The notes beneath the pieces were generated by a model. It did no database searches. It was not told the DNA's origin and was given only the letters and a program-made list of their open reading frames with translations. Source: Acidobacteriota bacterium (GTDB lineage Bacteria; Acidobacteriota; Terriglobia; Acidiferrales; UBA7541). From it: 63,120 bases of DNA. Position numbers and translations under genes: made by a program. The stretch is taken from positions 1-63,120 of the forward strand of contig QHYJ01000016.1 in NCBI GenBank assembly GCA_003223255.1, in the 5' to 3' direction. Of the stretch, positions 1 to 63,120 are shown one piece after another (the stretch's first letter is position 1; each line of letters begins with the position of its first letter).

Positions 1-1294
1 AAACCGGCGTCGCCCCAAGCTGCCGCCGCCCATGTCCATTCGAATGCGGAAAGCCTACCAGCGGCGACCGCGACATCTCGAAGTTCTTCAGCACTCCGTG
101 GTCCACCAGCGTCACGCGCTGCGCCGGCACGCCCTCATCATCGAACTGGTAGTACCCCAACAAATCTTCCCCGCCCAGCTTCTTCATCGTCGTGTCGTCC
201 ACAATGCTCAAGAAACTCGGCAAGATTTCTTCTCCAACTTTTTTCGAAAACGTTTGTCCCTCAGTCACATCTTTTTGCCGGTGCCCCTCGGCACGGTGCC
301 CAAAAACTTCGTGGAAAAAGACCGCGGCCGCGCGCCCGGTCAAAAGCGCCGGGCCCACGGTCGGATCGTTGATGGGTGCTTTAACCAACCCTTCCAGTTC
401 CTTGCGCATGGTCGCTTCCGCGGCATACACGGCTTTGTCGTCAGGCGTCTCCTTCGGATCCACCCAGTCAAAGTTGTAATACCGGTCGATGTCCATCCCG
501 TCCGGCGCTTTGCCCTGGATGAACAGCTCGAGCCGGTAGCGAATCTGCCCGTACTGCAGTTGCGTGCTCTCGCTGCTCACTTGCAGAACGTTTTGCGCCT
601 GCGCGCTGAAGGTGACAATGGAATTGATAATCGCCGCCGATTCCCGAAACGCTTTGGTGTACGCCCGCACTTTCGCTTCCCACGGCGTGCGATCCACGCT
701 GATGGAAACTTGCGGTCCGATGTAAACGCGCGGCTGCTCGCGGGAAAAGTCCGGCGCGTTGCTCTCGGCCGTTTCCACTTTCACTTCTTTCCCGGTCCTG
801 ATTTTGATCAGCGCCTCTTCTGCAGCGCGGTATTGTTTGTCCGTTTCAAGCCAAACGGCCCGGCGCAGCACTTCGGGGTCGTCATCCAGGGGCACGGACA
901 CGCCGGGGCTGCCGCTCTGCATTTGCCGCTCACCCACTTTGTGCGTATCGTCCAGGTTATAACTTCCCGTGCGGACCGAGACTTCCAGCCAGCGGTTGCG
1001 CGTTTCACTGCTGTTCAGTAACGCGCCATTCGAACCCGAAACATCCACTCGCTGCGTGTCCGTGATCGTATAGCCCAGGTAATACGCCGGGGGATCCTGT
1101 GCGCCCAATGTTTTCATCGAGCGCTCCATCTCGGCTTGCAGCGCCGCAAGTAGCGGAGAACGCTTCGCCGGAGCATCCGGCGGGTAAGCTTGCGCCATCG
1201 GCGCAACGAGGAGCGTCAAACCCACGCATAGACTCAGCCCAAAAAAGATGGCAGTCAAACCGCATCGATTTGTATTGATCAAGAGATACCTCAT
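1..1294 (-). CDS. TldD/PmbA-family metalloprotease, N-terminal part (runs off left edge)
   Basis: The reverse strand is open from an ATG at 1294 to the window edge. It encodes about 430 residues of a TldD/PmbA-type protease. The N-terminus has a hydrophobic, signal-like segment (about residues 10-32, ending near APMAQA), so this is probably an exported paralogue and not the cytosolic TldD that matures microcin B17. The decisive motif is HEVFGHR near residues 328-334, the HExxxH zinc site of this family, followed by the expected region with SFLSIVDD and GYYQFDDEG. Long plus-strand ORFs here are antisense shadows. The C-terminal half, with the remaining metal ligand, lies outside the window. 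The family is known to degrade unfolded peptides or antitoxins; the substrate of this paralogue cannot be told. Family confidence is high, precise role unknown. Confidence 0.87.
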   Translation of the reverse strand, partial: MRYLLINTNRCGLTAIFFGLSLCVGLTLLVAPMAQAYPPDAPAKRSPLLAALQAEMERSMKTLGAQDPPAYYLGYTITDTQRVDVSGSNGALLNSSETRNRWLEVSVRTGSYNLDDTHKVGERQMQSGSPGVSVPLDDDPEVLRRAVWLETDKQYRAAEEALIKIRTGKEVKVETAESNAPDFSREQPRVYIGPQVSISVDRTPWEAKVRAYTKAFRESAAIINSIVTFSAQAQNVLQVSSESTQLQYGQIRYRLELFIQGKAPDGMDIDRYYNFDWVDPKETPDDKAVYAAEATMRKELEGLVKAPINDPTVGPALLTGRAAAVFFHEVFGHRAEGHRQKDVTEGQTFSKKVGEEILPSFLSIVDDTTMKKLGGEDLLGYYQFDDEGVPAQRVTLVDHGVLKNFEMSRSPLVGFPHSNGHGRRQLGATPV

Positions 1295-1520
1295 TCGCTC
1301 TTCGACAGGACCGCGAAACCTTCAGTGTACGCTAATGGCGGGGCCGCTCCAAATGCCGGAGACGCGCAAGACGCGCAACCTTGCCTTTCAACAGCATTTC
1401 TTTTGACGGCTAGTTTGCTTTTCGCGTTGCATGTCTCGCCAGGATCGCCGCCGCTTTCCAACAGGAGTAGTTGAATCCAGAGGCCCTGGCTTCTTAGAGA
1501 GTGTATGTGGGGAGTCGTCC

Positions 1521-2333
1521 TTAACCACAAGCCTTCGGGTTATTCGGGTTGCAGCCCGGCACGCTCCTTAGTGGGCCACCACGGGTCAATCCGATGCCCA
1601 ACCCCGTTCCGACCGCACCCACGACAATTCCCAGCGTGCCCCAGATGCCGAGGTGTGCCCCGGCTCCTGCTGCCGCAGTCGCACCGGATCCTGCTCCGGC
1701 GATCGTATCGTTGCTCGAGTCCACCAGCTGCTCGAGCGTAGCCTGGTGCGGCGGCGTGGGCCCGGAATGGTCTCCGCCGCGCACGCCAGTCACCTGCCCG
1801 GCCTTTGCCATCACGCAGGCACCTCCCAGATCGCAAACCTTGACCAACCCCTCGAAAACGATCACGTTCATCGCATGGTTCGCGTATTCCACAAAAAAGT
1901 CGGTCCCGACGACGCCCGCAACCCCGGCCGGTGTGCGCACTTCAAATTTCCCATCGGGCTTGGCGATTTTCTGTGCCTGCGTCCGCAGCTTTCCGTAAGT
2001 GAGTTTCAATTCCGTCTGCTGCGCCCCGGCATCGTGCCTGACCACCTTGAGCGAAGAATCCAAGCCCTCTTTGAGCACCGAGCCGTCATCCAACGCGATG
2101 CGGACACGCGCGTTGACCTGCGTGTTTACCAGGTCCTGCCAATTCACGGCCGTTTTCGCCGCGGCAGGAATGGTCTTGCCGCTGCGGGCAATGTTTGCCG
2201 CCGGAATGAACCGCGACACTTCGCCGGCGTGCTGTCCCGCCGCTTGTGGAGCCGCCCAGCTATTGCCAGGAATGGCGATCAACCAGGAAAGCAGAACCGC
2301 CACACCAAGGGCACACGGGGATTTCTTCGTCAT
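1521..2333 (-). CDS. Secreted FecR-domain protein
   Basis: This 270-residue protein starts with a clear signal peptide (charged MTKKS, hydrophobic stretch, cleavage near NSWA/AP). Residues about 65-175 form a FecR-type beta domain: phrases such as VRIALDDGSVLKEGL, GKFEVRTPAGVAGVVGT and IVFEGLVKV are typical of this fold. A Gly/Ala-rich segment near residues 210-255 may be a membrane anchor, and the tail carries two Cys in a CNPNNPKACG end. The start is supported by GAGGAG about 8 bases upstream. In classical systems FecR relays a signal from a TonB receptor to an ECF sigma factor. Acidobacterial FecR proteins of this type usually stand alone, and no sigma gene is adjacent here. A TonB-dependent receptor begins 640 bp away on the opposite strand, so a functional link is only conjecture. 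Confidence 0.82.
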   Translation of the reverse strand: MTKKSPCALGVAVLLSWLIAIPGNSWAAPQAAGQHAGEVSRFIPAANIARSGKTIPAAAKTAVNWQDLVNTQVNARVRIALDDGSVLKEGLDSSLKVVRHDAGAQQTELKLTYGKLRTQAQKIAKPDGKFEVRTPAGVAGVVGTDFFVEYANHAMNVIVFEGLVKVCDLGGACVMAKAGQVTGVRGGDHSGPTPPHQATLEQLVDSSNDTIAGAGSGATAAAGAGAHLGIWGTLGIVVGAVGTGLGIGLTRGGPLRSVPGCNPNNPKACG

Positions 2334-2977
2334 CTTTAGACTCTCCTCGAGAGCACACCCTGTCTATCTTTCTTCTTTGTTACGAGACCGGCGGTAAAGT
2401 GTCAATTGCTCATGCAAGACTCTTTGTCCACTCTCTATATGACCGCAAGGACACAGACCACCGCGCTCCTTTCGAAAAATGGAACAGCTTCGCCGCCATG
2501 TCGTCCGGCTGCTCGCACCCGGCCGAAAAGCCGTCCACGGTCGCGGACAGAAAACCGCAAGGCGGTTGTTTCCTAGTGCACGTCGAAGAGCGATGTGCTT
2601 GCTTGAACTTTCAGCGCGTTCAAGAAGGAAAGCATGCGAGCCTAGGCAGGCTAGGCGGCTAGGCCCCCACTCTTGTCGCTCTTGCACACCTATTTCCAGA
2701 AACGCGAGCCATCCGCCGGGGCCTCGCGGTGCTCCCCTCCGTTACCCCAACCTAGACATCGACGCAAACATGCATATCAGCGAAATGACGAAGTGAACGG
2801 ACTCCTTCTCCGGGCCAGAAACGTAGAGCAGACACAGCCATCTGCCGGCTGGGCGATTCTCCACGATGAAATCCGTATATTTTTGTTCATCGACTATGCG
2901 AATTAAGTCGAGTTGACATCGCGATACGAAACGTATTGAACTGTCTAGCGGATCCGCGCTTACTTTCTGCTCATTTG
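2334..2977. other. Long intergenic region between divergent fecR-like and TonB-receptor genes
   Basis: About 640 bp separate the divergently oriented FecR and receptor genes. Short ORFs exist on both strands (for example 2364-2687 minus and 2479-2796 plus), but none has recognisable domains or a convincing start. A CTAGG-rich stretch at 2640-2670 contains an 18-base word at 2647-2664 that recurs in inverted orientation at 24319-24336. The right end carries a candidate promoter for the receptor. Confidence 0.5.
2913..2939 (+). promoter_or_regulatory. Candidate sigma-70-like promoter for the TonB-dependent receptor
   Basis: A perfect TTGACA at 2913-2918 is followed after 15 bases by TATTGA at 2934-2939, 38 bases before the preferred ATG at 2978. 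The spacer is short for a vegetative promoter. If the TTG at 2936 were the true start, this promoter could not serve the gene, which is one reason for preferring 2978. Inference only. Confidence 0.3.
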
Positions 2978-5900
2978 ATGACCCGACGCTGCAAACTTTC
3001 CCGAATCTCGAAGGGCCTGCTATTTTGCGCTTTCGTTTTTGTTTTCGCCCCGCCAGCCCTGATTCGTGCTCAGGCGCCGTCCAGCATCACCGGGACGGTC
3101 CTCGATCCCTCCGGGGCGCCGGTTGTTTCGACCAAGGTGTCAGCAAAAAACCTCGAAACGGGAGGTGTTCGGACCGTTTCCACAAACCACGCGGGACGCT
3201 ATGAGATTTTGTCGCTGCCCGTGGGACGCTATGAAATCAAGGCCACCAAGCCGGGCTTCGCGGACTCCCTGCGAACCGGGATCGAGCTTTCGATCGGCCA
3301 GGAAGCCCGGATCGATTTCCTCCTGCGCCTGGGTTCGGTAAGTTCGGAAATCAGAGTCACCGGTGACGCTCCAATGGTAAGCACCGCGACCAAGGACATC
3401 TCCGGTCTTGTCGGCGAGCAACAAGTAAAGGAGCTTCCTCTCAACGGCCGCAGCTACGATCTGCTCTTGCCGCTGAATCCCGGCATCGTAAATTTCACTT
3501 CGCAAAAAACAGGCGGCACCGGCATCTCAAACTCCTCAACAGGAAATAATTTCGCTGTCTCCGGCAATCGCCCTCAGCAAAATCTCTTTCTGCTCAACGG
3601 CATCGAATTCACCGGCGCAGCCGAAAACAACATGCAACCTGGCGGCACGAGCGGCATGTTGCTGGGAGTGGAGGCCGTGCGGGAATTCAACGTGCAGCGC
3701 GATTCGTACGGCGCCGAATTTGGCAAACATCCGGGGGCGCAGGTGCTCATCGCCACGCGCTCAGGCACCAACCAGTGGCACGGCATGGCGTTCGAATTCT
3801 TGCGCAACAGCGCCTTCGACGCTCCGAACTTCTTCGACCAGGGCGTCGCTCCGCCCTTCCAGCGCAGTCAGTTTGGAGCGTCTTTAGGCGGCCCTCTTCG
3901 TAACGGCAAAACGTTTCTTTTTACCAATTACGAAGGCTTTCGCCAGCATCTGCACCAAACTTCTGTAGCTTTCGTCCCCAGTGCCGCCTCGCGCGCTGTG
4001 GCTGCCCCTGCTGTGCAACCGCTCCTCAATCTATGGCCCACTCCGGCTCCAGGCGCTCCGGATTTCAACGGCATTTCCGAAGTCTTTAGCACCCCGCTGC
4101 AGACCGTTCGCGAAGATTTTGGAACCTCGCGGATCGACCACGTTTTTTCGCCGAACGATTCTCTTGCCGCCATTTACACCGTGGATGATGGCGACGACTT
4201 CACCGCCACGCCATTCGATCCGTTCAGCGCGGATATCGTCGCCCTGCGCGAACAGGTGCTCAGCCTCGAAGAAACACACCTTTTTTCCTCCGCATGTCTC
4301 CATACCGCCCGCGTTGGCTTCTCCCGCGCCGGCTATTTTTTCACCGGCAAGCCGACTCCCGGGACTCCCGCCGCGTCCGTCCCTGCTTTTTTACTGGGCA
4401 GGCCGGTCGGTGCCGTCGTCGTCGGTGGCAGCGCCGCCTCGAATCCGCAATCCTCCATCAGCCTCGCCGGGAGCAACAACGGCAGCAATTTAAAAATCCA
4501 TCGCAACCTTTACACCTTAGAGGACCGCATCACGATGACGCGCGGACGGCATCAATTCAGCTTCGGCGCGTGGTTCGAGCGGTTTCAATCCAATGAAACC
4601 ATCGCTCTCAGCCAATTCGGCCAGGCCACTTTCTCCAGCCTCCAGAGCTTTTTGAACGGCAACATCTCGACCTTTCTTTTCGACCCCACACCCACCGAAA
4701 TGAACTGGCGCACGCTTTTCGGCGCGTGGTACGCGGAAGACGTTTTTCGCCCCAGTCCGAAGGTCACCGTGTCCCTGGGACTTCGCGATGAATTCTCAAC
4801 CGGCTGGAATGAAGCCCACGGCCGCGCCGCCAACTACACTTTCACAAATGGGGTGATCGACTACCGGCCAAGCATTGGCAACTCACTTTTCACCGTGAAC
4901 AACTCGAAGTTTCTCTCGCAGCCGCGCATTGGCTTGGCTTGGAGTCCGTTCGGGCCGAAGACCATCATTCGAAGCGGCTTCGGCCTGTACAACGATTTGC
5001 AAGACGCCCTGGGCTACCGAGCCGATCAAAACGCGCCCTTCAATCCAACCTACAGCCTCGCGGGCCTTCCAGTTTCGCAATTGCCCATCGATCCCTCTGC
5101 CGCTGTCCCCGCTGGCGCGAAGCTGGTTCCCGGCGGCGTCCAGCCCGACATGAAAACTCCCGCGCTGATTTCCTGGTCCCTGCGCGTCGTGCGCGAACTT
5201 TCACCCAATACCGCTCTGACCATCGGCTACGTGGGTTCTCACGGCTACCACGAATTGATCGGCGTCGACGCCAACGAGCCTAGGCCCACGATTTGTCCTG
5301 CTTCTCCATGCCCTGCGGTCTTTCCGGCAAATTTTTCCGTACCGCTCGCTGGCACACCTGTTCCGGCTGGCACCTACCACATTCCCGCGGGAACCGCCCG
5401 CGCGAATCCCGCGCTCGGGAACACCTGGACCTGGTTCTCCCGCGGCGACAGTTCCTACCACGCTTTGCAAACAGAACTCCGCCGGCGTCTCAGCCGCGGA
5501 CTAACACTTCGCGGCGTCTACACCTTTTCCAAAACGCTGGACGACGGCGACTCCCTGAACCAGACCACCTCGGGAAACGCTCCCGGCCTTGTTTCCAATC
5601 CGTTCAACTTGGCCGCCGACAAGGGTTTAGCCACGTTTCACGTGAAACATTCCGCGGTCATCCATGCCCTCTATGCCTTGCCGTTTGGCGGTGGAGAAAG
5701 ATTCGCATCGGGGCTCCATGGCCTGGCAGAGCGAATGGTGGGCGGCTGGTCCGTGGCGGGCATTTTCACCGCGCAATCCGGTTTCCCCTTCACACCCCAA
5801 CTCAGTTACAACCCCTCGAACAACGGCGATACTCGAAATCCCGTTAGGCCATTTCGGAATCCCAGCTTTAGCGGTCCCGTGATTCTGGGAAAACCCTCTC

Positions 5901-6211
5901 AATGGTTTGATCCCAGCGCCTTCCTGGCTCCGCCGCCCAACAGCGGCTTTTACGGTGACTTGGGGAGAGACACTTTCACCGGTCCTGGCCTGGCCACTTG
6001 GGATTTCTCGCTCTTGAAGGACATCGCTTTCCGGGACAGCTTCCGCCTGCAATTCCGCGCCGAACTCTTCAACCTCCTGAACCGCGCCAATTTCAACACC
6101 CCCAATCTGATTGTTTTCACCCCGTCTGGTCTATCGGGGACAGCGGGAGCCGTCAGCAGCACTTCCACCACCTCGCGGCAGGTGCAATTCGCGCTAAAGC
6201 TTCATTGGTAG
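2978..6211 (+). CDS. Oar-like TonB-dependent outer-membrane receptor with carboxypeptidase-regulatory domain
   Basis: The protein has 1,077 residues from ATG 2978; a TTG at 2936 would add 14 residues. I chose 2978 because it gives a canonical signal peptide (MTRRCK, then a hydrophobic run, cleavage near ALIRAQA). Residues about 35-115 form a carboxypeptidase-regulatory Ig-like domain (SITGTVLDPSGAPV). The TonB plug follows (about 120-235, with VKELPLNGRSYD and FAVSGNRPQQN), then a long beta-barrel ending in the aromatic-terminated FALKLHW expected of an outer-membrane barrel. Such proteins are greatly expanded in Acidobacteria and are thought to take up large carbohydrate or peptide ligands, but the substrate is not predictable. 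No transporter or hydrolase partner is adjacent. A TonB protein is encoded at 39.6-41.3 kb. Confidence 0.9.
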   Translation: MTRRCKLSRISKGLLFCAFVFVFAPPALIRAQAPSSITGTVLDPSGAPVVSTKVSAKNLETGGVRTVSTNHAGRYEILSLPVGRYEIKATKPGFADSLRTGIELSIGQEARIDFLLRLGSVSSEIRVTGDAPMVSTATKDISGLVGEQQVKELPLNGRSYDLLLPLNPGIVNFTSQKTGGTGISNSSTGNNFAVSGNRPQQNLFLLNGIEFTGAAENNMQPGGTSGMLLGVEAVREFNVQRDSYGAEFGKHPGAQVLIATRSGTNQWHGMAFEFLRNSAFDAPNFFDQGVAPPFQRSQFGASLGGPLRNGKTFLFTNYEGFRQHLHQTSVAFVPSAASRAVAAPAVQPLLNLWPTPAPGAPDFNGISEVFSTPLQTVREDFGTSRIDHVFSPNDSLAAIYTVDDGDDFTATPFDPFSADIVALREQVLSLEETHLFSSACLHTARVGFSRAGYFFTGKPTPGTPAASVPAFLLGRPVGAVVVGGSAASNPQSSISLAGSNNGSNLKIHRNLYTLEDRITMTRGRHQFSFGAWFERFQSNETIALSQFGQATFSSLQSFLNGNISTFLFDPTPTEMNWRTLFGAWYAEDVFRPSPKVTVSLGLRDEFSTGWNEAHGRAANYTFTNGVIDYRPSIGNSLFTVNNSKFLSQPRIGLAWSPFGPKTIIRSGFGLYNDLQDALGYRADQNAPFNPTYSLAGLPVSQLPIDPSAAVPAGAKLVPGGVQPDMKTPALISWSLRVVRELSPNTALTIGYVGSHGYHELIGVDANEPRPTICPASPCPAVFPANFSVPLAGTPVPAGTYHIPAGTARANPALGNTWTWFSRGDSSYHALQTELRRRLSRGLTLRGVYTFSKTLDDGDSLNQTTSGNAPGLVSNPFNLAADKGLATFHVKHSAVIHALYALPFGGGERFASGLHGLAERMVGGWSVAGIFTAQSGFPFTPQLSYNPSNNGDTRNPVRPFRNPSFSGPVILGKPSQWFDPSAFLAPPPNSGFYGDLGRDTFTGPGLATWDFSLLKDIAFRDSFRLQFRAELFNLLNRANFNTPNLIVFTPSGLSGTAGAVSSTSTTSRQVQFALKLHW

Positions 6212-6344
6212 GCTGGGGCTTTCAAGGGCCGAACAAATTGTCTTTTTTCTTGGAACCATCACGCGGGCGCAGGGAGAACTGGGAACTTGAGAAATTCAGG
6301 CACTACACCGTGCGCTTCTTAATTTGCGAACCGCAAACTCACTA

Positions 6345-6722
6345 CTACGCCGTGGCTTGTGAAGGTAGCGACCGCCGCAGGCTTTTTGCCCCAGCCGGCG
6401 GGAAAGACATCTTCCAAAAGTTTGCCGAAGGCGCAAGAAATGCGAAGGCCATGATGGTTTTTCCGTTGCTCCCTGTCCGAAGTGACACCACTCGGCATTC
6501 CGCGTTTTGCTTGCTCTTCTCGTTGACGATCACAAGCGTCTGCCCCACGGACACCGGCACGTCCAGCACCGTCAGCCCTCCGTGGCCGCTCACGGAAAGA
6601 GACCGCGTGTGCACCTTGAATCTCTCGTTCCGCTCATTGATTCCTTGGACGGTCAAATCCGCGAAAACGGACACCCGTGCGGTTCGGCGGCGTTCGACGC
6701 GGCGAAAATGAAGGGTGGACAT
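6345..6722 (-). CDS. PilZ-domain protein (putative c-di-GMP-binding)
   Basis: From the ATG at 6722 this is a 125-residue protein. A longer in-frame start at 6842 adds 40 residues without PilZ character. The beginning carries the arginine-rich switch RRVERRRTAR (RxxxR), and about 30 residues later SLSVSGHGG corresponds to the (D/N)xSxxG motif, with Ser in place of the usual Asp/Asn. The rest is beta-rich, as in PilZ. PilZ proteins bind cyclic di-GMP and modulate motility, polysaccharide or secretion machines. With the degenerate second motif, c-di-GMP binding here is not certain. It stands alone, convergent with the receptor gene; no motility or cellulose genes are near. Confidence 0.65.
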   Translation of the reverse strand: MSTLHFRRVERRRTARVSVFADLTVQGINERNERFKVHTRSLSVSGHGGLTVLDVPVSVGQTLVIVNEKSKQNAECRVVSLRTGSNGKTIMAFAFLAPSANFWKMSFPPAGAKSLRRSLPSQATA

Positions 6723-7080
6723 GCTCGATGGAGTCCTCTGCTTTCCACGAACTCGAGGTCTTGCTGCTCGTTCGAAGGAGAGTAGTTTCTGGCGCTTTCC
6801 AAGGAAATAGCTTGTCTGTACCAAACGGAAGTCTGCTCCCACAGTACCTTCGCATCAGCACTTTGGGTCCTTCCAAGAACCAACAACTCACTGGCTTTGC
6901 TCGCCCAAATGCATGCCTATCCCAAGCTTGGTTTCTCAAGAGAGCTTCTGCCGGTCCTCCCACAGAAACCCATCTAAACTCTCGGAACTTTCCCGGCCGC
7001 TTCTCCGTACCTTCCAGTGCAGACGGTTCCCATAACCTAACGCGCCTCGAAAGGCGCATCGAGCAAAGAAGGAGCAACGT
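6723..7080. other. Intergenic region without recognisable gene
   Basis: About 360 bp lie between the divergent PilZ gene and the small membrane-protein gene. I see no domain-bearing ORF. A short palindrome (GCGCCTCGAAAGGCGC, about 7041-7056) lies just upstream of the AAGGAG ribosome-binding site of the next gene. Confidence 0.45.
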
Positions 7081-7437
7081 ATGGGCGGCGAATTGATTGG
7101 ATTGGTGGCTGTGATTTTGGGGATGGGCATTCCCCTGGGGGCCCTTTACACATATTACCGCGTTCGCAAGCTGCGCAGCGAAGAGCGTCTTGCAGCCATT
7201 GCGCGGGGCGCGGAAATTCCCGTGGAGCCGGAGTTGAATCAGGCCGCGCGTTCCCGTCGCGCGGGCATTCTGCTGGTCAGCGGCGCCATCGGCTACATCG
7301 TGACCTTCGGGCTGATTGCCCAAATCCAGGCGGATCGCGACATTTGGACTGCCGCCGTCCTCGGCATCGTTCCTTTGGCCGTAGGCCTCGGCTATTTCGT
7401 GGACTGGAAACTGATTCACCGCGACTCCCGCGCGTAA
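7081..7437 (+). CDS. Small two-to-three-segment membrane protein (DUF6249-like)
   Basis: This is a 118-residue protein with a strong ribosome-binding site (AAGGAG, 6 bases before ATG). It has an N-terminal membrane segment (residues about 4-24), then a basic cytoplasmic stretch YYRVRKLRSEERLAAIARG, then two further hydrophobic segments near residues 61-82 and 90-108. The layout of one helix, an ERL/IARG-containing linker and two helices resembles DUF6249-type membrane proteins of unknown function. Those are often encoded near ECF sigma factors, but none is near here. No enzymatic motif is visible. Confidence 0.7.
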   Translation: MGGELIGLVAVILGMGIPLGALYTYYRVRKLRSEERLAAIARGAEIPVEPELNQAARSRRAGILLVSGAIGYIVTFGLIAQIQADRDIWTAAVLGIVPLAVGLGYFVDWKLIHRDSRA

Positions 7438-7521
7438 AGATCGCAGGAGAAGCCCGAGCCCCGCAGTTAGCCGGTTTGTTCCCCAAAAATCTGCAACGCC
7501 ATTATATGTATATGCATTGAA

Positions 7522-7670
7522 ATGGATGTGAGCGAACCAGTCGCATCCCTGCCGGCCCTTTCGTGCATCTGCGCCACTCTTCGCCGAGTGTCGCGGGCCC
7601 TTACCGGAGCTCTATGAGCACGAACTGCGGCATACGGGTGACTCAGCTCACGATCTTGCTCAAGCGAGAC
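7522..7670 (+). pseudogene. Relic of a MarR-family regulator (N-terminal fragment)
   Basis: Reading from ATG 7522, the first frame gives a MarR-like helix, CICATLRRVSRALT. A shift then gives ELYEHELRHTG, and a further shift gives VTQLTILL. Read together these match the usual MarR beginning (LRRASRAVTQLYE..L...GLTVTQFTLL). After about 7670 the similarity disappears, so the DNA-binding wing and the C-terminus are lost. The AT-rich stretch TATATGTATATGCAT just upstream could be what is left of its promoter or operator. The call rests on reading three frames by eye. A database comparison of the translated pieces would decide it. Confidence 0.45.
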
Positions 7671-7885
7671 AGTGGCAGACACAGCGGCACGCGCGGTTCG
7701 AGAAACACCTGGGGGCCTCTCAAGCATAAAATCCTGTCCGCCGAGCCGCCTGCCAGCAACGCGGCTCGCTGGCAGAGGCAAGTGAGGCGGGCAACTCCAG
7801 GGGGGCGGGCGGCGAGGCATGCGGTTTGGCTTAGCCGCCGGCCCGCTTCTAGGCCCGATCCTGCGGAGCCACGGACGCGCTTCCT

Positions 7886-8083
7886 TCACGGCGTTCGCTT
7901 TTGATCCACGACCAGCACTCCTGCTTCTGCATAATTGGTCGCGGGAATATCGTGAAACGACACGTGAATGTTCTCCCGTTTCGCTTTGCCGTCTTCGATT
8001 AGCACGATCGTGACTCGCTCCGCAATCTTTCGCTTTTGTTCCGCGGTACGTCCCTCCACCCAGGTAATCTGCACGTGCGGCAT
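7886..8083 (-). CDS. 4-oxalocrotonate tautomerase family protein
   Basis: A complete 65-residue protein, the usual size for this family, with AGGAGGAGTGAG just before the ATG. After removal of Met, Pro becomes the N-terminal residue (PHVQITWVEGRT), which is the catalytic base of 4-OT enzymes. The following KRKIAERVTIVLIE helix and the FHDIPATNYAEAG segment fit the beta-alpha-beta fold that assembles into hexamers. Such enzymes ketonise enol substrates in aromatic degradation, but many family members have other or promiscuous activities. No degradation genes are nearby, so the substrate is open. The adjacent MarR relic might once have regulated it. Confidence 0.85.
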   Translation of the reverse strand: MPHVQITWVEGRTAEQKRKIAERVTIVLIEDGKAKRENIHVSFHDIPATNYAEAGVLVVDQKRTP

Positions 8084-8346
8084 CTCACTCCTCCTTGGAA
8101 TTTACGACTCTCCATGCGTTAGCTTGCCAGACCCCAGCATTTTATCCGCTTCTCACCCGCATTCCTTCAGCTTGCGCAGAATGACCAAGCCGGAGCAGCA
8201 TTCCGTACCGCACTCTTGCTTTTGTTTTCGACTTTCAACTTTGGACTTTCAAACTTCACCCTCTTCGCACCTCTTCATCGTCCAACCTGCCAATGGACGG
8301 TCTCTCCATAAGGGCTCCGGCGGCCTGTGATAGAATGGCGGTTCCC

Positions 8347-9120
8347 ATGCATCCGGCGATTCCCCATCTGATTGAGCTGCAGCGGGTTGACCGCCAGACG
8401 GCCCTCCTTCGCTCCGAACTGGAATCCTTCCCCAAACGCCTCCGCGAAGCGGATACGAAACGGACTGGCGCGCGCGCCGAAATTGCCACGGCCAAGGATG
8501 CACTGGCGAAGATCAACGCCGAGCGGAAAAAGTTCGAGTTCGAAGGTCAGGAATGGAAAGACCGCGCGCGCAAGTACCGCGACCAAAGCGGCGCGGTGAA
8601 GACCAACGAGGCGTACCGCGCGCTCCAGCATGAAATTGCCAACGCCGAAGCCGAGGTCGCCAAAGCCGAAGACCGCCAGCTCGAAGTGATGATGAAGGCG
8701 GAGGAGGCTGAACGCCGCGTGAAGCTTGCGGAGTCCCGGCTAAAAGAGGCAGAACAAAGCCTTGCGGCAGAGAAAAAAACGATCGAAGCGCAAACCGACG
8801 AAATCAAAAAGAAGCTTGATGCCGCCACCGGGGAGCGCGAAAAAATCATCGCGCCCGTCCCGGAAGATTTGCGCGACCTCTACGCGCGCATCGCCAAGCG
8901 CCACGGCGGCACGGCCATGGCGCTAGTCCGCGACGATCAGTGCCGCGCCTGCGGTCTGCGCGTCCTCCCGCACATCGTGCAGGAACTCCGCTCGGAAACC
9001 AGCGAAGAAGTCTACCGCTGCGAAAGTTGCGGCCTCATTCTCTACACCCTGGAGCCCATCCCCTACGCCAAACCCGCGGACGGCTCCGCGAATGCGGCTT
9101 CCCCGGCGTCCACCACTTGA
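8347..9120 (+). CDS. Coiled-coil protein with C-terminal C4 zinc ribbon (zf-RING_7 / DUF164 family)
   Basis: From ATG 8347 the protein has 257 residues; an in-frame ATG at 8335 is an alternative. Residues about 10-165 form a long charged coiled coil (repeated EAEVAKAED- and AEEAERRVK-type heptads). The C-terminus has a zinc ribbon with Cys199/Cys202 (CRACG) and Cys225/Cys228 (CESCG). This matches the widespread bacterial zinc-ribbon coiled-coil family proposed to bind nucleic acid or to act in envelope and secretion processes; function is not established. Its TGA overlaps the ATG of the RNase H-like gene by one base, so the two are probably translationally coupled, which argues for a nucleic-acid role. 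Confidence 0.85.
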   Translation: MHPAIPHLIELQRVDRQTALLRSELESFPKRLREADTKRTGARAEIATAKDALAKINAERKKFEFEGQEWKDRARKYRDQSGAVKTNEAYRALQHEIANAEAEVAKAEDRQLEVMMKAEEAERRVKLAESRLKEAEQSLAAEKKTIEAQTDEIKKKLDAATGEREKIIAPVPEDLRDLYARIAKRHGGTAMALVRDDQCRACGLRVLPHIVQELRSETSEEVYRCESCGLILYTLEPIPYAKPADGSANAASPASTT

Positions 9121-9770
9121 TGCCCAAACGTTCTCCAGCCTCCAAAGGAAAGAGCCTCTTCGGCGAAGCTCCGTCCGAACCCAAATCCGCGGCCGCACCG
9201 GCGGCGTACCGCATCAACATTGACGGCGGCTCGCGGGGCAATCCCGGCCCGGCGGCTTATGGCCTGCTCGTCCGCGACGCGAGCGGCGAAACGGTGGCCA
9301 AGCTGAAAAAATACATCGGCCGCTTCACCAACAACGTTGCCGAATACTACGGGCTCATCGCCGCGATGGACTACGCGCAGTCGCATGGCGCGCGCGCGAT
9401 TCGCATCGAGAGCGACTCCGAACTTCTCGTCAAGCAGATGCGCGGGCTCTACAAGGTGAAGAGTCCCGACCTGCAACCGCTTTATGAGCGTGCGCAGAAA
9501 ATGTCGAAATCGTTTGACTCGTTCCGCATCGACCACGTCTACCGCGAGCAGAATCGTGAAGCCGATGCGCTCGCCAACGAAGCGCTCGACGAAACCGAAG
9601 GAAAGCCGGCAAGTCCTGCGGCTGCGGCGAAAACCAATGCACCGGATAAAACTGGGCCGCGACGAATCCCAGCGCGTTTTCGCGGCGGCGTGCTTTATCT
9701 CCTCGAAGACGTCGGCTTGCCCGATGGCACCGTCGTCGAAGTCGCGATTTTTCCCATCACTAAAACATGA
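9120..9770 (+). CDS. RNase HI-like protein with C-terminal extension
   Basis: This 216-residue protein has its ATG overlapping the upstream stop codon (TGATG). The RNase H fold spans residues about 28-155. The four acidic active-site residues are visible: Asp35 (NIDGGSRGNPGP), Glu75 (NNVAEYYGL), Asp99 (IESDSEL) and Asp149 (NREADALAN). It belongs to the short RNase HI / RVT-like type that cleaves RNA in RNA-DNA hybrids. After a Lys/Ala/Pro linker the last 35 residues (ARFRGGVLYLLEDVGLPDGT, then VVEVAI) resemble the small beta domain of DUF104/AF2212-like antitoxins. That extension is not part of ordinary RNase HI and its role is unknown. Confidence 0.87.
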   Translation: MPKRSPASKGKSLFGEAPSEPKSAAAPAAYRINIDGGSRGNPGPAAYGLLVRDASGETVAKLKKYIGRFTNNVAEYYGLIAAMDYAQSHGARAIRIESDSELLVKQMRGLYKVKSPDLQPLYERAQKMSKSFDSFRIDHVYREQNREADALANEALDETEGKPASPAAAAKTNAPDKTGPRRIPARFRGGVLYLLEDVGLPDGTVVEVAIFPITKT

Positions 9771-10099
9771 GTTGACGGGCTGCTCGTAGACTTTCTCCTG
9801 TACAGGATCAGCCCATTTTTCGAGGCCGCAATGAGCGCATTTCCGCCTCAGAACCTTCCCCCAGGGAAACTTGTAAGCATAAGGCCGTCCGCAGCGCGGA
9901 CACGGCCAGAGCGCCCATCTGAAACCCGACCAAAACCACACCGCGCAGAAGCCAATAAAAGGCGACCCACGATCTTCTGGATTAGCGTGGTTATGAGCCA
10001 CAGGGCGGTGAGGAAAGGTATATACGACACAAAGACTAGCCAGTACGCATTTCGCCGCTTCCGGTATTCAGTCCAGAAACTCGACGTTTTGTTCTTCAA
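9771..10099 (-). pseudogene. Frameshifted small zinc-ribbon membrane protein
   Basis: Two reverse frames join into one recognisable protein. The first, from a TTG at 10099, gives WTEYRKRRNAYWLVF and a membrane helix through WLITTLIQKIV. Near 9960-9975 the frame must change by one base, and the second frame then gives FIGFCAVWFWSGFRW and a four-Cys zinc ribbon, CPRCGRPYAY..., CAHCGLEKWA. This helix, helix, CPxCG/CxHCG layout is common in small acidobacterial membrane proteins of unknown function. As written, the first frame yields a chimeric 83-residue product, and the second frame continues antisense through the RNase H gene. The gene starts 10 bp after mqnC, so it may be co-transcribed with it. 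The exact end cannot be fixed. Confidence 0.5.
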
Positions 10100-10109
10100 C
10101 TAGGTCCAT

Positions 10110-11144
10110 TTACTTCAGCGCGTAAGACCGGTACAGGGTGTCGCGCTGCGCGGGAATGAAGCCGGCATCCGAGATGATGCGGCGGAGCTCGCCTTCACTG
10201 GTGCGGTTTTTCACGCCGGCGGCGAACACCACGTTTTCTTCAATCAGAATGCTGCCGACGTCGTCCGCACCGAACTGCAAGCCGACCTGGCAGACTTTTA
10301 TTCCCGGGGTGAGCCAGCTCGACTGGATGTGATCAATGTTGTCGAGATACAGCCGGCTGACCGCGAGCGTTTTCAGATAATCGACAGCCGTGGTCTCCTG
10401 CACTTTTTTGCCGAGCGCGGTATTTTCCGCGGCGAACATCCACGGGATAAACGCGGTGAACCCGCCGGTATCTTCCTGAATGCGGCGAATGCGCTCGAAG
10501 TGATTGACGCGGTGGCGCAATTCTTCGCCACAGCCGAACATCATGGTGGCGGTGGTGCGCAATCCGAGCGAGTGCGCGACGCGGTGTACCTCTTCCCACT
10601 CGTCGCTGGTGCACTTGAGGCGTGCGATGCGCGCGCGCACTTCGTCATCGAGAATTTCCGCGCCGCCGCCGGGAATGGATTGCAGCCCCGCGTCCATCAG
10701 GCGCTGAATCGCTTCGCGGATGCTGATTTCAGAAACTTCCGCGATGCACAGAATTTCCGGTGCGGAAAAGCAGTGCAGATGCACTTGCGGATAACGCACT
10801 TTCAAAGAGCGCAAAAGATTTTCGTAGTAACCGATTTGCAGATCGGGATGCAAGCCACCCTGTAGCAGGATTCCCGTGCCGCCGAGCTCCAGCATCTCGT
10901 CGATTTTTTTGTAGATCTCCTCGAACGGCAGGATGTAGCCGTCTTTCGCGCCGAGCGGGCGGTAGAACGCGCAGAAGGAGCAATACTCCGTGCAAAAATT
11001 CGTGTAATTGATGTTGCGGTCGATTTGGTAGGTCACGACGCGGGGATCGTTTTTCTTCAACCGCAGTTGGTGCGCTTCCATGCCGAGGCCGACCAGATCG
11101 TCGGATTCGAGCATTTGCAGCGCTTGTTGTTTCGTGATCGCCAA
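10110..11144 (-). CDS. mqnC: Cyclic dehypoxanthinyl futalosine synthase
   Basis: MqnC is the radical-SAM enzyme that cyclises dehypoxanthinyl futalosine in the futalosine route to menaquinone. The 344-residue length is typical. The iron-sulfur Cys triad is Cys51, Cys55 and Cys58 (FCTEYCSFC), preceded by the family signature YQIDRNINYTN and followed by GGTGILLQGGLHP and IPGGGAEIL. The start is a TTG at 11144, supported by AAGGAC five to six bases upstream. The gene lies downstream of mqnA on the same strand, separated by 229 bp rich in short palindromes, so the two are probably co-expressed. No other mqn genes are in the window. Confidence 0.93.
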   Translation of the reverse strand: MAITKQQALQMLESDDLVGLGMEAHQLRLKKNDPRVVTYQIDRNINYTNFCTEYCSFCAFYRPLGAKDGYILPFEEIYKKIDEMLELGGTGILLQGGLHPDLQIGYYENLLRSLKVRYPQVHLHCFSAPEILCIAEVSEISIREAIQRLMDAGLQSIPGGGAEILDDEVRARIARLKCTSDEWEEVHRVAHSLGLRTTATMMFGCGEELRHRVNHFERIRRIQEDTGGFTAFIPWMFAAENTALGKKVQETTAVDYLKTLAVSRLYLDNIDHIQSSWLTPGIKVCQVGLQFGADDVGSILIEENVVFAAGVKNRTSEGELRRIISDAGFIPAQRDTLYRSYALK

Positions 11145-11190
11145 GATTTGTCCTTATATTTTCCTGACAGCGGAAAGCCCATGAGCTGGT

Positions 11191-11215
11191 CATTCCGCGC
11201 TGCGCTCGGAATGAC
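11191..11215 (+). repeat. Dispersed 25-bp inverted-repeat element, copy 1
   Basis: This element between mqnA and mqnC has CATTCCG and CGGAATG arms flanking a CGCTGCGCT core. A second copy at 15260-15284 differs at 3 of 25 positions and has the same orientation. It looks like a small REP-type intergenic repeat. Confidence 0.6.
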
Positions 11216-11338
11216 AACAAAAAGCAGTCTTCCGAACCTTCAAACGACCGCCTCCGAGTCGGCCCCTACCGATGGGGTCCGCACCGTCTCTGGGACGCGC
11301 TAAAGGGCGCCCCTGCAATCGCAAGGCCTGGGGGCCCT

Positions 11339-11360
11339 GGGGCGCAGCATGCTGCCCCCC
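11339..11360. repeat. Near-perfect palindrome in the mqnA-mqnC spacer
   Basis: GGGGCGCAGC and GCTGCCCCCC flank an AT dinucleotide, making a 10-bp stem with one mismatch just after the mqnA stop codon. It could end or attenuate mqnA transcription, but there is no U-run, so a REP-like mobile palindrome is equally likely. Confidence 0.5.
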
Positions 11361-11373
11361 TACAACCGCATAT

Positions 11374-12270
11374 TCACAACTTCACGGCTTCGGACTTTGC
11401 GGCGGCCCAGTGAATTGCACTCGCTTGCGAGATGAGGCCCCGCCTGGCGGCGTGCTCGAAATACCGTTGCAAGCCGCGGCGGTTTTCCGCATCCAGCGAA
11501 AAGTCGATGTTGTTGCGCAAATACGACTCGAGCGCGCGCTGCGGCAATTCCAAATCGTGAGACGCCTCGTAGCTGATTTCGCCCAGGTGCGACAGTCCGA
11601 AATCGCGCGAAGCGAGAAAGTCCGCGGTGAGTTCCGCGGTGGCCAGTTCGTGCCGCACGGCCCAGACCGCAAGAACTGCGGGCAATCCGGTGAGCGCGCG
11701 CCACTCGGCGACCACGTCGTAAACATAAAGCAATTCGGCGCTGGTGATGTCGAGTGTGGCGGCTTGGCAGACAGTCTGGCCCGGCGCGCCGGACCAACTG
11801 TCTTTTTCGATGCCGAGCGAAACGCGCAACGCGGGATCGCCAATGATCAGCGCGGCGTCCGAGGCTTGCAGCATTTCCGGCAAGTCGGGGAGCGCTTCCG
11901 TGAATTGCGGCGAGATGCGCCACTTCTCCGCGCAGAGAATGCGCGTCAGGACCTGCGTGCTGCGGGAGCTGCTGTCGAGCGCAAAGCTTTGGGCTTGCTC
12001 GATGGGCTTCTTGGCCACGAGGAGCAAGCTGCGCACCTGATTCTTCGACGCGATGGCCATGTCCGGCAAAATCGCCAGGCCGGGTATGCGCTGGTATTCG
12101 ATGGCCGGGATGATGGCCACGTCCGCGCGGCCGGCGCGCAAATCTTCCGCGCACTGCGACGGCACGGTGAAAGACAGATCGTGCTTCCCCTGAAGCGGCC
12201 CGTTGGTAAAGCCCCAGACGAGCGGCGCGGTGTTGAGGTATTGCACGATGGAGATGCGCAGTTTCGTCAC
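11374..12270 (-). CDS. mqnA: Chorismate dehydratase
   Basis: MqnA converts chorismate to 3-enolpyruvyl-benzoate, the first committed step of futalosine-dependent menaquinone synthesis. The 298-residue protein has the periplasmic-binding-protein-like fold of the family: the N-terminal RISIVQYLNTAPL, the VPSQCAEDLRAGRADVAIIP segment, and ALIIGDPALR in the middle. The start is a GTG at 12270 with AAGGAC about 9 bases upstream, the same ribosome-binding word as for mqnC. It is transcribed away from the metalloprotease gene. A closely related futalosine-pathway protein, MqnD, was considered but the GDPALR region and overall pattern favour MqnA. Confidence 0.91.
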   Translation of the reverse strand: MTKLRISIVQYLNTAPLVWGFTNGPLQGKHDLSFTVPSQCAEDLRAGRADVAIIPAIEYQRIPGLAILPDMAIASKNQVRSLLLVAKKPIEQAQSFALDSSSRSTQVLTRILCAEKWRISPQFTEALPDLPEMLQASDAALIIGDPALRVSLGIEKDSWSGAPGQTVCQAATLDITSAELLYVYDVVAEWRALTGLPAVLAVWAVRHELATAELTADFLASRDFGLSHLGEISYEASHDLELPQRALESYLRNNIDFSLDAENRRGLQRYFEHAARRGLISQASAIHWAAAKSEAVKL

Positions 12271-12571
12271 GATGCGAGTGTCCTTGCGACGGGGTCAGTA
12301 TAACAGAGGCGATTTTGGGGTGTGTGAAACGGCTGGAATTTAGACGGATTCGGCGGCGATGAAGACGATGAAAGTCATGACCGGTAATCGGTGGCCGGAG
12401 ACCTGTGGAAGACAACGGAAAAAGATGACGCAGAGACTCGCGGAGGTGGGGCAGGAGAAATCGTGCGAACGGGGAAGAGGCTACGACGGAGTAGGCCAGG
12501 TAGCGTGGCTGCCGGTTAGCGGTTTGGGGGCATCTGGTGTACAACGATTCGGCACGAACGGGAGCGGGAAC
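12271..12571. other. Divergent intergenic region upstream of mqnA and the metalloprotease
   Basis: About 300 bp must hold the promoters of both genes. The plus-strand frame of the protease is open upstream to 12359, but that part has no signal peptide or domain character, so I regard it as non-coding. No clear operator or riboswitch was recognised. Confidence 0.4.
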
Positions 12572-13336
12572 ATGTCGAAGAAGATTTTTGGAGTTTTGCG
12601 GGCCTTGGCGGTGAGCGGCATCGTTTGCGGGGCGCAGGCCGCGAGCGGCAACACAGGGGGGAGCCGGGCTAGCGTGGCTAGCGGGGCTGCGCGTACGAGC
12701 ACGCAGAAGAGCGCAGAAAGGAACCGGTCTGAAGACCGGTCACTACAACCGAGGGCGGCGGAGACGGGCGCTGCCGGCGCGCCCACGATTGGGGAGAGAA
12801 GCCAAGCACCGACGGCCGCGGAAAAAGGCGGGCAGGTGCCGACGATTGCGGAGAAAACGGCGGGGATGCAAACGCTGCCCGGATACTTCAACCTGTATTG
12901 GGACGCGAGGCAGGGGAAGCTGTGGCTGGAAATTGACAAGTGGGGCACGGAGTTTCTGTACCAGAGCGGGCTGCCAGCGGGAATTGGGTCGAATGACATT
13001 GGCCTCGACCGCGGGCAATTGGGCGCAACGCGCATCGTGCGGTTTGACCGCAGCGGGCCGAAGGTGCCGCTGATCCAGGAAAACCTGGAATATCGCGCGG
13101 TGAGCAATGATCCCGATGAGCGGCGCGCGGTGCACGATTCGTTTGCAGAGTCGGCGCTGTGGGGATTACGGTGGCGGCGGAAGAAAAGGACCGTGCGCTG
13201 GTGGACGCGACGGAGTTTTTCCTGCGCGATGCGCATCACGTTCCCGAAGCTTTGCGACGCACAAAGCAAGGCGCGTACCGGCTGGACGGCTCGCGCAGCG
13301 CGATTTACCTGCCAGAAACAAAGAATTTCCCGCTGA
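12572..13336 (+). CDS. DUF5117-type zinc metalloprotease, N-terminal piece (frameshifted)
   Basis: The ATG at 12572 has GGAGCGGG upstream and starts a signal peptide (MSKKIFGVLRALAVSGIVC). A low-complexity Ala/Gly/Thr/Arg-rich stretch of about 80 residues follows, then the beginning of the DUF5117 domain (LPGYFNLYWDARQGKLWLEI, GLDRGQLGATRIVRF, SNDPDERRAVHDSFAESALW). Homology stops at about 13160, where one base is missing in the run TGGGGATT and the frame runs on out of register to 13336. The continuation is the next feature. Read together they make one protein of about 880 residues. The low-complexity part carries the palindrome ACCGGTCTGAAGACCGGT at 12723-12740. Confidence 0.7.
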   Translation: MSKKIFGVLRALAVSGIVCGAQAASGNTGGSRASVASGAARTSTQKSAERNRSEDRSLQPRAAETGAAGAPTIGERSQAPTAAEKGGQVPTIAEKTAGMQTLPGYFNLYWDARQGKLWLEIDKWGTEFLYQSGLPAGIGSNDIGLDRGQLGATRIVRFDRSGPKVPLIQENLEYRAVSNDPDERRAVHDSFAESALWGLRWRRKKRTVRWWTRRSFSCAMRITFPKLCDAQSKARTGWTARAARFTCQKQRISR

Positions 13337-15216
13337 ATACGGAAGTGGAAGCAACGCTCACCTTCACGGGAGACGAGCCGGGACCGTGGGTGCGCCAGGT
13401 GACGCCTTCGCCGGAGGCCATCACCTTGCGCGAGCATCATTCGTTTGTGCAACTGCCGCCGCCGGGCTACAAGCCGCGGGCGTACGATCCGCGCGCGAGC
13501 TTCTTCGGCATCCAGTACATGGACTACGCGACGCCGATCAGCGAGCCGATTGTGAAGAGGTTTATGGCGCGGCACCGGCTGGAGAAAAAAGATCCCATGG
13601 CGGCGATGAGCGACCCGGTGCAGCCCCTCGTGTATTACCTGGACCGCGGCGCGCCGGAGCCGATTCGCTCGGCGCTGCTGGAGGGGGCGCGCTGGTGGAA
13701 CCAGGCGTTTGAGGCCACGGGCTACAAAGATGCGTTTCGCGTGGAGCTGTTGCCGGAAGGCGCGGACATGATGGACCTGCGCTACAACGTGATCCAGTGG
13801 GTGCATCGCGCGACGCGCGGATGGTCGTATGGCGCGGGAGTAATCGATCCGCGCACGGGAGAAATCATCAAGGGGCACGTGACGCTGGGTTCGCTGCGCG
13901 TGCGGCAGGACTATGTGGTTGCGGAAGCGCTGCTGGCGCCGTATGAAAAGGGCAAGCCGCTCTCGCCGAAGATGCAACAGATGGCGCTGGCCCGGTTGCG
14001 GCAATTGGCGGCGCATGAAGTGGGCCACACGCTGGGGCTCGAGCACAACTACACCGCGAGCACGGTGCATCGCTCTTCGGTGATGGATTATCCGCCGCCG
14101 TATGTGAAGCTGGGTGCGGACGGCGTACCGGATTTGTCGGACGCCTACGCCACGGGGATCGGCGAATGGGACAAAGTGTCGATCAGCTACGGCTATCAGG
14201 ATTTTCCGCCGGGCGCGGACCAGCACGCGGCGCTCGACAAAATTTTGCATGACGCGTTCGCGCGCGGATTGCGCTTTTTGACGGATCAGGACGCGCGGCC
14301 CGCGGGTTCTTCGAGCAGCCTGGCGCATTTGTGGGATTCCGACCCGAACGCGGTGGATGAATTGGGGCGGCTGATGCAAGTGCGTGCTGCCGCGCTGAAG
14401 CGCTTCGGCGAGAACAACATTCGCGAAGGCGCGCCGCTGGCCACGCTGGAGGACGTGCTGGTGCCGCTGTACATGCTGCATCGGTATCAGGTAGAAGCCG
14501 CAAGCAAGGTGGTGGGAGGGATGGACTACACGTTTGCGCTGCGCGGCGATGGGGAAACGCCGACGCAAATCGTCTCGCCGGCCGAGCAGCGGCGCGCGCT
14601 AAGCGCGGTGCTGGCCACGCTGAAACCGGACGCGCTGGCGCTGCCGGAGTCGCTGCTGCTGATGATTTCCCCTCGTCCGCCGGAGTACGAGCGCGGGCGG
14701 GAACATTTCAAGATTCGCACCAGCCCGGCGTTTGATGCGTTGGCTCCGGCGGAGGCTGCGGCGCAACACACGCTGCAATTTTTGTTTAACGCGGAGCGCG
14801 CGGCGCGGCTGGTGGAATTTCATGCGCGCGATAGGGAGAATCCGGGACTGCCGGAAGTGCTGGATGCCATTTTGACAGCGACGTGGAAGGCGCCGCATGG
14901 CGAAGGCTACAACGCGCAAATCGCCAATGTGGTGGATGACGTCGCGTTGTACGACCTGATGGCACTGGCCGCGAACGACCATGCGGGCGATGAAGCGCGC
15001 GCGATTGCCAGCCAAAAGTTAGAGGACCTGCGCGGTTGGCTAAACGTCTCCCTGGGCGGGGGACCCGGCGTGCCCGACAAGGCTCATGGGGCATTCGCCT
15101 TGCGGCAAATCGAGCAGTTTGAGAAAGATCCGAAGAAAATCGACCTGACGCCGCCGGCCGAGCCTCCGGATGGGCCGCCGATCGGTGCGGACGAGGATGG
15201 GGATTGGCAAGACTGA
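13159..15216 (+). CDS. DUF5117/DUF4953-type zinc-dependent metalloprotease, main catalytic piece (frameshifted)
   Basis: This frame continues the protein begun at 12572. Its first in-frame start is the GTG at 13159, immediately after the shift. It contains the rest of the DUF5117 region (ALVDATEFFLRDAHHVPEAL) and a metzincin-like zinc site, HEVGHTLGLEH (His286, Glu287, His290 and His296 of this frame), followed by an SSVMDYPPP Met-turn-like segment. This is the arrangement of the large secreted DUF5117/DUF4953 proteases common in Acidobacteria and Bacteroidetes; natural substrates are unknown. The frame is otherwise intact for 685 residues, which points to a recent mutation or a sequencing error in a G-run and not to old decay. 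Confidence 0.85.
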   Translation: MGITVAAEEKDRALVDATEFFLRDAHHVPEALRRTKQGAYRLDGSRSAIYLPETKNFPLNTEVEATLTFTGDEPGPWVRQVTPSPEAITLREHHSFVQLPPPGYKPRAYDPRASFFGIQYMDYATPISEPIVKRFMARHRLEKKDPMAAMSDPVQPLVYYLDRGAPEPIRSALLEGARWWNQAFEATGYKDAFRVELLPEGADMMDLRYNVIQWVHRATRGWSYGAGVIDPRTGEIIKGHVTLGSLRVRQDYVVAEALLAPYEKGKPLSPKMQQMALARLRQLAAHEVGHTLGLEHNYTASTVHRSSVMDYPPPYVKLGADGVPDLSDAYATGIGEWDKVSISYGYQDFPPGADQHAALDKILHDAFARGLRFLTDQDARPAGSSSSLAHLWDSDPNAVDELGRLMQVRAAALKRFGENNIREGAPLATLEDVLVPLYMLHRYQVEAASKVVGGMDYTFALRGDGETPTQIVSPAEQRRALSAVLATLKPDALALPESLLLMISPRPPEYERGREHFKIRTSPAFDALAPAEAAAQHTLQFLFNAERAARLVEFHARDRENPGLPEVLDAILTATWKAPHGEGYNAQIANVVDDVALYDLMALAANDHAGDEARAIASQKLEDLRGWLNVSLGGGPGVPDKAHGAFALRQIEQFEKDPKKIDLTPPAEPPDGPPIGADEDGDWQD

Positions 15217-15259
15217 ATTTTGTCTGGAGCGGGGAATGCCATTCCGGAAATCCAGCCAG

Positions 15260-15284
15260 GATTCCTCGCTCCGCTCGGAATGAC
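15260..15284 (+). repeat. Dispersed 25-bp inverted-repeat element, copy 2
   Basis: This element matches the one at 11191-11215 at 22 of 25 positions and lies just downstream of the metalloprotease gene. The arms ATTCC and GGAAT keep the hairpin potential. Two copies of such a word 4 kb apart suggest a genome-wide family. Confidence 0.6.
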
Positions 15285-15377
15285 ACGGCGGGCAAGACGG
15301 CGGCCAAACCGCAGTAGTGCGGCGAGCTTAACGTGACAAACGGGCGGATCGGTCGTCTATAGCTGCATGGAGGAGTT

Positions 15378-16325
15378 ATGCGTGCACCCATCGACTTTCG
15401 CTTGATCTTCGGCTCAATCTTGATCGCTATTGGCCTTTCGGCCGCGCCAGCAGCACCTCGTCATCACTCCGTGAGCGAGCACGAGGACCACAGGCATCAT
15501 TCCGTAAACATGTCGGGCGGGCATCGACAGCCGGCGAACGATTGCTCCGACCTTCGCATCCGGTTTGATGATCAGGACGCGGTGGTGCGCTCGGAAACGC
15601 GCACGCTCAGCAAAGCGGAAGCGCCCGTGTTGAAGGTGCATCCGCACGCCAACGGCGGCACGCAGGTGGTGGGCTGGGACCAAAACAACTATTCGGTGAC
15701 AGCGTGCAAGGCCGTGGCGGCGGGAGGCGACACCGGGCGGGTGCTTTCGCGGATCACCATGACGATCGAGAACGGCACGGTGTCGACGCACGGTCCCTCG
15801 GGCGATGAAGAGGATTGGACCGTTTACTTGCTGATTCGCACGCCGAAATCGGCAGCGATCGAGTTGGATACGATGAACGGGCCGATTTCGTTGTACGACG
15901 TCGACGGCAAGCTCACCGCGCACGCGCACAACGGGCCGATCAGCATCCGCAATTTTTCGGGAGACGCGGACGTGAGCGCGTTGAATGGGCCGATCAGCGT
16001 GGAAGGCTGCAGCGGCAACGTGCGCATCAAAACGGAGAACGGGCCCATCAACGTGGACCTCAAAGAGACGACCTGGAACGGCAGCGGGCTCTCGGCCGAC
16101 GCGCAAAACGGCCCGGTGACATTGCGGGTGCCGAACGGATTCCAGTCGGGCTTCGTGGTGGAGTCGACGAATTATGCACCGATGAGTTGCCATGCGAGCA
16201 TTTGCGGAAGCGCCCGCAAAACCTGGGACGACGAGCATCGGCGAATCGAGTACGGTTCGTCGCCGGCGGTCGTGCATTTGTCTACGGTGAACGGGCCGGT
16301 GTCAGTGGAGGAATCGCGGGATTGA
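15378..16325 (+). CDS. Secreted NGP-repeat protein (DUF4097-like beta solenoid)
   Basis: A 315-residue protein with GGAGG just before the ATG and a signal peptide (IFGSILIAIGLSAAPAA). A His-rich stretch follows (residues about 28-50, including HHSVSEHEDHRHH). The second half carries six evenly spaced motifs: MNGPISLYDVDG, HNGPISIRNFSG, LNGPISVEGCSG, ENGPINVDL, QNGPVTLRVPNG and VNGPVSVEES. This periodicity is typical of DUF4097-type right-handed beta solenoids, usually called putative adhesins. The His-rich part could bind metal. Function is not known. Two related proteins lie at 49.8-52.5 kb, but this copy is separate from the sigma-factor cluster there. Confidence 0.8.
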   Translation: MRAPIDFRLIFGSILIAIGLSAAPAAPRHHSVSEHEDHRHHSVNMSGGHRQPANDCSDLRIRFDDQDAVVRSETRTLSKAEAPVLKVHPHANGGTQVVGWDQNNYSVTACKAVAAGGDTGRVLSRITMTIENGTVSTHGPSGDEEDWTVYLLIRTPKSAAIELDTMNGPISLYDVDGKLTAHAHNGPISIRNFSGDADVSALNGPISVEGCSGNVRIKTENGPINVDLKETTWNGSGLSADAQNGPVTLRVPNGFQSGFVVESTNYAPMSCHASICGSARKTWDDEHRRIEYGSSPAVVHLSTVNGPVSVEESRD

Positions 16326-16421
16326 CGTTTCCGCGGGATGTGGCACAAGGCAAATTGCCATACGTGTGATTTTTCGCAGCGACGTGGACGGCGCTGCGCG
16401 ATTGCGGATAGACTTTGACGC

Positions 16422-19400
16422 ATGCTGCTGGAAGCACGCGTCGCACATGGCATAACGGAAGCCGAAGCCGCTCAGCTGGCCCGGGAAATTTATGGGCTGG
16501 CAGTTTCCGTGCGAGCGCTTCCCGGCGAATACGACGACAATTTTCATCTGACGACTGCGGATGGCCGCGCCTTTGTCCTGAAGGTGATGCACCCCGCGCG
16601 CGAATGCTCTTTTATCGATCTGCAGTGCAAAGCGCTCGTGCATCTCGCGGCGCACGCACCGCAGCTTTCCCTGCCACGCGTACTGCCAAATCGCAGCGGC
16701 GAATTGTTCTCAGAAATCACTGCGACCGAGGGTGCGAAGCGGCTGGTTTGGCTGCTGAGCTTCCTGAATGGAACGGTTCTTGCCGCGGTGCGGCCGCACG
16801 CGCCGGAGTTGCTTCGGGATTTGGGGCGCTTTTTGGGCGAAATGGATGCGGCGCTCGAATCGTTCGAGCATCCCGCCGCGCATCGGGAATTGAAATGGGA
16901 TTCCTCACGAGCACTTTGGATTAAGGGGTTTGTTCCAGAGATCGAAGGCGCCGAGCGGCGCGCGCTGGTCGAAAAGTTCCTCGCAGTTTATGAAACCGAG
17001 GTTGTGCCGCGGCGGCTGCGGTTGCGGCAGAGCGTCATCTATGGGGATGCGAACGACTACAACGTTCTGGTGAGCGATCCCTGGCCGCAGCCAAGGAAAG
17101 TCACAGGCCTGATTGATTTTGGCGACATGCATTATGGACTGACGGTTTCGGAAGCGGCTATCGCTGCGGCCTATGGGATGTTGGGCAAGAGCGATCCGTT
17201 GAAAGCAGCGGCGGAAGTGGTTGCGGGCTATCACCGTGTTTTTCCACTCCAGGAGGAAGAAGTTGCCGTTCTATTTCCGTTGATGGGCGGGCGGCTGGCG
17301 GTGAGCGTGACCAATTCGGCGCACCGCAAAAAGGTGAAACCGGATGACGCCTATGTGACCGTGAGCGAGGAGCCGGCGTGGAATGCACTCGAGCAGCTCG
17401 CAAGAATTCATCCGCGCTTTGCGCATTACACGTTACGCGCGGCGTGCGGAATGACGCCAGCGCCAAAAACAGAAAAGATTCACCGCTGGCTGCTGACGAA
17501 CGGAAAATCGGCGCCGTCGATTCTGGACGTGGATCTGCGAACTGCGCCGAGTCTTGTGTTTGATTTGGGTGTGGGAAGTCTGCTGCTGGGGGCGGATCCG
17601 AGCCGGTCTGAAACTCCAGCGCTCACGGAAACTATATTCGGCGAAATAAAACGCGCCGGCGTGCGTGTGGGCGTTGGGCGCTACAACGAAGCGCGGCCGC
17701 TCTACAGTTCAGAGCGGTTTGGAAGTGTGGAAAATCCGGTCGGCGAACGCCGAACGATTCATTTGGGCATTGATCTCTTTGTTGAGCCGGGGACAGCGTT
17801 GCGCCCGCCGCTGGATGGCGTCGTCTACATTGTGGCGAACAATGCGGCGTCGCAAGATTACGGGCCGCTGGTGATTTTGCGGCACGAAACGGATGACGGC
17901 GAAGAATTCTTCATGCTTTATGGACATTTGAGCACGCAGACGCTCGACCGGCTTAAAGTTGGTCAGCGCATTTCACGCGGCCAGGAGTTTGCGCGCGTCG
18001 GTACTTCCGCAGAAAACGGCGGCTGGGCGCCGCACGTGCATTTCCAGATTATTCTCGATTTGTTGGATCTTGGGGCGAATTTTCCGGGCGTGGCGTACGC
18101 CTCGCAGCGGGCGGTATGGACGAGCCTTTGCCCTGATCCGAATCTTTTGCTGGGAATTCCCGCAGATCGCTTTCCCGCGCAGGAAACGGATTTTCGAGAG
18201 ACGCTCGAGAAGCGGCGCGCTCTTCTGGGGAAAAATCTAAGCTTTTCCTACGACCGGCCGCTGAAGATCGTCCGCGGGTGGATGCAGTATCTCTACGACG
18301 ATACCGGGCGCGCGTATCTCGATGTGTACAACAATGTGCCGCTGGTGGGGCACAGCCATCCGCGCGTGGTGCGCGCCGCGCAAGAGCAGCTCGCGCTGCT
18401 CAACACCAACACGCGTTATTTGCATGACAACGTGAATCGCTATGCCGAACGGCTGACGCAAAAGCTGCCTGAACCGCTGCGCGTGTGCTTTTTTGTCAAT
18501 TCCGGCAGCGAAGCCAATGAGCTGGCGTTGCGACTGGCGCGGGCGCACACGAGGCGCGAAGACGTGATCGTGCTCGAACAGGCTTATCACGGGCACACGA
18601 ATACACTGATCGACATCAGCCCTTATAAATTCAATGGCCCCGGCGGTTGCGGGAAAAAATCGTGGGTGCATGTAGCGCCGCTGGCCGACGACTATCGCGG
18701 CTTGTACCGGCGCGAGGACAAAGAAGCCGGCAGGAAATATGCGGGGCATGTCGAGGAGATCTTGCAACGCGCGCACGCGGAAAGCAGACGCATCGCCGCG
18801 TACATTGCCGAAACCTTGCCCAGCGTTGGCGGGCAAATTGTTTTCCCCCCGGGATATCTTCAAGAAGTCTACAAACATGTGCGCGCAGCAGGTGCGGTTT
18901 GCATCGCCGACGAAGTGCAGGTCGGGTTCGGACGACTGGGAACGCATTTCTGGGGATTCGAAACACAAGGCGCCGTGCCAGACATCGTCGTGCTGGGAAA
19001 GCCCATCGGGAACGCGTTTCCGCTCGCCGCGGTGGTCACGACGAAAGACATCGCGTCGTCATTTGCCAACGGAATGGAATTCTTCAGCACGTTTGGCGGC
19101 AACCCGGTAGCTTGCGCAGTTGGGCTCGCGGTGCTGGATGTGCTTGAGGAAGAAAAGCTACAGGAAAATGCCCTGCGGGTAGGAACTCATCTGATGAGAG
19201 GATTGCAAAAGCTGCAGCAGCGCCACGCTCTCATTGGCGATGTGCGTGGGTCGGGCCTTTTTCTGGGAGTGGACCTGGTGGTCGACCGAAATACGCGCGA
19301 GGCCGCTCCACTACAGGCATCGTATGTGGTGAACCGGCTTCGCGAGCGCGGGATTCTTACCGGTACCGACGGACCGTTTCACAACGTCATCAAGCTGCGC

Positions 19401-19487
19401 CCACCGCTGGTGTTCGCGGAAAAAGACGCCGACCTTTTCGTAAAGACGCTGGATGCGATCCTGCAAGAAGGTCCGGCGCGGCCTTGA
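16422..19487 (+). CDS. Three-domain fusion: APH-type kinase, M23 metallopeptidase-like domain, class III aminotransferase-fold phospho-lyase
   Basis: One open frame of 1,021 residues encodes three modules. Residues about 20-330 form an aminoglycoside-phosphotransferase/choline-kinase-like fold, with FVLKVMHP, a catalytic-loop variant [13 protein letters not shown] and the metal-binding [10 protein letters not shown]. Residues about 440-590 form an M23-like LytM domain with HLGID and PHVHFQ, supplying the HxxxD and HxH zinc ligands. Residues about 600-1021 are a class III PLP enzyme ([35 protein letters not shown] lysine near residue 860 in [13 protein letters not shown]). Its closest known relatives by pattern are the AGXT2L1/AGXT2L2 ammoniophospholyases, which act on phosphoethanolamine and 5-phosphohydroxylysine. 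Kinase plus phospho-lyase in one chain suggests phosphorylation of an amino alcohol, then elimination of ammonia and phosphate. The role of the M23 domain is unclear. Confidence 0.9.
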
Positions 19488-19494
19488 TCGGCAA

Positions 19495-20817
19495 TCACTG
19501 CCAATTTTTCAAGACCGCTTCTGCAGGCTTGGTCCATGGCGTGTAATCGGTGTCGCCCGCCGTAGGCATCGGCACCGACCAGGACCACCAGAGATTGCCC
19601 TTCATCAGCGTGTTCTGCTGACTCCAGACCTCATACAGGGCCTCATAGCAGTTTTCTTGTTCGGTAGGATCCACCGCGCCCGCGAGAGTGAAGTCGTACG
19701 GCGCCGTATTCGTGCCGGCAACGCTGCGATAACCGATTTCGGTGAAAATCACGGGTTTCCCGGGATGAGCGTTCGCGAAATTCTGGACATCGGCGACTAT
19801 GTTTTCTCCGTTCTTATTCGAACTCCAAGCTGCTATGAGCTGGGGGACCGTCGGGTCTGTTTTATTGGTCAGGGGGAAGTAGGCGTCCAGCCCGATGACA
19901 TCGATCTGATCCCAGAAGGAGACCGAGGTGAACTCATCGCCGGCGAACGTGGCGTTGGCGGCGTAAGACAACAGGCCGGTGTAGCCGCTGTTGCGAATGG
20001 CGCTGATCACGGCAGTCCAGTCAGTCAGAAACGCGGTACCGCTCAGCTTGGTGTATTCCGTGCCGAAGCACAGCATCTCGACGTTGTTGTCGCGCGCGAG
20101 GGTGGCATAGTGAACCATGAAGGTTTGAAAGCTTTGGAACCAGGCTGCCGCATTTGCCGGCTGGAAGGTGCCGCGCCATGCGCCGTCCTCGGCATCCACG
20201 TGCGGCTTCAGCATGACCTTCAATTTTTGGTTGTGGAGTTCTGTGATCGCGCCGACCAGCGCCGCATCGGTGGGTGTCCTGCTGGGATCGGGCGCGATGG
20301 TGGTTGCCGTGGCATCGGCCTGATATTGCGTGACCAACACTCCGGCCCAGGTGGCCCCGGTCGCAGCAAGAGCATCCTGCGAGGTGGTTCCGGCACCGGT
20401 ATTGTATTCATTGGGTTGCCAGGAAGTATGCGTGATGCCGCGGTAGAGGAATCCGCTTTTCGTCGCCGGCGGAATCATCACCGTGCTGGAATCCGATTTG
20501 GTGGAGTCCTGCGTGGAAGTGGCGGTAATCGTGACAGGTCCCGAGGTGCTCGGCGCGGTGAAAAGCCCGGTATGGGAGATCATGCCTGCGGACGCCTTCC
20601 AAGAGACCGACGTGCTGATTGTCCCGGCTCCTTGCACGTTGGCCGAACACTGGTCGGTCTGACCTGCATCTGCCGACGGCGCGGCGCAAGTCACGCTCAC
20701 GGAAGTTATGGTGGAAGACGGATTTCCCGGTGAGGAAGAGCTGCAACCCTCCCAGAGCGCGGCAGCACAAACTGCAAACGCGAACGTCCTAAGATGCGAA
20801 GAGACGCCACGGGGCAT
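19495..20817 (-). CDS. Lipoprotein with Ig-like domain and GH113-like glycoside hydrolase barrel
   Basis: The ATG at 20817 overlaps the TAA of the upstream ankyrin gene (TAATG), indicating translational coupling; a more distal in-frame start at 20847 is unlikely. The 440-residue protein has a lipoprotein-type signal (ALWEGCSSSS). A bacterial Ig-like beta domain follows (about residues 35-125, VSVTCAAPSADAGQTDQCSA). A TIM barrel follows, with SQDALAATGATWAGVLVTQY, KVMLKPHVDAEDGAWRG, CFGTEYTKL and IFTEIGYRSV. The two Glu in GTE and TEIG are the likely acid/base and nucleophile of the GH113-like clan, whose characterised members act on beta-mannans. Substrate specificity here is not established. 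Confidence 0.8.
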   Translation of the reverse strand: MPRGVSSHLRTFAFAVCAAALWEGCSSSSPGNPSSTITSVSVTCAAPSADAGQTDQCSANVQGAGTISTSVSWKASAGMISHTGLFTAPSTSGPVTITATSTQDSTKSDSSTVMIPPATKSGFLYRGITHTSWQPNEYNTGAGTTSQDALAATGATWAGVLVTQYQADATATTIAPDPSRTPTDAALVGAITELHNQKLKVMLKPHVDAEDGAWRGTFQPANAAAWFQSFQTFMVHYATLARDNNVEMLCFGTEYTKLSGTAFLTDWTAVISAIRNSGYTGLLSYAANATFAGDEFTSVSFWDQIDVIGLDAYFPLTNKTDPTVPQLIAAWSSNKNGENIVADVQNFANAHPGKPVIFTEIGYRSVAGTNTAPYDFTLAGAVDPTEQENCYEALYEVWSQQNTLMKGNLWWSWSVPMPTAGDTDYTPWTKPAEAVLKNWQ

Positions 20818-21578
20818 TAGGGTTTCACCCCGGTGTGAGTGAGACACCAGCTTATCGTGGTGGTCTCATCGCCGACGCGGAAACCGTCGGCCCCGCCCAC
20901 TGGCTTTCCTGCCGAGCATTCGGGTTTCGGCTCGCAACCGTCCAGGCACCCAACAATCTTCGTGATGCGGATTTGATATTGGTTCTTATGAATTGCGGTA
21001 ACGGTCCCGCAATATCCTTCGCCGTTCCAGGGCCGAACGCACACCGTGTCTCCCACAGACCTTCCGAAAGTGCGAGCACCCGCTTTGCGCAGGATTTGGG
21101 CGATTTGTTTGTGGCCCATGCGTTCGGCGGCCTCCAGGGCGGACCCAAAGCCGCGCGACCGGAGGTTGAGGTCGGCGCCGGCTGCTATCAGCAATCTCAC
21201 AGTATCCGCACGGTTGTGCGCAGCGGCTTCAATGAGGGGAGTTTGTCCGTCCGGGGAGGCGGCGTTCACATGAGCACCAGCGTCGAGAAGCGCGCGCATC
21301 GCCTGGAGCTGGCCTGCCGCGGCAGCGTCGAGAAGCGCGGTGCGGCCCGAAGGGCTGAGGCCATCTGGCTTCACGCCTTGTTGCAGGCGCGCTCGGAGCA
21401 GCTTGAGATCGCCGGTTCGCGCGGCTTTGTGAAGCTGGGTCTCGGTGCCGGTTCGCGCTTCCGAAGAGGAACCTGAGATTGTTGCTTGCTGAGCTTGGCC
21501 GCGAGCCACGGTCAGGAGACACAGCACAGCCAGGGCACACACCGCTGGTTGCCAGGGACTTCGCGAGGAGCCTCTCAT
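20817..21578 (-). CDS. Secreted ankyrin-repeat protein with Cys-rich C-terminal domain
   Basis: A 253-residue protein with a strong ribosome-binding site (GGAAGGAGC) and a signal peptide ending near TVARGQAQQ. Residues about 46-170 hold four ankyrin repeats (TQLHKAARTGDLKLLRARLQ, SGRTALLDAAAAGQLQAMRA, DGQTPLIEAAAHNRADTVRL and a weaker one). The last 75 residues have six Cys (VCVRPWN, GYCGTV, GCLDGCEPKPEC, WCLTHT), plausible for disulfides in the periplasm, and a KNQYQIRIT SH3-like stretch. It is the first gene of a two-gene unit with the GH113-like lipoprotein. Ankyrin proteins mediate protein contacts; a chaperone or docking role for the hydrolase is only a guess. Confidence 0.83.
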   Translation of the reverse strand: MRGSSRSPWQPAVCALAVLCLLTVARGQAQQATISGSSSEARTGTETQLHKAARTGDLKLLRARLQQGVKPDGLSPSGRTALLDAAAAGQLQAMRALLDAGAHVNAASPDGQTPLIEAAAHNRADTVRLLIAAGADLNLRSRGFGSALEAAERMGHKQIAQILRKAGARTFGRSVGDTVCVRPWNGEGYCGTVTAIHKNQYQIRITKIVGCLDGCEPKPECSAGKPVGGADGFRVGDETTTISWCLTHTGVKP

Positions 21579-21647
21579 CGTTTGCTCCTTCCAGCCTAAC
21601 CGTAAATTGTAGTTTAATCCGAAGAGGAACGGCTGGGACGGTATTGC

Positions 21648-24158
21648 ATGCGGGCTACTCGCCTATTTGTGTCGCTAATGGTTTGCCATTTCCTCTTTGC
21701 TTGTGCAGAAATTCGGGCGGCGGAGTCGGCGGATTGCATAGGTCTTGTGGTGGATGAGAATAGCGTCCCCGTGCTAGCGGCGCAAGTAAAGCTGGAAGAC
21801 GCCGCCGGGCATTCGTACCGAACGGAAACCGATGCCGCCGGGCGCTTTGCTTTCTATGGCCTTTTGTCAGGCGACTACAAAGCGGAAGTGCGCAAGCGGG
21901 GTTTTTTCGTGCTTGCCGGACAGGCGGTTACACTCCATGCCGGAAGCAACGAGCTATCACTGGTTTTGAATCACGAGCAAGAAGTCCGCGAAAAGGTGCA
22001 AGTCACCGCGCCCTCCAACCAAATCGATGCGCAGGACACGACGCAGCGGTCCACGCTTTCCACGCGGGACATTCGCGACATCCCTGTTCCCAACACGCAT
22101 ATCCTTCACGAGAGCCTGGTTGCGATGCCGGAGATCGTCCAAGACCACCTCGACAACCTGCACGTGGCCGGCGCGCGCTCGGGAGACACCGAATATCTGC
22201 TCGATGGATTTGAAATCGGCGACCCCGTGAATGGGGCGCTGACTTCGCGTTTCAACGTCGATGCCACGCGCGCTGCCGAGGTGCAAACCGGGCGGATTGG
22301 CGCCGCGTACGCGCATTCGGGCGCGGGCATTCTGAGCCTCGTGACTTCCGATGGAGACGACCGCTGGCGCTTTGGAACGACGAATCCCGGCCCGGGAATC
22401 AACAGTCAACAGGGCGTGCACCTCGGAGACTGGTATCCGCGGTTCACTTTTTCGGGACCCTTCGAACGCGGGCGGTTTTGGTTTTCCGAGGCCCTCAGCG
22501 TGCAGCACACCTTCGGCGTCGTGAAGCAGCTTCCGTCGAACGCCAACATTTTCGAAGAATGGGCGGGAGACAATCTGCTGCGATTGCAATACAACTTCTC
22601 GCCGAAGCATATCGTGCATGCGAGCTTTCTTTACAATCGCGCCAATGACAGCAATCTCGGCCTAGATGCTCTCGATCCGCAGTCCACGACCGTTACTGCG
22701 GATCAGCGCCGCGCATTTGTTTCTTTGCAAGAACAGGTTTGGCTGCACGAGACGCTCGTGGAGTTGGGTGTTGCTGCGGACGACGGTGTGCTGGATTACA
22801 CGCCGCAAGGCTCACAGCCCTACGTTCTGCTCATCAACGGCACGAGCGGCGACTATTTTCAGCATCTGCGCCAGCGCGGCCGCCGCTTGCAGGCGGTGGC
22901 CAATGTAATCGCTGCTTCGCGGCACTGGTACGGTACCCACCAGCTTTCCGCGGGCGCGAATGCGGCGGGATTGATCTTTCATCAGTCCGCGGAGCGCGGA
23001 GAAATTGATGTGCTTCGGGCCACGAATCCAAACGATGCAACAAATTGCGCCGCGCCGGTAACCGGTTGCCTGGTGCGGCGGTCCATGTTTGCGGGAAGGG
23101 CGACTCCGCGGCTTTCGAATACCCAAGCGGGAGGCTATGTGCAGGATACCTGGTCCATGGGCAGGCATTTCGTTTTTCAGGCAGGTTTGCGCACGGACTG
23201 GGATCGGTTCACGCAAAGCGCGATGGCGGGACCGCGCGTGTCGGCCAACATTCTGCCCTTCGGTGATGATCGTGCCAAATTTTCCATCGGCTGGGGCATC
23301 TACAACGCACCTCTCAATTTGGCACTCATCGGCCAAGCCCTGGACCAGCAACAAGTCGATACGTTTTATGACGCGGCAGGCAATGCGGTGCCGCCAAGTC
23401 CTGTTGTGAGCCAGTTCGTGCTGCTGGCGGGCAGTCTGCAGCAGCCGCGGTTCGCGACCACCAGCGCGGGCTGGAAGGAGAAATTCGGGCCTAACACGCT
23501 GGTCAGCCTGGATCTTCTCGCGCGTAACGGGTCTCACCAATTCGCTTTTGTGGACCAGCAGCCGTCACAGCCGGGTGGGATTTTTCTGCTTCAGGATCGC
23601 CGCCAGGATCGTTATCGCTCGGCCACGCTTTCTTCGCGCCATGTGTTTTCAGAAAGCACGGAGATTTATGGCGCCTACACGCGTTCGCGCGCGCATTCGA
23701 ACGAAGTCCTAAACCCGTCGCTAGGCTCGATTTTTTACACGGGGCAGCAGCCTGGTCCCGTCGCCTGGGATGCGCCGAACCGCTTACTCCTTTGGGGCTG
23801 GATTCCCACGCATATCTGGAGCACCCATTTGAGCGGCTTCTTCGAGTATCGGACGGGCTATCCGTTCAGCGTGGTCAATCTTCAGCAACAGCTTGTTGGG
23901 CCCCCCAATTCGCAGCGTTTTCCGCCGTACGCCAGCTTGAATCTGGGGCTTGAAAGGAAATTTGAATTGCGCGGCTACCTGTGGGCGGCGCGGGTGGAGG
24001 CAGTGAACATCCTCGGCCGGCGAAATCCGGATTCGGTGGTAAACAACATTGACGCTCCGGCGTGCAGCAGCGCCGCGCGATCCGGATGCTTTGGCGCCTT
24101 CGCAGGGGGCCAGGGGCGTGCGACAACGTTACGGGTAAGATTTATAGGTAGAAAATGA
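21648..24158 (+). CDS. TonB-dependent outer-membrane receptor with carboxypeptidase-regulatory domain
   Basis: This 836-residue receptor has a signal peptide (VSLMVCHFLFACAEIRA), a carboxypeptidase-regulatory domain at residues about 28-110 (CIGLVVDENSVPVLAAQVKL, DAAGRFAFYGLLSGDYK), a TonB plug (about 115-235, with YLLDGFEIGDPVNG) and a beta-barrel ending TTLRVRFIGRK. It is shorter than the 1,077-residue receptor at 3-6.2 kb and of a different subtype; the barrel is not obviously a duplicate. It starts 69 bp from the divergent ankyrin/GH113-like pair, so the three might form a polysaccharide-uptake locus, a layout seen in carbohydrate-utilisation loci. That link is inference from proximity. 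Confidence 0.88.
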   Translation: MRATRLFVSLMVCHFLFACAEIRAAESADCIGLVVDENSVPVLAAQVKLEDAAGHSYRTETDAAGRFAFYGLLSGDYKAEVRKRGFFVLAGQAVTLHAGSNELSLVLNHEQEVREKVQVTAPSNQIDAQDTTQRSTLSTRDIRDIPVPNTHILHESLVAMPEIVQDHLDNLHVAGARSGDTEYLLDGFEIGDPVNGALTSRFNVDATRAAEVQTGRIGAAYAHSGAGILSLVTSDGDDRWRFGTTNPGPGINSQQGVHLGDWYPRFTFSGPFERGRFWFSEALSVQHTFGVVKQLPSNANIFEEWAGDNLLRLQYNFSPKHIVHASFLYNRANDSNLGLDALDPQSTTVTADQRRAFVSLQEQVWLHETLVELGVAADDGVLDYTPQGSQPYVLLINGTSGDYFQHLRQRGRRLQAVANVIAASRHWYGTHQLSAGANAAGLIFHQSAERGEIDVLRATNPNDATNCAAPVTGCLVRRSMFAGRATPRLSNTQAGGYVQDTWSMGRHFVFQAGLRTDWDRFTQSAMAGPRVSANILPFGDDRAKFSIGWGIYNAPLNLALIGQALDQQQVDTFYDAAGNAVPPSPVVSQFVLLAGSLQQPRFATTSAGWKEKFGPNTLVSLDLLARNGSHQFAFVDQQPSQPGGIFLLQDRRQDRYRSATLSSRHVFSESTEIYGAYTRSRAHSNEVLNPSLGSIFYTGQQPGPVAWDAPNRLLLWGWIPTHIWSTHLSGFFEYRTGYPFSVVNLQQQLVGPPNSQRFPPYASLNLGLERKFELRGYLWAARVEAVNILGRRNPDSVVNNIDAPACSSAARSGCFGAFAGGQGRATTLRVRFIGRK

Positions 24159-24229
24159 CCTGGACGCGACACTCCGCTTGTTGACTTTGGCGCATAAGTA
24201 AAGATTGACGGCTGCACGCTTCTGCAGCG

Positions 24230-24539
24230 GACCGAGCTCGAGTACCGCAAACGCTGCTGCAGATTTACGATCCCCCGGTTCTGCGCTACGTTCGCGGCGA
24301 CCCACAGGTGCTGAACCTGCCTAGCCGCCTAGCCTGGGCATTGTGGGGACGCGCAAGCCGACGCTCTACGGCACACAGAGGGCACAAAAAAGCTCTAGGA
24401 GTTGCGGAACGCCGAACAGCCGGTACCTATCGACGACATCGTGGAACGCTCCGGCTTGAACTCTTTGAGGTTCTGGCTACGCTGTTTACGCTAGAGACGG
24501 CAGATGCCGGGAAAGCAGTTCTGCAAAGTGTTGTTATAG
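24230..24539 (+). pseudogene. dprA: Decayed dprA (DNA-processing protein A) relic
   Basis: Several frames together spell pieces of DprA in the right order. LLQIYDPPVLRYVRGDPQVL precedes IVGTRKPTLYGTQRA, the start of the Rossmann fold. Then come ELRNAEQPVPIDDIVERSGL and EVLATLFTLE, and finally PGKQFCKVLL with a stop at 24537, which is the normal DprA C-terminus. Between the second and third pieces most of the Rossmann domain, roughly 150 or more residues, is missing. At least three frame changes and an in-frame TAG are present. A small duplication (CCTAGCCGCCTAGCC) interrupts the region before IVGTRKP. DprA loads RecA on incoming single-stranded DNA in natural transformation. The position just upstream of topA is the ancestral gene order in many bacteria. 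Confidence 0.75.
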
Positions 24540-24727
24540 AGAGGGATGGCGGTTTAGAGGTCCCTCAGCGGGCGGAACGCTATTTAGCAGAAGGAACCGA
24601 TTGGGCCGGCAGATGCATCTCATGATAGGCTGGGCGCATCTCAGGGACATGCGCCAAAGGTAGCGAGAAAGACACACGCCCCGCGGTCCGCCCTTTCCGA
24701 AACACAAACCGGAGTTACAAAAGTTAC

Positions 24728-27415
24728 ATGGCTCGTTCGCTTGTCATCGTCGAATCGCCCGCAAAGGCGAAAACGATCAATAAATATTTGGGGCGGAACT
24801 ATACCGTCAAGGCGTCCATTGGCCACGTGATGGATCTGCCGACGAAGACCATTGGCATTCGTCTCCCGGGCGAGGATCCCAGCAAGAAAAAGTCAAAAAG
24901 GAAAAAGGGCGCGAAGAAAAGCGCCAAGGCCGAGTCAAAAGCCCCAAGGATCAGCATCAATGACGAGAAGATTTTCGAGCCTACGCTGCAAATCATCTCT
25001 GGCAAAGGCAAAGTCATTCATGACCTGAGGAAGGCGGCGCACACCGCGGAGGCGATCTACTTGGCGCCTGACCCGGATCGCGAGGGCGAAGCCATTTCCG
25101 CGCACCTGGCGATGGTGCTCTCGAAGCCGAGCCGCTTCGTGGAAGCGGAGGCTCCGGGAAGACAAAACGGCAGGGGCAACGAAGACAAGGACAAGGATGC
25201 TGCGAACTCCAAGGCGGCCAAGCGCGCAGCCATGGACGAAGAGTTGGCCACGGACATTCCTCCGGCCGACCCCAAGAAGATTTTTCGTGTCAGCTTTAAC
25301 GAAATCACGCCCAGGGCCATCCGTGCCGCGTTCGAACATCCCCGGGCGATCGACAACCACCTTGTAGATGCGCAGCAGGCGCGCCGAGTGCTCGACCGGC
25401 TGGTGGGGTACAAGATTTCTCCCCTGTTGTGGGATAAAGTCCGCCGGGGGCTGTCAGCTGGCCGCGTGCAGACTGTGGCGCTGCGCCTGATCGTCGAGCG
25501 CGAGGTAGCCATCCGCGCGTTTGTGCCGCAGGAGTATTGGACCATTCACGCGATGCTGGATGGGGGCAAGCCACCGCTTTTTGAAGCCAAGCTCATCAAG
25601 CACAAAGACGCGGACGTCGAAATAAAGAACCAGGAAGCTGCCGACAAGATTGTGGCCGCGGTGAGCAAAGCGAAGTGGCAAGTCGCATCTGTCGCGCAGA
25701 AGGAAAAGAAGCGCAATCCGCCGCCGCCGTTCACGACCTCGAAATTGCAGCAGGCGGCGTACAACCGGCTGCGCTACACCGCCAAGCGCACGATGTCCCT
25801 GGCGCAGAAACTGTATGAAGGCGTGGAGCTGGGTTCGGAAGGTTTGGTGGGGCTGATCACCTACATGCGTACGGACTCGGTGCATGTTTCCAACGACGCG
25901 CTCGAGCAGGTTCGGGAGCTTATCCCCGCGAAGTTTGGTCCGAATTATCTGCCGGAGAAGCCGAATTTCTACAAGTCGAAGAAGGACGCTCAGGAAGCGC
26001 ACGAAGCGGTGCGCCCGACAGACGTCTCGCGTACGCCGGAAGACGTGCGGAAGTATTTGGACGCCGATCTCTTCAAGCTGTACCAGTTGATCTGGCAGCG
26101 CTTCGTGGCGTCGCAGATGCTCCCAGCGATTTTTGACCAGACCACCATTGACATTCGCGCCGGTGAATATACGTTCCGGGCCAGCGGCTCGGTGCAGAAG
26201 TTCGACGGCTACCTGCGTGTCTACCAGTTGCCGGCGTCCGCCGCGGACCGCGAAGAGGACGAAAAAGATGAGGAAGGCGAGGGCCGCGCCCTGCCCGAGG
26301 TTGCCGAAGGCCAGTTGCTGAAACTCGACAACATTCGCCCCGAGCAGCACTTTACCGAGCCGCCGCCGCGCTACAACGACGCGACCTTAGTGAAAGAACT
26401 CGAAGAGGACGGCATCGGCCGCCCCTCGACCTACGCGGCCATCATTTCTACCCTGGTCGAAAGAGAGTACGTCACCAAGGACCAGGGGCGGTTTTCGCCC
26501 ACCATGCTTGGCGAGCGCGTGTGCAAGCTACTGGTAAAAAGCTTCGAGGATATTTTCGACCTTAAATTCACCGCGCGCATGGAAGAAGAGCTCGATGAAA
26601 ACGAAGACGGCAAGCTGCCCTGGCGCGAATCGGTAAAAGAGTTTTGGGAGAAATTCGTCCTGGACCTCGACAAAGCCGACGAAGAAATGCTCTCATACAA
26701 AGCGGGCATTCCCACTGGCAAGAAGTGCGAGAAGTGCGGGCAAGGCGAATTGCTGGAACGCATCAGCCGCCACGGTTTCTTCCTGGGGTGCTCGCGTTAT
26801 CCGGATTGCGATTTTATCGAAGACCTTTCGCCACTAGACCCCGACGCCGGCGATGAAAACAAGACGCACTATTGCGATAATTGCGGCAAGGAAATGGCCA
26901 TCAAGCGCGGGCGCTTCGGCACTTTCCTGGCTTGCACCGGCTACCCGGATTGCAAGACCACGCGGCGGCTGGTGCAGGGCACGCGCATCGCGCACCGGCC
27001 GGATGAGCCGCTCGACGAGAAGTGCCCCACGTGCGGCAATGGTCTGGTGAAAAAACACGGCCGCTTCGGCGAATTCATCGGTTGCTCTGCCTACCCGAAG
27101 TGCAAGTACACGCGGCCCATCACCATGGGCATCAAATGTCCGAAGTGCCATGAAGGAGAATTCGTACATTTGATGCCCATGGTGATGGGCCGCGTGTGCT
27201 CGCGCTATCCGGATTGCGACTTCACCACGCCGCACATGCCCATCGCCGAGCCCTGCCCGAAGTGCGGCGCGCCGTTCATCGTCGAGAAGCGCACAAAAAT
27301 CGGCACCGTGCACGCCTGCTTGAAAGAAGGATGCGACTGGGAGAAGCTCGCGCCCGAGGTTCCTCCGGCAACGCAGCCAGAAGAAGCTCCCGTACCTGTT
27401 GCAGCGAAGTCCTGA
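24728..27415 (+). CDS. topA: DNA topoisomerase I with five C-terminal zinc ribbons
   Basis: TopA relaxes negative supercoils by single-strand passage. The 895-residue protein begins with the TOPRIM domain (SLVIVESPAKAKTINKYLG; APDPDREGEAI), then the type IA core. The catalytic tyrosine is Tyr379 in LITYMRTDSVH. TOPRIM carries two charged, low-complexity insertions: Lys-rich near residues 55-75 and Asp/Lys/Asn-rich near 140-170. The C-terminus has five CxxC...C modules (CEKCGQGELL, CDNCGKEMAI, CPTCGNGLVK, CPKCHEGEFV, CPKCGAPFIV), more than the three of the E. coli enzyme. The dprA relic lies upstream and xerC follows after 99 bp, a conserved neighbourhood. Confidence 0.96.
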   Translation: MARSLVIVESPAKAKTINKYLGRNYTVKASIGHVMDLPTKTIGIRLPGEDPSKKKSKRKKGAKKSAKAESKAPRISINDEKIFEPTLQIISGKGKVIHDLRKAAHTAEAIYLAPDPDREGEAISAHLAMVLSKPSRFVEAEAPGRQNGRGNEDKDKDAANSKAAKRAAMDEELATDIPPADPKKIFRVSFNEITPRAIRAAFEHPRAIDNHLVDAQQARRVLDRLVGYKISPLLWDKVRRGLSAGRVQTVALRLIVEREVAIRAFVPQEYWTIHAMLDGGKPPLFEAKLIKHKDADVEIKNQEAADKIVAAVSKAKWQVASVAQKEKKRNPPPPFTTSKLQQAAYNRLRYTAKRTMSLAQKLYEGVELGSEGLVGLITYMRTDSVHVSNDALEQVRELIPAKFGPNYLPEKPNFYKSKKDAQEAHEAVRPTDVSRTPEDVRKYLDADLFKLYQLIWQRFVASQMLPAIFDQTTIDIRAGEYTFRASGSVQKFDGYLRVYQLPASAADREEDEKDEEGEGRALPEVAEGQLLKLDNIRPEQHFTEPPPRYNDATLVKELEEDGIGRPSTYAAIISTLVEREYVTKDQGRFSPTMLGERVCKLLVKSFEDIFDLKFTARMEEELDENEDGKLPWRESVKEFWEKFVLDLDKADEEMLSYKAGIPTGKKCEKCGQGELLERISRHGFFLGCSRYPDCDFIEDLSPLDPDAGDENKTHYCDNCGKEMAIKRGRFGTFLACTGYPDCKTTRRLVQGTRIAHRPDEPLDEKCPTCGNGLVKKHGRFGEFIGCSAYPKCKYTRPITMGIKCPKCHEGEFVHLMPMVMGRVCSRYPDCDFTTPHMPIAEPCPKCGAPFIVEKRTKIGTVHACLKEGCDWEKLAPEVPPATQPEEAPVPVAAKS

Positions 27416-27514
27416 CCCACCTGCATCTAAGGAAACATATCTTCAATTTCGATTCTTGGGCTTGCGCAAGCGCCTATACTGTTTTTGCATCTGTTGGCGG
27501 AGTGGCCGGGCCAA

Positions 27515-28543
27515 ATGAAAGAAGCGATCGCCAAGTATCTCGAGTATCTGCAGACGGTGAGGAATTCCTCGCCCCATACGGTTTCCAATTACGGCAAGGA
27601 TCTCCGCCAATTCCTTGCGTTTCTGTCGCCGCCGGGTGCCGCACCGCCGGCTTTGCGCGCCGTGGACCACGGCATGATCCGGGAATTTGTTTCGCACCTG
27701 CACGATCACGGACTCGAGAAAAGTTCCATCGCGCGAAAGCTCGCGGCTTTGCGCTCCTTTTTCAAGTACTGGGTGCGCGAAGGGCAGTTGAAAGAAAGCC
27801 CCGCGCGGCTGGTGCCCACACCTAAGCTGCCCAAGCGCATTCCTTCGGTGCTTTCTGCCGAGGAGATGAACGGTTTCCTCAACCAGCTTGCGGGCATGGT
27901 TCAAGTGTCGGCCGAGGGGGCTGCGGCTTCCGGAAAGCGGCTGCCGAAGAAAACCCCGCAGCCCAAGGAAGGATTAAAGAAGCAAGGCCGGGCGGTTCTT
28001 GCGGAAGAAGGCCTGCTGTTGCGCCGCGACCGCGCGCTACTCGAACTTCTCTATGCGGCGGGCTTGCGCGTCAGCGAGCTTACGGGCTTGGACCTGATCG
28101 ACGTTGAGCAAAAAGAGCGCGTCTTGCGCGTGCGCGGCAAGGGCAACAAGGAACGTATCGTTCCCTACGGCGCAAAGGCGCAGGAAGCCTTGGAAAAATA
28201 TTGGCCGGTGCGTGAGCAACTTCTAAAGCAGAGCAACGGGGCTAATCGAAACACAGACCCGCACACCCAAGCGGTCTTTCTCAATTATGCGGGGCGTCGG
28301 CTGACACAGCGCTCGGTGGGTCGCATCGTGAAGAAGTACGTGCGCCTGGTCAACGTCAACTGGGACTTGCACCCTCACTCTCTGCGGCACGCCTTCGCCA
28401 CGCATTTGCTGGCGGACGGGGCCGACCTTCGCGCCATTCAAGAGCTGCTTGGCCATCAATCGCTTTCCACCACGCAGCGGTATACCCATGCCTCCATCCG
28501 CCAGTTGATGGAGGTTTACGACAAAGCCCACCCACACGCCTGA
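27515..28543 (+). CDS. xerC: Tyrosine recombinase XerC/XerD
   Basis: From ATG 27515 the protein has 342 residues; an upstream in-frame start at 27485 lacks family character. The N-terminal SAM-like domain (KYLEYLQTVRNSSPHTVSNY) is followed by the catalytic domain with Arg185 (AAGLRVSEL), His288 and Arg291 (HSLRH), His314 (LLGHQSL) and nucleophile Tyr323 (TQRYTHAS). This is the complete set for site-specific recombination at dif to resolve chromosome dimers. An extra basic linker of about 35 residues (near 120-160, rich in Lys, Pro and Gly) separates the two domains and is not usual. The position next to topA marks it as the chromosomal Xer and not a phage or integron integrase. Confidence 0.92.
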   Translation: MKEAIAKYLEYLQTVRNSSPHTVSNYGKDLRQFLAFLSPPGAAPPALRAVDHGMIREFVSHLHDHGLEKSSIARKLAALRSFFKYWVREGQLKESPARLVPTPKLPKRIPSVLSAEEMNGFLNQLAGMVQVSAEGAAASGKRLPKKTPQPKEGLKKQGRAVLAEEGLLLRRDRALLELLYAAGLRVSELTGLDLIDVEQKERVLRVRGKGNKERIVPYGAKAQEALEKYWPVREQLLKQSNGANRNTDPHTQAVFLNYAGRRLTQRSVGRIVKKYVRLVNVNWDLHPHSLRHAFATHLLADGADLRAIQELLGHQSLSTTQRYTHASIRQLMEVYDKAHPHA

Positions 28544-28612
28544 TTCGTGCCTCTCATTTTGTTTGCCGGTCGGACATCTTGAGATACCCTAGCAAGCTTT
28601 GAAGGATGGAGC

Positions 28613-29398
28613 ATGAGGGTGCGCATTGCCGTCATTTGCGGATGTCTTGTGTCGCTTGGCACGTTTCTAGCGCGTCCCCTTCAGGCACAGGATAATTACG
28701 AGATTCAAGTTTACGGCTACGAGACGGTCGAGCCGCGTCACACTATGGTCGAGTTGCACAGCAATTTTACGTTTCAGGGTTCTAAGACGTTCCAGGACGG
28801 ACTGCTTCCCACCAATCACCAATTGCACGAAACCATCGAAATCACGCACGGCTTTAACGACTGGTTCGAGACCGGCTTCTACATTTTTACTTCCGCACAA
28901 AATGGCCAGGGCTGGGACTGGGTCGGCGACCACATCCGGCCCCGCGTACGTATCCCCAAAGAGTGGAGGTGGCCTGTGGGTGTCAGCCTCTCGAACGAAA
29001 TCGGCTACCAGCGGCGCAAATTTTCCGCCGACACCTGGACTTGGGAAATGCGGCCCATTGTCGACAAACAGATTGGCCCCTGGTATTTGTCCTTTAACCC
29101 CGCGTTTGACCGTTCCTTCCATGGGGACAGCGTCCATCAGGGAATGACGTTCTCGCCGGATTTCAAGTTCAGCTACGACTTCACGAAAAAAATCACCGGC
29201 GGATTCGAATACTACGGTGCGGTCGGTCCGGCAACGGATTTTCTCCCCACCGGTCAGCAGCAACATCAAGTCTTTCCAACGATCGACCTCAATCTCTCCC
29301 CGCAGTGGGAAGTGAATTTCGGCCTTGGCGTCGGCATGACCCATTCCACGGATCATCTGATTGCCAAGATGATTCTCGGCTACCGCTTCAACTTCTGA
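28613..29398 (+). CDS. Predicted outer-membrane beta-barrel protein
   Basis: A 261-residue protein with AAGGATGGAGC before the ATG and a signal peptide (VICGCLVSLGTFLARPLQA). The mature part alternates hydrophobic and polar residues in strands such as TMVELHSNFTFQG, WFETGFYIF, WYLSFNPAFDRSF and GGFEYYGAVG, and ends with KMILGYRFNF. The terminal Phe is the outer-membrane assembly signal. The pattern fits small acidobacterial barrels annotated as transporter or hypothetical. No substrate can be named. It follows xerC by 69 bp but has no functional tie to it. Confidence 0.65.
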   Translation: MRVRIAVICGCLVSLGTFLARPLQAQDNYEIQVYGYETVEPRHTMVELHSNFTFQGSKTFQDGLLPTNHQLHETIEITHGFNDWFETGFYIFTSAQNGQGWDWVGDHIRPRVRIPKEWRWPVGVSLSNEIGYQRRKFSADTWTWEMRPIVDKQIGPWYLSFNPAFDRSFHGDSVHQGMTFSPDFKFSYDFTKKITGGFEYYGAVGPATDFLPTGQQQHQVFPTIDLNLSPQWEVNFGLGVGMTHSTDHLIAKMILGYRFNF

Positions 29399-29665
29399 GA
29401 CGGATTCGTAACCCCAGTCAGTCGCGCTTCGAAGCAGCTTTTTTCGAGCCAAGTGTCGTTCCCGCATGACAGCCGTCGCTAGAAAAGGGCAGCGAAGGCA
29501 CACTGAGCGGGAAGCGTCACAAGCCTAAGTGCTTGGCGTCACTGCCTTTTCGGTAGGTTGCACATTGGCCACCCGCATGCTTTTGCCTCCCTGGACTCCG
29601 ACCCCAGGAAAAACTCAAGGCCACTAAAAAGGAAAGGAAACCTGTTTTTACAGGTGAACGCGCCG

Positions 29666-30618
29666 ATGTGTACCTATTTCATTTGTTTGGCGGGCTTGCT
29701 CGCAACACTGATTCTGGCCGAACCGGTCTCGTGTGAAGAAATAGAAAAACCGGGCGCACCCGCCCAGTTGCTGTGTCCCTACGTTCGCTCCGCTGCGGAT
29801 CAAACGCAACTTGAAGCGCTGGCCGGCGCGCGTTGGCCGGAAGCGGAAAGGGTCTCGGAGCAAGAATCTGACGTGCCGGCTAGGATTCCTTTGGCAGCAC
29901 CGCTTTTTTCTGGAAGTCCGGTTCTGCGCGCCGATCGCCTTCTGTTCGAATCGTCTCTGGTCAACTGGATGTTTTTCGAGGATCTTGCGCCGGAACAGCG
30001 AGCCATTCTCCAGACCTTTCTCGGTCGCTGTGGCGTCGCCGCAGACTGGCCGCTTCCGTTTTCGGACAATTCAATACTTCTCTGCGCGGCACTTTCGTCG
30101 GCATCACTCATGCCATGATGCATACTTGGCTCACGGATTGACAAAGCGGAGAGAGACTGGGTGACGCCCGCGGATTTATTCAGGAACTCATGGATATCCA
30201 GGGAGAAAACGGCGCGTTGCCCAGCGACCATCAATTCCAACGGATCGTCCGGCTTGCTCCGAATGCGCTCCAGAAACTGGATCGCGCCGCGTACTTTCTG
30301 AAAGGCGAGAATCACGTCTTCCACAAGGACTATCCCATCTCTTTCCGCCAATTTCGCAAGATAGGTCTCCGCGGGCAGGAGGCGGGTCCGCACTTCTGCT
30401 TGACGCGCGATGGGCGGTTCGCGCAAATCCAAGTCGACTACCGGTTTGGGCTTTCGCACTTGCGGCCGGCAAATTCGGATGTGCGCGCGGAAGGCAACCA
30501 TCGGCATGCCGACCGCTGGCCGGTATTCACCTTAGCGGAAAGGCCAATTCGCGTTCGCCGCGTGGTCTTGCGGCGGCAGAGTTTAGATATGCGCCTGAAC
30601 CCTCTTCCACGAGAGTGA
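29666..30618 (+). pseudogene. Broken gene for a secreted protein of unknown family
   Basis: From ATG 29666 one frame gives a signal-like start (TYFICLAGLLATLILAEPVS) and then LVNWMFFEDLAPEQRAILQT up to about 30060. The next stretch reads sensibly only in another frame: SLRGTFVGITHAMMHTWLTD, then a TGA near 30141, then an uninterrupted GFIQELMDIQGENGALPSD, FHKDYPISFRQFRKIGLRGQ and RDGRFAQIQVDYRFG, ending at 30618. I read this as one gene with at least one frameshift and one nonsense codon. No family is recognised. An antisense frame at 29800-30507 is also open and was considered, but it lacks a start signal and protein-like character. Confidence 0.45.
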
Positions 30619-30711
30619 GAACGACTGTCGACGGCGATTTTTCGTGCAACTTGAGCATGGATGAGGCATCTTCCTCTTCTACAGAAAGTGCAGTTGCCAA
30701 ATACAGGTGAA

Positions 30712-31209
30712 TTAATGGTGCCCGCCGTGGCCACCACCGTGGCCTCCTCCGCCATGGAAGCCACCGCCACCACCGTGGAAGCCTCTGCCGCCATGGAAGC
30801 CGCCGCGGCCAAAGCCTTCATGGTCGAATCCGCGACCTCGAAAGCCGTCATGGTCCCAGCCGCGTGCGCCGAAGCCGCGCCCGCCATCGTGATCCCAGTC
30901 GCCGTGCCAACCGCGGCCGTAAAAACCGCGGCCGTACCAGCCGGGATGGCGATAATACCAGTGATACCACGGCCCTACGCCGACGAACACGCCGTCGACA
31001 AACCACGCGGGGCCATAGTAGCCATAGGGCGCGCAAGCGTATGGGTAATAGTCATAGTATCCATAGGCACAAACCGGCGGTGGGCCAATGTAAGCCGGAC
31101 CATAGGACGGTGCGCCAACTCCCAAGCCCACAATCACTCTCTGGGCGTGCGCGAACGAAGCGCAAAAGAGGCAAACGCCGAATAATGCTGCGAACCGGAG
31201 GTATCGCAT
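30712..31209 (-). CDS. Secreted Gly/Tyr/His-rich protein
   Basis: The ATG at 31209 has GAAGGGATC upstream and starts a clean signal peptide (RYLRFAALFGVCLFCASFAH, then AQ). The 165-residue protein is of extreme composition. A Tyr/Pro/Gly-rich first half (YGYYDYYPYACAPYGYYGPA) is followed by WYHWYYRHPGWYG, then repeats built of GRGF, WDHDG and GGFHGG. The tail is almost only Gly and His (HGGGGHGGGHGGHH). Proteins of this style occur widely in Proteobacteria and Acidobacteria as secreted, probably disordered or metal-binding factors. The His-rich tail suggests divalent-metal binding, but no function is proven. Confidence 0.7.
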   Translation of the reverse strand: MRYLRFAALFGVCLFCASFAHAQRVIVGLGVGAPSYGPAYIGPPPVCAYGYYDYYPYACAPYGYYGPAWFVDGVFVGVGPWYHWYYRHPGWYGRGFYGRGWHGDWDHDGGRGFGARGWDHDGFRGRGFDHEGFGRGGFHGGRGFHGGGGGFHGGGGHGGGHGGHH

Positions 31210-31433
31210 ATTGTGGATCCCTTCTTGGCGCCTCGCTCTTGCCGCTACTTTCTTACACACTTTTAGCTCAACCAGCTAGAGCGTGTGCCTACCATACTAA
31301 ACCCCACCCAGCTCAAAAGGTTGCTCCCAGTGGTCCGGGCCTGACCTGCAACGGCAGAAAACGACAGAGAGAACACTCTAAACTCGCTACCAGTGATTTG
31401 CAGGATCGCTGAATAGGTGCGAGGATTCGTTCG

Positions 31434-32270
31434 GTGAGTGCGCCCATCACAACTCATAGCCGAGAGCCATTGCAGCCCATCCTGACCGCACATCTTTTTC
31501 CCAAGGTCGATGGCTTGCTGCTCGAATTGTTGCGCTCACTCGCGCCGGAAGAGTGGGAGAAGCAAACTGTCTCGCCGAAATGGAAGGTCAAAGACGTCGC
31601 CGCGCATCTTCTGGACACGCCCCTGCGTGGCTTGTCCATCGCTCGAGACGGTTACTTCCCGCCTGCTCCGAAGCTCGATTCGCCCGCTGCCTTGGGCGCG
31701 TACATCGATCGCCTGAATGCAGAAGGCGTTGCCGTTTACCGACGCTTGAGCCCCGCAGTCCTGATTGCGCTGATGGAGATTGTCCCTATGGCGCCTTACG
31801 GCGTGAGCTGGGCCGGTGAAGATAAATCCGCCAACTGGTTCGACACCGCTCGTGAATACACGGAGCGCTGGCACCATCAGCAGCAGATTCGGTTGGCCGT
31901 CCCTCGTTTAGGAAATGCGCGCACGGGCATCATGAAGCGCGAGCTTTACTATCCGGTGCTGGATTGTTTTATGCGGGCCTTGCCGTTTACGTATCGCAAT
32001 GTTTCCGCAGCGCCGGGAACCGCGATTCGCATCGTTGTTTCTGGCGAATGCGGCGGCAGCTGGCATCTGTATGGTGGGGAAACAAAGTGGGTGCTCACCG
32101 AGGACGACGCCGGTCAGGCCGCGGCCGAGACCACCCTTCCGCAGGAAATAGCTTGGCGCATTTTCACTAAAGGCATCGACCGCGAACGCGCGTTATCGCA
32201 AGTAAGAGTCTCAGGCGACCGCGCCCTCGCTCTGCCCGTCCTTGGTATGGTGTCCATCGTATCCGCGTAA
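31434..32270 (+). CDS. DinB/maleylpyruvate-isomerase-like four-helix-bundle protein
   Basis: A 278-residue protein starting at GTG 31434. The first 170 residues fit the DinB_2 / maleylpyruvate isomerase N-terminal fold: EEWEKQTVSPKWKVKDVAAH, LLDTPLRGLSIARDGY and WFDTAREYTERWHHQQQIR. The three His expected to hold a divalent metal would be those in AAHLLD and RWHHQQ. The C-terminal part (RIVVSGECGGSWHLYGGETK) resembles the small sterol-carrier-like domain found in mycothiol-dependent isomerases. Acidobacteria are not known for mycothiol, so an unrelated thiol or other cofactor is likely. The gene is monocistronic. Confidence 0.7.
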   Translation: MSAPITTHSREPLQPILTAHLFPKVDGLLLELLRSLAPEEWEKQTVSPKWKVKDVAAHLLDTPLRGLSIARDGYFPPAPKLDSPAALGAYIDRLNAEGVAVYRRLSPAVLIALMEIVPMAPYGVSWAGEDKSANWFDTAREYTERWHHQQQIRLAVPRLGNARTGIMKRELYYPVLDCFMRALPFTYRNVSAAPGTAIRIVVSGECGGSWHLYGGETKWVLTEDDAGQAAAETTLPQEIAWRIFTKGIDRERALSQVRVSGDRALALPVLGMVSIVSA

Positions 32271-32321
32271 GAGTGAGCAAGAAATCCGGCTATTGATTAG
32301 CCGCCGCCCGCTACTTCCTAT

Positions 32322-32885
32322 TCATTCAGCTAACTCAGATTCGATGGCTTTGGTGATTTCCTCGTAGTCGATCAGGCCCTGTACCCTTTGCACGATTTTG
32401 CCATCACGGGAAATAAGAAAGGTGGTGGGGTACCCGAGCAGGCCGCCGAATTTGTCGGCCACAGCATCATTGCCCCGCAGGATCGGGTAGTTCATCGGGA
32501 GCTTTTGGCCGTTCACGTTGAAGAGTTCTTTGGCGGCGTACGCGGAGACCACGTTATTGCCTTCATCGTCCACGTCGACGCCAAGAATAGTGAAGCCCTT
32601 TGGCGAATATTTCTGCTGCATTTCGATGAGCCAGGGAATTTCGACCTGGCAGGGTTCGCACCACGTGGCCCAGAAATTCACGAGCACTACTTTGCCCTTG
32701 TACTGGTTGAGTGGCACGTCCTTGCCGTCGAGGTCCTTGAAGGTGACTTCGGGCGCCGCCGGGCCAGTGAGCGTGTCAAGCTTCGGACCTTTGGCGTTGA
32801 CGCTAACACGCGTGGCCCTGTCCGCATAAACCGTCAAGCCGATGAGTATCGCCACGGTACCGATGATCAACAGAACCTTTTTCAT
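32322..32885 (-). CDS. TlpA-like thioredoxin, copy 1 (distal)
   Basis: A 187-residue membrane-anchored thioredoxin. An N-terminal helix (KKVLLIIGTVAILIGLTVYA) anchors it in the inner membrane. The redox site is Cys76-Glu-Pro-Cys79 in FWATWCEPC, and the cis-Pro region is LGYPTTFLISRDG. TlpA/ResA-type proteins reduce periplasmic disulfides, for instance in apo-cytochrome c. It is a tandem duplicate of the next gene upstream, with very similar sequence through most of the fold (IPWLIEMQQKY, KGFTILGVDVD, NYPILRG, AVADKFGGLLGYPT). It lies downstream of ccdA on the same strand, 40 bp after its duplicate. Confidence 0.9.
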   Translation of the reverse strand: MKKVLLIIGTVAILIGLTVYADRATRVSVNAKGPKLDTLTGPAAPEVTFKDLDGKDVPLNQYKGKVVLVNFWATWCEPCQVEIPWLIEMQQKYSPKGFTILGVDVDDEGNNVVSAYAAKELFNVNGQKLPMNYPILRGNDAVADKFGGLLGYPTTFLISRDGKIVQRVQGLIDYEEITKAIESELAE

Positions 32886-32925
32886 TTTGAATTTCCGAGA
32901 GTGTTCAGTCTCATTGATTTCATCA

Positions 32926-33483
32926 TCATAACTGGCATTCGATCACCTGGGTGAGCTCCTGATAGCTGATGGGCCACTTTATCTCCTTGGTAACCTTGTC
33001 ATCACGCGAGATGAGAAAACTAGTGGGATAGCCGAGCAGCCCGCCGAACTTGTCGGCTACGGCATCCCTGCCGCGCAGTATCGGATAGTTCACGGGGAGT
33101 TCCTGCCCGCCCACGTTAAATCGTTCCCTGGCCGCATACGCAGAAACCACAGTATTCCCCTCGTAGTCCACGTCCACGCCGAGAATCGTAAAGCCCTTCG
33201 ACGGATACTTCTGCTGCATTTCGATTAGCCAGGGAATCTCGGCCTGGCATGGTGCGCACCAGGTAGCCCAGAAATTCACGAACACTACTCTGCCTTTGTA
33301 TTGGCTGAGCGACACGTCCTTGCCATCGAGATCCCTGAACCTAACTTCGGGTGCAGGGGGGTAGGATGCGGTATTTGCGCACAGGGCGCCCTTTCGTTTC
33401 ACATGCGTCAACTTGTCCGCACAGATGATCAGGCCTATGTGCACCACCGCGGTGCCGATGATCAACAGAACTTTCTTCATCAA
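32926..33483 (-). CDS. TlpA-like thioredoxin, copy 2 (proximal to ccdA)
   Basis: A 185-residue paralogue of the neighbouring TlpA protein, with the same N-terminal anchor (KKVLLIIGTAV) and the redox site Cys-Ala-Pro-Cys in FWATWCAPC. The two proteins differ mainly in the anchor, in the linker after it (this copy has two extra Cys-containing positions, ICADK and ALCANTAS) and in the C-terminal helix. Replacement of Glu by Ala inside the CxxC motif may shift the redox potential, so the copies may serve different partners. It begins 65 bp after the ccdA stop codon; ccdA would supply electrons from cytoplasmic thioredoxin. Confidence 0.9.
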   Translation of the reverse strand: MMKKVLLIIGTAVVHIGLIICADKLTHVKRKGALCANTASYPPAPEVRFRDLDGKDVSLSQYKGRVVFVNFWATWCAPCQAEIPWLIEMQQKYPSKGFTILGVDVDYEGNTVVSAYAARERFNVGGQELPVNYPILRGRDAVADKFGGLLGYPTSFLISRDDKVTKEIKWPISYQELTQVIECQL

Positions 33484-33548
33484 AGATCCTTAAAGAAAAA
33501 TTATAACTGGAGAGCCTGCTCAAACCTTCCCACTGAGCGTGAAGCGGC

Positions 33549-34445
33549 CTATCGGCCTCCCGTCACGAGGCGTTCCAACCATATAACAACCGCATTCAAG
33601 AAAGTCAGCTTGTTGGAAAGCCAGGTCAGTCTATTGAAGAAAACCAAGCCGCCAAAGAATAAGAGCAAGCCGCCGCTGAAAACCTCCACGGCGTGGAGAT
33701 ATTTTCGAAAATTCTTGTAAAACGCCATGAACTTACTGATCCCCAGCGCTGTGAGCAAAAACGGAATGGCTAGCCCGGCAGAATACACGGCTAGAAGAAG
33801 AACCCCGCGGGCAATCGTATCGCTGGCCGCGGCAAGGGCCAGAACGGCAGTCAGAATAGGCCCGATGCAGGGCGTCCAGCCGAAGGCGAAGGCGAAGCCC
33901 AGCAGAAAGCCGCCCCAGATCCCTGGTTGCCCGACGCTGCTGCGAAGGTGAACGTCGCGGTTGAGCCAGCGCGCCAACGCAGGACCAAAAAAGCCAATCA
34001 GTGCGAGTGAGAAGAAGTGCATCGGCCGGAGAGGGGCGAGGAGAGAAGTTTGGCGCATCACCGCGGCAACGCCCAGCGCCGCGAGGATGACGCCTAGAAT
34101 GATCCCAACGCGGAGCTTGAGTTTGACCAATGCGCCGATGAGGTGCAAGCCAAAAAGCAAAATCAGTGCGCCGGCGACGGGAGCCAGCAGATTGCGGTTT
34201 TGCTTGAGGAAAGCTCCGACGGCGCTGGCCGAAGCGCCGAACGCGATGAACACTACAGAGAAGCCAACAACAAACGCTGTTGCCGAAGAAAAAAGGCCGG
34301 AGCGCGGGACCTCGCCCTGGCGCAACTGCTCCATGCCGATGCCCGAAAGCATCGAGATGTAGCCGGGCACCAGCGGCAGCACGCAGGGCGAAAGAAAAGA
34401 TACCAGCCCGGCCAAAAACGCTCCTGCGAGAGAGACATCGGTCAT
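33549..34445 (-). CDS. ccdA: CcdA/DsbD-type transmembrane thiol-electron transporter
   Basis: A 298-residue protein with six or more membrane helices and the family signatures SFLSPCVLPLVPGY near the N-terminus and GWTPCIGPIL in the fourth helix. The two Cys, in SPCVLP and TPCIGP, form the redox pair that passes electrons across the inner membrane. It is longer than minimal CcdA (about 240 residues) because of an extra segment in the middle (RQTSLLAPLRPMHFFSLALI). It leads the operon ccdA-tlpA-tlpA. The probable role is to keep periplasmic TlpA proteins reduced, for cytochrome c maturation or repair of oxidised proteins. Confidence 0.9.
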   Translation of the reverse strand: MTDVSLAGAFLAGLVSFLSPCVLPLVPGYISMLSGIGMEQLRQGEVPRSGLFSSATAFVVGFSVVFIAFGASASAVGAFLKQNRNLLAPVAGALILLFGLHLIGALVKLKLRVGIILGVILAALGVAAVMRQTSLLAPLRPMHFFSLALIGFFGPALARWLNRDVHLRSSVGQPGIWGGFLLGFAFAFGWTPCIGPILTAVLALAAASDTIARGVLLLAVYSAGLAIPFLLTALGISKFMAFYKNFRKYLHAVEVFSGGLLLFFGGLVFFNRLTWLSNKLTFLNAVVIWLERLVTGGR

Positions 34446-34773
34446 ATTCGGTTCATACCTTCAACTTCGCATCATACCCGCAATGGAGACGATCGTGTAA
34501 TCCCCGGAATTATCCCAGCGCCCACTGGCATGCGCACGGGGCTCATTGAGGGAGGACAGAGGCTCAGTCCAGCCATTAGACGCACTGGAGAGGAAAAAGG
34601 AGCATGCGGTCCTCTCAAGCATACCGATGACAGTTGAAGCCTTTGGCTGGCGCGCCGCGCGACCGACATTCTGCCCAGCGTTTGCAACGCCTTGAATCTA
34701 AAAGAATTGCCAGGCTGCCGATTGGCACCGGGTTTGCCGTTGCACGGTAGAGCGCGCGGGAGGAGCGCCTGCG
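34446..34773. other. Divergent intergenic region between ccdA and the lipid cassette
   Basis: About 330 bp without a convincing ORF. It must contain the promoters of both divergent units. A good ribosome-binding site (GGGAGGAGC) lies at the right end, before the ATG at 34774. No structured RNA was recognised. Confidence 0.4.
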
Positions 34774-35454
34774 ATGCCTTTTGAATGGACGCCCAATAAA
34801 GTGACCGCACTGCGCGTGGCGGTGGGATTCGCTGCGGTAAGCCTCTTTGGTCGGGGCGCTTGGGCCAATCTGCTGGCCGTGGCATTGACCGCAGCTGCAA
34901 TCGCCCTCGATGGGCTGGATGGGCACCTTGCGCGCAAGAAAAAGATGGCCACGCCCATGGGAGCGCAGTTGGACATTCTCGGCGACCGCATGATCGAAAA
35001 CGTGTATTTCACCTATTTCGCGGTGGTGGGGATGGTTTCGCTGTGGCTGCCGATTTTGTTTTTCGCGCGCGGCGCAGCGACAGATTTTCTGCGTGGGCTC
35101 GCGATGAAAGCGGGCCACTCCGGCTGGGGCGCGAATGCGCTGCACCAAACGTGGTGGGGACGGGCGCTGGTGGCTTCGCGCTGGAGCCGCGGGCTCTACG
35201 CCGCGATGAAATGCCTGTGCTTCTGCTATCTGGGAATGGAGTTGGCGCTGACGCGCGGGCCAGTGGCTTTGGTGAGCGGGCTTGGCGGAGACATCAGCGC
35301 AGCGATTCGAATGGGCGCACAGATGCTCACCTGGGCGACCGCGGTGTTTTGCCTGGTACGCGGCCTGCCGGTGCTGGTGGAGGGCTGGAAATATTTCGCG
35401 GGGAATGTGCGACAGGGGCGTGCGGGGAAACGGGCAGCGCCGGAGGCTGCGTGA
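34774..35454 (+). CDS. CDP-alcohol phosphatidyltransferase
   Basis: This 226-residue integral membrane enzyme carries the complete family motif D-x2-D-G-x2-A-R-x8-G-x3-D-x3-D: Asp46, Asp49-Gly50, Ala53-Arg54, Gly63, Asp67 and Asp71 (DGLDGHLARKKKM then GAQLDILGD). Such enzymes transfer a phosphatidyl group from CDP-diacylglycerol to an alcohol such as glycerol-3-phosphate or inositol-1-phosphate. Four to six membrane helices follow. The next genes, a HAD phosphatase overlapping or adjoining the stop codon and a PAP2 protein, suggest a lipid head-group pathway in which a phosphorylated product is dephosphorylated. The acceptor cannot be decided from the motif alone. Confidence 0.88.
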   Translation: MPFEWTPNKVTALRVAVGFAAVSLFGRGAWANLLAVALTAAAIALDGLDGHLARKKKMATPMGAQLDILGDRMIENVYFTYFAVVGMVSLWLPILFFARGAATDFLRGLAMKAGHSGWGANALHQTWWGRALVASRWSRGLYAAMKCLCFCYLGMELALTRGPVALVSGLGGDISAAIRMGAQMLTWATAVFCLVRGLPVLVEGWKYFAGNVRQGRAGKRAAPEAA

Positions 35455-35462
35455 GGGAAGCT

Positions 35463-36266
35463 ATGGGAGCCAAGGAACATGGCGCACGAGTCGCGGCGTT
35501 CTTTGATTTGGATGGAACTTTGATGCCGCGGCCATCGATGGAACGCCGGTTTTTTCGAGTGCTGCGCTATCGCCGTGAAATTCCGCTGAAGAACTATTTT
35601 TCTTGGTTGCGAGAAGCCCTGAAATTGCTGCCGCGCGGGGTTGGCGCCGTGAAGCAGGCAAACAAAATGTATTTGGAAGGCGTACACAGTCTCGACGAGT
35701 GTGGCGCGGGAAGTCGCAGTGATTTTCCCGCACACAAGGGCGGCCCCCAAGCGGAGGGACAGGCATTGACGCTTCCGAGGCGCAACCCACGATTGCCTGT
35801 CCCTCGCTTTTTTGAGGAGGCGGTGGAAAGAGTCACGTGTCATGCCATGTTGGGCCACGCCATCGTGATCGTGAGTGGCACCCTCGCGCCTTTGGCGGCG
35901 CTCGCGGCGAGGGCATTAGAAATGGAATTAGCGGTTCGAGGATTTGCCATGAAAATTCGCGTCTGCTCGACAAGACTGGAAGAAATGAAGGGCCAGTGGA
36001 CTGGCCGCATTGCTGGTGAAGCCATGTTCGGCCAAGCGAAAGCGCGGGCCGTCGCCGCGCTAGCGGACCAATGGCACTTGGATTTGACGCAATGCTGGGC
36101 GTATGGGGACAGCGCGAAGGATCGGGAGATGCTGGAGGCGGTAGGTAAACCGGCTGCTGTGAATCCGACATGGAAGCTGGCGCGAATGGCCCTAAAACGG
36201 GATTGGCCGGTGTGGCGTTGGAGAGAAAAAGAGATTTGCCACCGAGACGCAGAGAGCACGGAGTAG
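35463..36266 (+). CDS. HAD-superfamily (subclass IB) phosphatase with in-frame palindromic insertion
   Basis: From ATG 35463 (GAGGGAAG upstream) the protein has 267 residues. A GTG at 35451, overlapping the previous stop as GTGA, is an alternative start. HAD motifs are present in order: I is Asp15-Leu-Asp17-Gly-Thr (FFDLDGTL), II is VSGT, III the Lys in FGQAKARAV, and IV is GDSAKDREM (Asp216, Asp220). The SerB/PgpC-like pattern suggests dephosphorylation of a lipid or alcohol phosphate. Between ECGAG and FFEEAVERV there is an unusual Pro/Arg/Gln-rich stretch of about 30 residues, encoded by DNA with a perfect 12-bp inverted repeat. This looks like an inserted repeat element tolerated in frame. 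Confidence 0.82.
   Translation: MGAKEHGARVAAFFDLDGTLMPRPSMERRFFRVLRYRREIPLKNYFSWLREALKLLPRGVGAVKQANKMYLEGVHSLDECGAGSRSDFPAHKGGPQAEGQALTLPRRNPRLPVPRFFEEAVERVTCHAMLGHAIVIVSGTLAPLAALAARALEMELAVRGFAMKIRVCSTRLEEMKGQWTGRIAGEAMFGQAKARAVAALADQWHLDLTQCWAYGDSAKDREMLEAVGKPAAVNPTWKLARMALKRDWPVWRWREKEICHRDAESTE
35754..35805 (+). repeat. In-frame palindromic element inside the HAD gene
   Basis: GAGGGACAGGCA at 35754-35765 is the exact reverse complement of TGCCTGTCCCTC at 35794-35805, with a 28-base loop. It lies within codons for a segment that has no counterpart in ordinary HAD-IB phosphatases, and the reading frame stays open through it. Confidence 0.7.
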
Positions 36267-36324
36267 AAAGAATGAATGGCATTGAGGCGGCAGCAAATAA
36301 TTCGCGGTGGTCGCGGGCGGGGCG

Positions 36325-37383
36325 ATGCGCATGAACGAACTCCACAGGCAAGACTACCCGGTCAGCGAAGGCGAGAGCGCGGTTGCGTGGGCGCCACAGC
36401 CAAAGCGACTGGCCTTCACAACGCTTATCGTCCGGCAGTTTGCGGAAGCGTGTGCGGCATGCGGCGCGTTCGAATGGATCGCGCTGGGATACCTGGCGCT
36501 GTCCAGCGTACTGATTGCACTGTTCGCGGAGAACCTGGCACATCCGGCGAGATTGATTGCCGTGCAAGCACTCGTCGCAGCGATCATTTTGTTGCTGAGC
36601 AGAGCCGAACGGCGATATGCGGAGCAGCGGGCAGACAAGAATGGCCAATTTACCGTCCGTTTCTGGCATTTTTGGCGGCACTGGTATCCGCACCTGTTTT
36701 TCCTCTTTTGTTTTGAGGAAATGGGTCAACTGGTCCATCTCGTGAATGCCGGATGGGGGGATGCCAGGCTCATTGCCTTCGATCGCTGGCTCATGGGCGT
36801 GAATCCGTCGCTCTGGTTTGAACACCTTGCCCAGCCCGCGCTGACGGAATTCATGGAATTTTCCTACTTTACTTACTTTGTTTACCTGCTCATTCTCGGC
36901 GGCGTTCTTTATTGCCAGCGTGACTGGAAAAGCTATTGGGCAGTGATGACGTACTCGGCCGTTGGTTATGTGTGCGGCTACCTCATTGCCATGCTGTTTC
37001 CGGTGCAGGGCCCGTGGTTCACGCTGGCGGGCCAGTGGCATGGCGGGCTCGTCGGCGGCCCGTTTACGGCGGCCATCGACTTCATTGAAAAATGTGGCCG
37101 CGTGCACGGCGCTGCGTTTCCTTCGCAGCACGTCGCGGGAGCGATGGGCGCGGTTTGGGGAGCGTGGCGACACCGGCGCTGGCTCTTCTGGACCTTCGTT
37201 CCCTTCGTCGCGTGCATGTGCGTTTCGACGGTCTATGTCCGCAACCATTATGTGGCCGACGTGCTGGGCGGGTTGGTCACGGGGACGCTGGGATATTTCC
37301 TGGGGCGCTGCGTCATGCAAGCACGCGGTTCTGTGGCCAGCTCCGTAGAGAATCATACAGGAATGACTTTCCACCAGATCTGA
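36325..37383 (+). CDS. PAP2-superfamily membrane protein (inositol-phosphorylceramide-synthase-like)
   Basis: About 352 residues from ATG 36325; 36307 (GTG) and 36331 are alternatives. There are about six membrane helices. The PAP2 catalytic motifs are PSQHVAGAMG (SxxH) and VRNHYVADVLGG (RNHYxxD), near the C-terminus, while the KxxxxxxRP motif is weak, as in the PAP2_3 subgroup that includes inositol-phosphorylceramide synthases. PAP2 enzymes hydrolyse or exchange phosphate esters at the membrane surface. In the order CDP-alcohol transferase, HAD phosphatase, PAP2 it could move a head group onto another lipid or dephosphorylate a lipid. The gene starts about 60 bp after the HAD gene, on the same strand. 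Confidence 0.82.
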   Translation: MRMNELHRQDYPVSEGESAVAWAPQPKRLAFTTLIVRQFAEACAACGAFEWIALGYLALSSVLIALFAENLAHPARLIAVQALVAAIILLLSRAERRYAEQRADKNGQFTVRFWHFWRHWYPHLFFLFCFEEMGQLVHLVNAGWGDARLIAFDRWLMGVNPSLWFEHLAQPALTEFMEFSYFTYFVYLLILGGVLYCQRDWKSYWAVMTYSAVGYVCGYLIAMLFPVQGPWFTLAGQWHGGLVGGPFTAAIDFIEKCGRVHGAAFPSQHVAGAMGAVWGAWRHRRWLFWTFVPFVACMCVSTVYVRNHYVADVLGGLVTGTLGYFLGRCVMQARGSVASSVENHTGMTFHQI

Positions 37384-37543
37384 ATTCTTGGCAGGTTTTG
37401 CAGGGGCCAAGATCTGGGATCGGTCCGCCTTTGTGCAACCACGGCCTTTGCCCGCCCCAATTTGGATGTTGTATCCGGCTTCTCCCTTGCGAATCTAACC
37501 CTTTATGTCCCCTCCAGTGACGCTCGGAAAGGAGAGCGGGTCG

Positions 37544-38710
37544 ATGGCTACTACTACAACTTCTCCCGAAACCGACTGGCGCCAGGAATGGTTCGAATTT
37601 GAAGACGCCACCTATTTGAACCTCGCCGGCCAATCGCCGCTTCCGCGAGTTTCTGTTCGCGCCGTCGAGGCAGCGCTCGAGGCCAAGAAATTTCCGCATC
37701 ACAAAACGGACGCCACGTACTTCGAAGTGCCCGATCGCATCCGCGAATGCATCGCCAAACTGATTGGCGGCAAGCCCGCCGAAATTGCACTCACCAGTGG
37801 AGCAAGCGCAGGCGTGATGGCAGTAGCGCAGGGCCTGAACTGGCAACCGGGCGATGAAGTAGTCACGGCCAAGGGCGAATTCCCCCTCCAATACACGGGA
37901 TGGAAGCCCATGGAAGAACGCGAGGGTGTGAAGCTGAAGATCGTCGCGCCACGCGGCCGATTTATTTCCGCGGACGATTTGATTGGCGCCATGACGCCAA
38001 GAACGCGCGTCGTTTCCGTGAGCCTGGTGCGTTACGACGACGGCTCACTTCTCGATGCGCCGCGCGTCGCCGCTGCTTGCCACAAGCAAGGCGCACTGCT
38101 TCTGCTCGATGTGAGCCAGTGCTGCGGCGCCATGCCGATGAACGTCCACAAACTCGGCGCCGATTTTCTCGTTTGCGCCGGATACAAATGGCTGCTCAGC
38201 CCTTTTGGTACGGGATTTTTCTGGGTCAACAGCAAGCACCTTCCTTCGGTCCGGCCAGGCCCTTTCTATTGGATGGCGGTTCAAGGCTCGGACAATTTTT
38301 CGGCTTTGAATTTTGATGACCCGAAGCCTGCACCCAACGCCAAACGTTGGGATGCGCCGGAGTGGGCCAGTTATTTCAACTTTAATCTCGCGGGCATGGA
38401 CACTTCCGTGGAATTGGTGTTGCGCATGGGCCCCGAACGTGTTGCTGCTCACAATCGCACACTCATCGATTTTATGTTCGAGCGTCTTCCCAGAGATCGC
38501 TGCATTCCGGCGAGTCCGCTGGATCCGGCAGAGCGCGGGCCGTATGGCTGCTTCTGCGCGCGGAGCCGCGAAAAGACTACCGAGCTTTACCGGCGTCTGC
38601 GCAAAGAAAACGTGATCGTGAGCCTGCGCGAAGACAACATTCGCGTCTCACCGCACTTGTACAATACCGAACGGGACATCGACCGACTCATCAGCGTGAT
38701 CACGCCATGA
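37544..38710 (+). CDS. Class V aminotransferase-fold PLP enzyme (cysteine-desulfurase-like)
   Basis: I chose ATG 37544 because GGAAAGGAGAG precedes it; the upstream ATG at 37505 has no ribosome-binding site. The 388-residue protein has the class V fold, starting YLNLAGQSPLPRVSVRAVE, with IALTSGASAGVMAVAQGL for cofactor phosphate contacts, LLLLDVSQCCGAMP with the ring-stacking Asp, and the PLP lysine near residue 215 in CAGYKWLLSPFGTGF. It resembles the broad cysteine desulfurase / isopenicillin-epimerase-like group; the catalytic Cys loop of true desulfurases is not evident. Its stop overlaps the start of the next gene (ATGA), so the two form a unit. Confidence 0.87.
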   Translation: MATTTTSPETDWRQEWFEFEDATYLNLAGQSPLPRVSVRAVEAALEAKKFPHHKTDATYFEVPDRIRECIAKLIGGKPAEIALTSGASAGVMAVAQGLNWQPGDEVVTAKGEFPLQYTGWKPMEEREGVKLKIVAPRGRFISADDLIGAMTPRTRVVSVSLVRYDDGSLLDAPRVAAACHKQGALLLLDVSQCCGAMPMNVHKLGADFLVCAGYKWLLSPFGTGFFWVNSKHLPSVRPGPFYWMAVQGSDNFSALNFDDPKPAPNAKRWDAPEWASYFNFNLAGMDTSVELVLRMGPERVAAHNRTLIDFMFERLPRDRCIPASPLDPAERGPYGCFCARSREKTTELYRRLRKENVIVSLREDNIRVSPHLYNTERDIDRLISVITP

Positions 38711-39636
38711 GCGAGTCGCAACCGTGGCCCGGAATTGCCGTCGTCGGTGCGGGCGCCGTCGGCGGATATTTTGGAAGCTTGCTCGCTCGCGCCGGTGCGC
38801 CGGTGAGGATGATCGGCCGCCCGGCGTTCGTCGAAGCGGTGAAGAAACACGGACTCTTCCTCGATACGCTGCAGTTTCAAGAAAGAGTCCAGGTCGAAGT
38901 CTCTACGGACCATGGGGCGGTGCGCGGCGCAGAAGTTGTGCTTTTCTGCGTGAAGACCACGGACAATGCCGCGACCGCACGCGCCATTGCGCCGCTGCTT
39001 TCGAAAGACGCGCTCGTCCTGAGCATGCAAAATGGGGTGGACAACGTGGAACAAATTCGCGCTGCCGCCGGGATCGACGCGCTTCCCAGCGTGGTTTACG
39101 TTGCTGCGTCCGTGCCCGAACCTGGCCGCGTGAAGCACGTGGGCCGCGGCGATCTGGTGGTCGGGCCGAAGAATGCAAAGACGGAGCGCGTTGCGGCGCT
39201 CTTTTCGCGCGCCAATGTTCCGTGCCGCATTTCGGAAAACATCGAAGCTGAGCTTTGGACCAAGCTGGTGTGGAACTGCGCGTTGAATGCTGTCTCCGCG
39301 CTTGGTCACGCGAAGTACGGGCAAATTGCCGGGAGCGCCGATGCCTGGAAAGTGGTTGAGACGGCGGTCTACGAAGTGCTCGCCCTGGCGAGGGCGGCGA
39401 ACATCCATCCGCCAGGTCTTGAAGATCCGAAGGCGGCCCTGACCGGCGCGCTGAAAATCGCCACGCAGATGGCGGAAGCGCTCTCTTCGACGGCGCAGGA
39501 CATGAACCGCGGCAAGCGCACGGAGATTGATTCGCTGAACGGCTATGTCTCGCGCCGAGGCGCGGAACTCGGCGTCCCAACGCCCGTCAACCATGCTCTC
39601 TATGCTTTGGTGAAACTCGCGGAAGGCCGCTCCTGA
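38707..39636 (+). CDS. Ketopantoate reductase (ApbA/PanE) family protein
   Basis: A 309-residue NADP-dependent reductase. The Rossmann motif is VVGAGAVGGYFGSLLARAG at residues about 12-30. The middle part contains SMQNGVDNVE, and the substrate-binding helix has the catalytic-type Lys in AELWTKLVWNCALNAVSAL. The C-terminal domain has DMNRGKRTEIDSLNGYV, the usual family signature. Family members make pantoate for coenzyme A, but many paralogues reduce other 2-oxo acids. The ATGA overlap with the class V aminotransferase gene points to a joint pathway, possibly of an amino or oxo acid, and not necessarily pantothenate. I therefore give no gene symbol. Confidence 0.87.
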   Translation: MSESQPWPGIAVVGAGAVGGYFGSLLARAGAPVRMIGRPAFVEAVKKHGLFLDTLQFQERVQVEVSTDHGAVRGAEVVLFCVKTTDNAATARAIAPLLSKDALVLSMQNGVDNVEQIRAAAGIDALPSVVYVAASVPEPGRVKHVGRGDLVVGPKNAKTERVAALFSRANVPCRISENIEAELWTKLVWNCALNAVSALGHAKYGQIAGSADAWKVVETAVYEVLALARAANIHPPGLEDPKAALTGALKIATQMAEALSSTAQDMNRGKRTEIDSLNGYVSRRGAELGVPTPVNHALYALVKLAEGRS

Positions 39637-39645
39637 AGCGAATTC

Positions 39646-41283
39646 TTACTGGCGATCGTCCGGCGCGTGAAAGGGTATGTGCACGATGGCTTCGAGGTCG
39701 ACGGGCTCGCCCTGCCGGGTCGCTGGTCGGAATTTCCATTGGCTCAGCGCCTTCATGGCGTTGGCGTCCAGTTCATCATCGATCCCACGGACCAACTGGC
39801 TGCTGTCCACGGATCCGTCGCCCCGAATCACGGCGTAGAGGACCACTTCGCCTTCCACGTGCTCGTTGATGAGAGTAGGCGGATATTTCGGATCGACTTT
39901 GCGGATCGGAGAAGGTCCGGACAGATCCGAGGAAGGGACGCGAGGAGCATCAGCATTGGTGCGCAGCTCGGTGAAATTCAAGATCCAGCTCCCCGTCGCG
40001 CTGTTCAAGTTCGGCATGTCGATTTGCATTTTGTAAATCTTCTTGGAAGCGAAAATCTCTTCCGGTTTCGCCCCCGGCGGAAGCGCCGTGAAGTTCGGCG
40101 GAGCAGTCCTCACCGCTTCATCATCGGATGTTGTTTTTGGCCGCGTGATCAGCGTATGCGGCGTCGGCGCGGTGATTTTTTCTGCTTCACCAAGTCCTGA
40201 CATTCCTTTGTTCGCCGGAGGATTTCCGCCGCGAATGCTGATGTCGGCCACGCTGTTGCCTGCACTTGTTCCTCCAGTGCTGTTAGACGAGCCTGTGGCT
40301 GGCCCATTCGCACCGGGGGTTTCCTTGGGCGAACCGACTGGCACGCCGGGTTTCTTGCCTTCAGGCGAAATGGAAACGCGTGCTAGGAGATTTCCTTGCG
40401 GCGGAACAACCGGGGCGGGCGGAGCAGGCGTCGCCGAGAGCGCGATCAATGTCGAGGAATTGCCGTTCAGCCCGGCCAATTGTGTGGTGCCTACATCCGG
40501 CGCCGGCGCCAGATTGCCCTGCTGAGCTTTTGGCGCGACACGTGGTGCGGCTCCTCCGTTTAATTCGAGATCTGGCCGCTTCGGTCCGTTGGGCGTGGCA
40601 ACCAATGCCATCGTGCCGGGCTTCTCGTCAAACACAGGCACATCCGGTGAAGGCGCGTCGGTTAGGGTGGCTACGCGGCGCTGCTTGGGATGCAGCTTGG
40701 CCAGTTCTTCTTTGCTGATAACCAGCCGCGGCCGCATCGGACCGGGCATGTCCTGGATTTGCACCATGTTCGGAAGGCTGGGAAGGATCTTCGGCGGTAC
40801 GGGAGGCGCAGCGGAATTGATTAGCGTTTGACGCGGATGATTGGGATGAACGGGATCGCTCGAAATGTGCTGGCGCGGATGAAAAGCATCTGCCCCTTCC
40901 GGCGGAAGAGGTGTCTCGGGCTCGCTGCGCAGACTGGGTTTGCGTGTTGGCTCTGTGGGCTTTGGAGCTTTCAGGTCCAGCAAAGGCAGATCGTTGATCG
41001 GTCCCGACCAGGAGAGTTCCACGTTGTCGAACGAAGTATTGTGACGCGCCATCGCGGGAAACCGCGGAAACGGCATCACCAGAATGACGACGTGCCACAG
41101 GGCCGCGGCAAGCAGCGCGCGTCGCGGGATTTTCCGCTCAATCCAGCAATATTTGAAAAATCCTTCGCTCGAGAATTTCTTGCCTGCCGGAGATCGGCTG
41201 AAGATAGTTGCCAGATCACTGCCGATCCCTTGCTGGAAACTTCCCCACTCGATATCCAGTTTCGGCGGCCGAATCACCCGCAA
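39646..41283 (-). CDS. TonB-like protein with long proline-rich spacer
   Basis: About 545 residues are shown from a TTG at 41283. The frame stays open upstream to about 41370, so the true start is uncertain. A membrane segment at residues about 55-74 (RRALLAAALWHVVILVMPF) follows a cytoplasmic stretch. A long Pro/Gly/Asn/Ala-rich periplasmic spacer of about 370 residues follows. The TonB C-terminal domain closes the protein (DPKYPPTLINEHVEGEVVLY, AMKALSQWKFRPATRQGEPV). TonB couples the inner-membrane proton-motive force to outer-membrane receptors such as the two encoded in this window. The spacer is long enough to cross the periplasm. No exbB or exbD genes are adjacent, and a long N-terminal extension is unusual for TonB. 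Confidence 0.82.
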   Translation of the reverse strand: MRVIRPPKLDIEWGSFQQGIGSDLATIFSRSPAGKKFSSEGFFKYCWIERKIPRRALLAAALWHVVILVMPFPRFPAMARHNTSFDNVELSWSGPINDLPLLDLKAPKPTEPTRKPSLRSEPETPLPPEGADAFHPRQHISSDPVHPNHPRQTLINSAAPPVPPKILPSLPNMVQIQDMPGPMRPRLVISKEELAKLHPKQRRVATLTDAPSPDVPVFDEKPGTMALVATPNGPKRPDLELNGGAAPRVAPKAQQGNLAPAPDVGTTQLAGLNGNSSTLIALSATPAPPAPVVPPQGNLLARVSISPEGKKPGVPVGSPKETPGANGPATGSSNSTGGTSAGNSVADISIRGGNPPANKGMSGLGEAEKITAPTPHTLITRPKTTSDDEAVRTAPPNFTALPPGAKPEEIFASKKIYKMQIDMPNLNSATGSWILNFTELRTNADAPRVPSSDLSGPSPIRKVDPKYPPTLINEHVEGEVVLYAVIRGDGSVDSSQLVRGIDDELDANAMKALSQWKFRPATRQGEPVDLEAIVHIPFHAPDDRQ

Positions 41284-41439
41284 ACGCGCCGGGGCGGGCG
41301 CCGCGGCAGTGGCCTGTCTTGAAAAACCGAAAAAGTTGGTGTAGTTCAGAGCCCGGTCCTTTGGAAGCTAGACGTTTCAAACCAAGGCGCGCTCGATTTG
41401 CATACCAACGTACTCAGATGAGACTCTGCCGGTGCTGGT

Positions 41440-42039
41440 TTACTGAGCAGAGTCGTTTTTGCCGGTAGCCACGGCAGTGCGGCGGTAGAAGCTCAGAGCT
41501 GCATCACCCTGTTTGAGAACGCGGTAGCAATGCAGCGCACCCGCTTCATCCGGCAGGCCGAAGCTGCGGCGATGCTCCGCGATTACCACTCCGCCGGGCG
41601 CGAGAAGATTCTCCGAACCCAGAGATTCTAACACGCGAGCATAGTCGTTGGCTGCAGCATAAGGCGGATCGAGAAAAATGTAATCGAATTGAGGGTTTTT
41701 GCCTCTTCTTCCCGATGTAAGCATTTCCAATCCGCGAAATGCATCCATGCAAAGCACTGTCGCGCCGCTTCGGATGTCAAGTGATTCCAGATTTCGCCGA
41801 ATAAGCCCGGCGGCTGGGGCATGGTGTTCCACGAACGCCACTTCGACTGCACCCCGGCTCAGTGCCTCAATTCCAATAGCTCCCGTTCCTGCAAACAGAT
41901 CGAGGAATCGCGATCCCGCAACGTCCGGCCCCAAAACATTGAAGAGCGTTTCGCGCAAACGGTCGCTTGTGGGGCGCAGCGCCTGACCTTTCAAGCTCTT
42001 CAGCATGCGGCTGCGATAAGTGCCTGCGATAATGCGCAT
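41440..42039 (-). CDS. rsmD: 16S rRNA (guanine966-N2)-methyltransferase
   Basis: From ATG 42039 the protein has 199 residues, the usual length. The first residues, MRIIAGTYRSRML and then ALRPTSDRLRETLFNVL, are diagnostic for RsmD. The SAM-binding loop is FLDLFAGTGAIGIEALSRGA, and the catalytic N6/N2-type motif is DPPY (IFLDPPYAAA). The enzyme methylates G966 of 16S rRNA on 30S subunits. An upstream in-frame start (42141) would overlap recG and has no RsmD character. It follows recG on the same strand with a 65-bp gap. The recG-rsmD neighbourhood, usually followed by coaD, is common, but coaD is not seen here. Confidence 0.92.
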   Translation of the reverse strand: MRIIAGTYRSRMLKSLKGQALRPTSDRLRETLFNVLGPDVAGSRFLDLFAGTGAIGIEALSRGAVEVAFVEHHAPAAGLIRRNLESLDIRSGATVLCMDAFRGLEMLTSGRRGKNPQFDYIFLDPPYAAANDYARVLESLGSENLLAPGGVVIAEHRRSFGLPDEAGALHCYRVLKQGDAALSFYRRTAVATGKNDSAQ

Positions 42040-42104
42040 GAATCCAGCAAACCTATGTCTCTGACTTTCAGGAAAGCCAAACGGCTTTCGAACCCCAAAA
42101 TGGC

Positions 42105-44225
42105 CTAGCCCACCTTCGCCAGATGATACCGGCGCTGCCACTCTCCCGGGAGCATCCGCAAGACACGCTGCAATTCCTCACGTTGCGTTCTGTCATCGAC
42201 CAGAACGAACGCCTCTTTGCGCGCGAGTTCGAGCAGCTCGCGATCCCGCAAGGGACTCGCGATATGAAAGCCCAGTTCGCCGGATTGTCGCGTGCCAAAG
42301 AACTCTCCGGGGCCGCGAAGTTGCAAATCGGCTTCCGCAATCTCAAAGCCATTCGAAGTGCGCACCATGGTATCGAGCCGGGCGCGGGCTTCGTCGGTCA
42401 TTCGAAACGGCGCCACCAAAATGCAGTGCGACTTTTGCGCGCCGCGCCCGATGCGCCCGCGAAGCTGATGCAATTGCGCGAGGCCAAATCGCTCGGCATG
42501 CTCGATCACCATCACCGTGGCATTCGGCACGTCCACCCCGACTTCCACGACCGTGGTGCTCACCAGGATTTGCACTTCGTTGCGGTGAAACCGCTGCATG
42601 ACCTGGTCTTTCTCTTCGCTCGAAAGCCGCCCGTGGAGCAATCCGAGCCTCAGCTTGGGAAAAACTTCTTTCGAAAGCCGCTCGTATTCGTCGATGGCCG
42701 CTTTCAGCTCGAGCTTGGATTCTTCAATCACGGGGTAAACGATGTACGCCTGATGCCCCGCCGCCGCTTCGCGGCGAAGCGATTCCCAAACGCCGGGAAG
42801 ATGCGGCTCGGTGGTGACGCGTGTGACGATGGGCGTGCGGCCGGGCGGCAGTTCGTCCAGAACCGAAACGTCCAAGTCGCCGTAAAACGTGAGCGAAAGC
42901 GTGCGCGGAATCGGCGTGGCCGTGAGCACGAGAACATGCGGCGCATGGCCGTAGGAAGCCGCCTTGTCCATCAGCCGCTTGCGCTGCAGAACGCCGAAGC
43001 GGTGCTGCTCGTCAATGGCCACGAATCCGATGCGCGCGAATTGGACATTTTCTTCGATCAGCGCGTGCGTCCCGATGACCAGTTGCGCTTCGCCGGATCG
43101 GATGCGTTCGAGCGCGGCTTGCTTTTCGGCAGACTTCAGGCCATGGATGAGCAATTCGACCCGATAGCCCGCTTGGCCCAGAATCCGCCGCGCCGAAAGG
43201 AAGTGCTGAACCGCCAAAATTTCCGTAGGCGCCATGAGCGCCGCTTGCGTGCCGTTCTCGATGGAGATGACCGCGGCTTGCAACGCAATGATGGTTTTCC
43301 CGCTGCCGACGTCGCCCTGTAATAGGCGATTCATCGGCTCAGGCTTTTCCAGATCGGCCACAATTTCCGCGAGTACGCGTTTTTGCGCTTCGGTAGGCTT
43401 GAACGGGAGAATGCGTTTCAGCGCTTCGCGAATGCGGTCTTCGCGCACGCGAAAAGCTATGGCGTTTTCCTTTCGCTTGGTGCGGCGGTCTAAGCCCAGG
43501 CTGAGCTGATAGAGAAAAAATTCCTCAAAAATGAGCCGCTGCTGTGCGGGCGAGCGAAACGTGTTTAACGCATCGAGCGATTCTGTCGGCCCGGGGAAAT
43601 GCGCATGAACGAGGGCTTCGCCGCGGGGAGGATAGCGCAGCCGTGCGCGCAAGCCTTCCGGCAAAACATCCGGCGTCCGCGGATCGACCAGCTGCACGGC
43701 GGCGTACATGGCGCGGCGAATCTGCTTGGAGCTGAACGTGCCGACCGCTTCGTAAATCGGAACGATGCGCCCTACTTCCGTGGAATCCATCTCCTCACTG
43801 TTCAGCAGCTCGATTTGCGGATTGATCATTTCCAGCCGCGCGGGCCGCAGCCGGTCGATTTCCGCCTTCCCGTGAAGAATCAGGAGCTGGCCGGGTTTCA
43901 AGCGCCCTTCGAGATAGCCGCCGTGAAAAAATTTGCACGGCAGCAACCCGCCCGCCTCGTCCTCGACCAGCAAGTGATAGATGGCGTCGCGGCGGAAGCG
44001 CATGTTGCGGACGGCCTGACCGCTCATCACCCGGGCGCGAATGGTGTACGTGCCATTCGGCTGGATGTCTCTCACTTTCGAAAAGTGGATTCGGTCTTCG
44101 TACCGGAAGGGCAGGTAGCCGAGCAAATCCTCCAGCGTGTAGATGCCGCGTTCCGCGAGCAGTTGCGCGCGCTGCGGCCCAACACCTTTGATCATGCGCA
44201 CTTCCGTGCTGAGGCTCATGCCCAT
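42105..44225 (-). CDS. recG: ATP-dependent DNA helicase RecG
   Basis: RecG drives branch migration and reversal of stalled replication forks. The 706-residue protein starts directly with the wedge/OB-fold region (VRMIKGVGPQRAQLLAERGI, LEDLLGYLPFRYEDR). Walker A is LQGDVGSGKT, the DEAH-like box is AIDEQHRFGVLQR, and ATPIPRTL and VEVGVDVPNATVMVIEHAER mark the helicase core. The TRG-like C-terminus has LHQLRGRIGRGAQKSHCIL and EADLQLRGPGEFFGTRQSG. All sites look intact. It is divergently transcribed from the CPBP-like gene and runs toward rsmD. Confidence 0.96.
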   Translation of the reverse strand: MGMSLSTEVRMIKGVGPQRAQLLAERGIYTLEDLLGYLPFRYEDRIHFSKVRDIQPNGTYTIRARVMSGQAVRNMRFRRDAIYHLLVEDEAGGLLPCKFFHGGYLEGRLKPGQLLILHGKAEIDRLRPARLEMINPQIELLNSEEMDSTEVGRIVPIYEAVGTFSSKQIRRAMYAAVQLVDPRTPDVLPEGLRARLRYPPRGEALVHAHFPGPTESLDALNTFRSPAQQRLIFEEFFLYQLSLGLDRRTKRKENAIAFRVREDRIREALKRILPFKPTEAQKRVLAEIVADLEKPEPMNRLLQGDVGSGKTIIALQAAVISIENGTQAALMAPTEILAVQHFLSARRILGQAGYRVELLIHGLKSAEKQAALERIRSGEAQLVIGTHALIEENVQFARIGFVAIDEQHRFGVLQRKRLMDKAASYGHAPHVLVLTATPIPRTLSLTFYGDLDVSVLDELPPGRTPIVTRVTTEPHLPGVWESLRREAAAGHQAYIVYPVIEESKLELKAAIDEYERLSKEVFPKLRLGLLHGRLSSEEKDQVMQRFHRNEVQILVSTTVVEVGVDVPNATVMVIEHAERFGLAQLHQLRGRIGRGAQKSHCILVAPFRMTDEARARLDTMVRTSNGFEIAEADLQLRGPGEFFGTRQSGELGFHIASPLRDRELLELARKEAFVLVDDRTQREELQRVLRMLPGEWQRRYHLAKVG

Positions 44226-44359
44226 GGCTTACTCTTTATATCACTGCGGCGGGAGTGGATGCGGCAACCGCGAAGCTTGCGCCATCGCCCTGCGTACCGA
44301 TAGAGTGAGGGATTCGTGTTTCCTGCAAGCTGCGTCTCAGACGGGGAACGGAGGGGTGA

Positions 44360-46483
44360 GTGGCTGGTGAGCGACTGACTGGTTCGGAAAAGCGCGCGCT
44401 GCTTCTTTGGGTAGCGGCGGGAATCGTTGGCCTTTTCTTCGCCTACAAATATTTCTTCCAGGCGTTTCCCGAAGCTTCCGTCAATTTCCAGATTTCACGG
44501 GAAGAGGCGCTGTCGCGGGCTCAGAAATTCGTCACCGGCTTGGGCGAAAATGTCAGCGGCTACAAGTCTTCCATCATCTTCGACGTGGACGAAGACGCAA
44601 AAGTGTACCTGGAGCGCCAGGTGGGCTTGCGCGAAGCCAACCGGCTCATGTCGTCGGAGCTGAATATCTGGTATTGGGACGTGCGATTTTTCAAACCGCT
44701 TCAGGAAGAAGAGTTTGAAGCACGCGTTAGCCCAGCCGGGCAAATTGTTGGTTACGATCACAAAATCCAGGAAGCCCGCGCGGGAGCTAACCTCGAGCGG
44801 GCCGCGGCGCAATCCGTCGCCGAAAATTTCATCAGTGCGAAACTGGGTGTGAATCTCCGCGGCTGGGATGCTCTACCCGACGAAGCGAATTCCAAGAAGA
44901 AACCGAACCGCACGGATTGGGCGTTCACCTGGGAAAAACACGGCTTCCGCGCGAAAGATGCTCCGTATCGATTGCAAGTGACCGTGCAGGGCGACCGCGT
45001 CGGCGGGAGCGAAGAAATCCTCAAAGTTCCTGAAACCTGGCAACGCAGCTACCAGCGCCTGCGCTCGACCAACGACACGCTGACACTGGCCTTCAGCGTC
45101 CTCTACATTGCGTTACTTGTCCTGGCGGTCTGGTTTGGAATCAAGCTTACCCTTCAGGGACAAACCCGTTGGCGCGGGGCCATTTTGCTCGGGTTGCTGG
45201 TGGCCGCGCTGCTTTTCTTGCAGGGCCTGAACGATTGGCCCTTATGGAGCGCCAGCTACGATACAAGAGTTTCTTACAGTACCTTCCTGGCCGGGAAGCT
45301 GGGCAACGCGCTTTTGTTCGCGGTCCTGTCCGCGCTGACCATCACGATCGTGCTTCCAGGGGCGGAACCGCTTTACCGCTCCTGCTGGCCGGAACGTTTG
45401 CGGCTCTCCAAAACCTTCACGCTGCGCGGGTTGCGTTCAAAAGAGTTTTTCTCCGCAGCGGTGGTCGGCTTGTCCCTCGCGGCCGTGCACATTGGCTATG
45501 TGGTGGGATTCTATGTGGTGGCAAATTGGCTGGGCGCCTGGGCCCCGCAGGAAGTCAACTACCAGGAGTCGGTGAACACGCTCTTCCCGTGGATCTCCGC
45601 CGCGGCCATCGGGCTGCTGGCTGCGACCAACGAAGAATTCACTTTCCGCCTCTTTGCCGTTCCTTTTTTCGAGAAGTTTACAACGTCGCGCTGGCTTGCC
45701 GTGATTGTTCCGGCGTTTCTCTGGAGTTTTCTCCACTCCAACTATCCGCAGGAGCCCGCGTACATCCGGGGCATTGAGATCGGATTGATTGGCATGGTTG
45801 CGGGACTGGTTATGATGCGCTGGGGCATCCTCGCGACGCTCATCTGGCACTACACGGTGGACGCATCGCTCGTGGGTTTGTTCCTGCTGCGTTCGAACAG
45901 CCTTTATTTCAAGGTGTCCGGCGTGGTGGTGGCAGCTGCGGCCGTTGCGCCGCTTTTGTTTGCCGGCATCTCTTACCTGGCGCGCGGCGGATTCGAGGCG
46001 GATGAAGACTTGCGCAACAGCGCAACTCCGCGGCCAGACCTGGACCTGGCCATGGCTCAGCCCTCCAGCGTTTCTGCTGCAGCAACGCGGCGCTATGACG
46101 CCCTGGCGCCGGAAATGATCGCCTTTCTCGCCGTGTGCCTGCTCGCCGGAGCGCTCGTCAGTTGGCGGTTGAAGCCCGAATCCATCGGCGATTATTTGAA
46201 ACTGTCAGTGAATGCCAAGACGGTGCGCACCAAGGCGGACCAGATCCTCCGCGGACGTGGTGTGGATCCGAGTTCCTTCAAGTGCGCCGTGATATTCGCA
46301 GACATCGTGGACCCGTTCACGAACGAGTTTCTTCTTATGACAAACAAGTGCCGGGAGCCCTCTGGCAGGCGCGCTATTTCCGCGATAGCCAGCCCGAAGA
46401 GTACGCCGTCAAACTCCAGCCGGACGGTTCGCTCTTCGCGGTGCAACACAAAATCGCGGAAGACGCCGCCGGAGCTTCACTGA
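44360..46483 (+). CDS. CPBP-family membrane protease, first part of a very long frameshifted protein
   Basis: The GTG at 44360 has GGAGGGG close upstream. The N-terminal periplasmic-like region (residues about 35-235) follows one membrane helix. Then come several helices with the CPBP/CAAX-protease motifs: Glu425-Glu426...Arg430 (NEEFTFR), His459 (WSFLHSNY) and His497 (LIWHYTVDA). These match the EExxxR, FxxxH and HxxxN/D motifs of abortive-infection-like (type II CAAX) proteases. After about 46340 the frame is wrong and runs to a chance stop at 46483. The real continuation is in the next frame, from YDKQVPGALWQARYF. The complete protein would be about 1,155 residues, far longer than the 200-300 residues usual for CPBP enzymes. 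Confidence 0.82.
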   Translation: MAGERLTGSEKRALLLWVAAGIVGLFFAYKYFFQAFPEASVNFQISREEALSRAQKFVTGLGENVSGYKSSIIFDVDEDAKVYLERQVGLREANRLMSSELNIWYWDVRFFKPLQEEEFEARVSPAGQIVGYDHKIQEARAGANLERAAAQSVAENFISAKLGVNLRGWDALPDEANSKKKPNRTDWAFTWEKHGFRAKDAPYRLQVTVQGDRVGGSEEILKVPETWQRSYQRLRSTNDTLTLAFSVLYIALLVLAVWFGIKLTLQGQTRWRGAILLGLLVAALLFLQGLNDWPLWSASYDTRVSYSTFLAGKLGNALLFAVLSALTITIVLPGAEPLYRSCWPERLRLSKTFTLRGLRSKEFFSAAVVGLSLAAVHIGYVVGFYVVANWLGAWAPQEVNYQESVNTLFPWISAAAIGLLAATNEEFTFRLFAVPFFEKFTTSRWLAVIVPAFLWSFLHSNYPQEPAYIRGIEIGLIGMVAGLVMMRWGILATLIWHYTVDASLVGLFLLRSNSLYFKVSGVVVAAAAVAPLLFAGISYLARGGFEADEDLRNSATPRPDLDLAMAQPSSVSAAATRRYDALAPEMIAFLAVCLLAGALVSWRLKPESIGDYLKLSVNAKTVRTKADQILRGRGVDPSSFKCAVIFADIVDPFTNEFLLMTNKCREPSGRRAISAIASPKSTPSNSSRTVRSSRCNTKSRKTPPELH

Positions 46484-47826
46484 AAAAGGAAGAAGCCGTG
46501 GCGCGTGTGGGAAAGTATCTACGGGAAGAAAAGAAGCTGGACCTGAGACAGTGGACGCTGGTGGAAACGGATTCCGAAACGCGCCCCCACCGTGTCGATC
46601 ATTTGCTTACCTGGCAGCAGAACGATCCCATCGACTCGAATGCTTCTGCCGCAGCCGAGGCAGGCGGTCACGCGTACGTGCGCGTACGGGTGGCGGTGCT
46701 CGGCGAGGAAACCACCGACTATCGGCGCTCCTACTTCCGGCGTTCCGGTTCCGCCGACGAAGACGAGCCGGCCAGCGAGGGTTTCAGCACGTTCATCAAG
46801 ATTCCCGATGATTGGCGTCGCAAGCAGGAGGAAACCACACTGCCCCGCGAGGCGTTGACCTACAGTCCCATCGTGCTTGTGGTTGGCTTAGGCCTCACTG
46901 CGTTTATCATCTTCCTGGTAAATCTGCGCTCGGAGGCAGCCCGCGCGATTCCGTGGAAAAGGCTTTCCCTCTGGTCTGCCTGGAGCTTTGTTTCTTTTTA
47001 CCTGTCCTTTTTCCTGAACGACGAAATTGCGAATGCTATGAACTCGTACAACACAGCGATACCGCTCAAAACGTGGCTCGGGATACTTGCCCTCAAGGAG
47101 ATACTTGTCGGCCCACTCAATTTTGGTTTCCTGGTGCTTCTGTTCGGTGTTGCGTGGTATTACGCAAAGTTGGCGTTTGGCGAAGAGCGGCTTCCGGGCT
47201 GGGCAGGAATGCCAGGGAAATACTACCGCGATGCCTTGTGCATCGGCCTGGGAGGAACCGCCGGCCTGCTGGGATTGGAGCGGATTCTCGCCGCCGCTTC
47301 AATGCATTGGCCGACTATGCATCGCTACCTAGATGTTTCCTTCGGGCAGGACTTCGACGCGGTTTTTCCTGTGGCTTCGGTCCTTGGAGGGACTTTGCTC
47401 GGGGGTCTGAAAATGGCGGCCTATATTGTGCTCATCCCCTCCTTCATCGCGGCAAAAATCAAAAACGCTTGGCTTCGCGCTCTCCTGTTCCTCGTTGGCG
47501 TTCTGGCAGTCGTCGGCGGAGGTTGGGGCAGTCCTGTGGATTTTGCGAAGCAATTCCTGGCGCGGTTCATTCTTCTCGGCGTGTTGGTCTTCGGTGTGCG
47601 CTTCGTGATGCGCTTCAACCTGTTGGGATGCTTCCTGGTGATTGCCGGAATGGCACTGGTAAGTGGCGCTGCCGAGTTGCTGGCGCAACCGGATGCCTTC
47701 TTCCGCAGTAATGGCTACGCTGTCGTGCTCGTGATGGTTCTCCTGTTTGCCTGGCCCTTGGCCGCCTGGCGCATGAACTCTGCGCAGGAGCTTGCTCCAG
47801 GCGCAGGCTCTGGGGCAACCGCCTAA
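46342..47826 (+). CDS. Second part of the frameshifted CPBP-like membrane protein
   Basis: This frame continues the protein after a one-base change in the run TTTCTTCTTATGAC (about 46334-46347); the frame itself is open from 46135. It begins with a second periplasmic-type domain (ALWQARYFRDSQPEEYAVKL, YVRVRVAVLGEETTDYR), similar in style to the first half's N-terminal domain (ADKEIL- and VPETWQRSY-type ends; here IKIPDDWRRKQEE). Then come about eight membrane helices and no further CPBP motif. The full protein therefore has a repeated plan, extracytoplasmic domain plus helices, twice. It could be two subunits fused in evolution. With no start codon and ribosome-binding site near 46342, it is not likely to be translated separately. 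Confidence 0.78.
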   Translation, partial: KQVPGALWQARYFRDSQPEEYAVKLQPDGSLFAVQHKIAEDAAGASLKKEEAVARVGKYLREEKKLDLRQWTLVETDSETRPHRVDHLLTWQQNDPIDSNASAAAEAGGHAYVRVRVAVLGEETTDYRRSYFRRSGSADEDEPASEGFSTFIKIPDDWRRKQEETTLPREALTYSPIVLVVGLGLTAFIIFLVNLRSEAARAIPWKRLSLWSAWSFVSFYLSFFLNDEIANAMNSYNTAIPLKTWLGILALKEILVGPLNFGFLVLLFGVAWYYAKLAFGEERLPGWAGMPGKYYRDALCIGLGGTAGLLGLERILAAASMHWPTMHRYLDVSFGQDFDAVFPVASVLGGTLLGGLKMAAYIVLIPSFIAAKIKNAWLRALLFLVGVLAVVGGGWGSPVDFAKQFLARFILLGVLVFGVRFVMRFNLLGCFLVIAGMALVSGAAELLAQPDAFFRSNGYAVVLVMVLLFAWPLAAWRMNSAQELAPGAGSGATA

Positions 47827-48091
47827 GCCTAAGGGAAACAACTCAAGCCGAAGGGACCCGAGAACCCAGGCAGGCGCAGTCGCGGAAGAGCGGTCTTTCG
47901 GTGCCTTTCTCGAAACAAAATCCCCAGGATGGACGTCGTTACCAGGGAGGAGCTACGCTCACGCTTCGGGTATTCGTCCGTCCAATTTGGATGAACACCG
48001 CGGTAGCCAGCCTAAAGCGGAATGCAGAGTTTTGCTCTAACCTGTTGTTCTGCAATCGGTAAGTTGGCCACGCGCGAAAAGAAAGCGAAAC

Positions 48092-48769
48092 ATGCAGCTC
48101 CCCAGATGGGCTTTTGCCTTGGCCGATGAAAACGGTTGCTCGGGCAGCACCAATGCCGCCCTAGCCTCGGTGAACTCTCTGCCCAATCTCGACGAGCGCG
48201 CACTGTTGGCGGAAGCGCAAGCCGGCAACCGGGCCGCTTTCGAGGAATTGGTTCGCCGCTTCGACCGCGACGTCCTTCGCTTGGCCCTGAACCTGATGAA
48301 ACGCCCGGAAGACGCCCGCGACGTTTATCAGGAAGCTTTCCTCAAGGTTTACCGGAACCTGCACCGCTTCCGCTTCGAATGCAGCTTCTATACTTGGCTC
48401 TACCGTATCGTGACCAACGTCTGCTTGGACCATCTGCGCCGCCGCCAAGCGCGCCCCGAAGATCAGGCGCCGGAACCGAATCCCGGCCACCACGAAGAGG
48501 GCGTCACGGATTTTTTTGAACGCCAGCGCGAGCACCGGCCGACGTTGGACCCGGAACGTTCCATGATGGGGCTGGAAATCAAAGCCCGTATCGCCCGCGC
48601 CATGGAGCGCCTGTCGCCACGCGAACGCATTGTTTTTGAAATGAAGCACTATCAAGGCCTGAAGCTCCGCGCCATCGGCGACGCGCTCGGCACCACTGAG
48701 GAAACGGTGAAGAACTCTTTATTTCGCGCCACGCGCAAACTCCGCAACGAGTTGGGAGGTTTGCGATGA
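48092..48769 (+). CDS. ECF-family RNA polymerase sigma factor
   Basis: A 225-residue sigma factor with region 2 at residues about 48-118 (RAAFEELVRRFDRDVLRLAL, DARDVYQEAFLKVYRNLHRF, SFYTWLYRIVTNVCLDHLRR). A charged linker follows, then region 4 at about 165-220 (AMERLSPRERIVFEMKHYQG, LRAIGDALGTTEETVKNSLF). It is of the RpoE type. Its stop overlaps the start of the anti-sigma gene (ATGA), the normal arrangement for a sigma and anti-sigma pair. The following DUF4097 and PDZ genes are probable members of its regulon or operon, so an envelope-stress role is likely. The start is uncertain because the ribosome-binding site is weak. Confidence 0.92.
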   Translation: MQLPRWAFALADENGCSGSTNAALASVNSLPNLDERALLAEAQAGNRAAFEELVRRFDRDVLRLALNLMKRPEDARDVYQEAFLKVYRNLHRFRFECSFYTWLYRIVTNVCLDHLRRRQARPEDQAPEPNPGHHEEGVTDFFERQREHRPTLDPERSMMGLEIKARIARAMERLSPRERIVFEMKHYQGLKLRAIGDALGTTEETVKNSLFRATRKLRNELGGLR

Positions 48770-49260
48770 GCCCCTTCGAAAAGAAAATGAACTGCAAAGA
48801 TGTTGCGCCGCTTTTGGTTTTTTATGTTTGCGACGAAGTCTGTGAAGACGAACGGAAGTCGATCGAAACGCATCTGACAAACTGCAAGGCCTGCTCCGAA
48901 CAGCTGGCCGAGGAGAAAGAATTTCATTCCACGCTAGTCTCTGCTCCGCAAGCCGCCAACGAGCTAGATGCTTCTGGGATTCTCCTCTCACAATGCCGCA
49001 GTGAACGCGAGGAAGCTCTGGATGATCTTCATGCACCGCCGCTTCAGGAACATTGGCGGCCCTTCGGCTGGCTGCGCCGTAGGTGTTCTGGCCGGAACGC
49101 AAGTCGTTCCCTGGTTGCAACAGAATCCGAACACCACCGGCCAAGCCGTGAGAGTGCGCGCCCGTCAGCCGCTCACACCCGACCAGCTCTCCAACATGGT
49201 AGTCAGCGGCTTGACACCCTCACCGGGCTCAGATTCTCTCACCGTTCAACTCCAAGTTAG
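48766..49260 (+). CDS. Anti-sigma factor, zinc-finger N-terminal part (frameshifted)
   Basis: The ATG overlaps the sigma-factor stop codon. The first 100 residues have a zf-HC2-type anti-sigma domain: CKDVAPLLVFYVCDEVCEDE and HLTNCKACSEQLAEE give the His-x3-Cys-x2-Cys zinc site that binds the sigma factor. After HWRPFGWLRR (about 49080) the frame is wrong and ends by chance at 49260. The expected single membrane helix falls exactly at the break and is not seen intact. The downstream half, in another frame, is the next feature. Loss of the anchor would free or misroute the anti-sigma domain if the shift is real. Confidence 0.75.
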   Translation: MSPFEKKMNCKDVAPLLVFYVCDEVCEDERKSIETHLTNCKACSEQLAEEKEFHSTLVSAPQAANELDASGILLSQCRSEREEALDDLHAPPLQEHWRPFGWLRRRCSGRNASRSLVATESEHHRPSRESARPSAAHTRPALQHGSQRLDTLTGLRFSHRSTPS

Positions 49261-49804
49261 TGCCGAACAGCCGATGGTGCTCACAGGCAGGGTTGACGAT
49301 GCCAACATGCGCCAGGTGCTTACCTACGTGGTCGAAAACAGCGAGCGATTTGATGCCGGAGTGAGACTAGACTGCCTCGATGCGCTGAAAGCGGCGGCGG
49401 GCGACCAGCAAGTACGGGCGGCTCTGCTCAGCGCTGCGCGCAAGGACCAGAATCCGGCCGTCCGCCTGAAGGCTTTGGAAACTCTGCGCGACGCAGCAGG
49501 GGAAGATGATGTTCGCCAGACGCTGCTGGATGCGTTGGAGCATGACAGCAATCCGGGCGTGCGCGTGGAAGCGGTGAATTTGCTGGTGAATTCGTTAAAT
49601 GGCGAAGCCCCTGGCGCCGACACTGCTCAAGCGCCGGAAGGATCGGTCGTGGCCCCTACGCCTGCGCCCGGCACACAGGGCGACGAAGAGATCGACCATG
49701 TGGTGAAAGTGCTTCAGGAGTTGCAGCGCCGCGACCCGAGCCGCTACGTGCGGCTGCGCAGCGCCGCCGCATTGCGGCAGATTGGCCCGCGCGAAGTGCA
49801 GTAA
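48968..49804 (+). CDS. HEAT-repeat C-terminal part of the frameshifted anti-sigma protein
   Basis: This frame is open from 48968, but homology-like sequence begins only near 49070 (GCAVGVLAGTQVVPWLQQ), immediately after the break in the anti-sigma frame. It continues with a periplasmic region (VRARQPLTPDQLSNMVVSGL) and HEAT-type helical repeats at about residues 115-195 (ALLSAARKDQNPAVRLKALE, LLDALEHDSNPGVRVEAVNL) and at the C-terminus (PSRYVRLRSAAALRQIGP). A zinc-finger anti-sigma domain joined to periplasmic HEAT repeats is a plan seen in Acidobacteria. The repeats may sense or bind envelope proteins. Confidence 0.72.
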   Translation: MLLGFSSHNAAVNARKLWMIFMHRRFRNIGGPSAGCAVGVLAGTQVVPWLQQNPNTTGQAVRVRARQPLTPDQLSNMVVSGLTPSPGSDSLTVQLQVSAEQPMVLTGRVDDANMRQVLTYVVENSERFDAGVRLDCLDALKAAAGDQQVRAALLSAARKDQNPAVRLKALETLRDAAGEDDVRQTLLDALEHDSNPGVRVEAVNLLVNSLNGEAPGADTAQAPEGSVVAPTPAPGTQGDEEIDHVVKVLQELQRRDPSRYVRLRSAAALRQIGPREVQ

Positions 49805-49845
49805 TCGAGCGGCGGGAATCGTCAGAATGAGATTTTATTTCCGTG

Positions 49846-51684
49846 ATGCAAGTGAATTCTGATCGAAAGGCTTTTTTTCGGGCGCGCCACGCCGTCTTGC
49901 TCTGGGCGGTGGCAGGGATTGTTTCTGTGGCGCAATTTGCGTCCGCTGCGTCCGCCTCTGGCGCAAAAGACCCCGCTGCTCTCCCTGAAAATCCGGGCGC
50001 GCCGCGCACTTCGATTTTTCGCAGTGGCGTTCTCGAAACCAAAGAAGGGTTGACCCTGCGGCTTGTCGCGGACCTCGGCTCGGTAAATATCACGCCCATC
50101 GAAGCAGGTTCTCCTCCGGTCGTGCGTTATACCGTGCACGTCGAAACGGACGCGCACGGACGCGAGGCCACACAGCTCCTGAAGAATTACTCCCTCAAGG
50201 CCGGAACTTCTTCCACCGGCGTGGAAATTGCCGGCACGCGCTTTCCCCAGGCCGCACACTTCGCCAACGCCCAGTTCTGGGTGCAATTCGAGATCGCTAT
50301 ACCCCGCAATTACAACGTGGAAGTGAACACAGGCGCGGGCGACATCACCACCGGAGATATTGCCGGTACCGCCTTCCTGAAGACGCAAGGCGGAAACATC
50401 TCCGCCGGGCGCATCGGTGGAACAGGGGTTCGGGAAATTTCGCGCGGCCGGCCGGTCGCCAGATTGGAAACCGAAGGCGGCCACATCAAGGTCCTTGATG
50501 TGACGGGAGACTTGACCGCGTTCACCGCCGGCGGCCACATCAACGCGGGCAACATCACCGGGGACGCTTCGTTGCACAGCGGCGGCGGACACATCCGGGC
50601 GCGGCAGATCGGAGGCCGCGCAGATTTGGAGACTGCGGGCGGCAACATCACGGTGGGGCAAGCCGGCAGTTTTGTGAGCGTGCACACCGGCGGAGGGCAG
50701 ATTGATTTCGGTGAAGTAAAAGGCTCCGTGCGCGCCCAGACCGGTGGCGGCGGCATTCACGTCATTTACGTTTCCGGCCCCATGGAAGTGGAGTCCAACG
50801 GCGGCAGCATTTGCTTGACGGGGGCTTCCGGAGCGGTCCAAGCCGCCACTTCGGGAGGCAGCATCACCGCCTGGATCAATCCAAACGCCCCCGCGGGCAG
50901 AGGGCCAGCCCGTCTCGAAGCCCCTTCACAGCTTGCCTCCGGCATGGGGGACATCATCGTGTACCTTCCGCGAAACCTCGCGGTCAATATTGATGCCGTG
51001 GTGGCCAACGGCACCGAGCAGCACATCGAGGCGGATTCCGCTCTGCACTTGACCATGCAAGGACCCGTGAACGGAATCGGCCAGGTTCGCGCTCTAGGCG
51101 TTCTGAACGGAGGCGGTGCCCCGCTGAGGCTGAGAACCACCGGCGGCAAAATCCATCTGCAATACATCGACGAGCAGCTTGCTCTCCGCAGCTCGCTCAT
51201 GCGCGAACAGGAGGAGCGCCTCAACAAACGACTTGCGGAGGCCGGCCTTGACCCCGTTGTTTTCCATTGGCCTGCGGACCCTGTGTCGATCGGACCTGGC
51301 GACAGAAATTCTTCGTCCAAGCAGCAAGGCGACCAGCAGAACGACAATATCGACTGGCTCGAAAAATGGATCAATAGTCTCGAGCTTGCTTTCCGGGGGA
51401 GCATCAGCGAGGACCAGAGCGAATTCCTGAAGCGGCTTACCTATCATCCCGATCCCGTCTATCCGGACCTGGCGCGCCGCGCGGGAATCCATGGCTTCGT
51501 AACGCTCCAGGTCAAGTTCACCAAGGATGGCCGCGTCGAAGTGCACAAAGTTTTAGAAGGCGAGCCCGTCCTTGCCGATGCCGCCATCGATGCGGTGAAG
51601 CGCTGGCGAGGGAGACCTGCCTGGATCAAAGGAAAACAGTGTGAAGTGATTTCGACGGTCAAGTTTGATTTTCAGTTGCACTGA
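49846..51684 (+). CDS. Secreted DUF4097-like beta-solenoid fused to TonB C-terminal domain
   Basis: ATG 49846 is preferred; GTG 49843 lies one codon before it. The 612-residue protein has a signal sequence (LLWAVAGIVSVAQFASAASA). Residues about 110-310 hold regular glycine-rich turns (TQGGNISAGRIGG, TEGGHIKVLDVTG, TAGGHINAGNITG, SGGGHIRARQIGG, TAGGNITVGQAG, TGGGQIDFGEVKG), i.e. a right-handed solenoid with a repeat of about 20 residues. A charged linker (DRNSSSKQQGDQQNDN) leads to a TonB C-terminal-type domain at about 520-612 (VYPDLARRAGIHGFVTLQVK, AAIDAVKRWRGRPAW). The TonB domain without an inner-membrane proton-channel partner suggests structural or signalling use. It is part of the sigma-factor cluster. 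Confidence 0.85.
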   Translation: MQVNSDRKAFFRARHAVLLWAVAGIVSVAQFASAASASGAKDPAALPENPGAPRTSIFRSGVLETKEGLTLRLVADLGSVNITPIEAGSPPVVRYTVHVETDAHGREATQLLKNYSLKAGTSSTGVEIAGTRFPQAAHFANAQFWVQFEIAIPRNYNVEVNTGAGDITTGDIAGTAFLKTQGGNISAGRIGGTGVREISRGRPVARLETEGGHIKVLDVTGDLTAFTAGGHINAGNITGDASLHSGGGHIRARQIGGRADLETAGGNITVGQAGSFVSVHTGGGQIDFGEVKGSVRAQTGGGGIHVIYVSGPMEVESNGGSICLTGASGAVQAATSGGSITAWINPNAPAGRGPARLEAPSQLASGMGDIIVYLPRNLAVNIDAVVANGTEQHIEADSALHLTMQGPVNGIGQVRALGVLNGGGAPLRLRTTGGKIHLQYIDEQLALRSSLMREQEERLNKRLAEAGLDPVVFHWPADPVSIGPGDRNSSSKQQGDQQNDNIDWLEKWINSLELAFRGSISEDQSEFLKRLTYHPDPVYPDLARRAGIHGFVTLQVKFTKDGRVEVHKVLEGEPVLADAAIDAVKRWRGRPAWIKGKQCEVISTVKFDFQLH

Positions 51685-51763
51685 ACAGGAGTGCAGCGAG
51701 CGCCAACGATTTTCGTTTGGGGTCCTCGGTTCTGCAAATTGCAATTCAAGGGGGTAGAACGCT

Positions 51764-52534
51764 ATGTCACGTCACAGCTTCCGGGCGACAGTTTTTTGTT
51801 TTTCCTTTTTGCTTGCGGCCGCGCTGTGGGCCGCTCCCGGGTATGCCATCAGCAAAGACTTCAACCAAACGGTTCCGCTGCAACCCTGCGGCACGTTTGA
51901 GCTGCAGAATGTTAACGGTCCCGTTGACGTTCAAGGCTGGGACCGCAACGAGGTGGAAATTCATGCCGTCAAAACGGCGAAGCAACAGGAAGCCGATCTC
52001 GATCGCGTTTCGATTGAGGTGGACGCGCGTCCCGATGCGGTCGCGGTCACCACGCGGTATCCGCAGAATGAAGGCGTGGAAGTCGCTGTAGAATACACCA
52101 TTCATGTGCCGCACCGTGTGCGGGTCGAGCACATCGGCACGGTCAACGGCATGCTGCGCGTCACCGGCCTCGAGAACGTGGAAGACCTGCATACGGTGAA
52201 CGGAGACATCGAAGTGTTTGAAGCCGGTGGCAACGTTCACGCCCGCACCACCAACGGTAATGTGCGCCTCGAACTGGCCCACGAGCCCGACAAGGCCGGA
52301 GCCACTGCGGAGACCACCAATGGGTCGCTGGTCGTCGCTGTGCCTTCCGACCTGCAGGCCGAAATCGAAGCAAAATGCATGAACGGAAACTTCTATTCCG
52401 AGCTCCCCATTACCATGGAGAGCACGGAACGCCCCCGGGAAATGCACGGCAAGTTAGGCGGCGGCGGAGCGCCGATTCACCTGCGCACGGTGAATGGCGG
52501 GATCCGCCTGATTGTTTTGCGTTCGAGCGTCTGA
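51764..52534 (+). CDS. Secreted DUF4097-family protein
   Basis: A 256-residue protein with a signal peptide (VFCFSFLLAAALWAAPGYA) and a DUF4097-type beta-solenoid: FELQNVNGPVDVQGWDRNEV, HIGTVNGMLRVTGLENV, LHTVNGDIEVFEAGG, ARTTNGNVRLEL, AETTNGSLVVAVPSD and LRTVNGGIRLIVL. The (V/T)NG turns are spaced by about 18-22 residues. DUF4097 proteins are often annotated as putative adhesins and frequently accompany anti-sigma factors. This one sits between the solenoid-TonB protein and the PDZ protein in the same direction, probably in one operon. Confidence 0.87.
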   Translation: MSRHSFRATVFCFSFLLAAALWAAPGYAISKDFNQTVPLQPCGTFELQNVNGPVDVQGWDRNEVEIHAVKTAKQQEADLDRVSIEVDARPDAVAVTTRYPQNEGVEVAVEYTIHVPHRVRVEHIGTVNGMLRVTGLENVEDLHTVNGDIEVFEAGGNVHARTTNGNVRLELAHEPDKAGATAETTNGSLVVAVPSDLQAEIEAKCMNGNFYSELPITMESTERPREMHGKLGGGGAPIHLRTVNGGIRLIVLRSSV

Positions 52535-52581
52535 CCATTTTGCCGCTGCTGCGTCTAAGTGCTGAGGAGGATGGGACGAAA

Positions 52582-53688
52582 ATGAACAAGCGCCATCTTT
52601 GGATCACCGGAGGGATCGCGGCACTCAGCCTCGCGCTGATCGCTCTACCCGCGCCTCCTGCAAACTCACAAACATCGTGTCGGGGTGACTCCACTCTTGC
52701 CCGGCTGGAACAGAAACTGGAACGGCTGCAAGCCAGGCTGCAAGGGCGTGACCAGGAAGCCGTCAAACTGGCCAAGCTGAACGCGATGCTAGCCTCTTCG
52801 CAAATGGCTCTCGCGCAGCACCGCCAGGCCGTCGAGCAACTAGAAGCCTTTCCGCAATTGGCAGATGGCGACGATGGCTTCACTGGATTGCTCGATGAGG
52901 AGAACTCCAGTTGGCTGGGCGTTGAACTGCGCGAAGTGACGAGCGACACCGCGAAGGACCTGAAGCTCCCCGCCGAACGCGGCGCAGTTCTCAGCTCTAT
53001 CGTTCCCGACAGCCCCGCCGCAAAAGCGGGCCTCAAGGAAAACGACGTTGTGACGGAAATCAACGGCCAGCGCGTCGAAGGCGCCGCGCAATTTCGCCGC
53101 ATGATTCGTGAAATTCCTGCGGGACGCACGGTGCAGCTCGCGGTATGGCGCGATGGCCGCTCCCAGGCAGTAAGCGTCACCCTGGGTAAAGGGGAAGAGC
53201 GGCATCACTCTTTTAAGATCTTTACTCCAGGTCCTGGCGCTCCGGGTAGTTTCAGTTTTAGCATGCCGGAAATTGCTCCGATTCCGCCCATGGAGTGGGA
53301 CGGCGGCAGGTTCCTGCTGGGCGGCCAGCCGCGTCTCGGCATTGATGCGGAAGAAATCAACGGCCAGCTGGGTTCCTTCTTCGGCGCGCCCGATGGCGAA
53401 GGCATTCTGGTTCGCGACGTGAGTTCGGGTTCAGCAGCGGAAAAGGCGGGCGTAAAGGCCGGCGACGTCATTACTTCCGTCAACGGCGAGCGCGTCCGCA
53501 CTGTCGGCGATTTGCGCGAGAAACTCATGGCCAAGCGCCAATTGAAAGATAGGGATAAAGACAAGGACCAGAGCCAGAGTGTGAAGCTCGGCATTGTGCG
53601 TAACAAGAGCGAGGTTTCGCTGACCGTAGAGTTACCGGCTCCGGCGCACGGCACGAAGCACTTGATCTCGCATCGCACCAACATTTGA
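52582..53688 (+). CDS. Secreted protein with coiled coil and two PDZ domains
   Basis: From ATG 52582 (GAGGAGGATGG upstream) the protein has 368 residues. It has a signal peptide (IAALSLALIALPAPPANSQ) and a coiled coil (about 35-85, LARLEQKLERLQARLQ). A first PDZ domain lies at about 108-200 (WLGVELREV, PDSPAAKAGLKENDVVTEIN) and a second at about 250-355 (RLGIDAEEI, SGSAAEKAGVKAGDVITSVN). There is no protease domain with the Ser/His/Asp triad, so it is not DegP itself but a PDZ scaffold or regulatory protein. Last gene of the sigma-factor cluster, it may recognise exposed C-termini of misfolded outer-membrane proteins; that role is inferred. Confidence 0.87.
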   Translation: MNKRHLWITGGIAALSLALIALPAPPANSQTSCRGDSTLARLEQKLERLQARLQGRDQEAVKLAKLNAMLASSQMALAQHRQAVEQLEAFPQLADGDDGFTGLLDEENSSWLGVELREVTSDTAKDLKLPAERGAVLSSIVPDSPAAKAGLKENDVVTEINGQRVEGAAQFRRMIREIPAGRTVQLAVWRDGRSQAVSVTLGKGEERHHSFKIFTPGPGAPGSFSFSMPEIAPIPPMEWDGGRFLLGGQPRLGIDAEEINGQLGSFFGAPDGEGILVRDVSSGSAAEKAGVKAGDVITSVNGERVRTVGDLREKLMAKRQLKDRDKDKDQSQSVKLGIVRNKSEVSLTVELPAPAHGTKHLISHRTNI

Positions 53689-53734
53689 ACAAGCCCTAAT
53701 CTAAGTCATCAGTTTTCAGTCGCTATTGAAGAAG

Positions 53735-53781
53735 GCCTCGCTCTAAAAAAACACCTTCTCGGACGCGAGGCTTTTGCTTTT
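53735..53781 (+). terminator. Rho-independent-like terminator after the sigma/PDZ operon
   Basis: GCCTCGC at 53735-53741 pairs with GCGAGGC at 53765-53771 across a 23-base loop and is followed by TTTTGCTTTTT. The stem is short, but position and T-run fit termination of the operon ending at 53688. Confidence 0.55.
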
Positions 53782-53857
53782 TCGATGCTTCCTGAAGGTA
53801 GACCTCGGAGAAACCAGCAGTTTGGCCTTGGATTCTCGCCGAAGCAGTGTGTATTCG

Positions 53858-54322
53858 TCAGCGTTCTTCCCCGGGCAATGAAGCGAGCCCTGCATCGAAA
53901 GCAGCGTAGTGGTGATGGTGCTCTTCGGGCTCATTCAGCGCAATGTCCCCGCGTTGGACCCACGCGTGCGCTTCCAATCTGTCATTTTCTTTCCGAATTC
54001 CGATACGCAACTGCGAGGCGATCCCTTGCCGGCCGAGCAGCCACCAAAACGTCAGAGATTTTGCAAGACAAGAGGGATGAACCAGCCCATGGCGGTCCGC
54101 GGCGTTCACCATGCGCGCAGTCAGCGCCACGCGCTTCTTCGCGGAATCATGATCCATTTGGGGAAGGCGATGCGAAAGAGATTTTTGCAACGTGGTTTGC
54201 GTCGAGCGAAATCCGCGCAGCCGCAAACTTAAGGATACGAGTGCCAGCGTCACGGCCGCGCGCAAAAACAGCATTTGCGCCGCTGGCTCCAGCGCCCTAA
54301 ATCTCCGCAGGCTTTCCAGCAT
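53858..54322 (-). CDS. Lasso-peptide biosynthesis B2-like protein (transglutaminase-like protease)
   Basis: A 154-residue protein of the transglutaminase-like core-3 family. The N-terminal helical part (RRFRALEPAAQMLFLRAAVT) and the catalytic part match B2 leader peptidases. The nucleophile is Cys in GLVHPSCLAKSLTFWWLLGR and the His is in RLEAHAWVQRGD, with the following Asp and Asn as partners. In lasso-peptide clusters this enzyme removes the leader peptide from the precursor. It overlaps the PqqD-like gene by 26 bp on the same strand. No asparagine-synthetase-like cyclase, ABC exporter or precursor gene is visible near it, so its present substrate is unknown. Confidence 0.8.
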   Translation of the reverse strand: MLESLRRFRALEPAAQMLFLRAAVTLALVSLSLRLRGFRSTQTTLQKSLSHRLPQMDHDSAKKRVALTARMVNAADRHGLVHPSCLAKSLTFWWLLGRQGIASQLRIGIRKENDRLEAHAWVQRGDIALNEPEEHHHHYAAFDAGLASLPGEER

Positions 54323-54668
54323 CAGCGGGCAAGACTTGCAGCAAACCGTGCTCGACCAGGCGGCACAACAGTTCCGTCAGGTTTTCGCGCAGCAGTTCCG
54401 GCTGGACATCGTATTCTGCGAGCAGTTCCTGGTAGGCAGCGTCGATGTTCGGTGAAGTGGTCACTAGTTGCCACATGCGCGTGCCGGTCTCATCCAGACC
54501 GAAGTATTGTTCGGTTTCCAAGTTCAGCAAAACCGATTCTTGATCCAGAAGCCGCACGAGGACGTGTGTGGGTGCGGCAGCGCGCTCCGTAAATGTCAAC
54601 AGCGGCACATCCCCCCCTGCAAATCCCGGCGATCGAACTTTGCTGCCGGCAAACTCGTACTTGGACAT
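54297..54668 (-). CDS. PqqD-like RiPP recognition protein (lasso B1-like)
   Basis: A 123-residue protein with a PqqD-type winged helix-turn-helix: VRLLDQESVLLNLETEQYFG, LDETGTRMWQLVTTSPNIDA and the C-terminal NLTELLCRLVEHGLLQVLP are characteristic. Such RiPP recognition elements bind the leader of a precursor peptide and hand it to the partner enzyme. The 26-bp overlap with the B2-like gene downstream implies coupled translation and a complex, as in split lasso-peptide B proteins. The upstream 266 bp contain no clear precursor ORF. Confidence 0.8.
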   Translation of the reverse strand: MSKYEFAGSKVRSPGFAGGDVPLLTFTERAAAPTHVLVRLLDQESVLLNLETEQYFGLDETGTRMWQLVTTSPNIDAAYQELLAEYDVQPELLRENLTELLCRLVEHGLLQVLPADAGKPAEI

Positions 54669-54880
54669 TATTCTACCGGGGATCGCGCGGCTTGGCTACG
54701 CAGGGTCGGCAACTTCAATCGTGGCGTTACCGCGCCGTTGCCCAATAACCCTGAATTCCTTAAGTTAGCTTCTAATCCGGGTTCAGGAGCACATAACCTG
54801 TCATCTCGGCGAAGAGATCCCTCTTCACCTTCGCGAGTCAGCGCAATGCGGCAGCGACAAAATTTTCACTGGGCTTAAAC

Positions 54881-54912
54881 CAAAAAGGCCGGCCACGCTT
54901 GGCGGAGCCGGC
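54881..54912 (-). terminator. Terminator of the TPR gene
   Basis: On the reverse strand GCCGGC, a 14-base loop and GCCGGC form a hairpin followed by CTTTTTGG, just downstream of the TPR protein stop codon at 54935. Good fit to intrinsic termination. Confidence 0.6.
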
Positions 54913-54934
54913 TCGGACGGACAGACGATTTTGG

Positions 54935-56092
54935 TCAGGACTTCTTCTTTTTCGTGCTGACTTTGAGGTCGATTCCCGGCGCCATTTGCTGCAACTGTTC
55001 GAGGCCCGCCTTGGCCTGCTGGCCGTACGTGCCATTGGGATCCAGTTCGATGGCCTTCTGGTAGGCCTCAATGGTCCCCGGTGCGAATTCCGGTATCTCT
55101 TTGTCTCCAACTTTCTTCAACGTCATCTTGTAAACGAGCGATGCGCCCAGCAAGTACCAGGTCTGCGGGTTCTTCGGATCCAATTCCGCGGACTTTTGCA
55201 AGGGTTCTACGGCGTCTCCCAGGCGGTTCGCGTTGTACAAGCTGATGCCGAAGTTTCTCCAAGCGGTGGCCGCGTTGGTGGGATCGAGCTCCGCGCTCTT
55301 CGTGTAAGCCGCTTTGGCTTCGTCGATTTTTCCCGCGCGTGCCAGCACGTTTCCCAGATTGTTGTAGTAGCCCGGCACGTCTGGCTTGGCGGCAATGGCT
55401 TGCTGATAAGCCTGCGCGGCTTCTTCGTTGCGCCCCGCCGTGTCGTAAGCCTCTCCGAGCTTGGCCCACAAAAGATGCAGGTTGGGATCTTTCTCACCGG
55501 CGGATTCCTGGGCCGCCTTATATTCTTTTGCCGCCTGATCGGCAAGATCCGCCAGTTTTTGCTTGGCGGCTTCACGTTGGTCGGGTTTGGCATTCTGTAA
55601 TTCCGCCTTGGCTGCTTTCTCTTGTTCGAGAATGGCATTTCCCGCGTTAAAGTGTGCTTTCATCCCCTCAAACTTGGTCTTGGCCTCTTCCTGCTTCTTC
55701 ACCTGCTCTTCAGCCGCGGCGCCTTGCTTGGCCATGATCTCTTTGAAATTCGCATCCGCCTTGGCCTCTTCTCCGCTGCCTACCCGTACCTTCGCAAAGT
55801 CGTAGGGCGGCTGTTTGTCGTTCGGCGGCGGAAAGGCGGTGATGGTGAGTGTGTAGATGCCCGTGCGGAGATTGGTAATGCTGTACTTGCCGTCGCTGTC
55901 GGTTTTGGCCTGTAGTTTCGCGCCTTGATCGCTCGCCGCCTGCACGGTCAACCCGGCCCAGGGTTTTCCATTAACGTCCATAATTTGCCCGCTGACGGAC
56001 CCTGTCTGGGCCGCCGCACGCGGGGCCATTCCACAAACGAGTGGGGCGACGAGAATTGCCGCCAGCAACACCGACTTATTGAAAATCTTCAT
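54935..56092 (-). CDS. Secreted TPR protein with carboxypeptidase-regulatory-like domain
   Basis: From ATG 56092 (AAGGAGAATGGAGC upstream) the protein has 385 residues. A signal peptide (VLLAAILVAPLVCGMAPRAA) is followed by a carboxypeptidase-regulatory-like beta domain (about 30-105, GSVSGQIMDVNGKPWAGLTV). Next comes an Ala/Lys/Glu-rich coiled region (about 115-190), then four or more TPR units (LWAKLGEAYDTAGRNEEAAQ, YYNNLGNVLARAGKIDEAKA, WRNFGISLYNANRLGDAVEP, WYLLGASLVYK...AIELDPNG) and a basic tail STKKKKS. It is a typical acidobacterial periplasmic scaffold of unknown partner. The nearby queC gene is on the same strand but separated by 171 bp with strong palindromes. Confidence 0.87.
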   Translation of the reverse strand: MKIFNKSVLLAAILVAPLVCGMAPRAAAQTGSVSGQIMDVNGKPWAGLTVQAASDQGAKLQAKTDSDGKYSITNLRTGIYTLTITAFPPPNDKQPPYDFAKVRVGSGEEAKADANFKEIMAKQGAAAEEQVKKQEEAKTKFEGMKAHFNAGNAILEQEKAAKAELQNAKPDQREAAKQKLADLADQAAKEYKAAQESAGEKDPNLHLLWAKLGEAYDTAGRNEEAAQAYQQAIAAKPDVPGYYNNLGNVLARAGKIDEAKAAYTKSAELDPTNAATAWRNFGISLYNANRLGDAVEPLQKSAELDPKNPQTWYLLGASLVYKMTLKKVGDKEIPEFAPGTIEAYQKAIELDPNGTYGQQAKAGLEQLQQMAPGIDLKVSTKKKKS

Positions 56093-56199
56093 GCTCCATT
56101 CTCCTTTTCGTGAGGGAGCTAGTCCGGATTTCCGAACCCTTTTCGCCTGTCTGCCGCAGGCCGGCCCCATTATCGCTCTTGTTCGCGCCGGTTTCCAAG

Positions 56200-56218
56200 C
56201 CTGCCTGGCGCAGGCAGG
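56200..56218. repeat. Perfect palindrome between queC and the TPR gene
   Basis: CCTGCCTG and CAGGCAGG flank GCG, giving an 8-bp perfect stem with a tight loop. A second imperfect palindrome (CTGCCGCAGGCCGG) lies at about 56152-56165. There is no adjacent T-run on the reverse strand, so these look more like REP-type elements than plain terminators. Confidence 0.6.
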
Positions 56219-56263
56219 TTGGTTTGCCGCGCGTAGCGCAAAACATTTGCGTGCTTGCGAAGC

Positions 56264-56980
56264 TCAACGCCCGGCGGAAACCACTCGGCGATACGGAAGA
56301 GGGTCGGTGGACCCGGCCTCGGCAAACGCGCGCAGCCGCAGCAAGCAGCTGTCGCACGCGCCACACGCAACGTCTTCTTCCTGATAGCACGACCACGTCA
56401 AATGCAGCGGCGCGCCCAGCGCGAGGCCGCGCCGGATGATTTCACTTTTTTTCATGGTGATGACTGGCGTGACCATGGCAATCTGCGTTTCCGGCCGCGT
56501 CCCCACGCGAATCAATTCCTGAAAAGCTTTGTAATATTCCGGCCGGCAGTCCGGGTACCCGGAGCTGTCTTCCGCCACCGCGCCGATATAGATCGCGCCG
56601 GCTCCAATCACTTCCGCCCAGCTCACCGCCACGGATAGAAAATGCGCATTGCGAAAAGGAACGTAGGTGACCGGAATCACGCTGCGGTGCGACGCCGGCG
56701 CCCCCAACTCATTTTCCGGCACAGCGATCTTCTCGTCGGTCAGCGCGGACCCGCCAATCATGAGAAAATGGTCGAGCTGCACCACCATCCGTTCACGCAC
56801 GGCGTAGAAGTCCGCAATTTCTTCGAACGCCCGCCGTTCTCGCCGTTGCGTCCTCTGGCCATACCCCGCATGCAGCAGCGCAATGTTCCCGGTGCCGTGC
56901 CGTTCGCGCGCAATCGCGGTGCTGACGCAGGAGTCCATGCCACCGCTCAGCAGCACCACCGCTTTTCGTGAATCACTCAT
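56264..56980 (-). CDS. queC: 7-cyano-7-deazaguanine synthase
   Basis: QueC makes preQ0 from 7-carboxy-7-deazaguanine, ammonia and ATP, for queuosine or archaeosine-type modification. The 238-residue protein has the PP-loop motif VVLLSGGMDSCVS at residues about 8-20, SSGYPDCRPEYYKAFQELIR, and the zinc site CYQEEDVACGACDSCLLR near residues 204-221. It is the last gene of the queD-orf-orf-queE-queC group, 80 bp after queE. Confidence 0.95.
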   Translation of the reverse strand: MSDSRKAVVLLSGGMDSCVSTAIARERHGTGNIALLHAGYGQRTQRRERRAFEEIADFYAVRERMVVQLDHFLMIGGSALTDEKIAVPENELGAPASHRSVIPVTYVPFRNAHFLSVAVSWAEVIGAGAIYIGAVAEDSSGYPDCRPEYYKAFQELIRVGTRPETQIAMVTPVITMKKSEIIRRGLALGAPLHLTWSCYQEEDVACGACDSCLLRLRAFAEAGSTDPLPYRRVVSAGR

Positions 56981-57060
56981 TTCCTTTTACCGATCTGGCA
57001 GCCACGTTTGCCATTCGTTTCTTCTCCTTTACTTCCTTTGCCTCCTCTACTTCCTTTACC

Positions 57061-57756
57061 TCATACGCCTTTCAGCGCTGGATCCCAAATAAACTTGTGC
57101 AATTGCAGCCCCAGCCGCACCGGCAAACCATCCGCCAGAATCCACTCTGCCAAAAGACGCGGCTCGAGTCCCGGCCATTTTCCCTCTGGATCTTCAAACA
57201 CCGGAGAAAACAAAACTTCTCGCACCCGTGCTGCCAGCCTATGCTCCCGCGAAAACTCTCGCGCGAACTCGTAATCGCGCCGTGTCGCGAGCACGAATTT
57301 CACTTCATCGTTTTCCGTCAGTTCTGCCAAATTGTTCATGTCAAACGTGTCCGGCTCGCCGGAATCCGGGCACTTCACGTCGACAATCTTGATCACTTCC
57401 TTCGGCATCCGCCCGATAAATCGTTCCCCGCTCGTCTCGATGATCACCGTGTAGTCTGCCGCCAGCAGATTCTCCGCCAGCGGGTAAATCTCCTCTTGCA
57501 GCAGCGGCTCGCCGCCCGTCAATTCCACCAGCGGCACCGCCGCTTCCGTGGCTCTTTGTCCCGCGCGGCGGCCCGCCAATTCGTCCACGCGCGCCAGAAC
57601 TTCCTCGACCGTCATCTTCTTCCCGCCGTGGAACGCGTACGCCGTATCGCACCAGGTGCAGCGCAGGTTGCACCCCGTCAACCGCACAAAAATGCACGGC
57701 AAACCGGCGCGGGTTCCTTCCCCCTGAATCGATTTGAAAATTTCAGTGATGACCAT
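57061..57756 (-). CDS. queE: 7-carboxy-7-deazaguanine synthase
   Basis: QueE is a radical-SAM enzyme that contracts the pterin ring of 6-carboxytetrahydropterin to 7-carboxy-7-deazaguanine. From ATG 57756 it has 231 residues; an upstream in-frame start (57810) is unlikely. The Fe-S triad is Cys29, Cys33 and Cys36 (TGCNLRCTWCDTAY), preceded by EIFKSIQGEGTRAG, and followed by VELTGGEPLLQEE and IETSGERF. The C-terminal part (ILADGLPVRLGLQLHKFIWD) matches the family. It works between QueD and QueC, both encoded here. Confidence 0.95.
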   Translation of the reverse strand: MVITEIFKSIQGEGTRAGLPCIFVRLTGCNLRCTWCDTAYAFHGGKKMTVEEVLARVDELAGRRAGQRATEAAVPLVELTGGEPLLQEEIYPLAENLLAADYTVIIETSGERFIGRMPKEVIKIVDVKCPDSGEPDTFDMNNLAELTENDEVKFVLATRRDYEFAREFSREHRLAARVREVLFSPVFEDPEGKWPGLEPRLLAEWILADGLPVRLGLQLHKFIWDPALKGV

Positions 57757-57811
57757 AACCGTGGATGCCTCAGCATGGCTTGCCTGCTGCATGCAGGCCG
57801 CCGCATTCAAA

Positions 57812-58000
57812 TTACTGTCCGCCCTTGGCTCGGCCTCTGGCTTTTCGGGGCCACAGCCAATACGCGGCGATAAAAAAAATCACGCCCCCTAAGATAAGCC
57901 GCGAATAACCGGCGGAGAGCCCCAGAAAGCGGAAGACCAACACGTAGCCCAGCGCCACCAAAATCGCTGGAATAAGAATGATGAGCAACGCGCGGTTCAT
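57812..58000 (-). CDS. Small membrane protein in the queuosine operon
   Basis: A 62-residue protein with two predicted membrane helices (LLIILIPAILVALGYVLVFR; LILGGVIFFIAAYWLW) and a basic tail (PRKARGRAKGG). It lies between queE and queD on the same strand, 56 bp before the queE start, so it is probably co-transcribed. No family is recognised and no role in queuosine is known; it may be a passenger. Confidence 0.6.
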   Translation of the reverse strand: MNRALLIILIPAILVALGYVLVFRFLGLSAGYSRLILGGVIFFIAAYWLWPRKARGRAKGGQ

Positions 58001-58009
58001 TTGTTTGTC

Positions 58010-58162
58010 CTAAGCCTCATCCGCAAGAATCGCCCTTTTCCTGGGGGGCAGCGCCGCTGCGACTGGTAGCATGACAAAAGCCACCATTGAGCTGATCGCC
58101 AGGATTTCTTTCCTACGGAATTCCCGCCAACCACGAGCGTAAGGTTTGGAAGGGTCTGTCAT
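58010..58162 (-). CDS. Very small membrane ORF, possibly a truncated zinc-ribbon membrane protein
   Basis: ATG 58162 to TAG 58010 encodes 50 residues: a polar beginning (TDPSKPYARGWREFRRKE) then one helix (ILAISSMVAFVMLPVAAAL). The start (YxRxWREFRRK followed by a membrane helix) resembles the beginning of the zinc-ribbon membrane protein broken at 9771-10099 (WTEYRKRRN). Here the zinc ribbon is absent. I take it as a truncated member of the same group; similarity is judged by eye. It ends 10 bp before the next small membrane gene. Confidence 0.4.
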   Translation of the reverse strand: MTDPSKPYARGWREFRRKEILAISSMVAFVMLPVAAALPPRKRAILADEA

Positions 58163-58186
58163 AGCGCTTTTGCGCGACCCGCTAGA

Positions 58187-58567
58187 CTAACTTCCCGGTC
58201 TGTACTGCGCCCGGCTTGTGTCCGTCTCCCACAAAACCACGTCGGTCACGTTCGCGCCCGGCGGCATACCTTTCAATTGCTTTGTAAGCTCGTCGTAAAA
58301 ATACTTGGCCACATTTTCCGCCGAAGGATTCACTTTCGTGAAAGGCTCCAGGTCGTTCATGAACTGGTGGTCCAGCCGCCCCATGACCTCGCGAATAATC
58401 TGTTTCACCTGCACGAAGTCCACCAGCAAACCAATCGAATCGAGTTGCGGCCCCTCTACAGTCACGCGCACCCGGTAATTGTGCCCATGCGGATTTTCGC
58501 ACTTACCTTTGTAGCCGCGCAGAGCATGCCCCGCGGAAAACGTCTCTTCCACACTGACTTGAAACAT
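58187..58567 (-). CDS. queD: 6-carboxy-5,6,7,8-tetrahydropterin synthase
   Basis: QueD converts dihydroneopterin triphosphate to 6-carboxytetrahydropterin, the first specific step of preQ0 synthesis after FolE. The 126-residue protein has the zinc His at FSAGHALRGYKGKCENPHGH (first His, then HGH) and the catalytic Cys in KGKCENPHGH. FDVQ-like VDFVQVKQIIREVMGRLDHQ and NPSAENVAKYFYDEL are typical. It leads the queD-queE-queC group; folE and queF are not in the window. Confidence 0.94.
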   Translation of the reverse strand: MFQVSVEETFSAGHALRGYKGKCENPHGHNYRVRVTVEGPQLDSIGLLVDFVQVKQIIREVMGRLDHQFMNDLEPFTKVNPSAENVAKYFYDELTKQLKGMPPGANVTDVVLWETDTSRAQYRPGS

Positions 58568-58620
58568 GTCGCTCCAAACGGTCCCCGCCTGTTTTTTCCG
58601 GATTTCTTGTTCGTAACGCT

Positions 58621-60771
58621 TCAGGCGGGACTTGCCGAATTCGCTGCTTTCTCTTTGCCGCGTGCGTCTAAAAACCGCGCCACCTCGTTCGATTCGTGCG
58701 TCACCCGGTAGCGCGGCAGGGACTCTAGAAAAATTTTACCATAGGGCATCCGCTGAATCCTCGTATCCAGCAGCGCCAGCACGCCGCGGTCGCTTTTCGT
58801 GCGAATCAGCCGCCCAAATCCTTGCTTCAGCGACAGCACCGCTTGCGGCACTTGAAATTCCGCGAAGGCATTGCGCCCGTCTTCCTGCAGCGACTGCACC
58901 CGCGCCGCTACGACGGGATCGCTTGGCACCGCGAACGGCAGCCGGTCTACGATCACGCACGATAACTGCTCCCCCGGCACGTCCACGCCCTGCCAGAAGC
59001 TGGCCGTCGCGAACAGCACCGCCGCTTCCGTGTTCTTGAACCGTTCGAGCAGCGCCGATCGCGGCGCCGTTCCTTGCAATAACAACGGGAACGAGACGCG
59101 CGAGCGCACGCGTTCATACAAATCGTTCATTTGCGTGTAGCTGGTGAACAGGCAAAACGCGCGGCCCTGGCTGTGCTCCAGCAATTGCACGATTTCATCG
59201 GCCGCTTTGGCCGAGAATCCCGCGTCGCGCACGTCCGGCATTTTGCGCGGCAAGTACAGCAGCGCTTGCTGCCGATAATCGAATTCCGGCGGCAGCGTCC
59301 GCTCCTTGGCATGATCGATGCCCAGGCGCTGGCGAATGTAATCGAATCGCCCGCCGACCGTCAGCGTCGCGGAAGTCAGAATCACGGTGTCGAATTGTTC
59401 GAACAGCCGCTGCCGCAGGATCTGGCTCACGTCGATGGGCGTGGCCGTTAGGAATACGCCCTTGTTGCGCCGCTCGTACCAATACACGAAATTTTTTTCA
59501 TTCGATTCGAACAAAAATGTCAGTTCCTGCCGCAGCTCGAAGCCGCGCCGCGCCATGCGCGTCAGCTCTTCCGGTTTGTTGGTTTGCGCGGCCAGTCCGG
59601 TTTCCAGGCTTTTCAGGGAAGCGAGCAGCGCGTCGTACGTTTCCCGGTTCTGCTCCAGAAAAGCTTCGCGCTCCCGCCGCGAAAACGAAAACCGTCCTTC
59701 GCGCGGCGGAAACAATTCGAAAAAGCCCCGGCTGCGCTCGCGGATGCGCTGCGTTTTTCGCAGCAGCGAGGGCGTTCCCATGTGTAGCAGCCGCAGCGTC
59801 TGGTCCGTGTCCCGCGCCAGCTCCTCAAACCGGAAATTCGAGATCTGCCGCCCGAAATATTCGCTCGCCACGTCTTCCATCTCATGCGCTTCGTCGAACA
59901 CCACTGCCGAATATTCCGGCAAAATGCTCCCGAAATCGTCCTGCTTCAACGCCAGGTCCGCGAAGAACAAGTGATGATTCACGATAATCAGCTCGGCCTC
60001 TTTCGCGCGCTGGTGCATCCCCGTCACGAAACATGGATTAAACGATGGGCACTTCTGCCCCGTGCAGGTGTCGCGCCGCGCGTCAAGACGCCCCCACAAG
60101 TTCGAATCGTCCGGCAAAAACGTCAGCTCCGCGCGGTCGCCTGTCTCCGTCAGCTTCGCCCAATCCTTGATCTGCCGCAGCGCGTCGACTTCCTCAAAAC
60201 CCTTCAGCGGCGCCTGGTCCAGCATCTGATTTAATTTCGAGATGCACAGAAAATTCGACCGCCCTTTCATCACGGCAACCTTCAGGTTCGGCGCAAAGTG
60301 CTTCTGCAAAAACGGAATGTCTTTCTGGAAGAGTTGCTCTTGCAACGACTTCGTTGCCGTGGAGATCACCACGCGTCTTCCGCTGCAAATCGCAGGGACA
60401 AGATACGCCAGCGTCTTCCCCGTTCCCGTGCCCGCTTCCACAATCGCGTGGTGATGCGTTTCGAACGCATCGTGCACCAACTCTGCCATCTCCAGTTGCC
60501 CCGCGCGATATTCGTAGTCGGAGCTCACCACGGAGCAGTCGAAGCCGCCCTTCATGCATTTTTCAAGAAATCCGCCCGGGCCAAACACCTCTGGCATCGA
60601 CGGCTTGCCGGTCCCGGCCTCGCCCCGCCCTTTGCCGCTAGCCTGCTTCGACTCCGCCTTGCGCACGTCCAGATCATCGTCTAAAGGCACATACTGCCTC
60701 CCGGCGATTTTGGGCTCCCGCAGGACCTTTTCCGCCGCTGCCGTGTTCGAATTGGGTTTGGTGTTTCCCAC
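58621..60771 (-). CDS. dinG: ATP-dependent DNA helicase, DinG/XPD-like
   Basis: A 716-residue superfamily-2 helicase. Walker A is VEAGTGTGKTLAYL (about residues 112-125), and the Q/early motif is EYRAGQLEMAELVHDAF. The iron-sulfur-cluster Cys are in NFLCISKLN and in DTCTGQKCPSFNPC, four Cys in total, which fits the XPD/DinG 4Fe-4S domain. The DEAH box is VVFDEAHEMEDVAS, and the C-terminal motifs are LFATASFWQGVDVPGE and QGFGRLIRTKSDRGV. DinG unwinds R-loops and 5'-tailed DNA and acts in recombination repair. The first 60 residues are a Lys/Glu-rich, probably disordered tail. It lies 53 bp upstream of queD on the same strand. Confidence 0.92.
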   Translation of the reverse strand: MGNTKPNSNTAAAEKVLREPKIAGRQYVPLDDDLDVRKAESKQASGKGRGEAGTGKPSMPEVFGPGGFLEKCMKGGFDCSVVSSDYEYRAGQLEMAELVHDAFETHHHAIVEAGTGTGKTLAYLVPAICSGRRVVISTATKSLQEQLFQKDIPFLQKHFAPNLKVAVMKGRSNFLCISKLNQMLDQAPLKGFEEVDALRQIKDWAKLTETGDRAELTFLPDDSNLWGRLDARRDTCTGQKCPSFNPCFVTGMHQRAKEAELIIVNHHLFFADLALKQDDFGSILPEYSAVVFDEAHEMEDVASEYFGRQISNFRFEELARDTDQTLRLLHMGTPSLLRKTQRIRERSRGFFELFPPREGRFSFSRREREAFLEQNRETYDALLASLKSLETGLAAQTNKPEELTRMARRGFELRQELTFLFESNEKNFVYWYERRNKGVFLTATPIDVSQILRQRLFEQFDTVILTSATLTVGGRFDYIRQRLGIDHAKERTLPPEFDYRQQALLYLPRKMPDVRDAGFSAKAADEIVQLLEHSQGRAFCLFTSYTQMNDLYERVRSRVSFPLLLQGTAPRSALLERFKNTEAAVLFATASFWQGVDVPGEQLSCVIVDRLPFAVPSDPVVAARVQSLQEDGRNAFAEFQVPQAVLSLKQGFGRLIRTKSDRGVLALLDTRIQRMPYGKIFLESLPRYRVTHESNEVARFLDARGKEKAANSASPA

Positions 60772-61033
60772 GACCTCACCTGCGTTCCGCTTAGCGCGGC
60801 TTGCGACCAGCTACGATAGCACACTGACTAGCGCTACCTCACGCGAAGCCCCGGCCCAGCCAAAAAACTGCGGATGCTGTATCTTAATGGGTTCAAGGTC
60901 TTTGGCAGTTGAGCAACGTGTTTCGTTTTTGGAGTGCCCGCCCTTCCTCCGGCACGTTACTTTCAACCGGGGACGTTCCCATGTTTTTCCAGGGTGGGGA
61001 AGGAAAACGCAAACCATGTTCGTGGGGTGTTTC

Positions 61034-62455
61034 ATGAATCTCCGCAACGTTTTAACGGTCACGCTCTTGCTCGCCGCGTTCTCCCTGACCTCCTGCAGCG
61101 GCGCGAAAACAAGCGGGGGAGGGAGTGGAGGCAAAGCATCGGTCAGCCTGTCGATTTCGGATTCTGCTCCAGCGAACACGGCCATCATGAGCTTCACACT
61201 GCCGGTTCTCGGGGTCACGCTAACACCCTCAGGAGGAGGGAGCGCGGTATCCGTCGTGAGTTCCACGGCCAATTTTGAGCTGACTCGCTTGCAATCCGAT
61301 TCCGCCCTGGTCGCCGCCAATGTTTCCGTTGCGGCTGCCAGCTACACGGCCGTGAACGTCACTGTTTCTGCGCCCAGCGCGGTCCTGTTCAACGGCTCCG
61401 GCGCAGCGATTGGCTCCTGCGCTAATGCTGCCGTCTGCGCGCTACAGGGAAAAGCTGCCACCATCACATTTTCATTCCCGACAGGCGCGCCGCTGGTTCT
61501 CACGGCAAATCAGCATCAGTGGCTGGGCTTGGACTTCAATTATAACAATGCGATTGTCTCCGCGACCGGGAGCATAACCGTCGACGTCACCCAGCCCAAC
61601 GTGCTGACCGCGCTCACTACGCCGCTCACCGGTGTGTCTAACGGCGACTTTGCCAACATCGATGACTTCACGGGTCAGGTCACGGCCATCTCTAGCAGCA
61701 GCATCACGCTTAAGTCCACCGTGCGCGGCAGCTTGACCGCCTCCATCACCTCCACCATCCCGGTCAACGACCCGCAGTCTCAATGCACCGGCGGAGGAAA
61801 GCCGCTCTCCTGCATCCAAATGGGCTCCATCGTCAGCTTGCAAGGTGTGTTGACTAACACCGGCGCCGTGAACGGCACCGAGCTCGATATCATCGACGCG
61901 TCCACCTCGCCTGTTGACGAGGCCGAAGGCACCCTCTACGCCAACCCGGGCTGCGCCTCCGGTTTCGGGATGATTCTCAGCGACAGCTCCATCACCAGCA
62001 GTTCGCCTCTGGTAACCGCGGGCTTTGGAGCCAACATCTGTCTCACGCTCGGCACCAACGCTACCTTCACCATCGACGACGGCATTCTCACCAATCAGGG
62101 TGTGCCAACGGGAGGTTTCAGCAATCTCTTTGCAGGCCAAACCGTGCGCGCCAAAATTTCCAATGCGGTTTCCGGCAGCAACGTTATCAACGCAACGGCG
62201 TCCGGTTTCATTCTGCGTTTCTCGCGCCTCACCGCAACGGTCAGCTCGGTGACCACGCCGACTTTCACCATCACCGGTTTGCCTGCCTATTTTGCGGCGA
62301 CTCCGACCACCACGCCTTCCGTGCAGACCTACACAAACGCCACCCTCTTCGAGGGCGTCTTGAGCGCAGGCCAGACGGCATCCCTGAGCGCGCTTTTTCT
62401 GAACCCGCAGACCTCGCAGCAGCCGTTCCAGGCCGCCAAGGTTCGCGTGCCCTAG
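61034..62455 (+). CDS. Lipoprotein with DUF4382 domain and repeated Ser/Thr-rich beta domains
   Basis: From ATG 61034 the protein has 473 residues; ATG 61016 would add 6. The signal ends in the lipobox LTSC followed by SGAKTSGGGSGG, so it is lipid-anchored. Residues about 30-140 fit DUF4382 (ASVSLSISDSAPANTAIMSF, GVTLTPSGGG, SVAAASYTAVNVTVSAPSAV). The rest is rich in Ser, Thr and Asn with beta features like DUF5666 (DFTGQVTAISSSSITLKST, VSLQGVLTNTGAVNGTELDI). Such proteins are common in Acidobacteria and of unknown function; surface binding is plausible. It is followed by a strong terminator. Confidence 0.82.
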   Translation: MNLRNVLTVTLLLAAFSLTSCSGAKTSGGGSGGKASVSLSISDSAPANTAIMSFTLPVLGVTLTPSGGGSAVSVVSSTANFELTRLQSDSALVAANVSVAAASYTAVNVTVSAPSAVLFNGSGAAIGSCANAAVCALQGKAATITFSFPTGAPLVLTANQHQWLGLDFNYNNAIVSATGSITVDVTQPNVLTALTTPLTGVSNGDFANIDDFTGQVTAISSSSITLKSTVRGSLTASITSTIPVNDPQSQCTGGGKPLSCIQMGSIVSLQGVLTNTGAVNGTELDIIDASTSPVDEAEGTLYANPGCASGFGMILSDSSITSSSPLVTAGFGANICLTLGTNATFTIDDGILTNQGVPTGGFSNLFAGQTVRAKISNAVSGSNVINATASGFILRFSRLTATVSSVTTPTFTITGLPAYFAATPTTTPSVQTYTNATLFEGVLSAGQTASLSALFLNPQTSQQPFQAAKVRVP

Positions 62456-62481
62456 ATTTTCTCGGCCTCCGCAAGAGGCCA

Positions 62482-62518
62482 CGGGCTCCCCAGCAGGTTT
62501 GGAGAGCCCGCCTTTTTT
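62482..62518 (+). terminator. Intrinsic terminator of the DUF4382 lipoprotein gene
   Basis: CGGGCTC at 62482-62488 pairs with GAGCCCG at 62504-62510, followed by CCTTTTTT. It is 27 bp after the stop codon and of canonical form. Confidence 0.8.
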
Positions 62519-62650
62519 CATCGCAAATTTCTCGCTTCTTCCGTTCTCTTCTTGCGATCTTGCCACGTTCTGTTCTTTTTTCTCTCAACGGAACACGGAC
62601 AGTGAATTCCTGGAAACAGCGACTAGCAAACGGCAAACTGAAAACTAGCT

Positions 62651-63120
62651 TCACGCCGGCAATGGCCCGCCTACCGTGGTAGTGGGCGGCAGCGGCTGCA
62701 CCGCAGGCGTCGATGGCGCGCTCGTGGCCTGCGCGGGCTGGAAACGCCGGAACACCGCCAGCGAAATTGCTCCGATGCCCCAGAGAATCACAACAAACTT
62801 TATCCAGCCTCCTAGATGCGGAATCGTGGTGCACAACCGCACAATCACCACGCCCACGGCCATCCTTCCGACGAACGGCCAGAAATCGCTGGTGCGGCCC
62901 ATCAGCCATTGCCCTACAACGGTCCCCACAATGATCTGAGCAAAGTACAGCGCCGCAGACCATACAAACAGGGTGGAAATGCCGATGAACAGTCCCACAA
63001 CCGTGACGCAGGCAATGCATGCGGCGATCGGCACGCCAAACAGCACCAGCACGCCAAGCCCTGCGGCTGCCCCGTATTGCTCTGCGGATTTCACCGCCTC
63101 TTGCGAGAATGGCGTCATCA
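62651..63120 (-). CDS. Membrane protein, C-terminal part (may run off right edge)
   Basis: The reverse frame is open from the right edge (an ATG lies at 63118) to 62651. At least 155 residues with four hydrophobic segments are seen: LGVLVLFGVPIAACIACVTV, then VVGLFIGISTLFVWSAALYF, AQIIVGTVVGQWLMG and WIKFVVILWGIGAISLAVF, and a Pro/Thr-rich tail (PSTPAVQPLPPTTTVGGPLP). The pattern resembles the membrane C-terminus of polymer-forming/DUF-type cytoskeletal-like membrane proteins, whose soluble domain would lie beyond the edge. Whether ATG 63118 is the true start cannot be judged from the window. Confidence 0.6.
   Translation of the reverse strand, partial: MTPFSQEAVKSAEQYGAAAGLGVLVLFGVPIAACIACVTVVGLFIGISTLFVWSAALYFAQIIVGTVVGQWLMGRTSDFWPFVGRMAVGVVIVRLCTTIPHLGGWIKFVVILWGIGAISLAVFRRFQPAQATSAPSTPAVQPLPPTTTVGGPLPA

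Follow-up and report, generated by a model that had tools for sequence, protein, structure and literature searches.

Three consecutive genes in a 63,120-nucleotide stretch of acidobacterial DNA (hereafter the window), coding for a CDP-alcohol phosphotransferase (CDP-AP), a HAD-IB phosphatase and a PAP2_3 membrane protein (Table 1), constitute a single functional unit, a conserved operon that is restricted to the gp2/Acidiferrales group of acidobacteria. Acidobacteria abound in soil, and their lipids are unusual. The sequences and predicted folds of the three proteins indicate that this trio is most likely a clade-specific operon for lipid head groups whose general type is known, with a transferase that would form a family of its own. 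In the reading that we prefer, which has about an even chance of being correct, it would encode three enzymes of a pathway that supplies a membrane lipid with a head group X (glycerol, most likely, or a similar small polyol), which is passed on to a non-ceramide acceptor.

A conserved operon of gp2/Acidiferrales acidobacteria

Table 1. Features of the three-gene locus, with positions counted in the window
Feature	Position	Strand	Details
CDP-alcohol phosphotransferase (CDP-AP), gene 1	34774..35454	+	226 aa; PF01066, full signature motif
HAD-IB phosphatase, gene 2	35451..36266	+	TIGR01490, PF12710; start GTG 35451 or ATG 35463
PAP2_3 membrane protein, gene 3	36331..37383	+	PF14378; open frame extends back to GTG 36307
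Perfect 10-bp inverted repeat GGGACAGGCA...TGCCTGTCCC	35756..35803	+	within in-frame insert of HAD gene

The place, order and shared strand of the three genes bear out an earlier reading of this DNA made from the sequence alone (the sequence-only reading), as does the complete motif of the CDP-AP. Its supposition that the genes belong together also stands: the order CDP-AP, HAD, PAP2 is identical in all 39 orthologous loci that were fetched, well beyond what chance would give, and genes 1 and 3 are inherited together. Of 151 sampled genomes, which range from members of the same genus to more distant members of the class, 43 carry a close CDP-AP orthologue: 31 of the 36 genomes in the genus and 12 from further genera in the family, with none elsewhere in the sample. 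PAP2 orthologues are found in exactly these 43 genomes. The co-occurrence test, which covers the CDP-AP and PAP2 genes in genomes that are related rather than independent, accordingly gives 43 genomes with both and 108 with neither, a concordance of 151/151; given this relatedness, its p-value exaggerates the association. A scan of 84,980 species recovered 41 trio loci, all from gp2/Acidiferrales except for one weak Myxococcales match of 54 residues, and the strong relatives all come from Acidobacteria gp2, Ca. Acidiferrum or Acidiferrales MAGs, which identifies the host as an acidobacterium. In the sampled alignments, identity to the window protein is 44-91% for the CDP-AP, 39-75% for the PAP2 protein and 35-68% for the HAD phosphatase.

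The genes are tightly packed, with stop-start overlaps of 4 nt in most of the 39 loci. Read from its upstream GTG, the HAD gene shares 4 nt with the end of the CDP-AP gene in the same manner as most orthologues, and this GTG is probably the true start, while the PAP2 gene likely begins at the ATG (MNELH...) rather than at the GTG preceding it, since the orthologues in the alignment begin with MN. The inverted repeat is found in one sub-lineage of the genus, and the catalytic motifs of the HAD phosphatase all lie outside the insert that carries it. No Rfam family reaches the gathering level in positions 33000-39000.

To the left of the trio the divergently oriented CcdA and thioredoxin genes are conserved across the fetched loci, whereas the right side varies: the window and four relatives have an aminotransferase and PanE there, and 29 others have an amidase. 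Hence, the unit comprises the three trio genes. The neighborhood, as identified by eye from sequence, holds CcdA, thioredoxin, a DsbD-like protein, a frataxin-like small protein, glutamyl-tRNA synthetase and an amidase, and a search of its conserved part for further lipid genes found none.

The CDP-alcohol phosphotransferase

The CDP-AP matches PF01066 with 57 bits (cut-off 22), and its signature motif reads D46xxD49G50xxA53R54...G63xxxD67xxxD71; among 40 orthologues D49, G50, R54, G63, D67 and D71 are present in all 40, D46 in 39 and A53 in 37. The sequence-only reading had suggested that this protein might be a phosphatidylinositol-phosphate (PIP) synthase, an assignment that failed on four counts, namely NCBIfam scores, tree, profile comparison and fold. 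The protein falls below the NCBIfam cut-offs for pgsA (TIGR00560; 50.9 against 109.1 bits), AIP synthase (47.1 against 180), PIPSynth (29.4 against 170) and PIPSynBT1523 (15.5 against 350). In profile comparisons, PgsA is its sole full-length match among the profiles compared, with 180 aligned columns (E 3e-14), versus only 71 N-terminal columns (E 2e-8) for the PIPS-type set, a similarity about level with that between PIPS and PgsA themselves. The predicted model (pLDDT 79; the five models span 58-79) likewise has its nearest fold in the PgsA of S. aureus (7drj/7drk) with a Z of 17.6, against 12-15 for PIP synthases, and Foldseek returns an E of 3e-5 for PgsA versus 0.015 for PIPS.

In the tree, which includes the M. 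tuberculosis PIP synthase and a provisional E. coli PgsA row and has long branches and no inferred root, a branch with support 100/99 parts the PIP synthases from the trio, PgsA, ClsA and PssA. The query sequences for serine palmitoyltransferase (SPT) and M. tuberculosis PgsA1 were checked against PDB chains. The comparison with PgsA and PIP synthases that the sequence-only reading had proposed thus puts the transferase on the PgsA side, but in its own clade and not inside PgsA.

Nor did we retain its identification as a standard PgsA, since apart from missing the cut-off it is devoid of residues that are invariant in PgsA. Relative to the class's own PgsA set, the invariant E107 that follows the TM4 arginine is G100 in 40 of 40 trio proteins, the GKxK (G-K-x-K) motif is replaced, and K79 corresponds to R72; conversely, the trio has an RxxR that PgsA does not. 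At these sites R72, E75 and R136xxR139 are nearer to PIP synthase (D4-R, D, RPER). As in the PIP synthases of Renibacterium (5d91/5d92) and Mycobacterium (6h53) and in L004, a further CDP-AP of the genome, the catalytic motif, the D4-R and the RxxR before TM5 are all present. The invariant R72 and R136xxR139 align with R94 and R152/R155 of the M. tuberculosis enzyme, of which R94 and R155 are required for the use of inositol phosphate (PMC6506517, PMC4634129). However, the trio protein differs from PIP synthases in its tree branch, in its lower fold score, in being without the A-R-A-E motif and in the TM6 arginine column: of the PIPS acceptor-site arginines Rs R153 and R191 (Mt R155 and R195), the first aligns with R139 and the second with V200, the invariant R196 lying four columns before it, one turn away.

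Judged by predicted structure, profile and HMM, the trio CDP-AP is closer to PgsA, but its score below the PgsA cut-off and its loss of PgsA-invariant residues make it a third branch, a family of its own. The residues at these sites suggest an acceptor pocket of its own kind, and the loss of the PgsA-invariant residues, together with R72 and R136xxR139, means that glycerol phosphate is not assured as the acceptor. The acceptor is nevertheless likely to be phosphorylated, as fits with the downstream phosphatase.

Inositol, ceramide and the other lipid genes

The window genome encodes five CDP-APs. Outside the trio, L002 is a canonical PgsA that passes the cut-off with 148 bits, L003 is PssA-like and adjoins a probable phosphatidylserine decarboxylase gene (identified by reading its sequence), L001 is ClsA/PgsA-like, and L004, on contig C262, is of the PIPS/archaetidylinositol-phosphate type. 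The scores of L004 (165/180 for AIP synthase, 129/170 for PIPSynth and 126/350 for PIPSynBT1523) lie below the cut-offs but far closer to them than those of the trio CDP-AP, making it the PIPS-type gene of this genome. PgpA too is encoded elsewhere, and PgsA and PgpA are present in nearly all of these genomes. The role of the trio would hence be accessory, with PgsA, PssA and PgpA present elsewhere in the genome.

The sequence-only reading had further suggested a pathway to inositol phosphorylceramide (IPC), while noting that the window contains no inositol-phosphate synthase (MIPS). The latter observation was borne out, and it extends to the assembly, a draft of 428 contigs, in which two family models (PF01658 and PF07994) and a MIPS protein query from the genus gave no significant match. 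As MIPS is near-universal in the class (134 of the 151 sampled genomes), this gap in a draft assembly may reflect assembly loss. A query with SPT likewise found no detectable enzyme in the genome, its sole match being a glycine C-acetyltransferase that passes the model for that enzyme (484.9/460), scores 362.7/640 with the SPT model, and adjoins threonine dehydrogenase. With neither SPT nor MIPS detectable in the genome, we rejected IPC synthesis by the trio. The earlier reading had named firm grouping with PgsA and absence of MIPS from the genome as evidence against its proposal, and our results come close to this, with the transferase outside PgsA proper and MIPS absent from the draft assembly.

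A version of the inositol proposal with another acceptor deserves separate consideration. Here, the CDP-AP would make phosphatidylinositol phosphate, the HAD phosphatase would yield phosphatidylinositol, and the PAP2 protein would move phosphoinositol to a non-ceramide lipid, the inositol phosphate coming from a MIPS missing in the assembly or from uptake. The alignment of R72 and R136xxR139 with arginines tied to inositol-phosphate binding (PMC6506517, PMC4634129), the presence of MIPS in 40 of the 43 trio genomes and the Aur1-like predicted fold of the PAP2 protein (see below) are in its favor. Against these stand the model scores, tree, profile and fold that set the CDP-AP outside the PIP synthases, as well as the V200 in the Mt R195 column. 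Moreover, the distribution of MIPS is not associated with that of the trio (Fisher p 0.40), and MIPS was rejected as a marker of it; two carriers, G000 and G010, are without it, the latter with an assembly of 10 contigs that is 98% complete. The L004-type enzyme elsewhere in the genome is class-wide, and phosphatidylinositol has been reported from another acidobacterium, Occallatibacter (PMC12935467), so the class can have inositol lipids independently of the trio. On balance, inositol is unlikely as the trio head group, and we regard this version of the pathway as quite improbable.

The downstream enzymes and the putative pathway

The HAD protein scores 100.9 bits with TIGR01490 (cut-off 98.3) and 85 bits with PF12710, and its motifs D15xD17GT, K193 and D220 (numbered from ATG 35463) are invariant in 24 orthologues; its nearest solved relatives are 3fvv and phosphoserine phosphatases. 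The PAP2 protein matches PF14378 with 73 bits, over the cut-off of 27. Its predicted model (pLDDT 81) aligns with the IPC synthase 9vj4 (Z 15.4 over 251 residues) and Aur1-Kei1 9ivc (Z 15.2 over 244 residues), whereas the match to LpxE (Z 14.7) covers 160 residues only, and lipid phosphatases cover 160-180. As the gap in Z between LpxE and Aur1 is below 1, coverage weighs more than rank here; Foldseek gives the same order, with Aur1 ahead at a modest E of 0.01-0.03. Two motifs that vary little or not at all among 24 orthologues, FPSxH and ST-Y----HY--D, correspond in an alignment with AUR1 to the motifs of that enzyme, although overall identity to Aur1 is 15%. In particular, the trio protein shares with AUR1 the T of ST, where PAP2 phosphatases, including BsPgpB, carry the arginine of SR. 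A PDB search with the protein sequence by itself was uninformative. These features make a transferase the more likely role, though the protein could be a phosphatase. Hence, the part of the sequence-only reading that linked it to IPC synthases survives in the predicted fold, but a ceramide acceptor does not, with no SPT detectable.

The same reading had offered, as its alternative, a PgsA, a PgpC-type phosphatase and an unrelated PAP2 protein. The PgsA side of the tree and the HAD-IB assignment agree with it, but neither the PgsA identity nor the unrelated PAP2 holds up: the co-occurrence of genes 1 and 3, the conserved operon and the Aur1-like predicted fold together make the latter unlikely, and we rejected it on the perfect co-occurrence and fixed order. 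A plain PG branch that makes no new lipid might nonetheless involve all three genes, with a second PGP synthase, a PgpC-like PGP phosphatase and a PAP2 protein acting as a lipid-phosphate phosphatase or recycling enzyme. Lipid phosphatases are indeed common among PAP2 proteins, with BsPgpB heading the PDB matches by sequence, and the PgsA-side placement of the first protein and the HAD-IB family of the second are in keeping with this. Yet PgsA and PgpA are already in place in nearly all of these genomes, the trio CDP-AP has lost PgsA-invariant residues, and the PAP2 protein aligns best with Aur1 in its fold and carries a C3 motif of the Aur1 type; we therefore think this arrangement unlikely.

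Distant PAP2 relatives from another family of the class have genes for ABC transporters and large membrane proteins as their neighbors (L102-L104). This raises the prospect of a soluble or glycan product. The CDP-AP might act on an acceptor that is not a lipid or is attached to a glycan, in the manner of di-myo-inositol phosphate synthesis, or the PAP2 protein might add phospho-X to a polysaccharide, to lipid A or to a carrier lipid. The CDP-AP family does include enzymes with soluble products (AF2299, DIPPS), but their Z to the trio model is 12-13 versus 17.6 for PgsA, and the conserved unit has no glycosyltransferase or cytidylyltransferase, its neighbors being CcdA/thioredoxin and housekeeping genes. 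Such a product seems very improbable.

In the preferred pathway to a polyol head group, the activities, the order of steps, the identity of X and the acceptor are all things that we infer, the activities from protein families and folds. The CDP-AP would first join CDP-diacylglycerol and a phosphorylated polyol at the cytosolic face, giving phosphatidyl-X-phosphate and CMP; the HAD-IB phosphatase would then take off the terminal phosphate to leave phosphatidyl-X; finally, the Aur1-fold PAP2 protein would use phosphatidyl-X as the donor of phospho-X for a second lipid, freeing diacylglycerol. For X, glycerol or a related small polyol (with a PG-like donor) would be the first choice and inositol the second. 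The acceptor is presumably not ceramide because SPT is not detectable in the genome. More speculatively, and in our view rather doubtful, the CDP-AP might be a third kind, specific for neither glycerol 3-phosphate nor inositol phosphate, that makes a phosphatidyl-polyol from which the Aur1-like enzyme transfers the phospho-head group to a non-sphingoid lipid in Acidiferrales, such as an ether lipid or a membrane-spanning, ornithine or hopanoid one.

The Bacteroidetes parallel drawn in the sequence-only reading conflates two loci. The BT_1522-BT_1526 cluster of Bacteroides thetaiotaomicron resembles the trio in combining a CDP-AP, a phosphatase and an Aur1-related PAP2-type protein with the same three-step logic, but its PIP phosphatase, BT_1525, is of the PgpA family, MIPS lies in the cluster and an SPT elsewhere in the genome supplies dihydroceramide (PMC9246714). 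The HAD phosphatase comes from an alternative cluster in B. vulgatus, where a CDP-AP adjoins it as in the trio; this cluster differs in having a nucleotidyltransferase (NTP transferase), in its location near MIPS and in that no PAP2 protein is described in it, and its functions are unconfirmed in that paper (PMC9246714). Scores of the trio are 15.5/350 with the BT1523 model and 13/480 with the model for phosphoinositol dihydroceramide synthase.

Taken together, these observations set the question of the trio apart from ordinary phosphatidylinositol synthesis, the candidates for which (MIPS and the PIPS-type CDP-AP) are class-wide outside the trio. Head-group transfer by the Aur1-like protein is a reasonable proposal in light of its predicted fold. 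A strictly co-inherited trio of lipid enzymes with an Aur1-like member, in a genome without a detectable ceramide pathway, predicts that these acidobacteria would transfer a head group to a non-ceramide acceptor.

Inositol-lipid genes across the class

The PIP-synthase-type CDP-alcohol phosphotransferase and the inositol-phosphate synthase are both near-universal in the class, and in none of the inspected loci (L004/L075 and L076-L087) do the two adjoin. Genes for an AMP-ligase, a lipid kinase and an acyltransferase lie near the L004/L075 transferase, on contig C262 of the genome under study. Inositol-phosphate synthase is present in nearly every relative; it is lacking in this genome and in G010, a relative with the trio. 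Because the G010 assembly comprises 10 contigs, a true loss is possible in that organism.

Local features of the window

The insert in the HAD phosphatase gene of the trio carries a perfect 10-bp inverted repeat (GGGACAGGCA...TGCCTGTCCC) followed by a T run, with a hairpin z-score of -3.2; the genome holds no further copy elsewhere. The insert is common to one sub-lineage of the genus (e.g. L037 and L043, as well as L038, L040 and L048, where part of the repeat is present) and absent from the rest. The thioredoxin-like pair is likely a recent duplication, as the fetched relatives have a single gene at the matching position.

Coordinates of the features
Feature	Position	Remarks
HAD-gene insert	window 35722-35815	in-frame, ~26 codons; bears inverted repeat
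Two thioredoxin-like genes	window 32322-33483	tandem, adjoining CcdA
Five-gene cluster	L098:371-5147; L099:2599-7528; L100:4574-9445	other acidobacterial genomes

A candidate sphingolipid locus

The five-gene cluster encodes serine-palmitoyltransferase-like, GNAT, PAP2_3 and NAD-dependent epimerase proteins and, by a Pfam check of L098 alone, a DUF3047 protein. Its PAP2_3 protein shares 26-31% identity with the PAP2 protein of the trio, and the cluster, which has an Aur1-like protein of its own, is a candidate sphingolipid locus.
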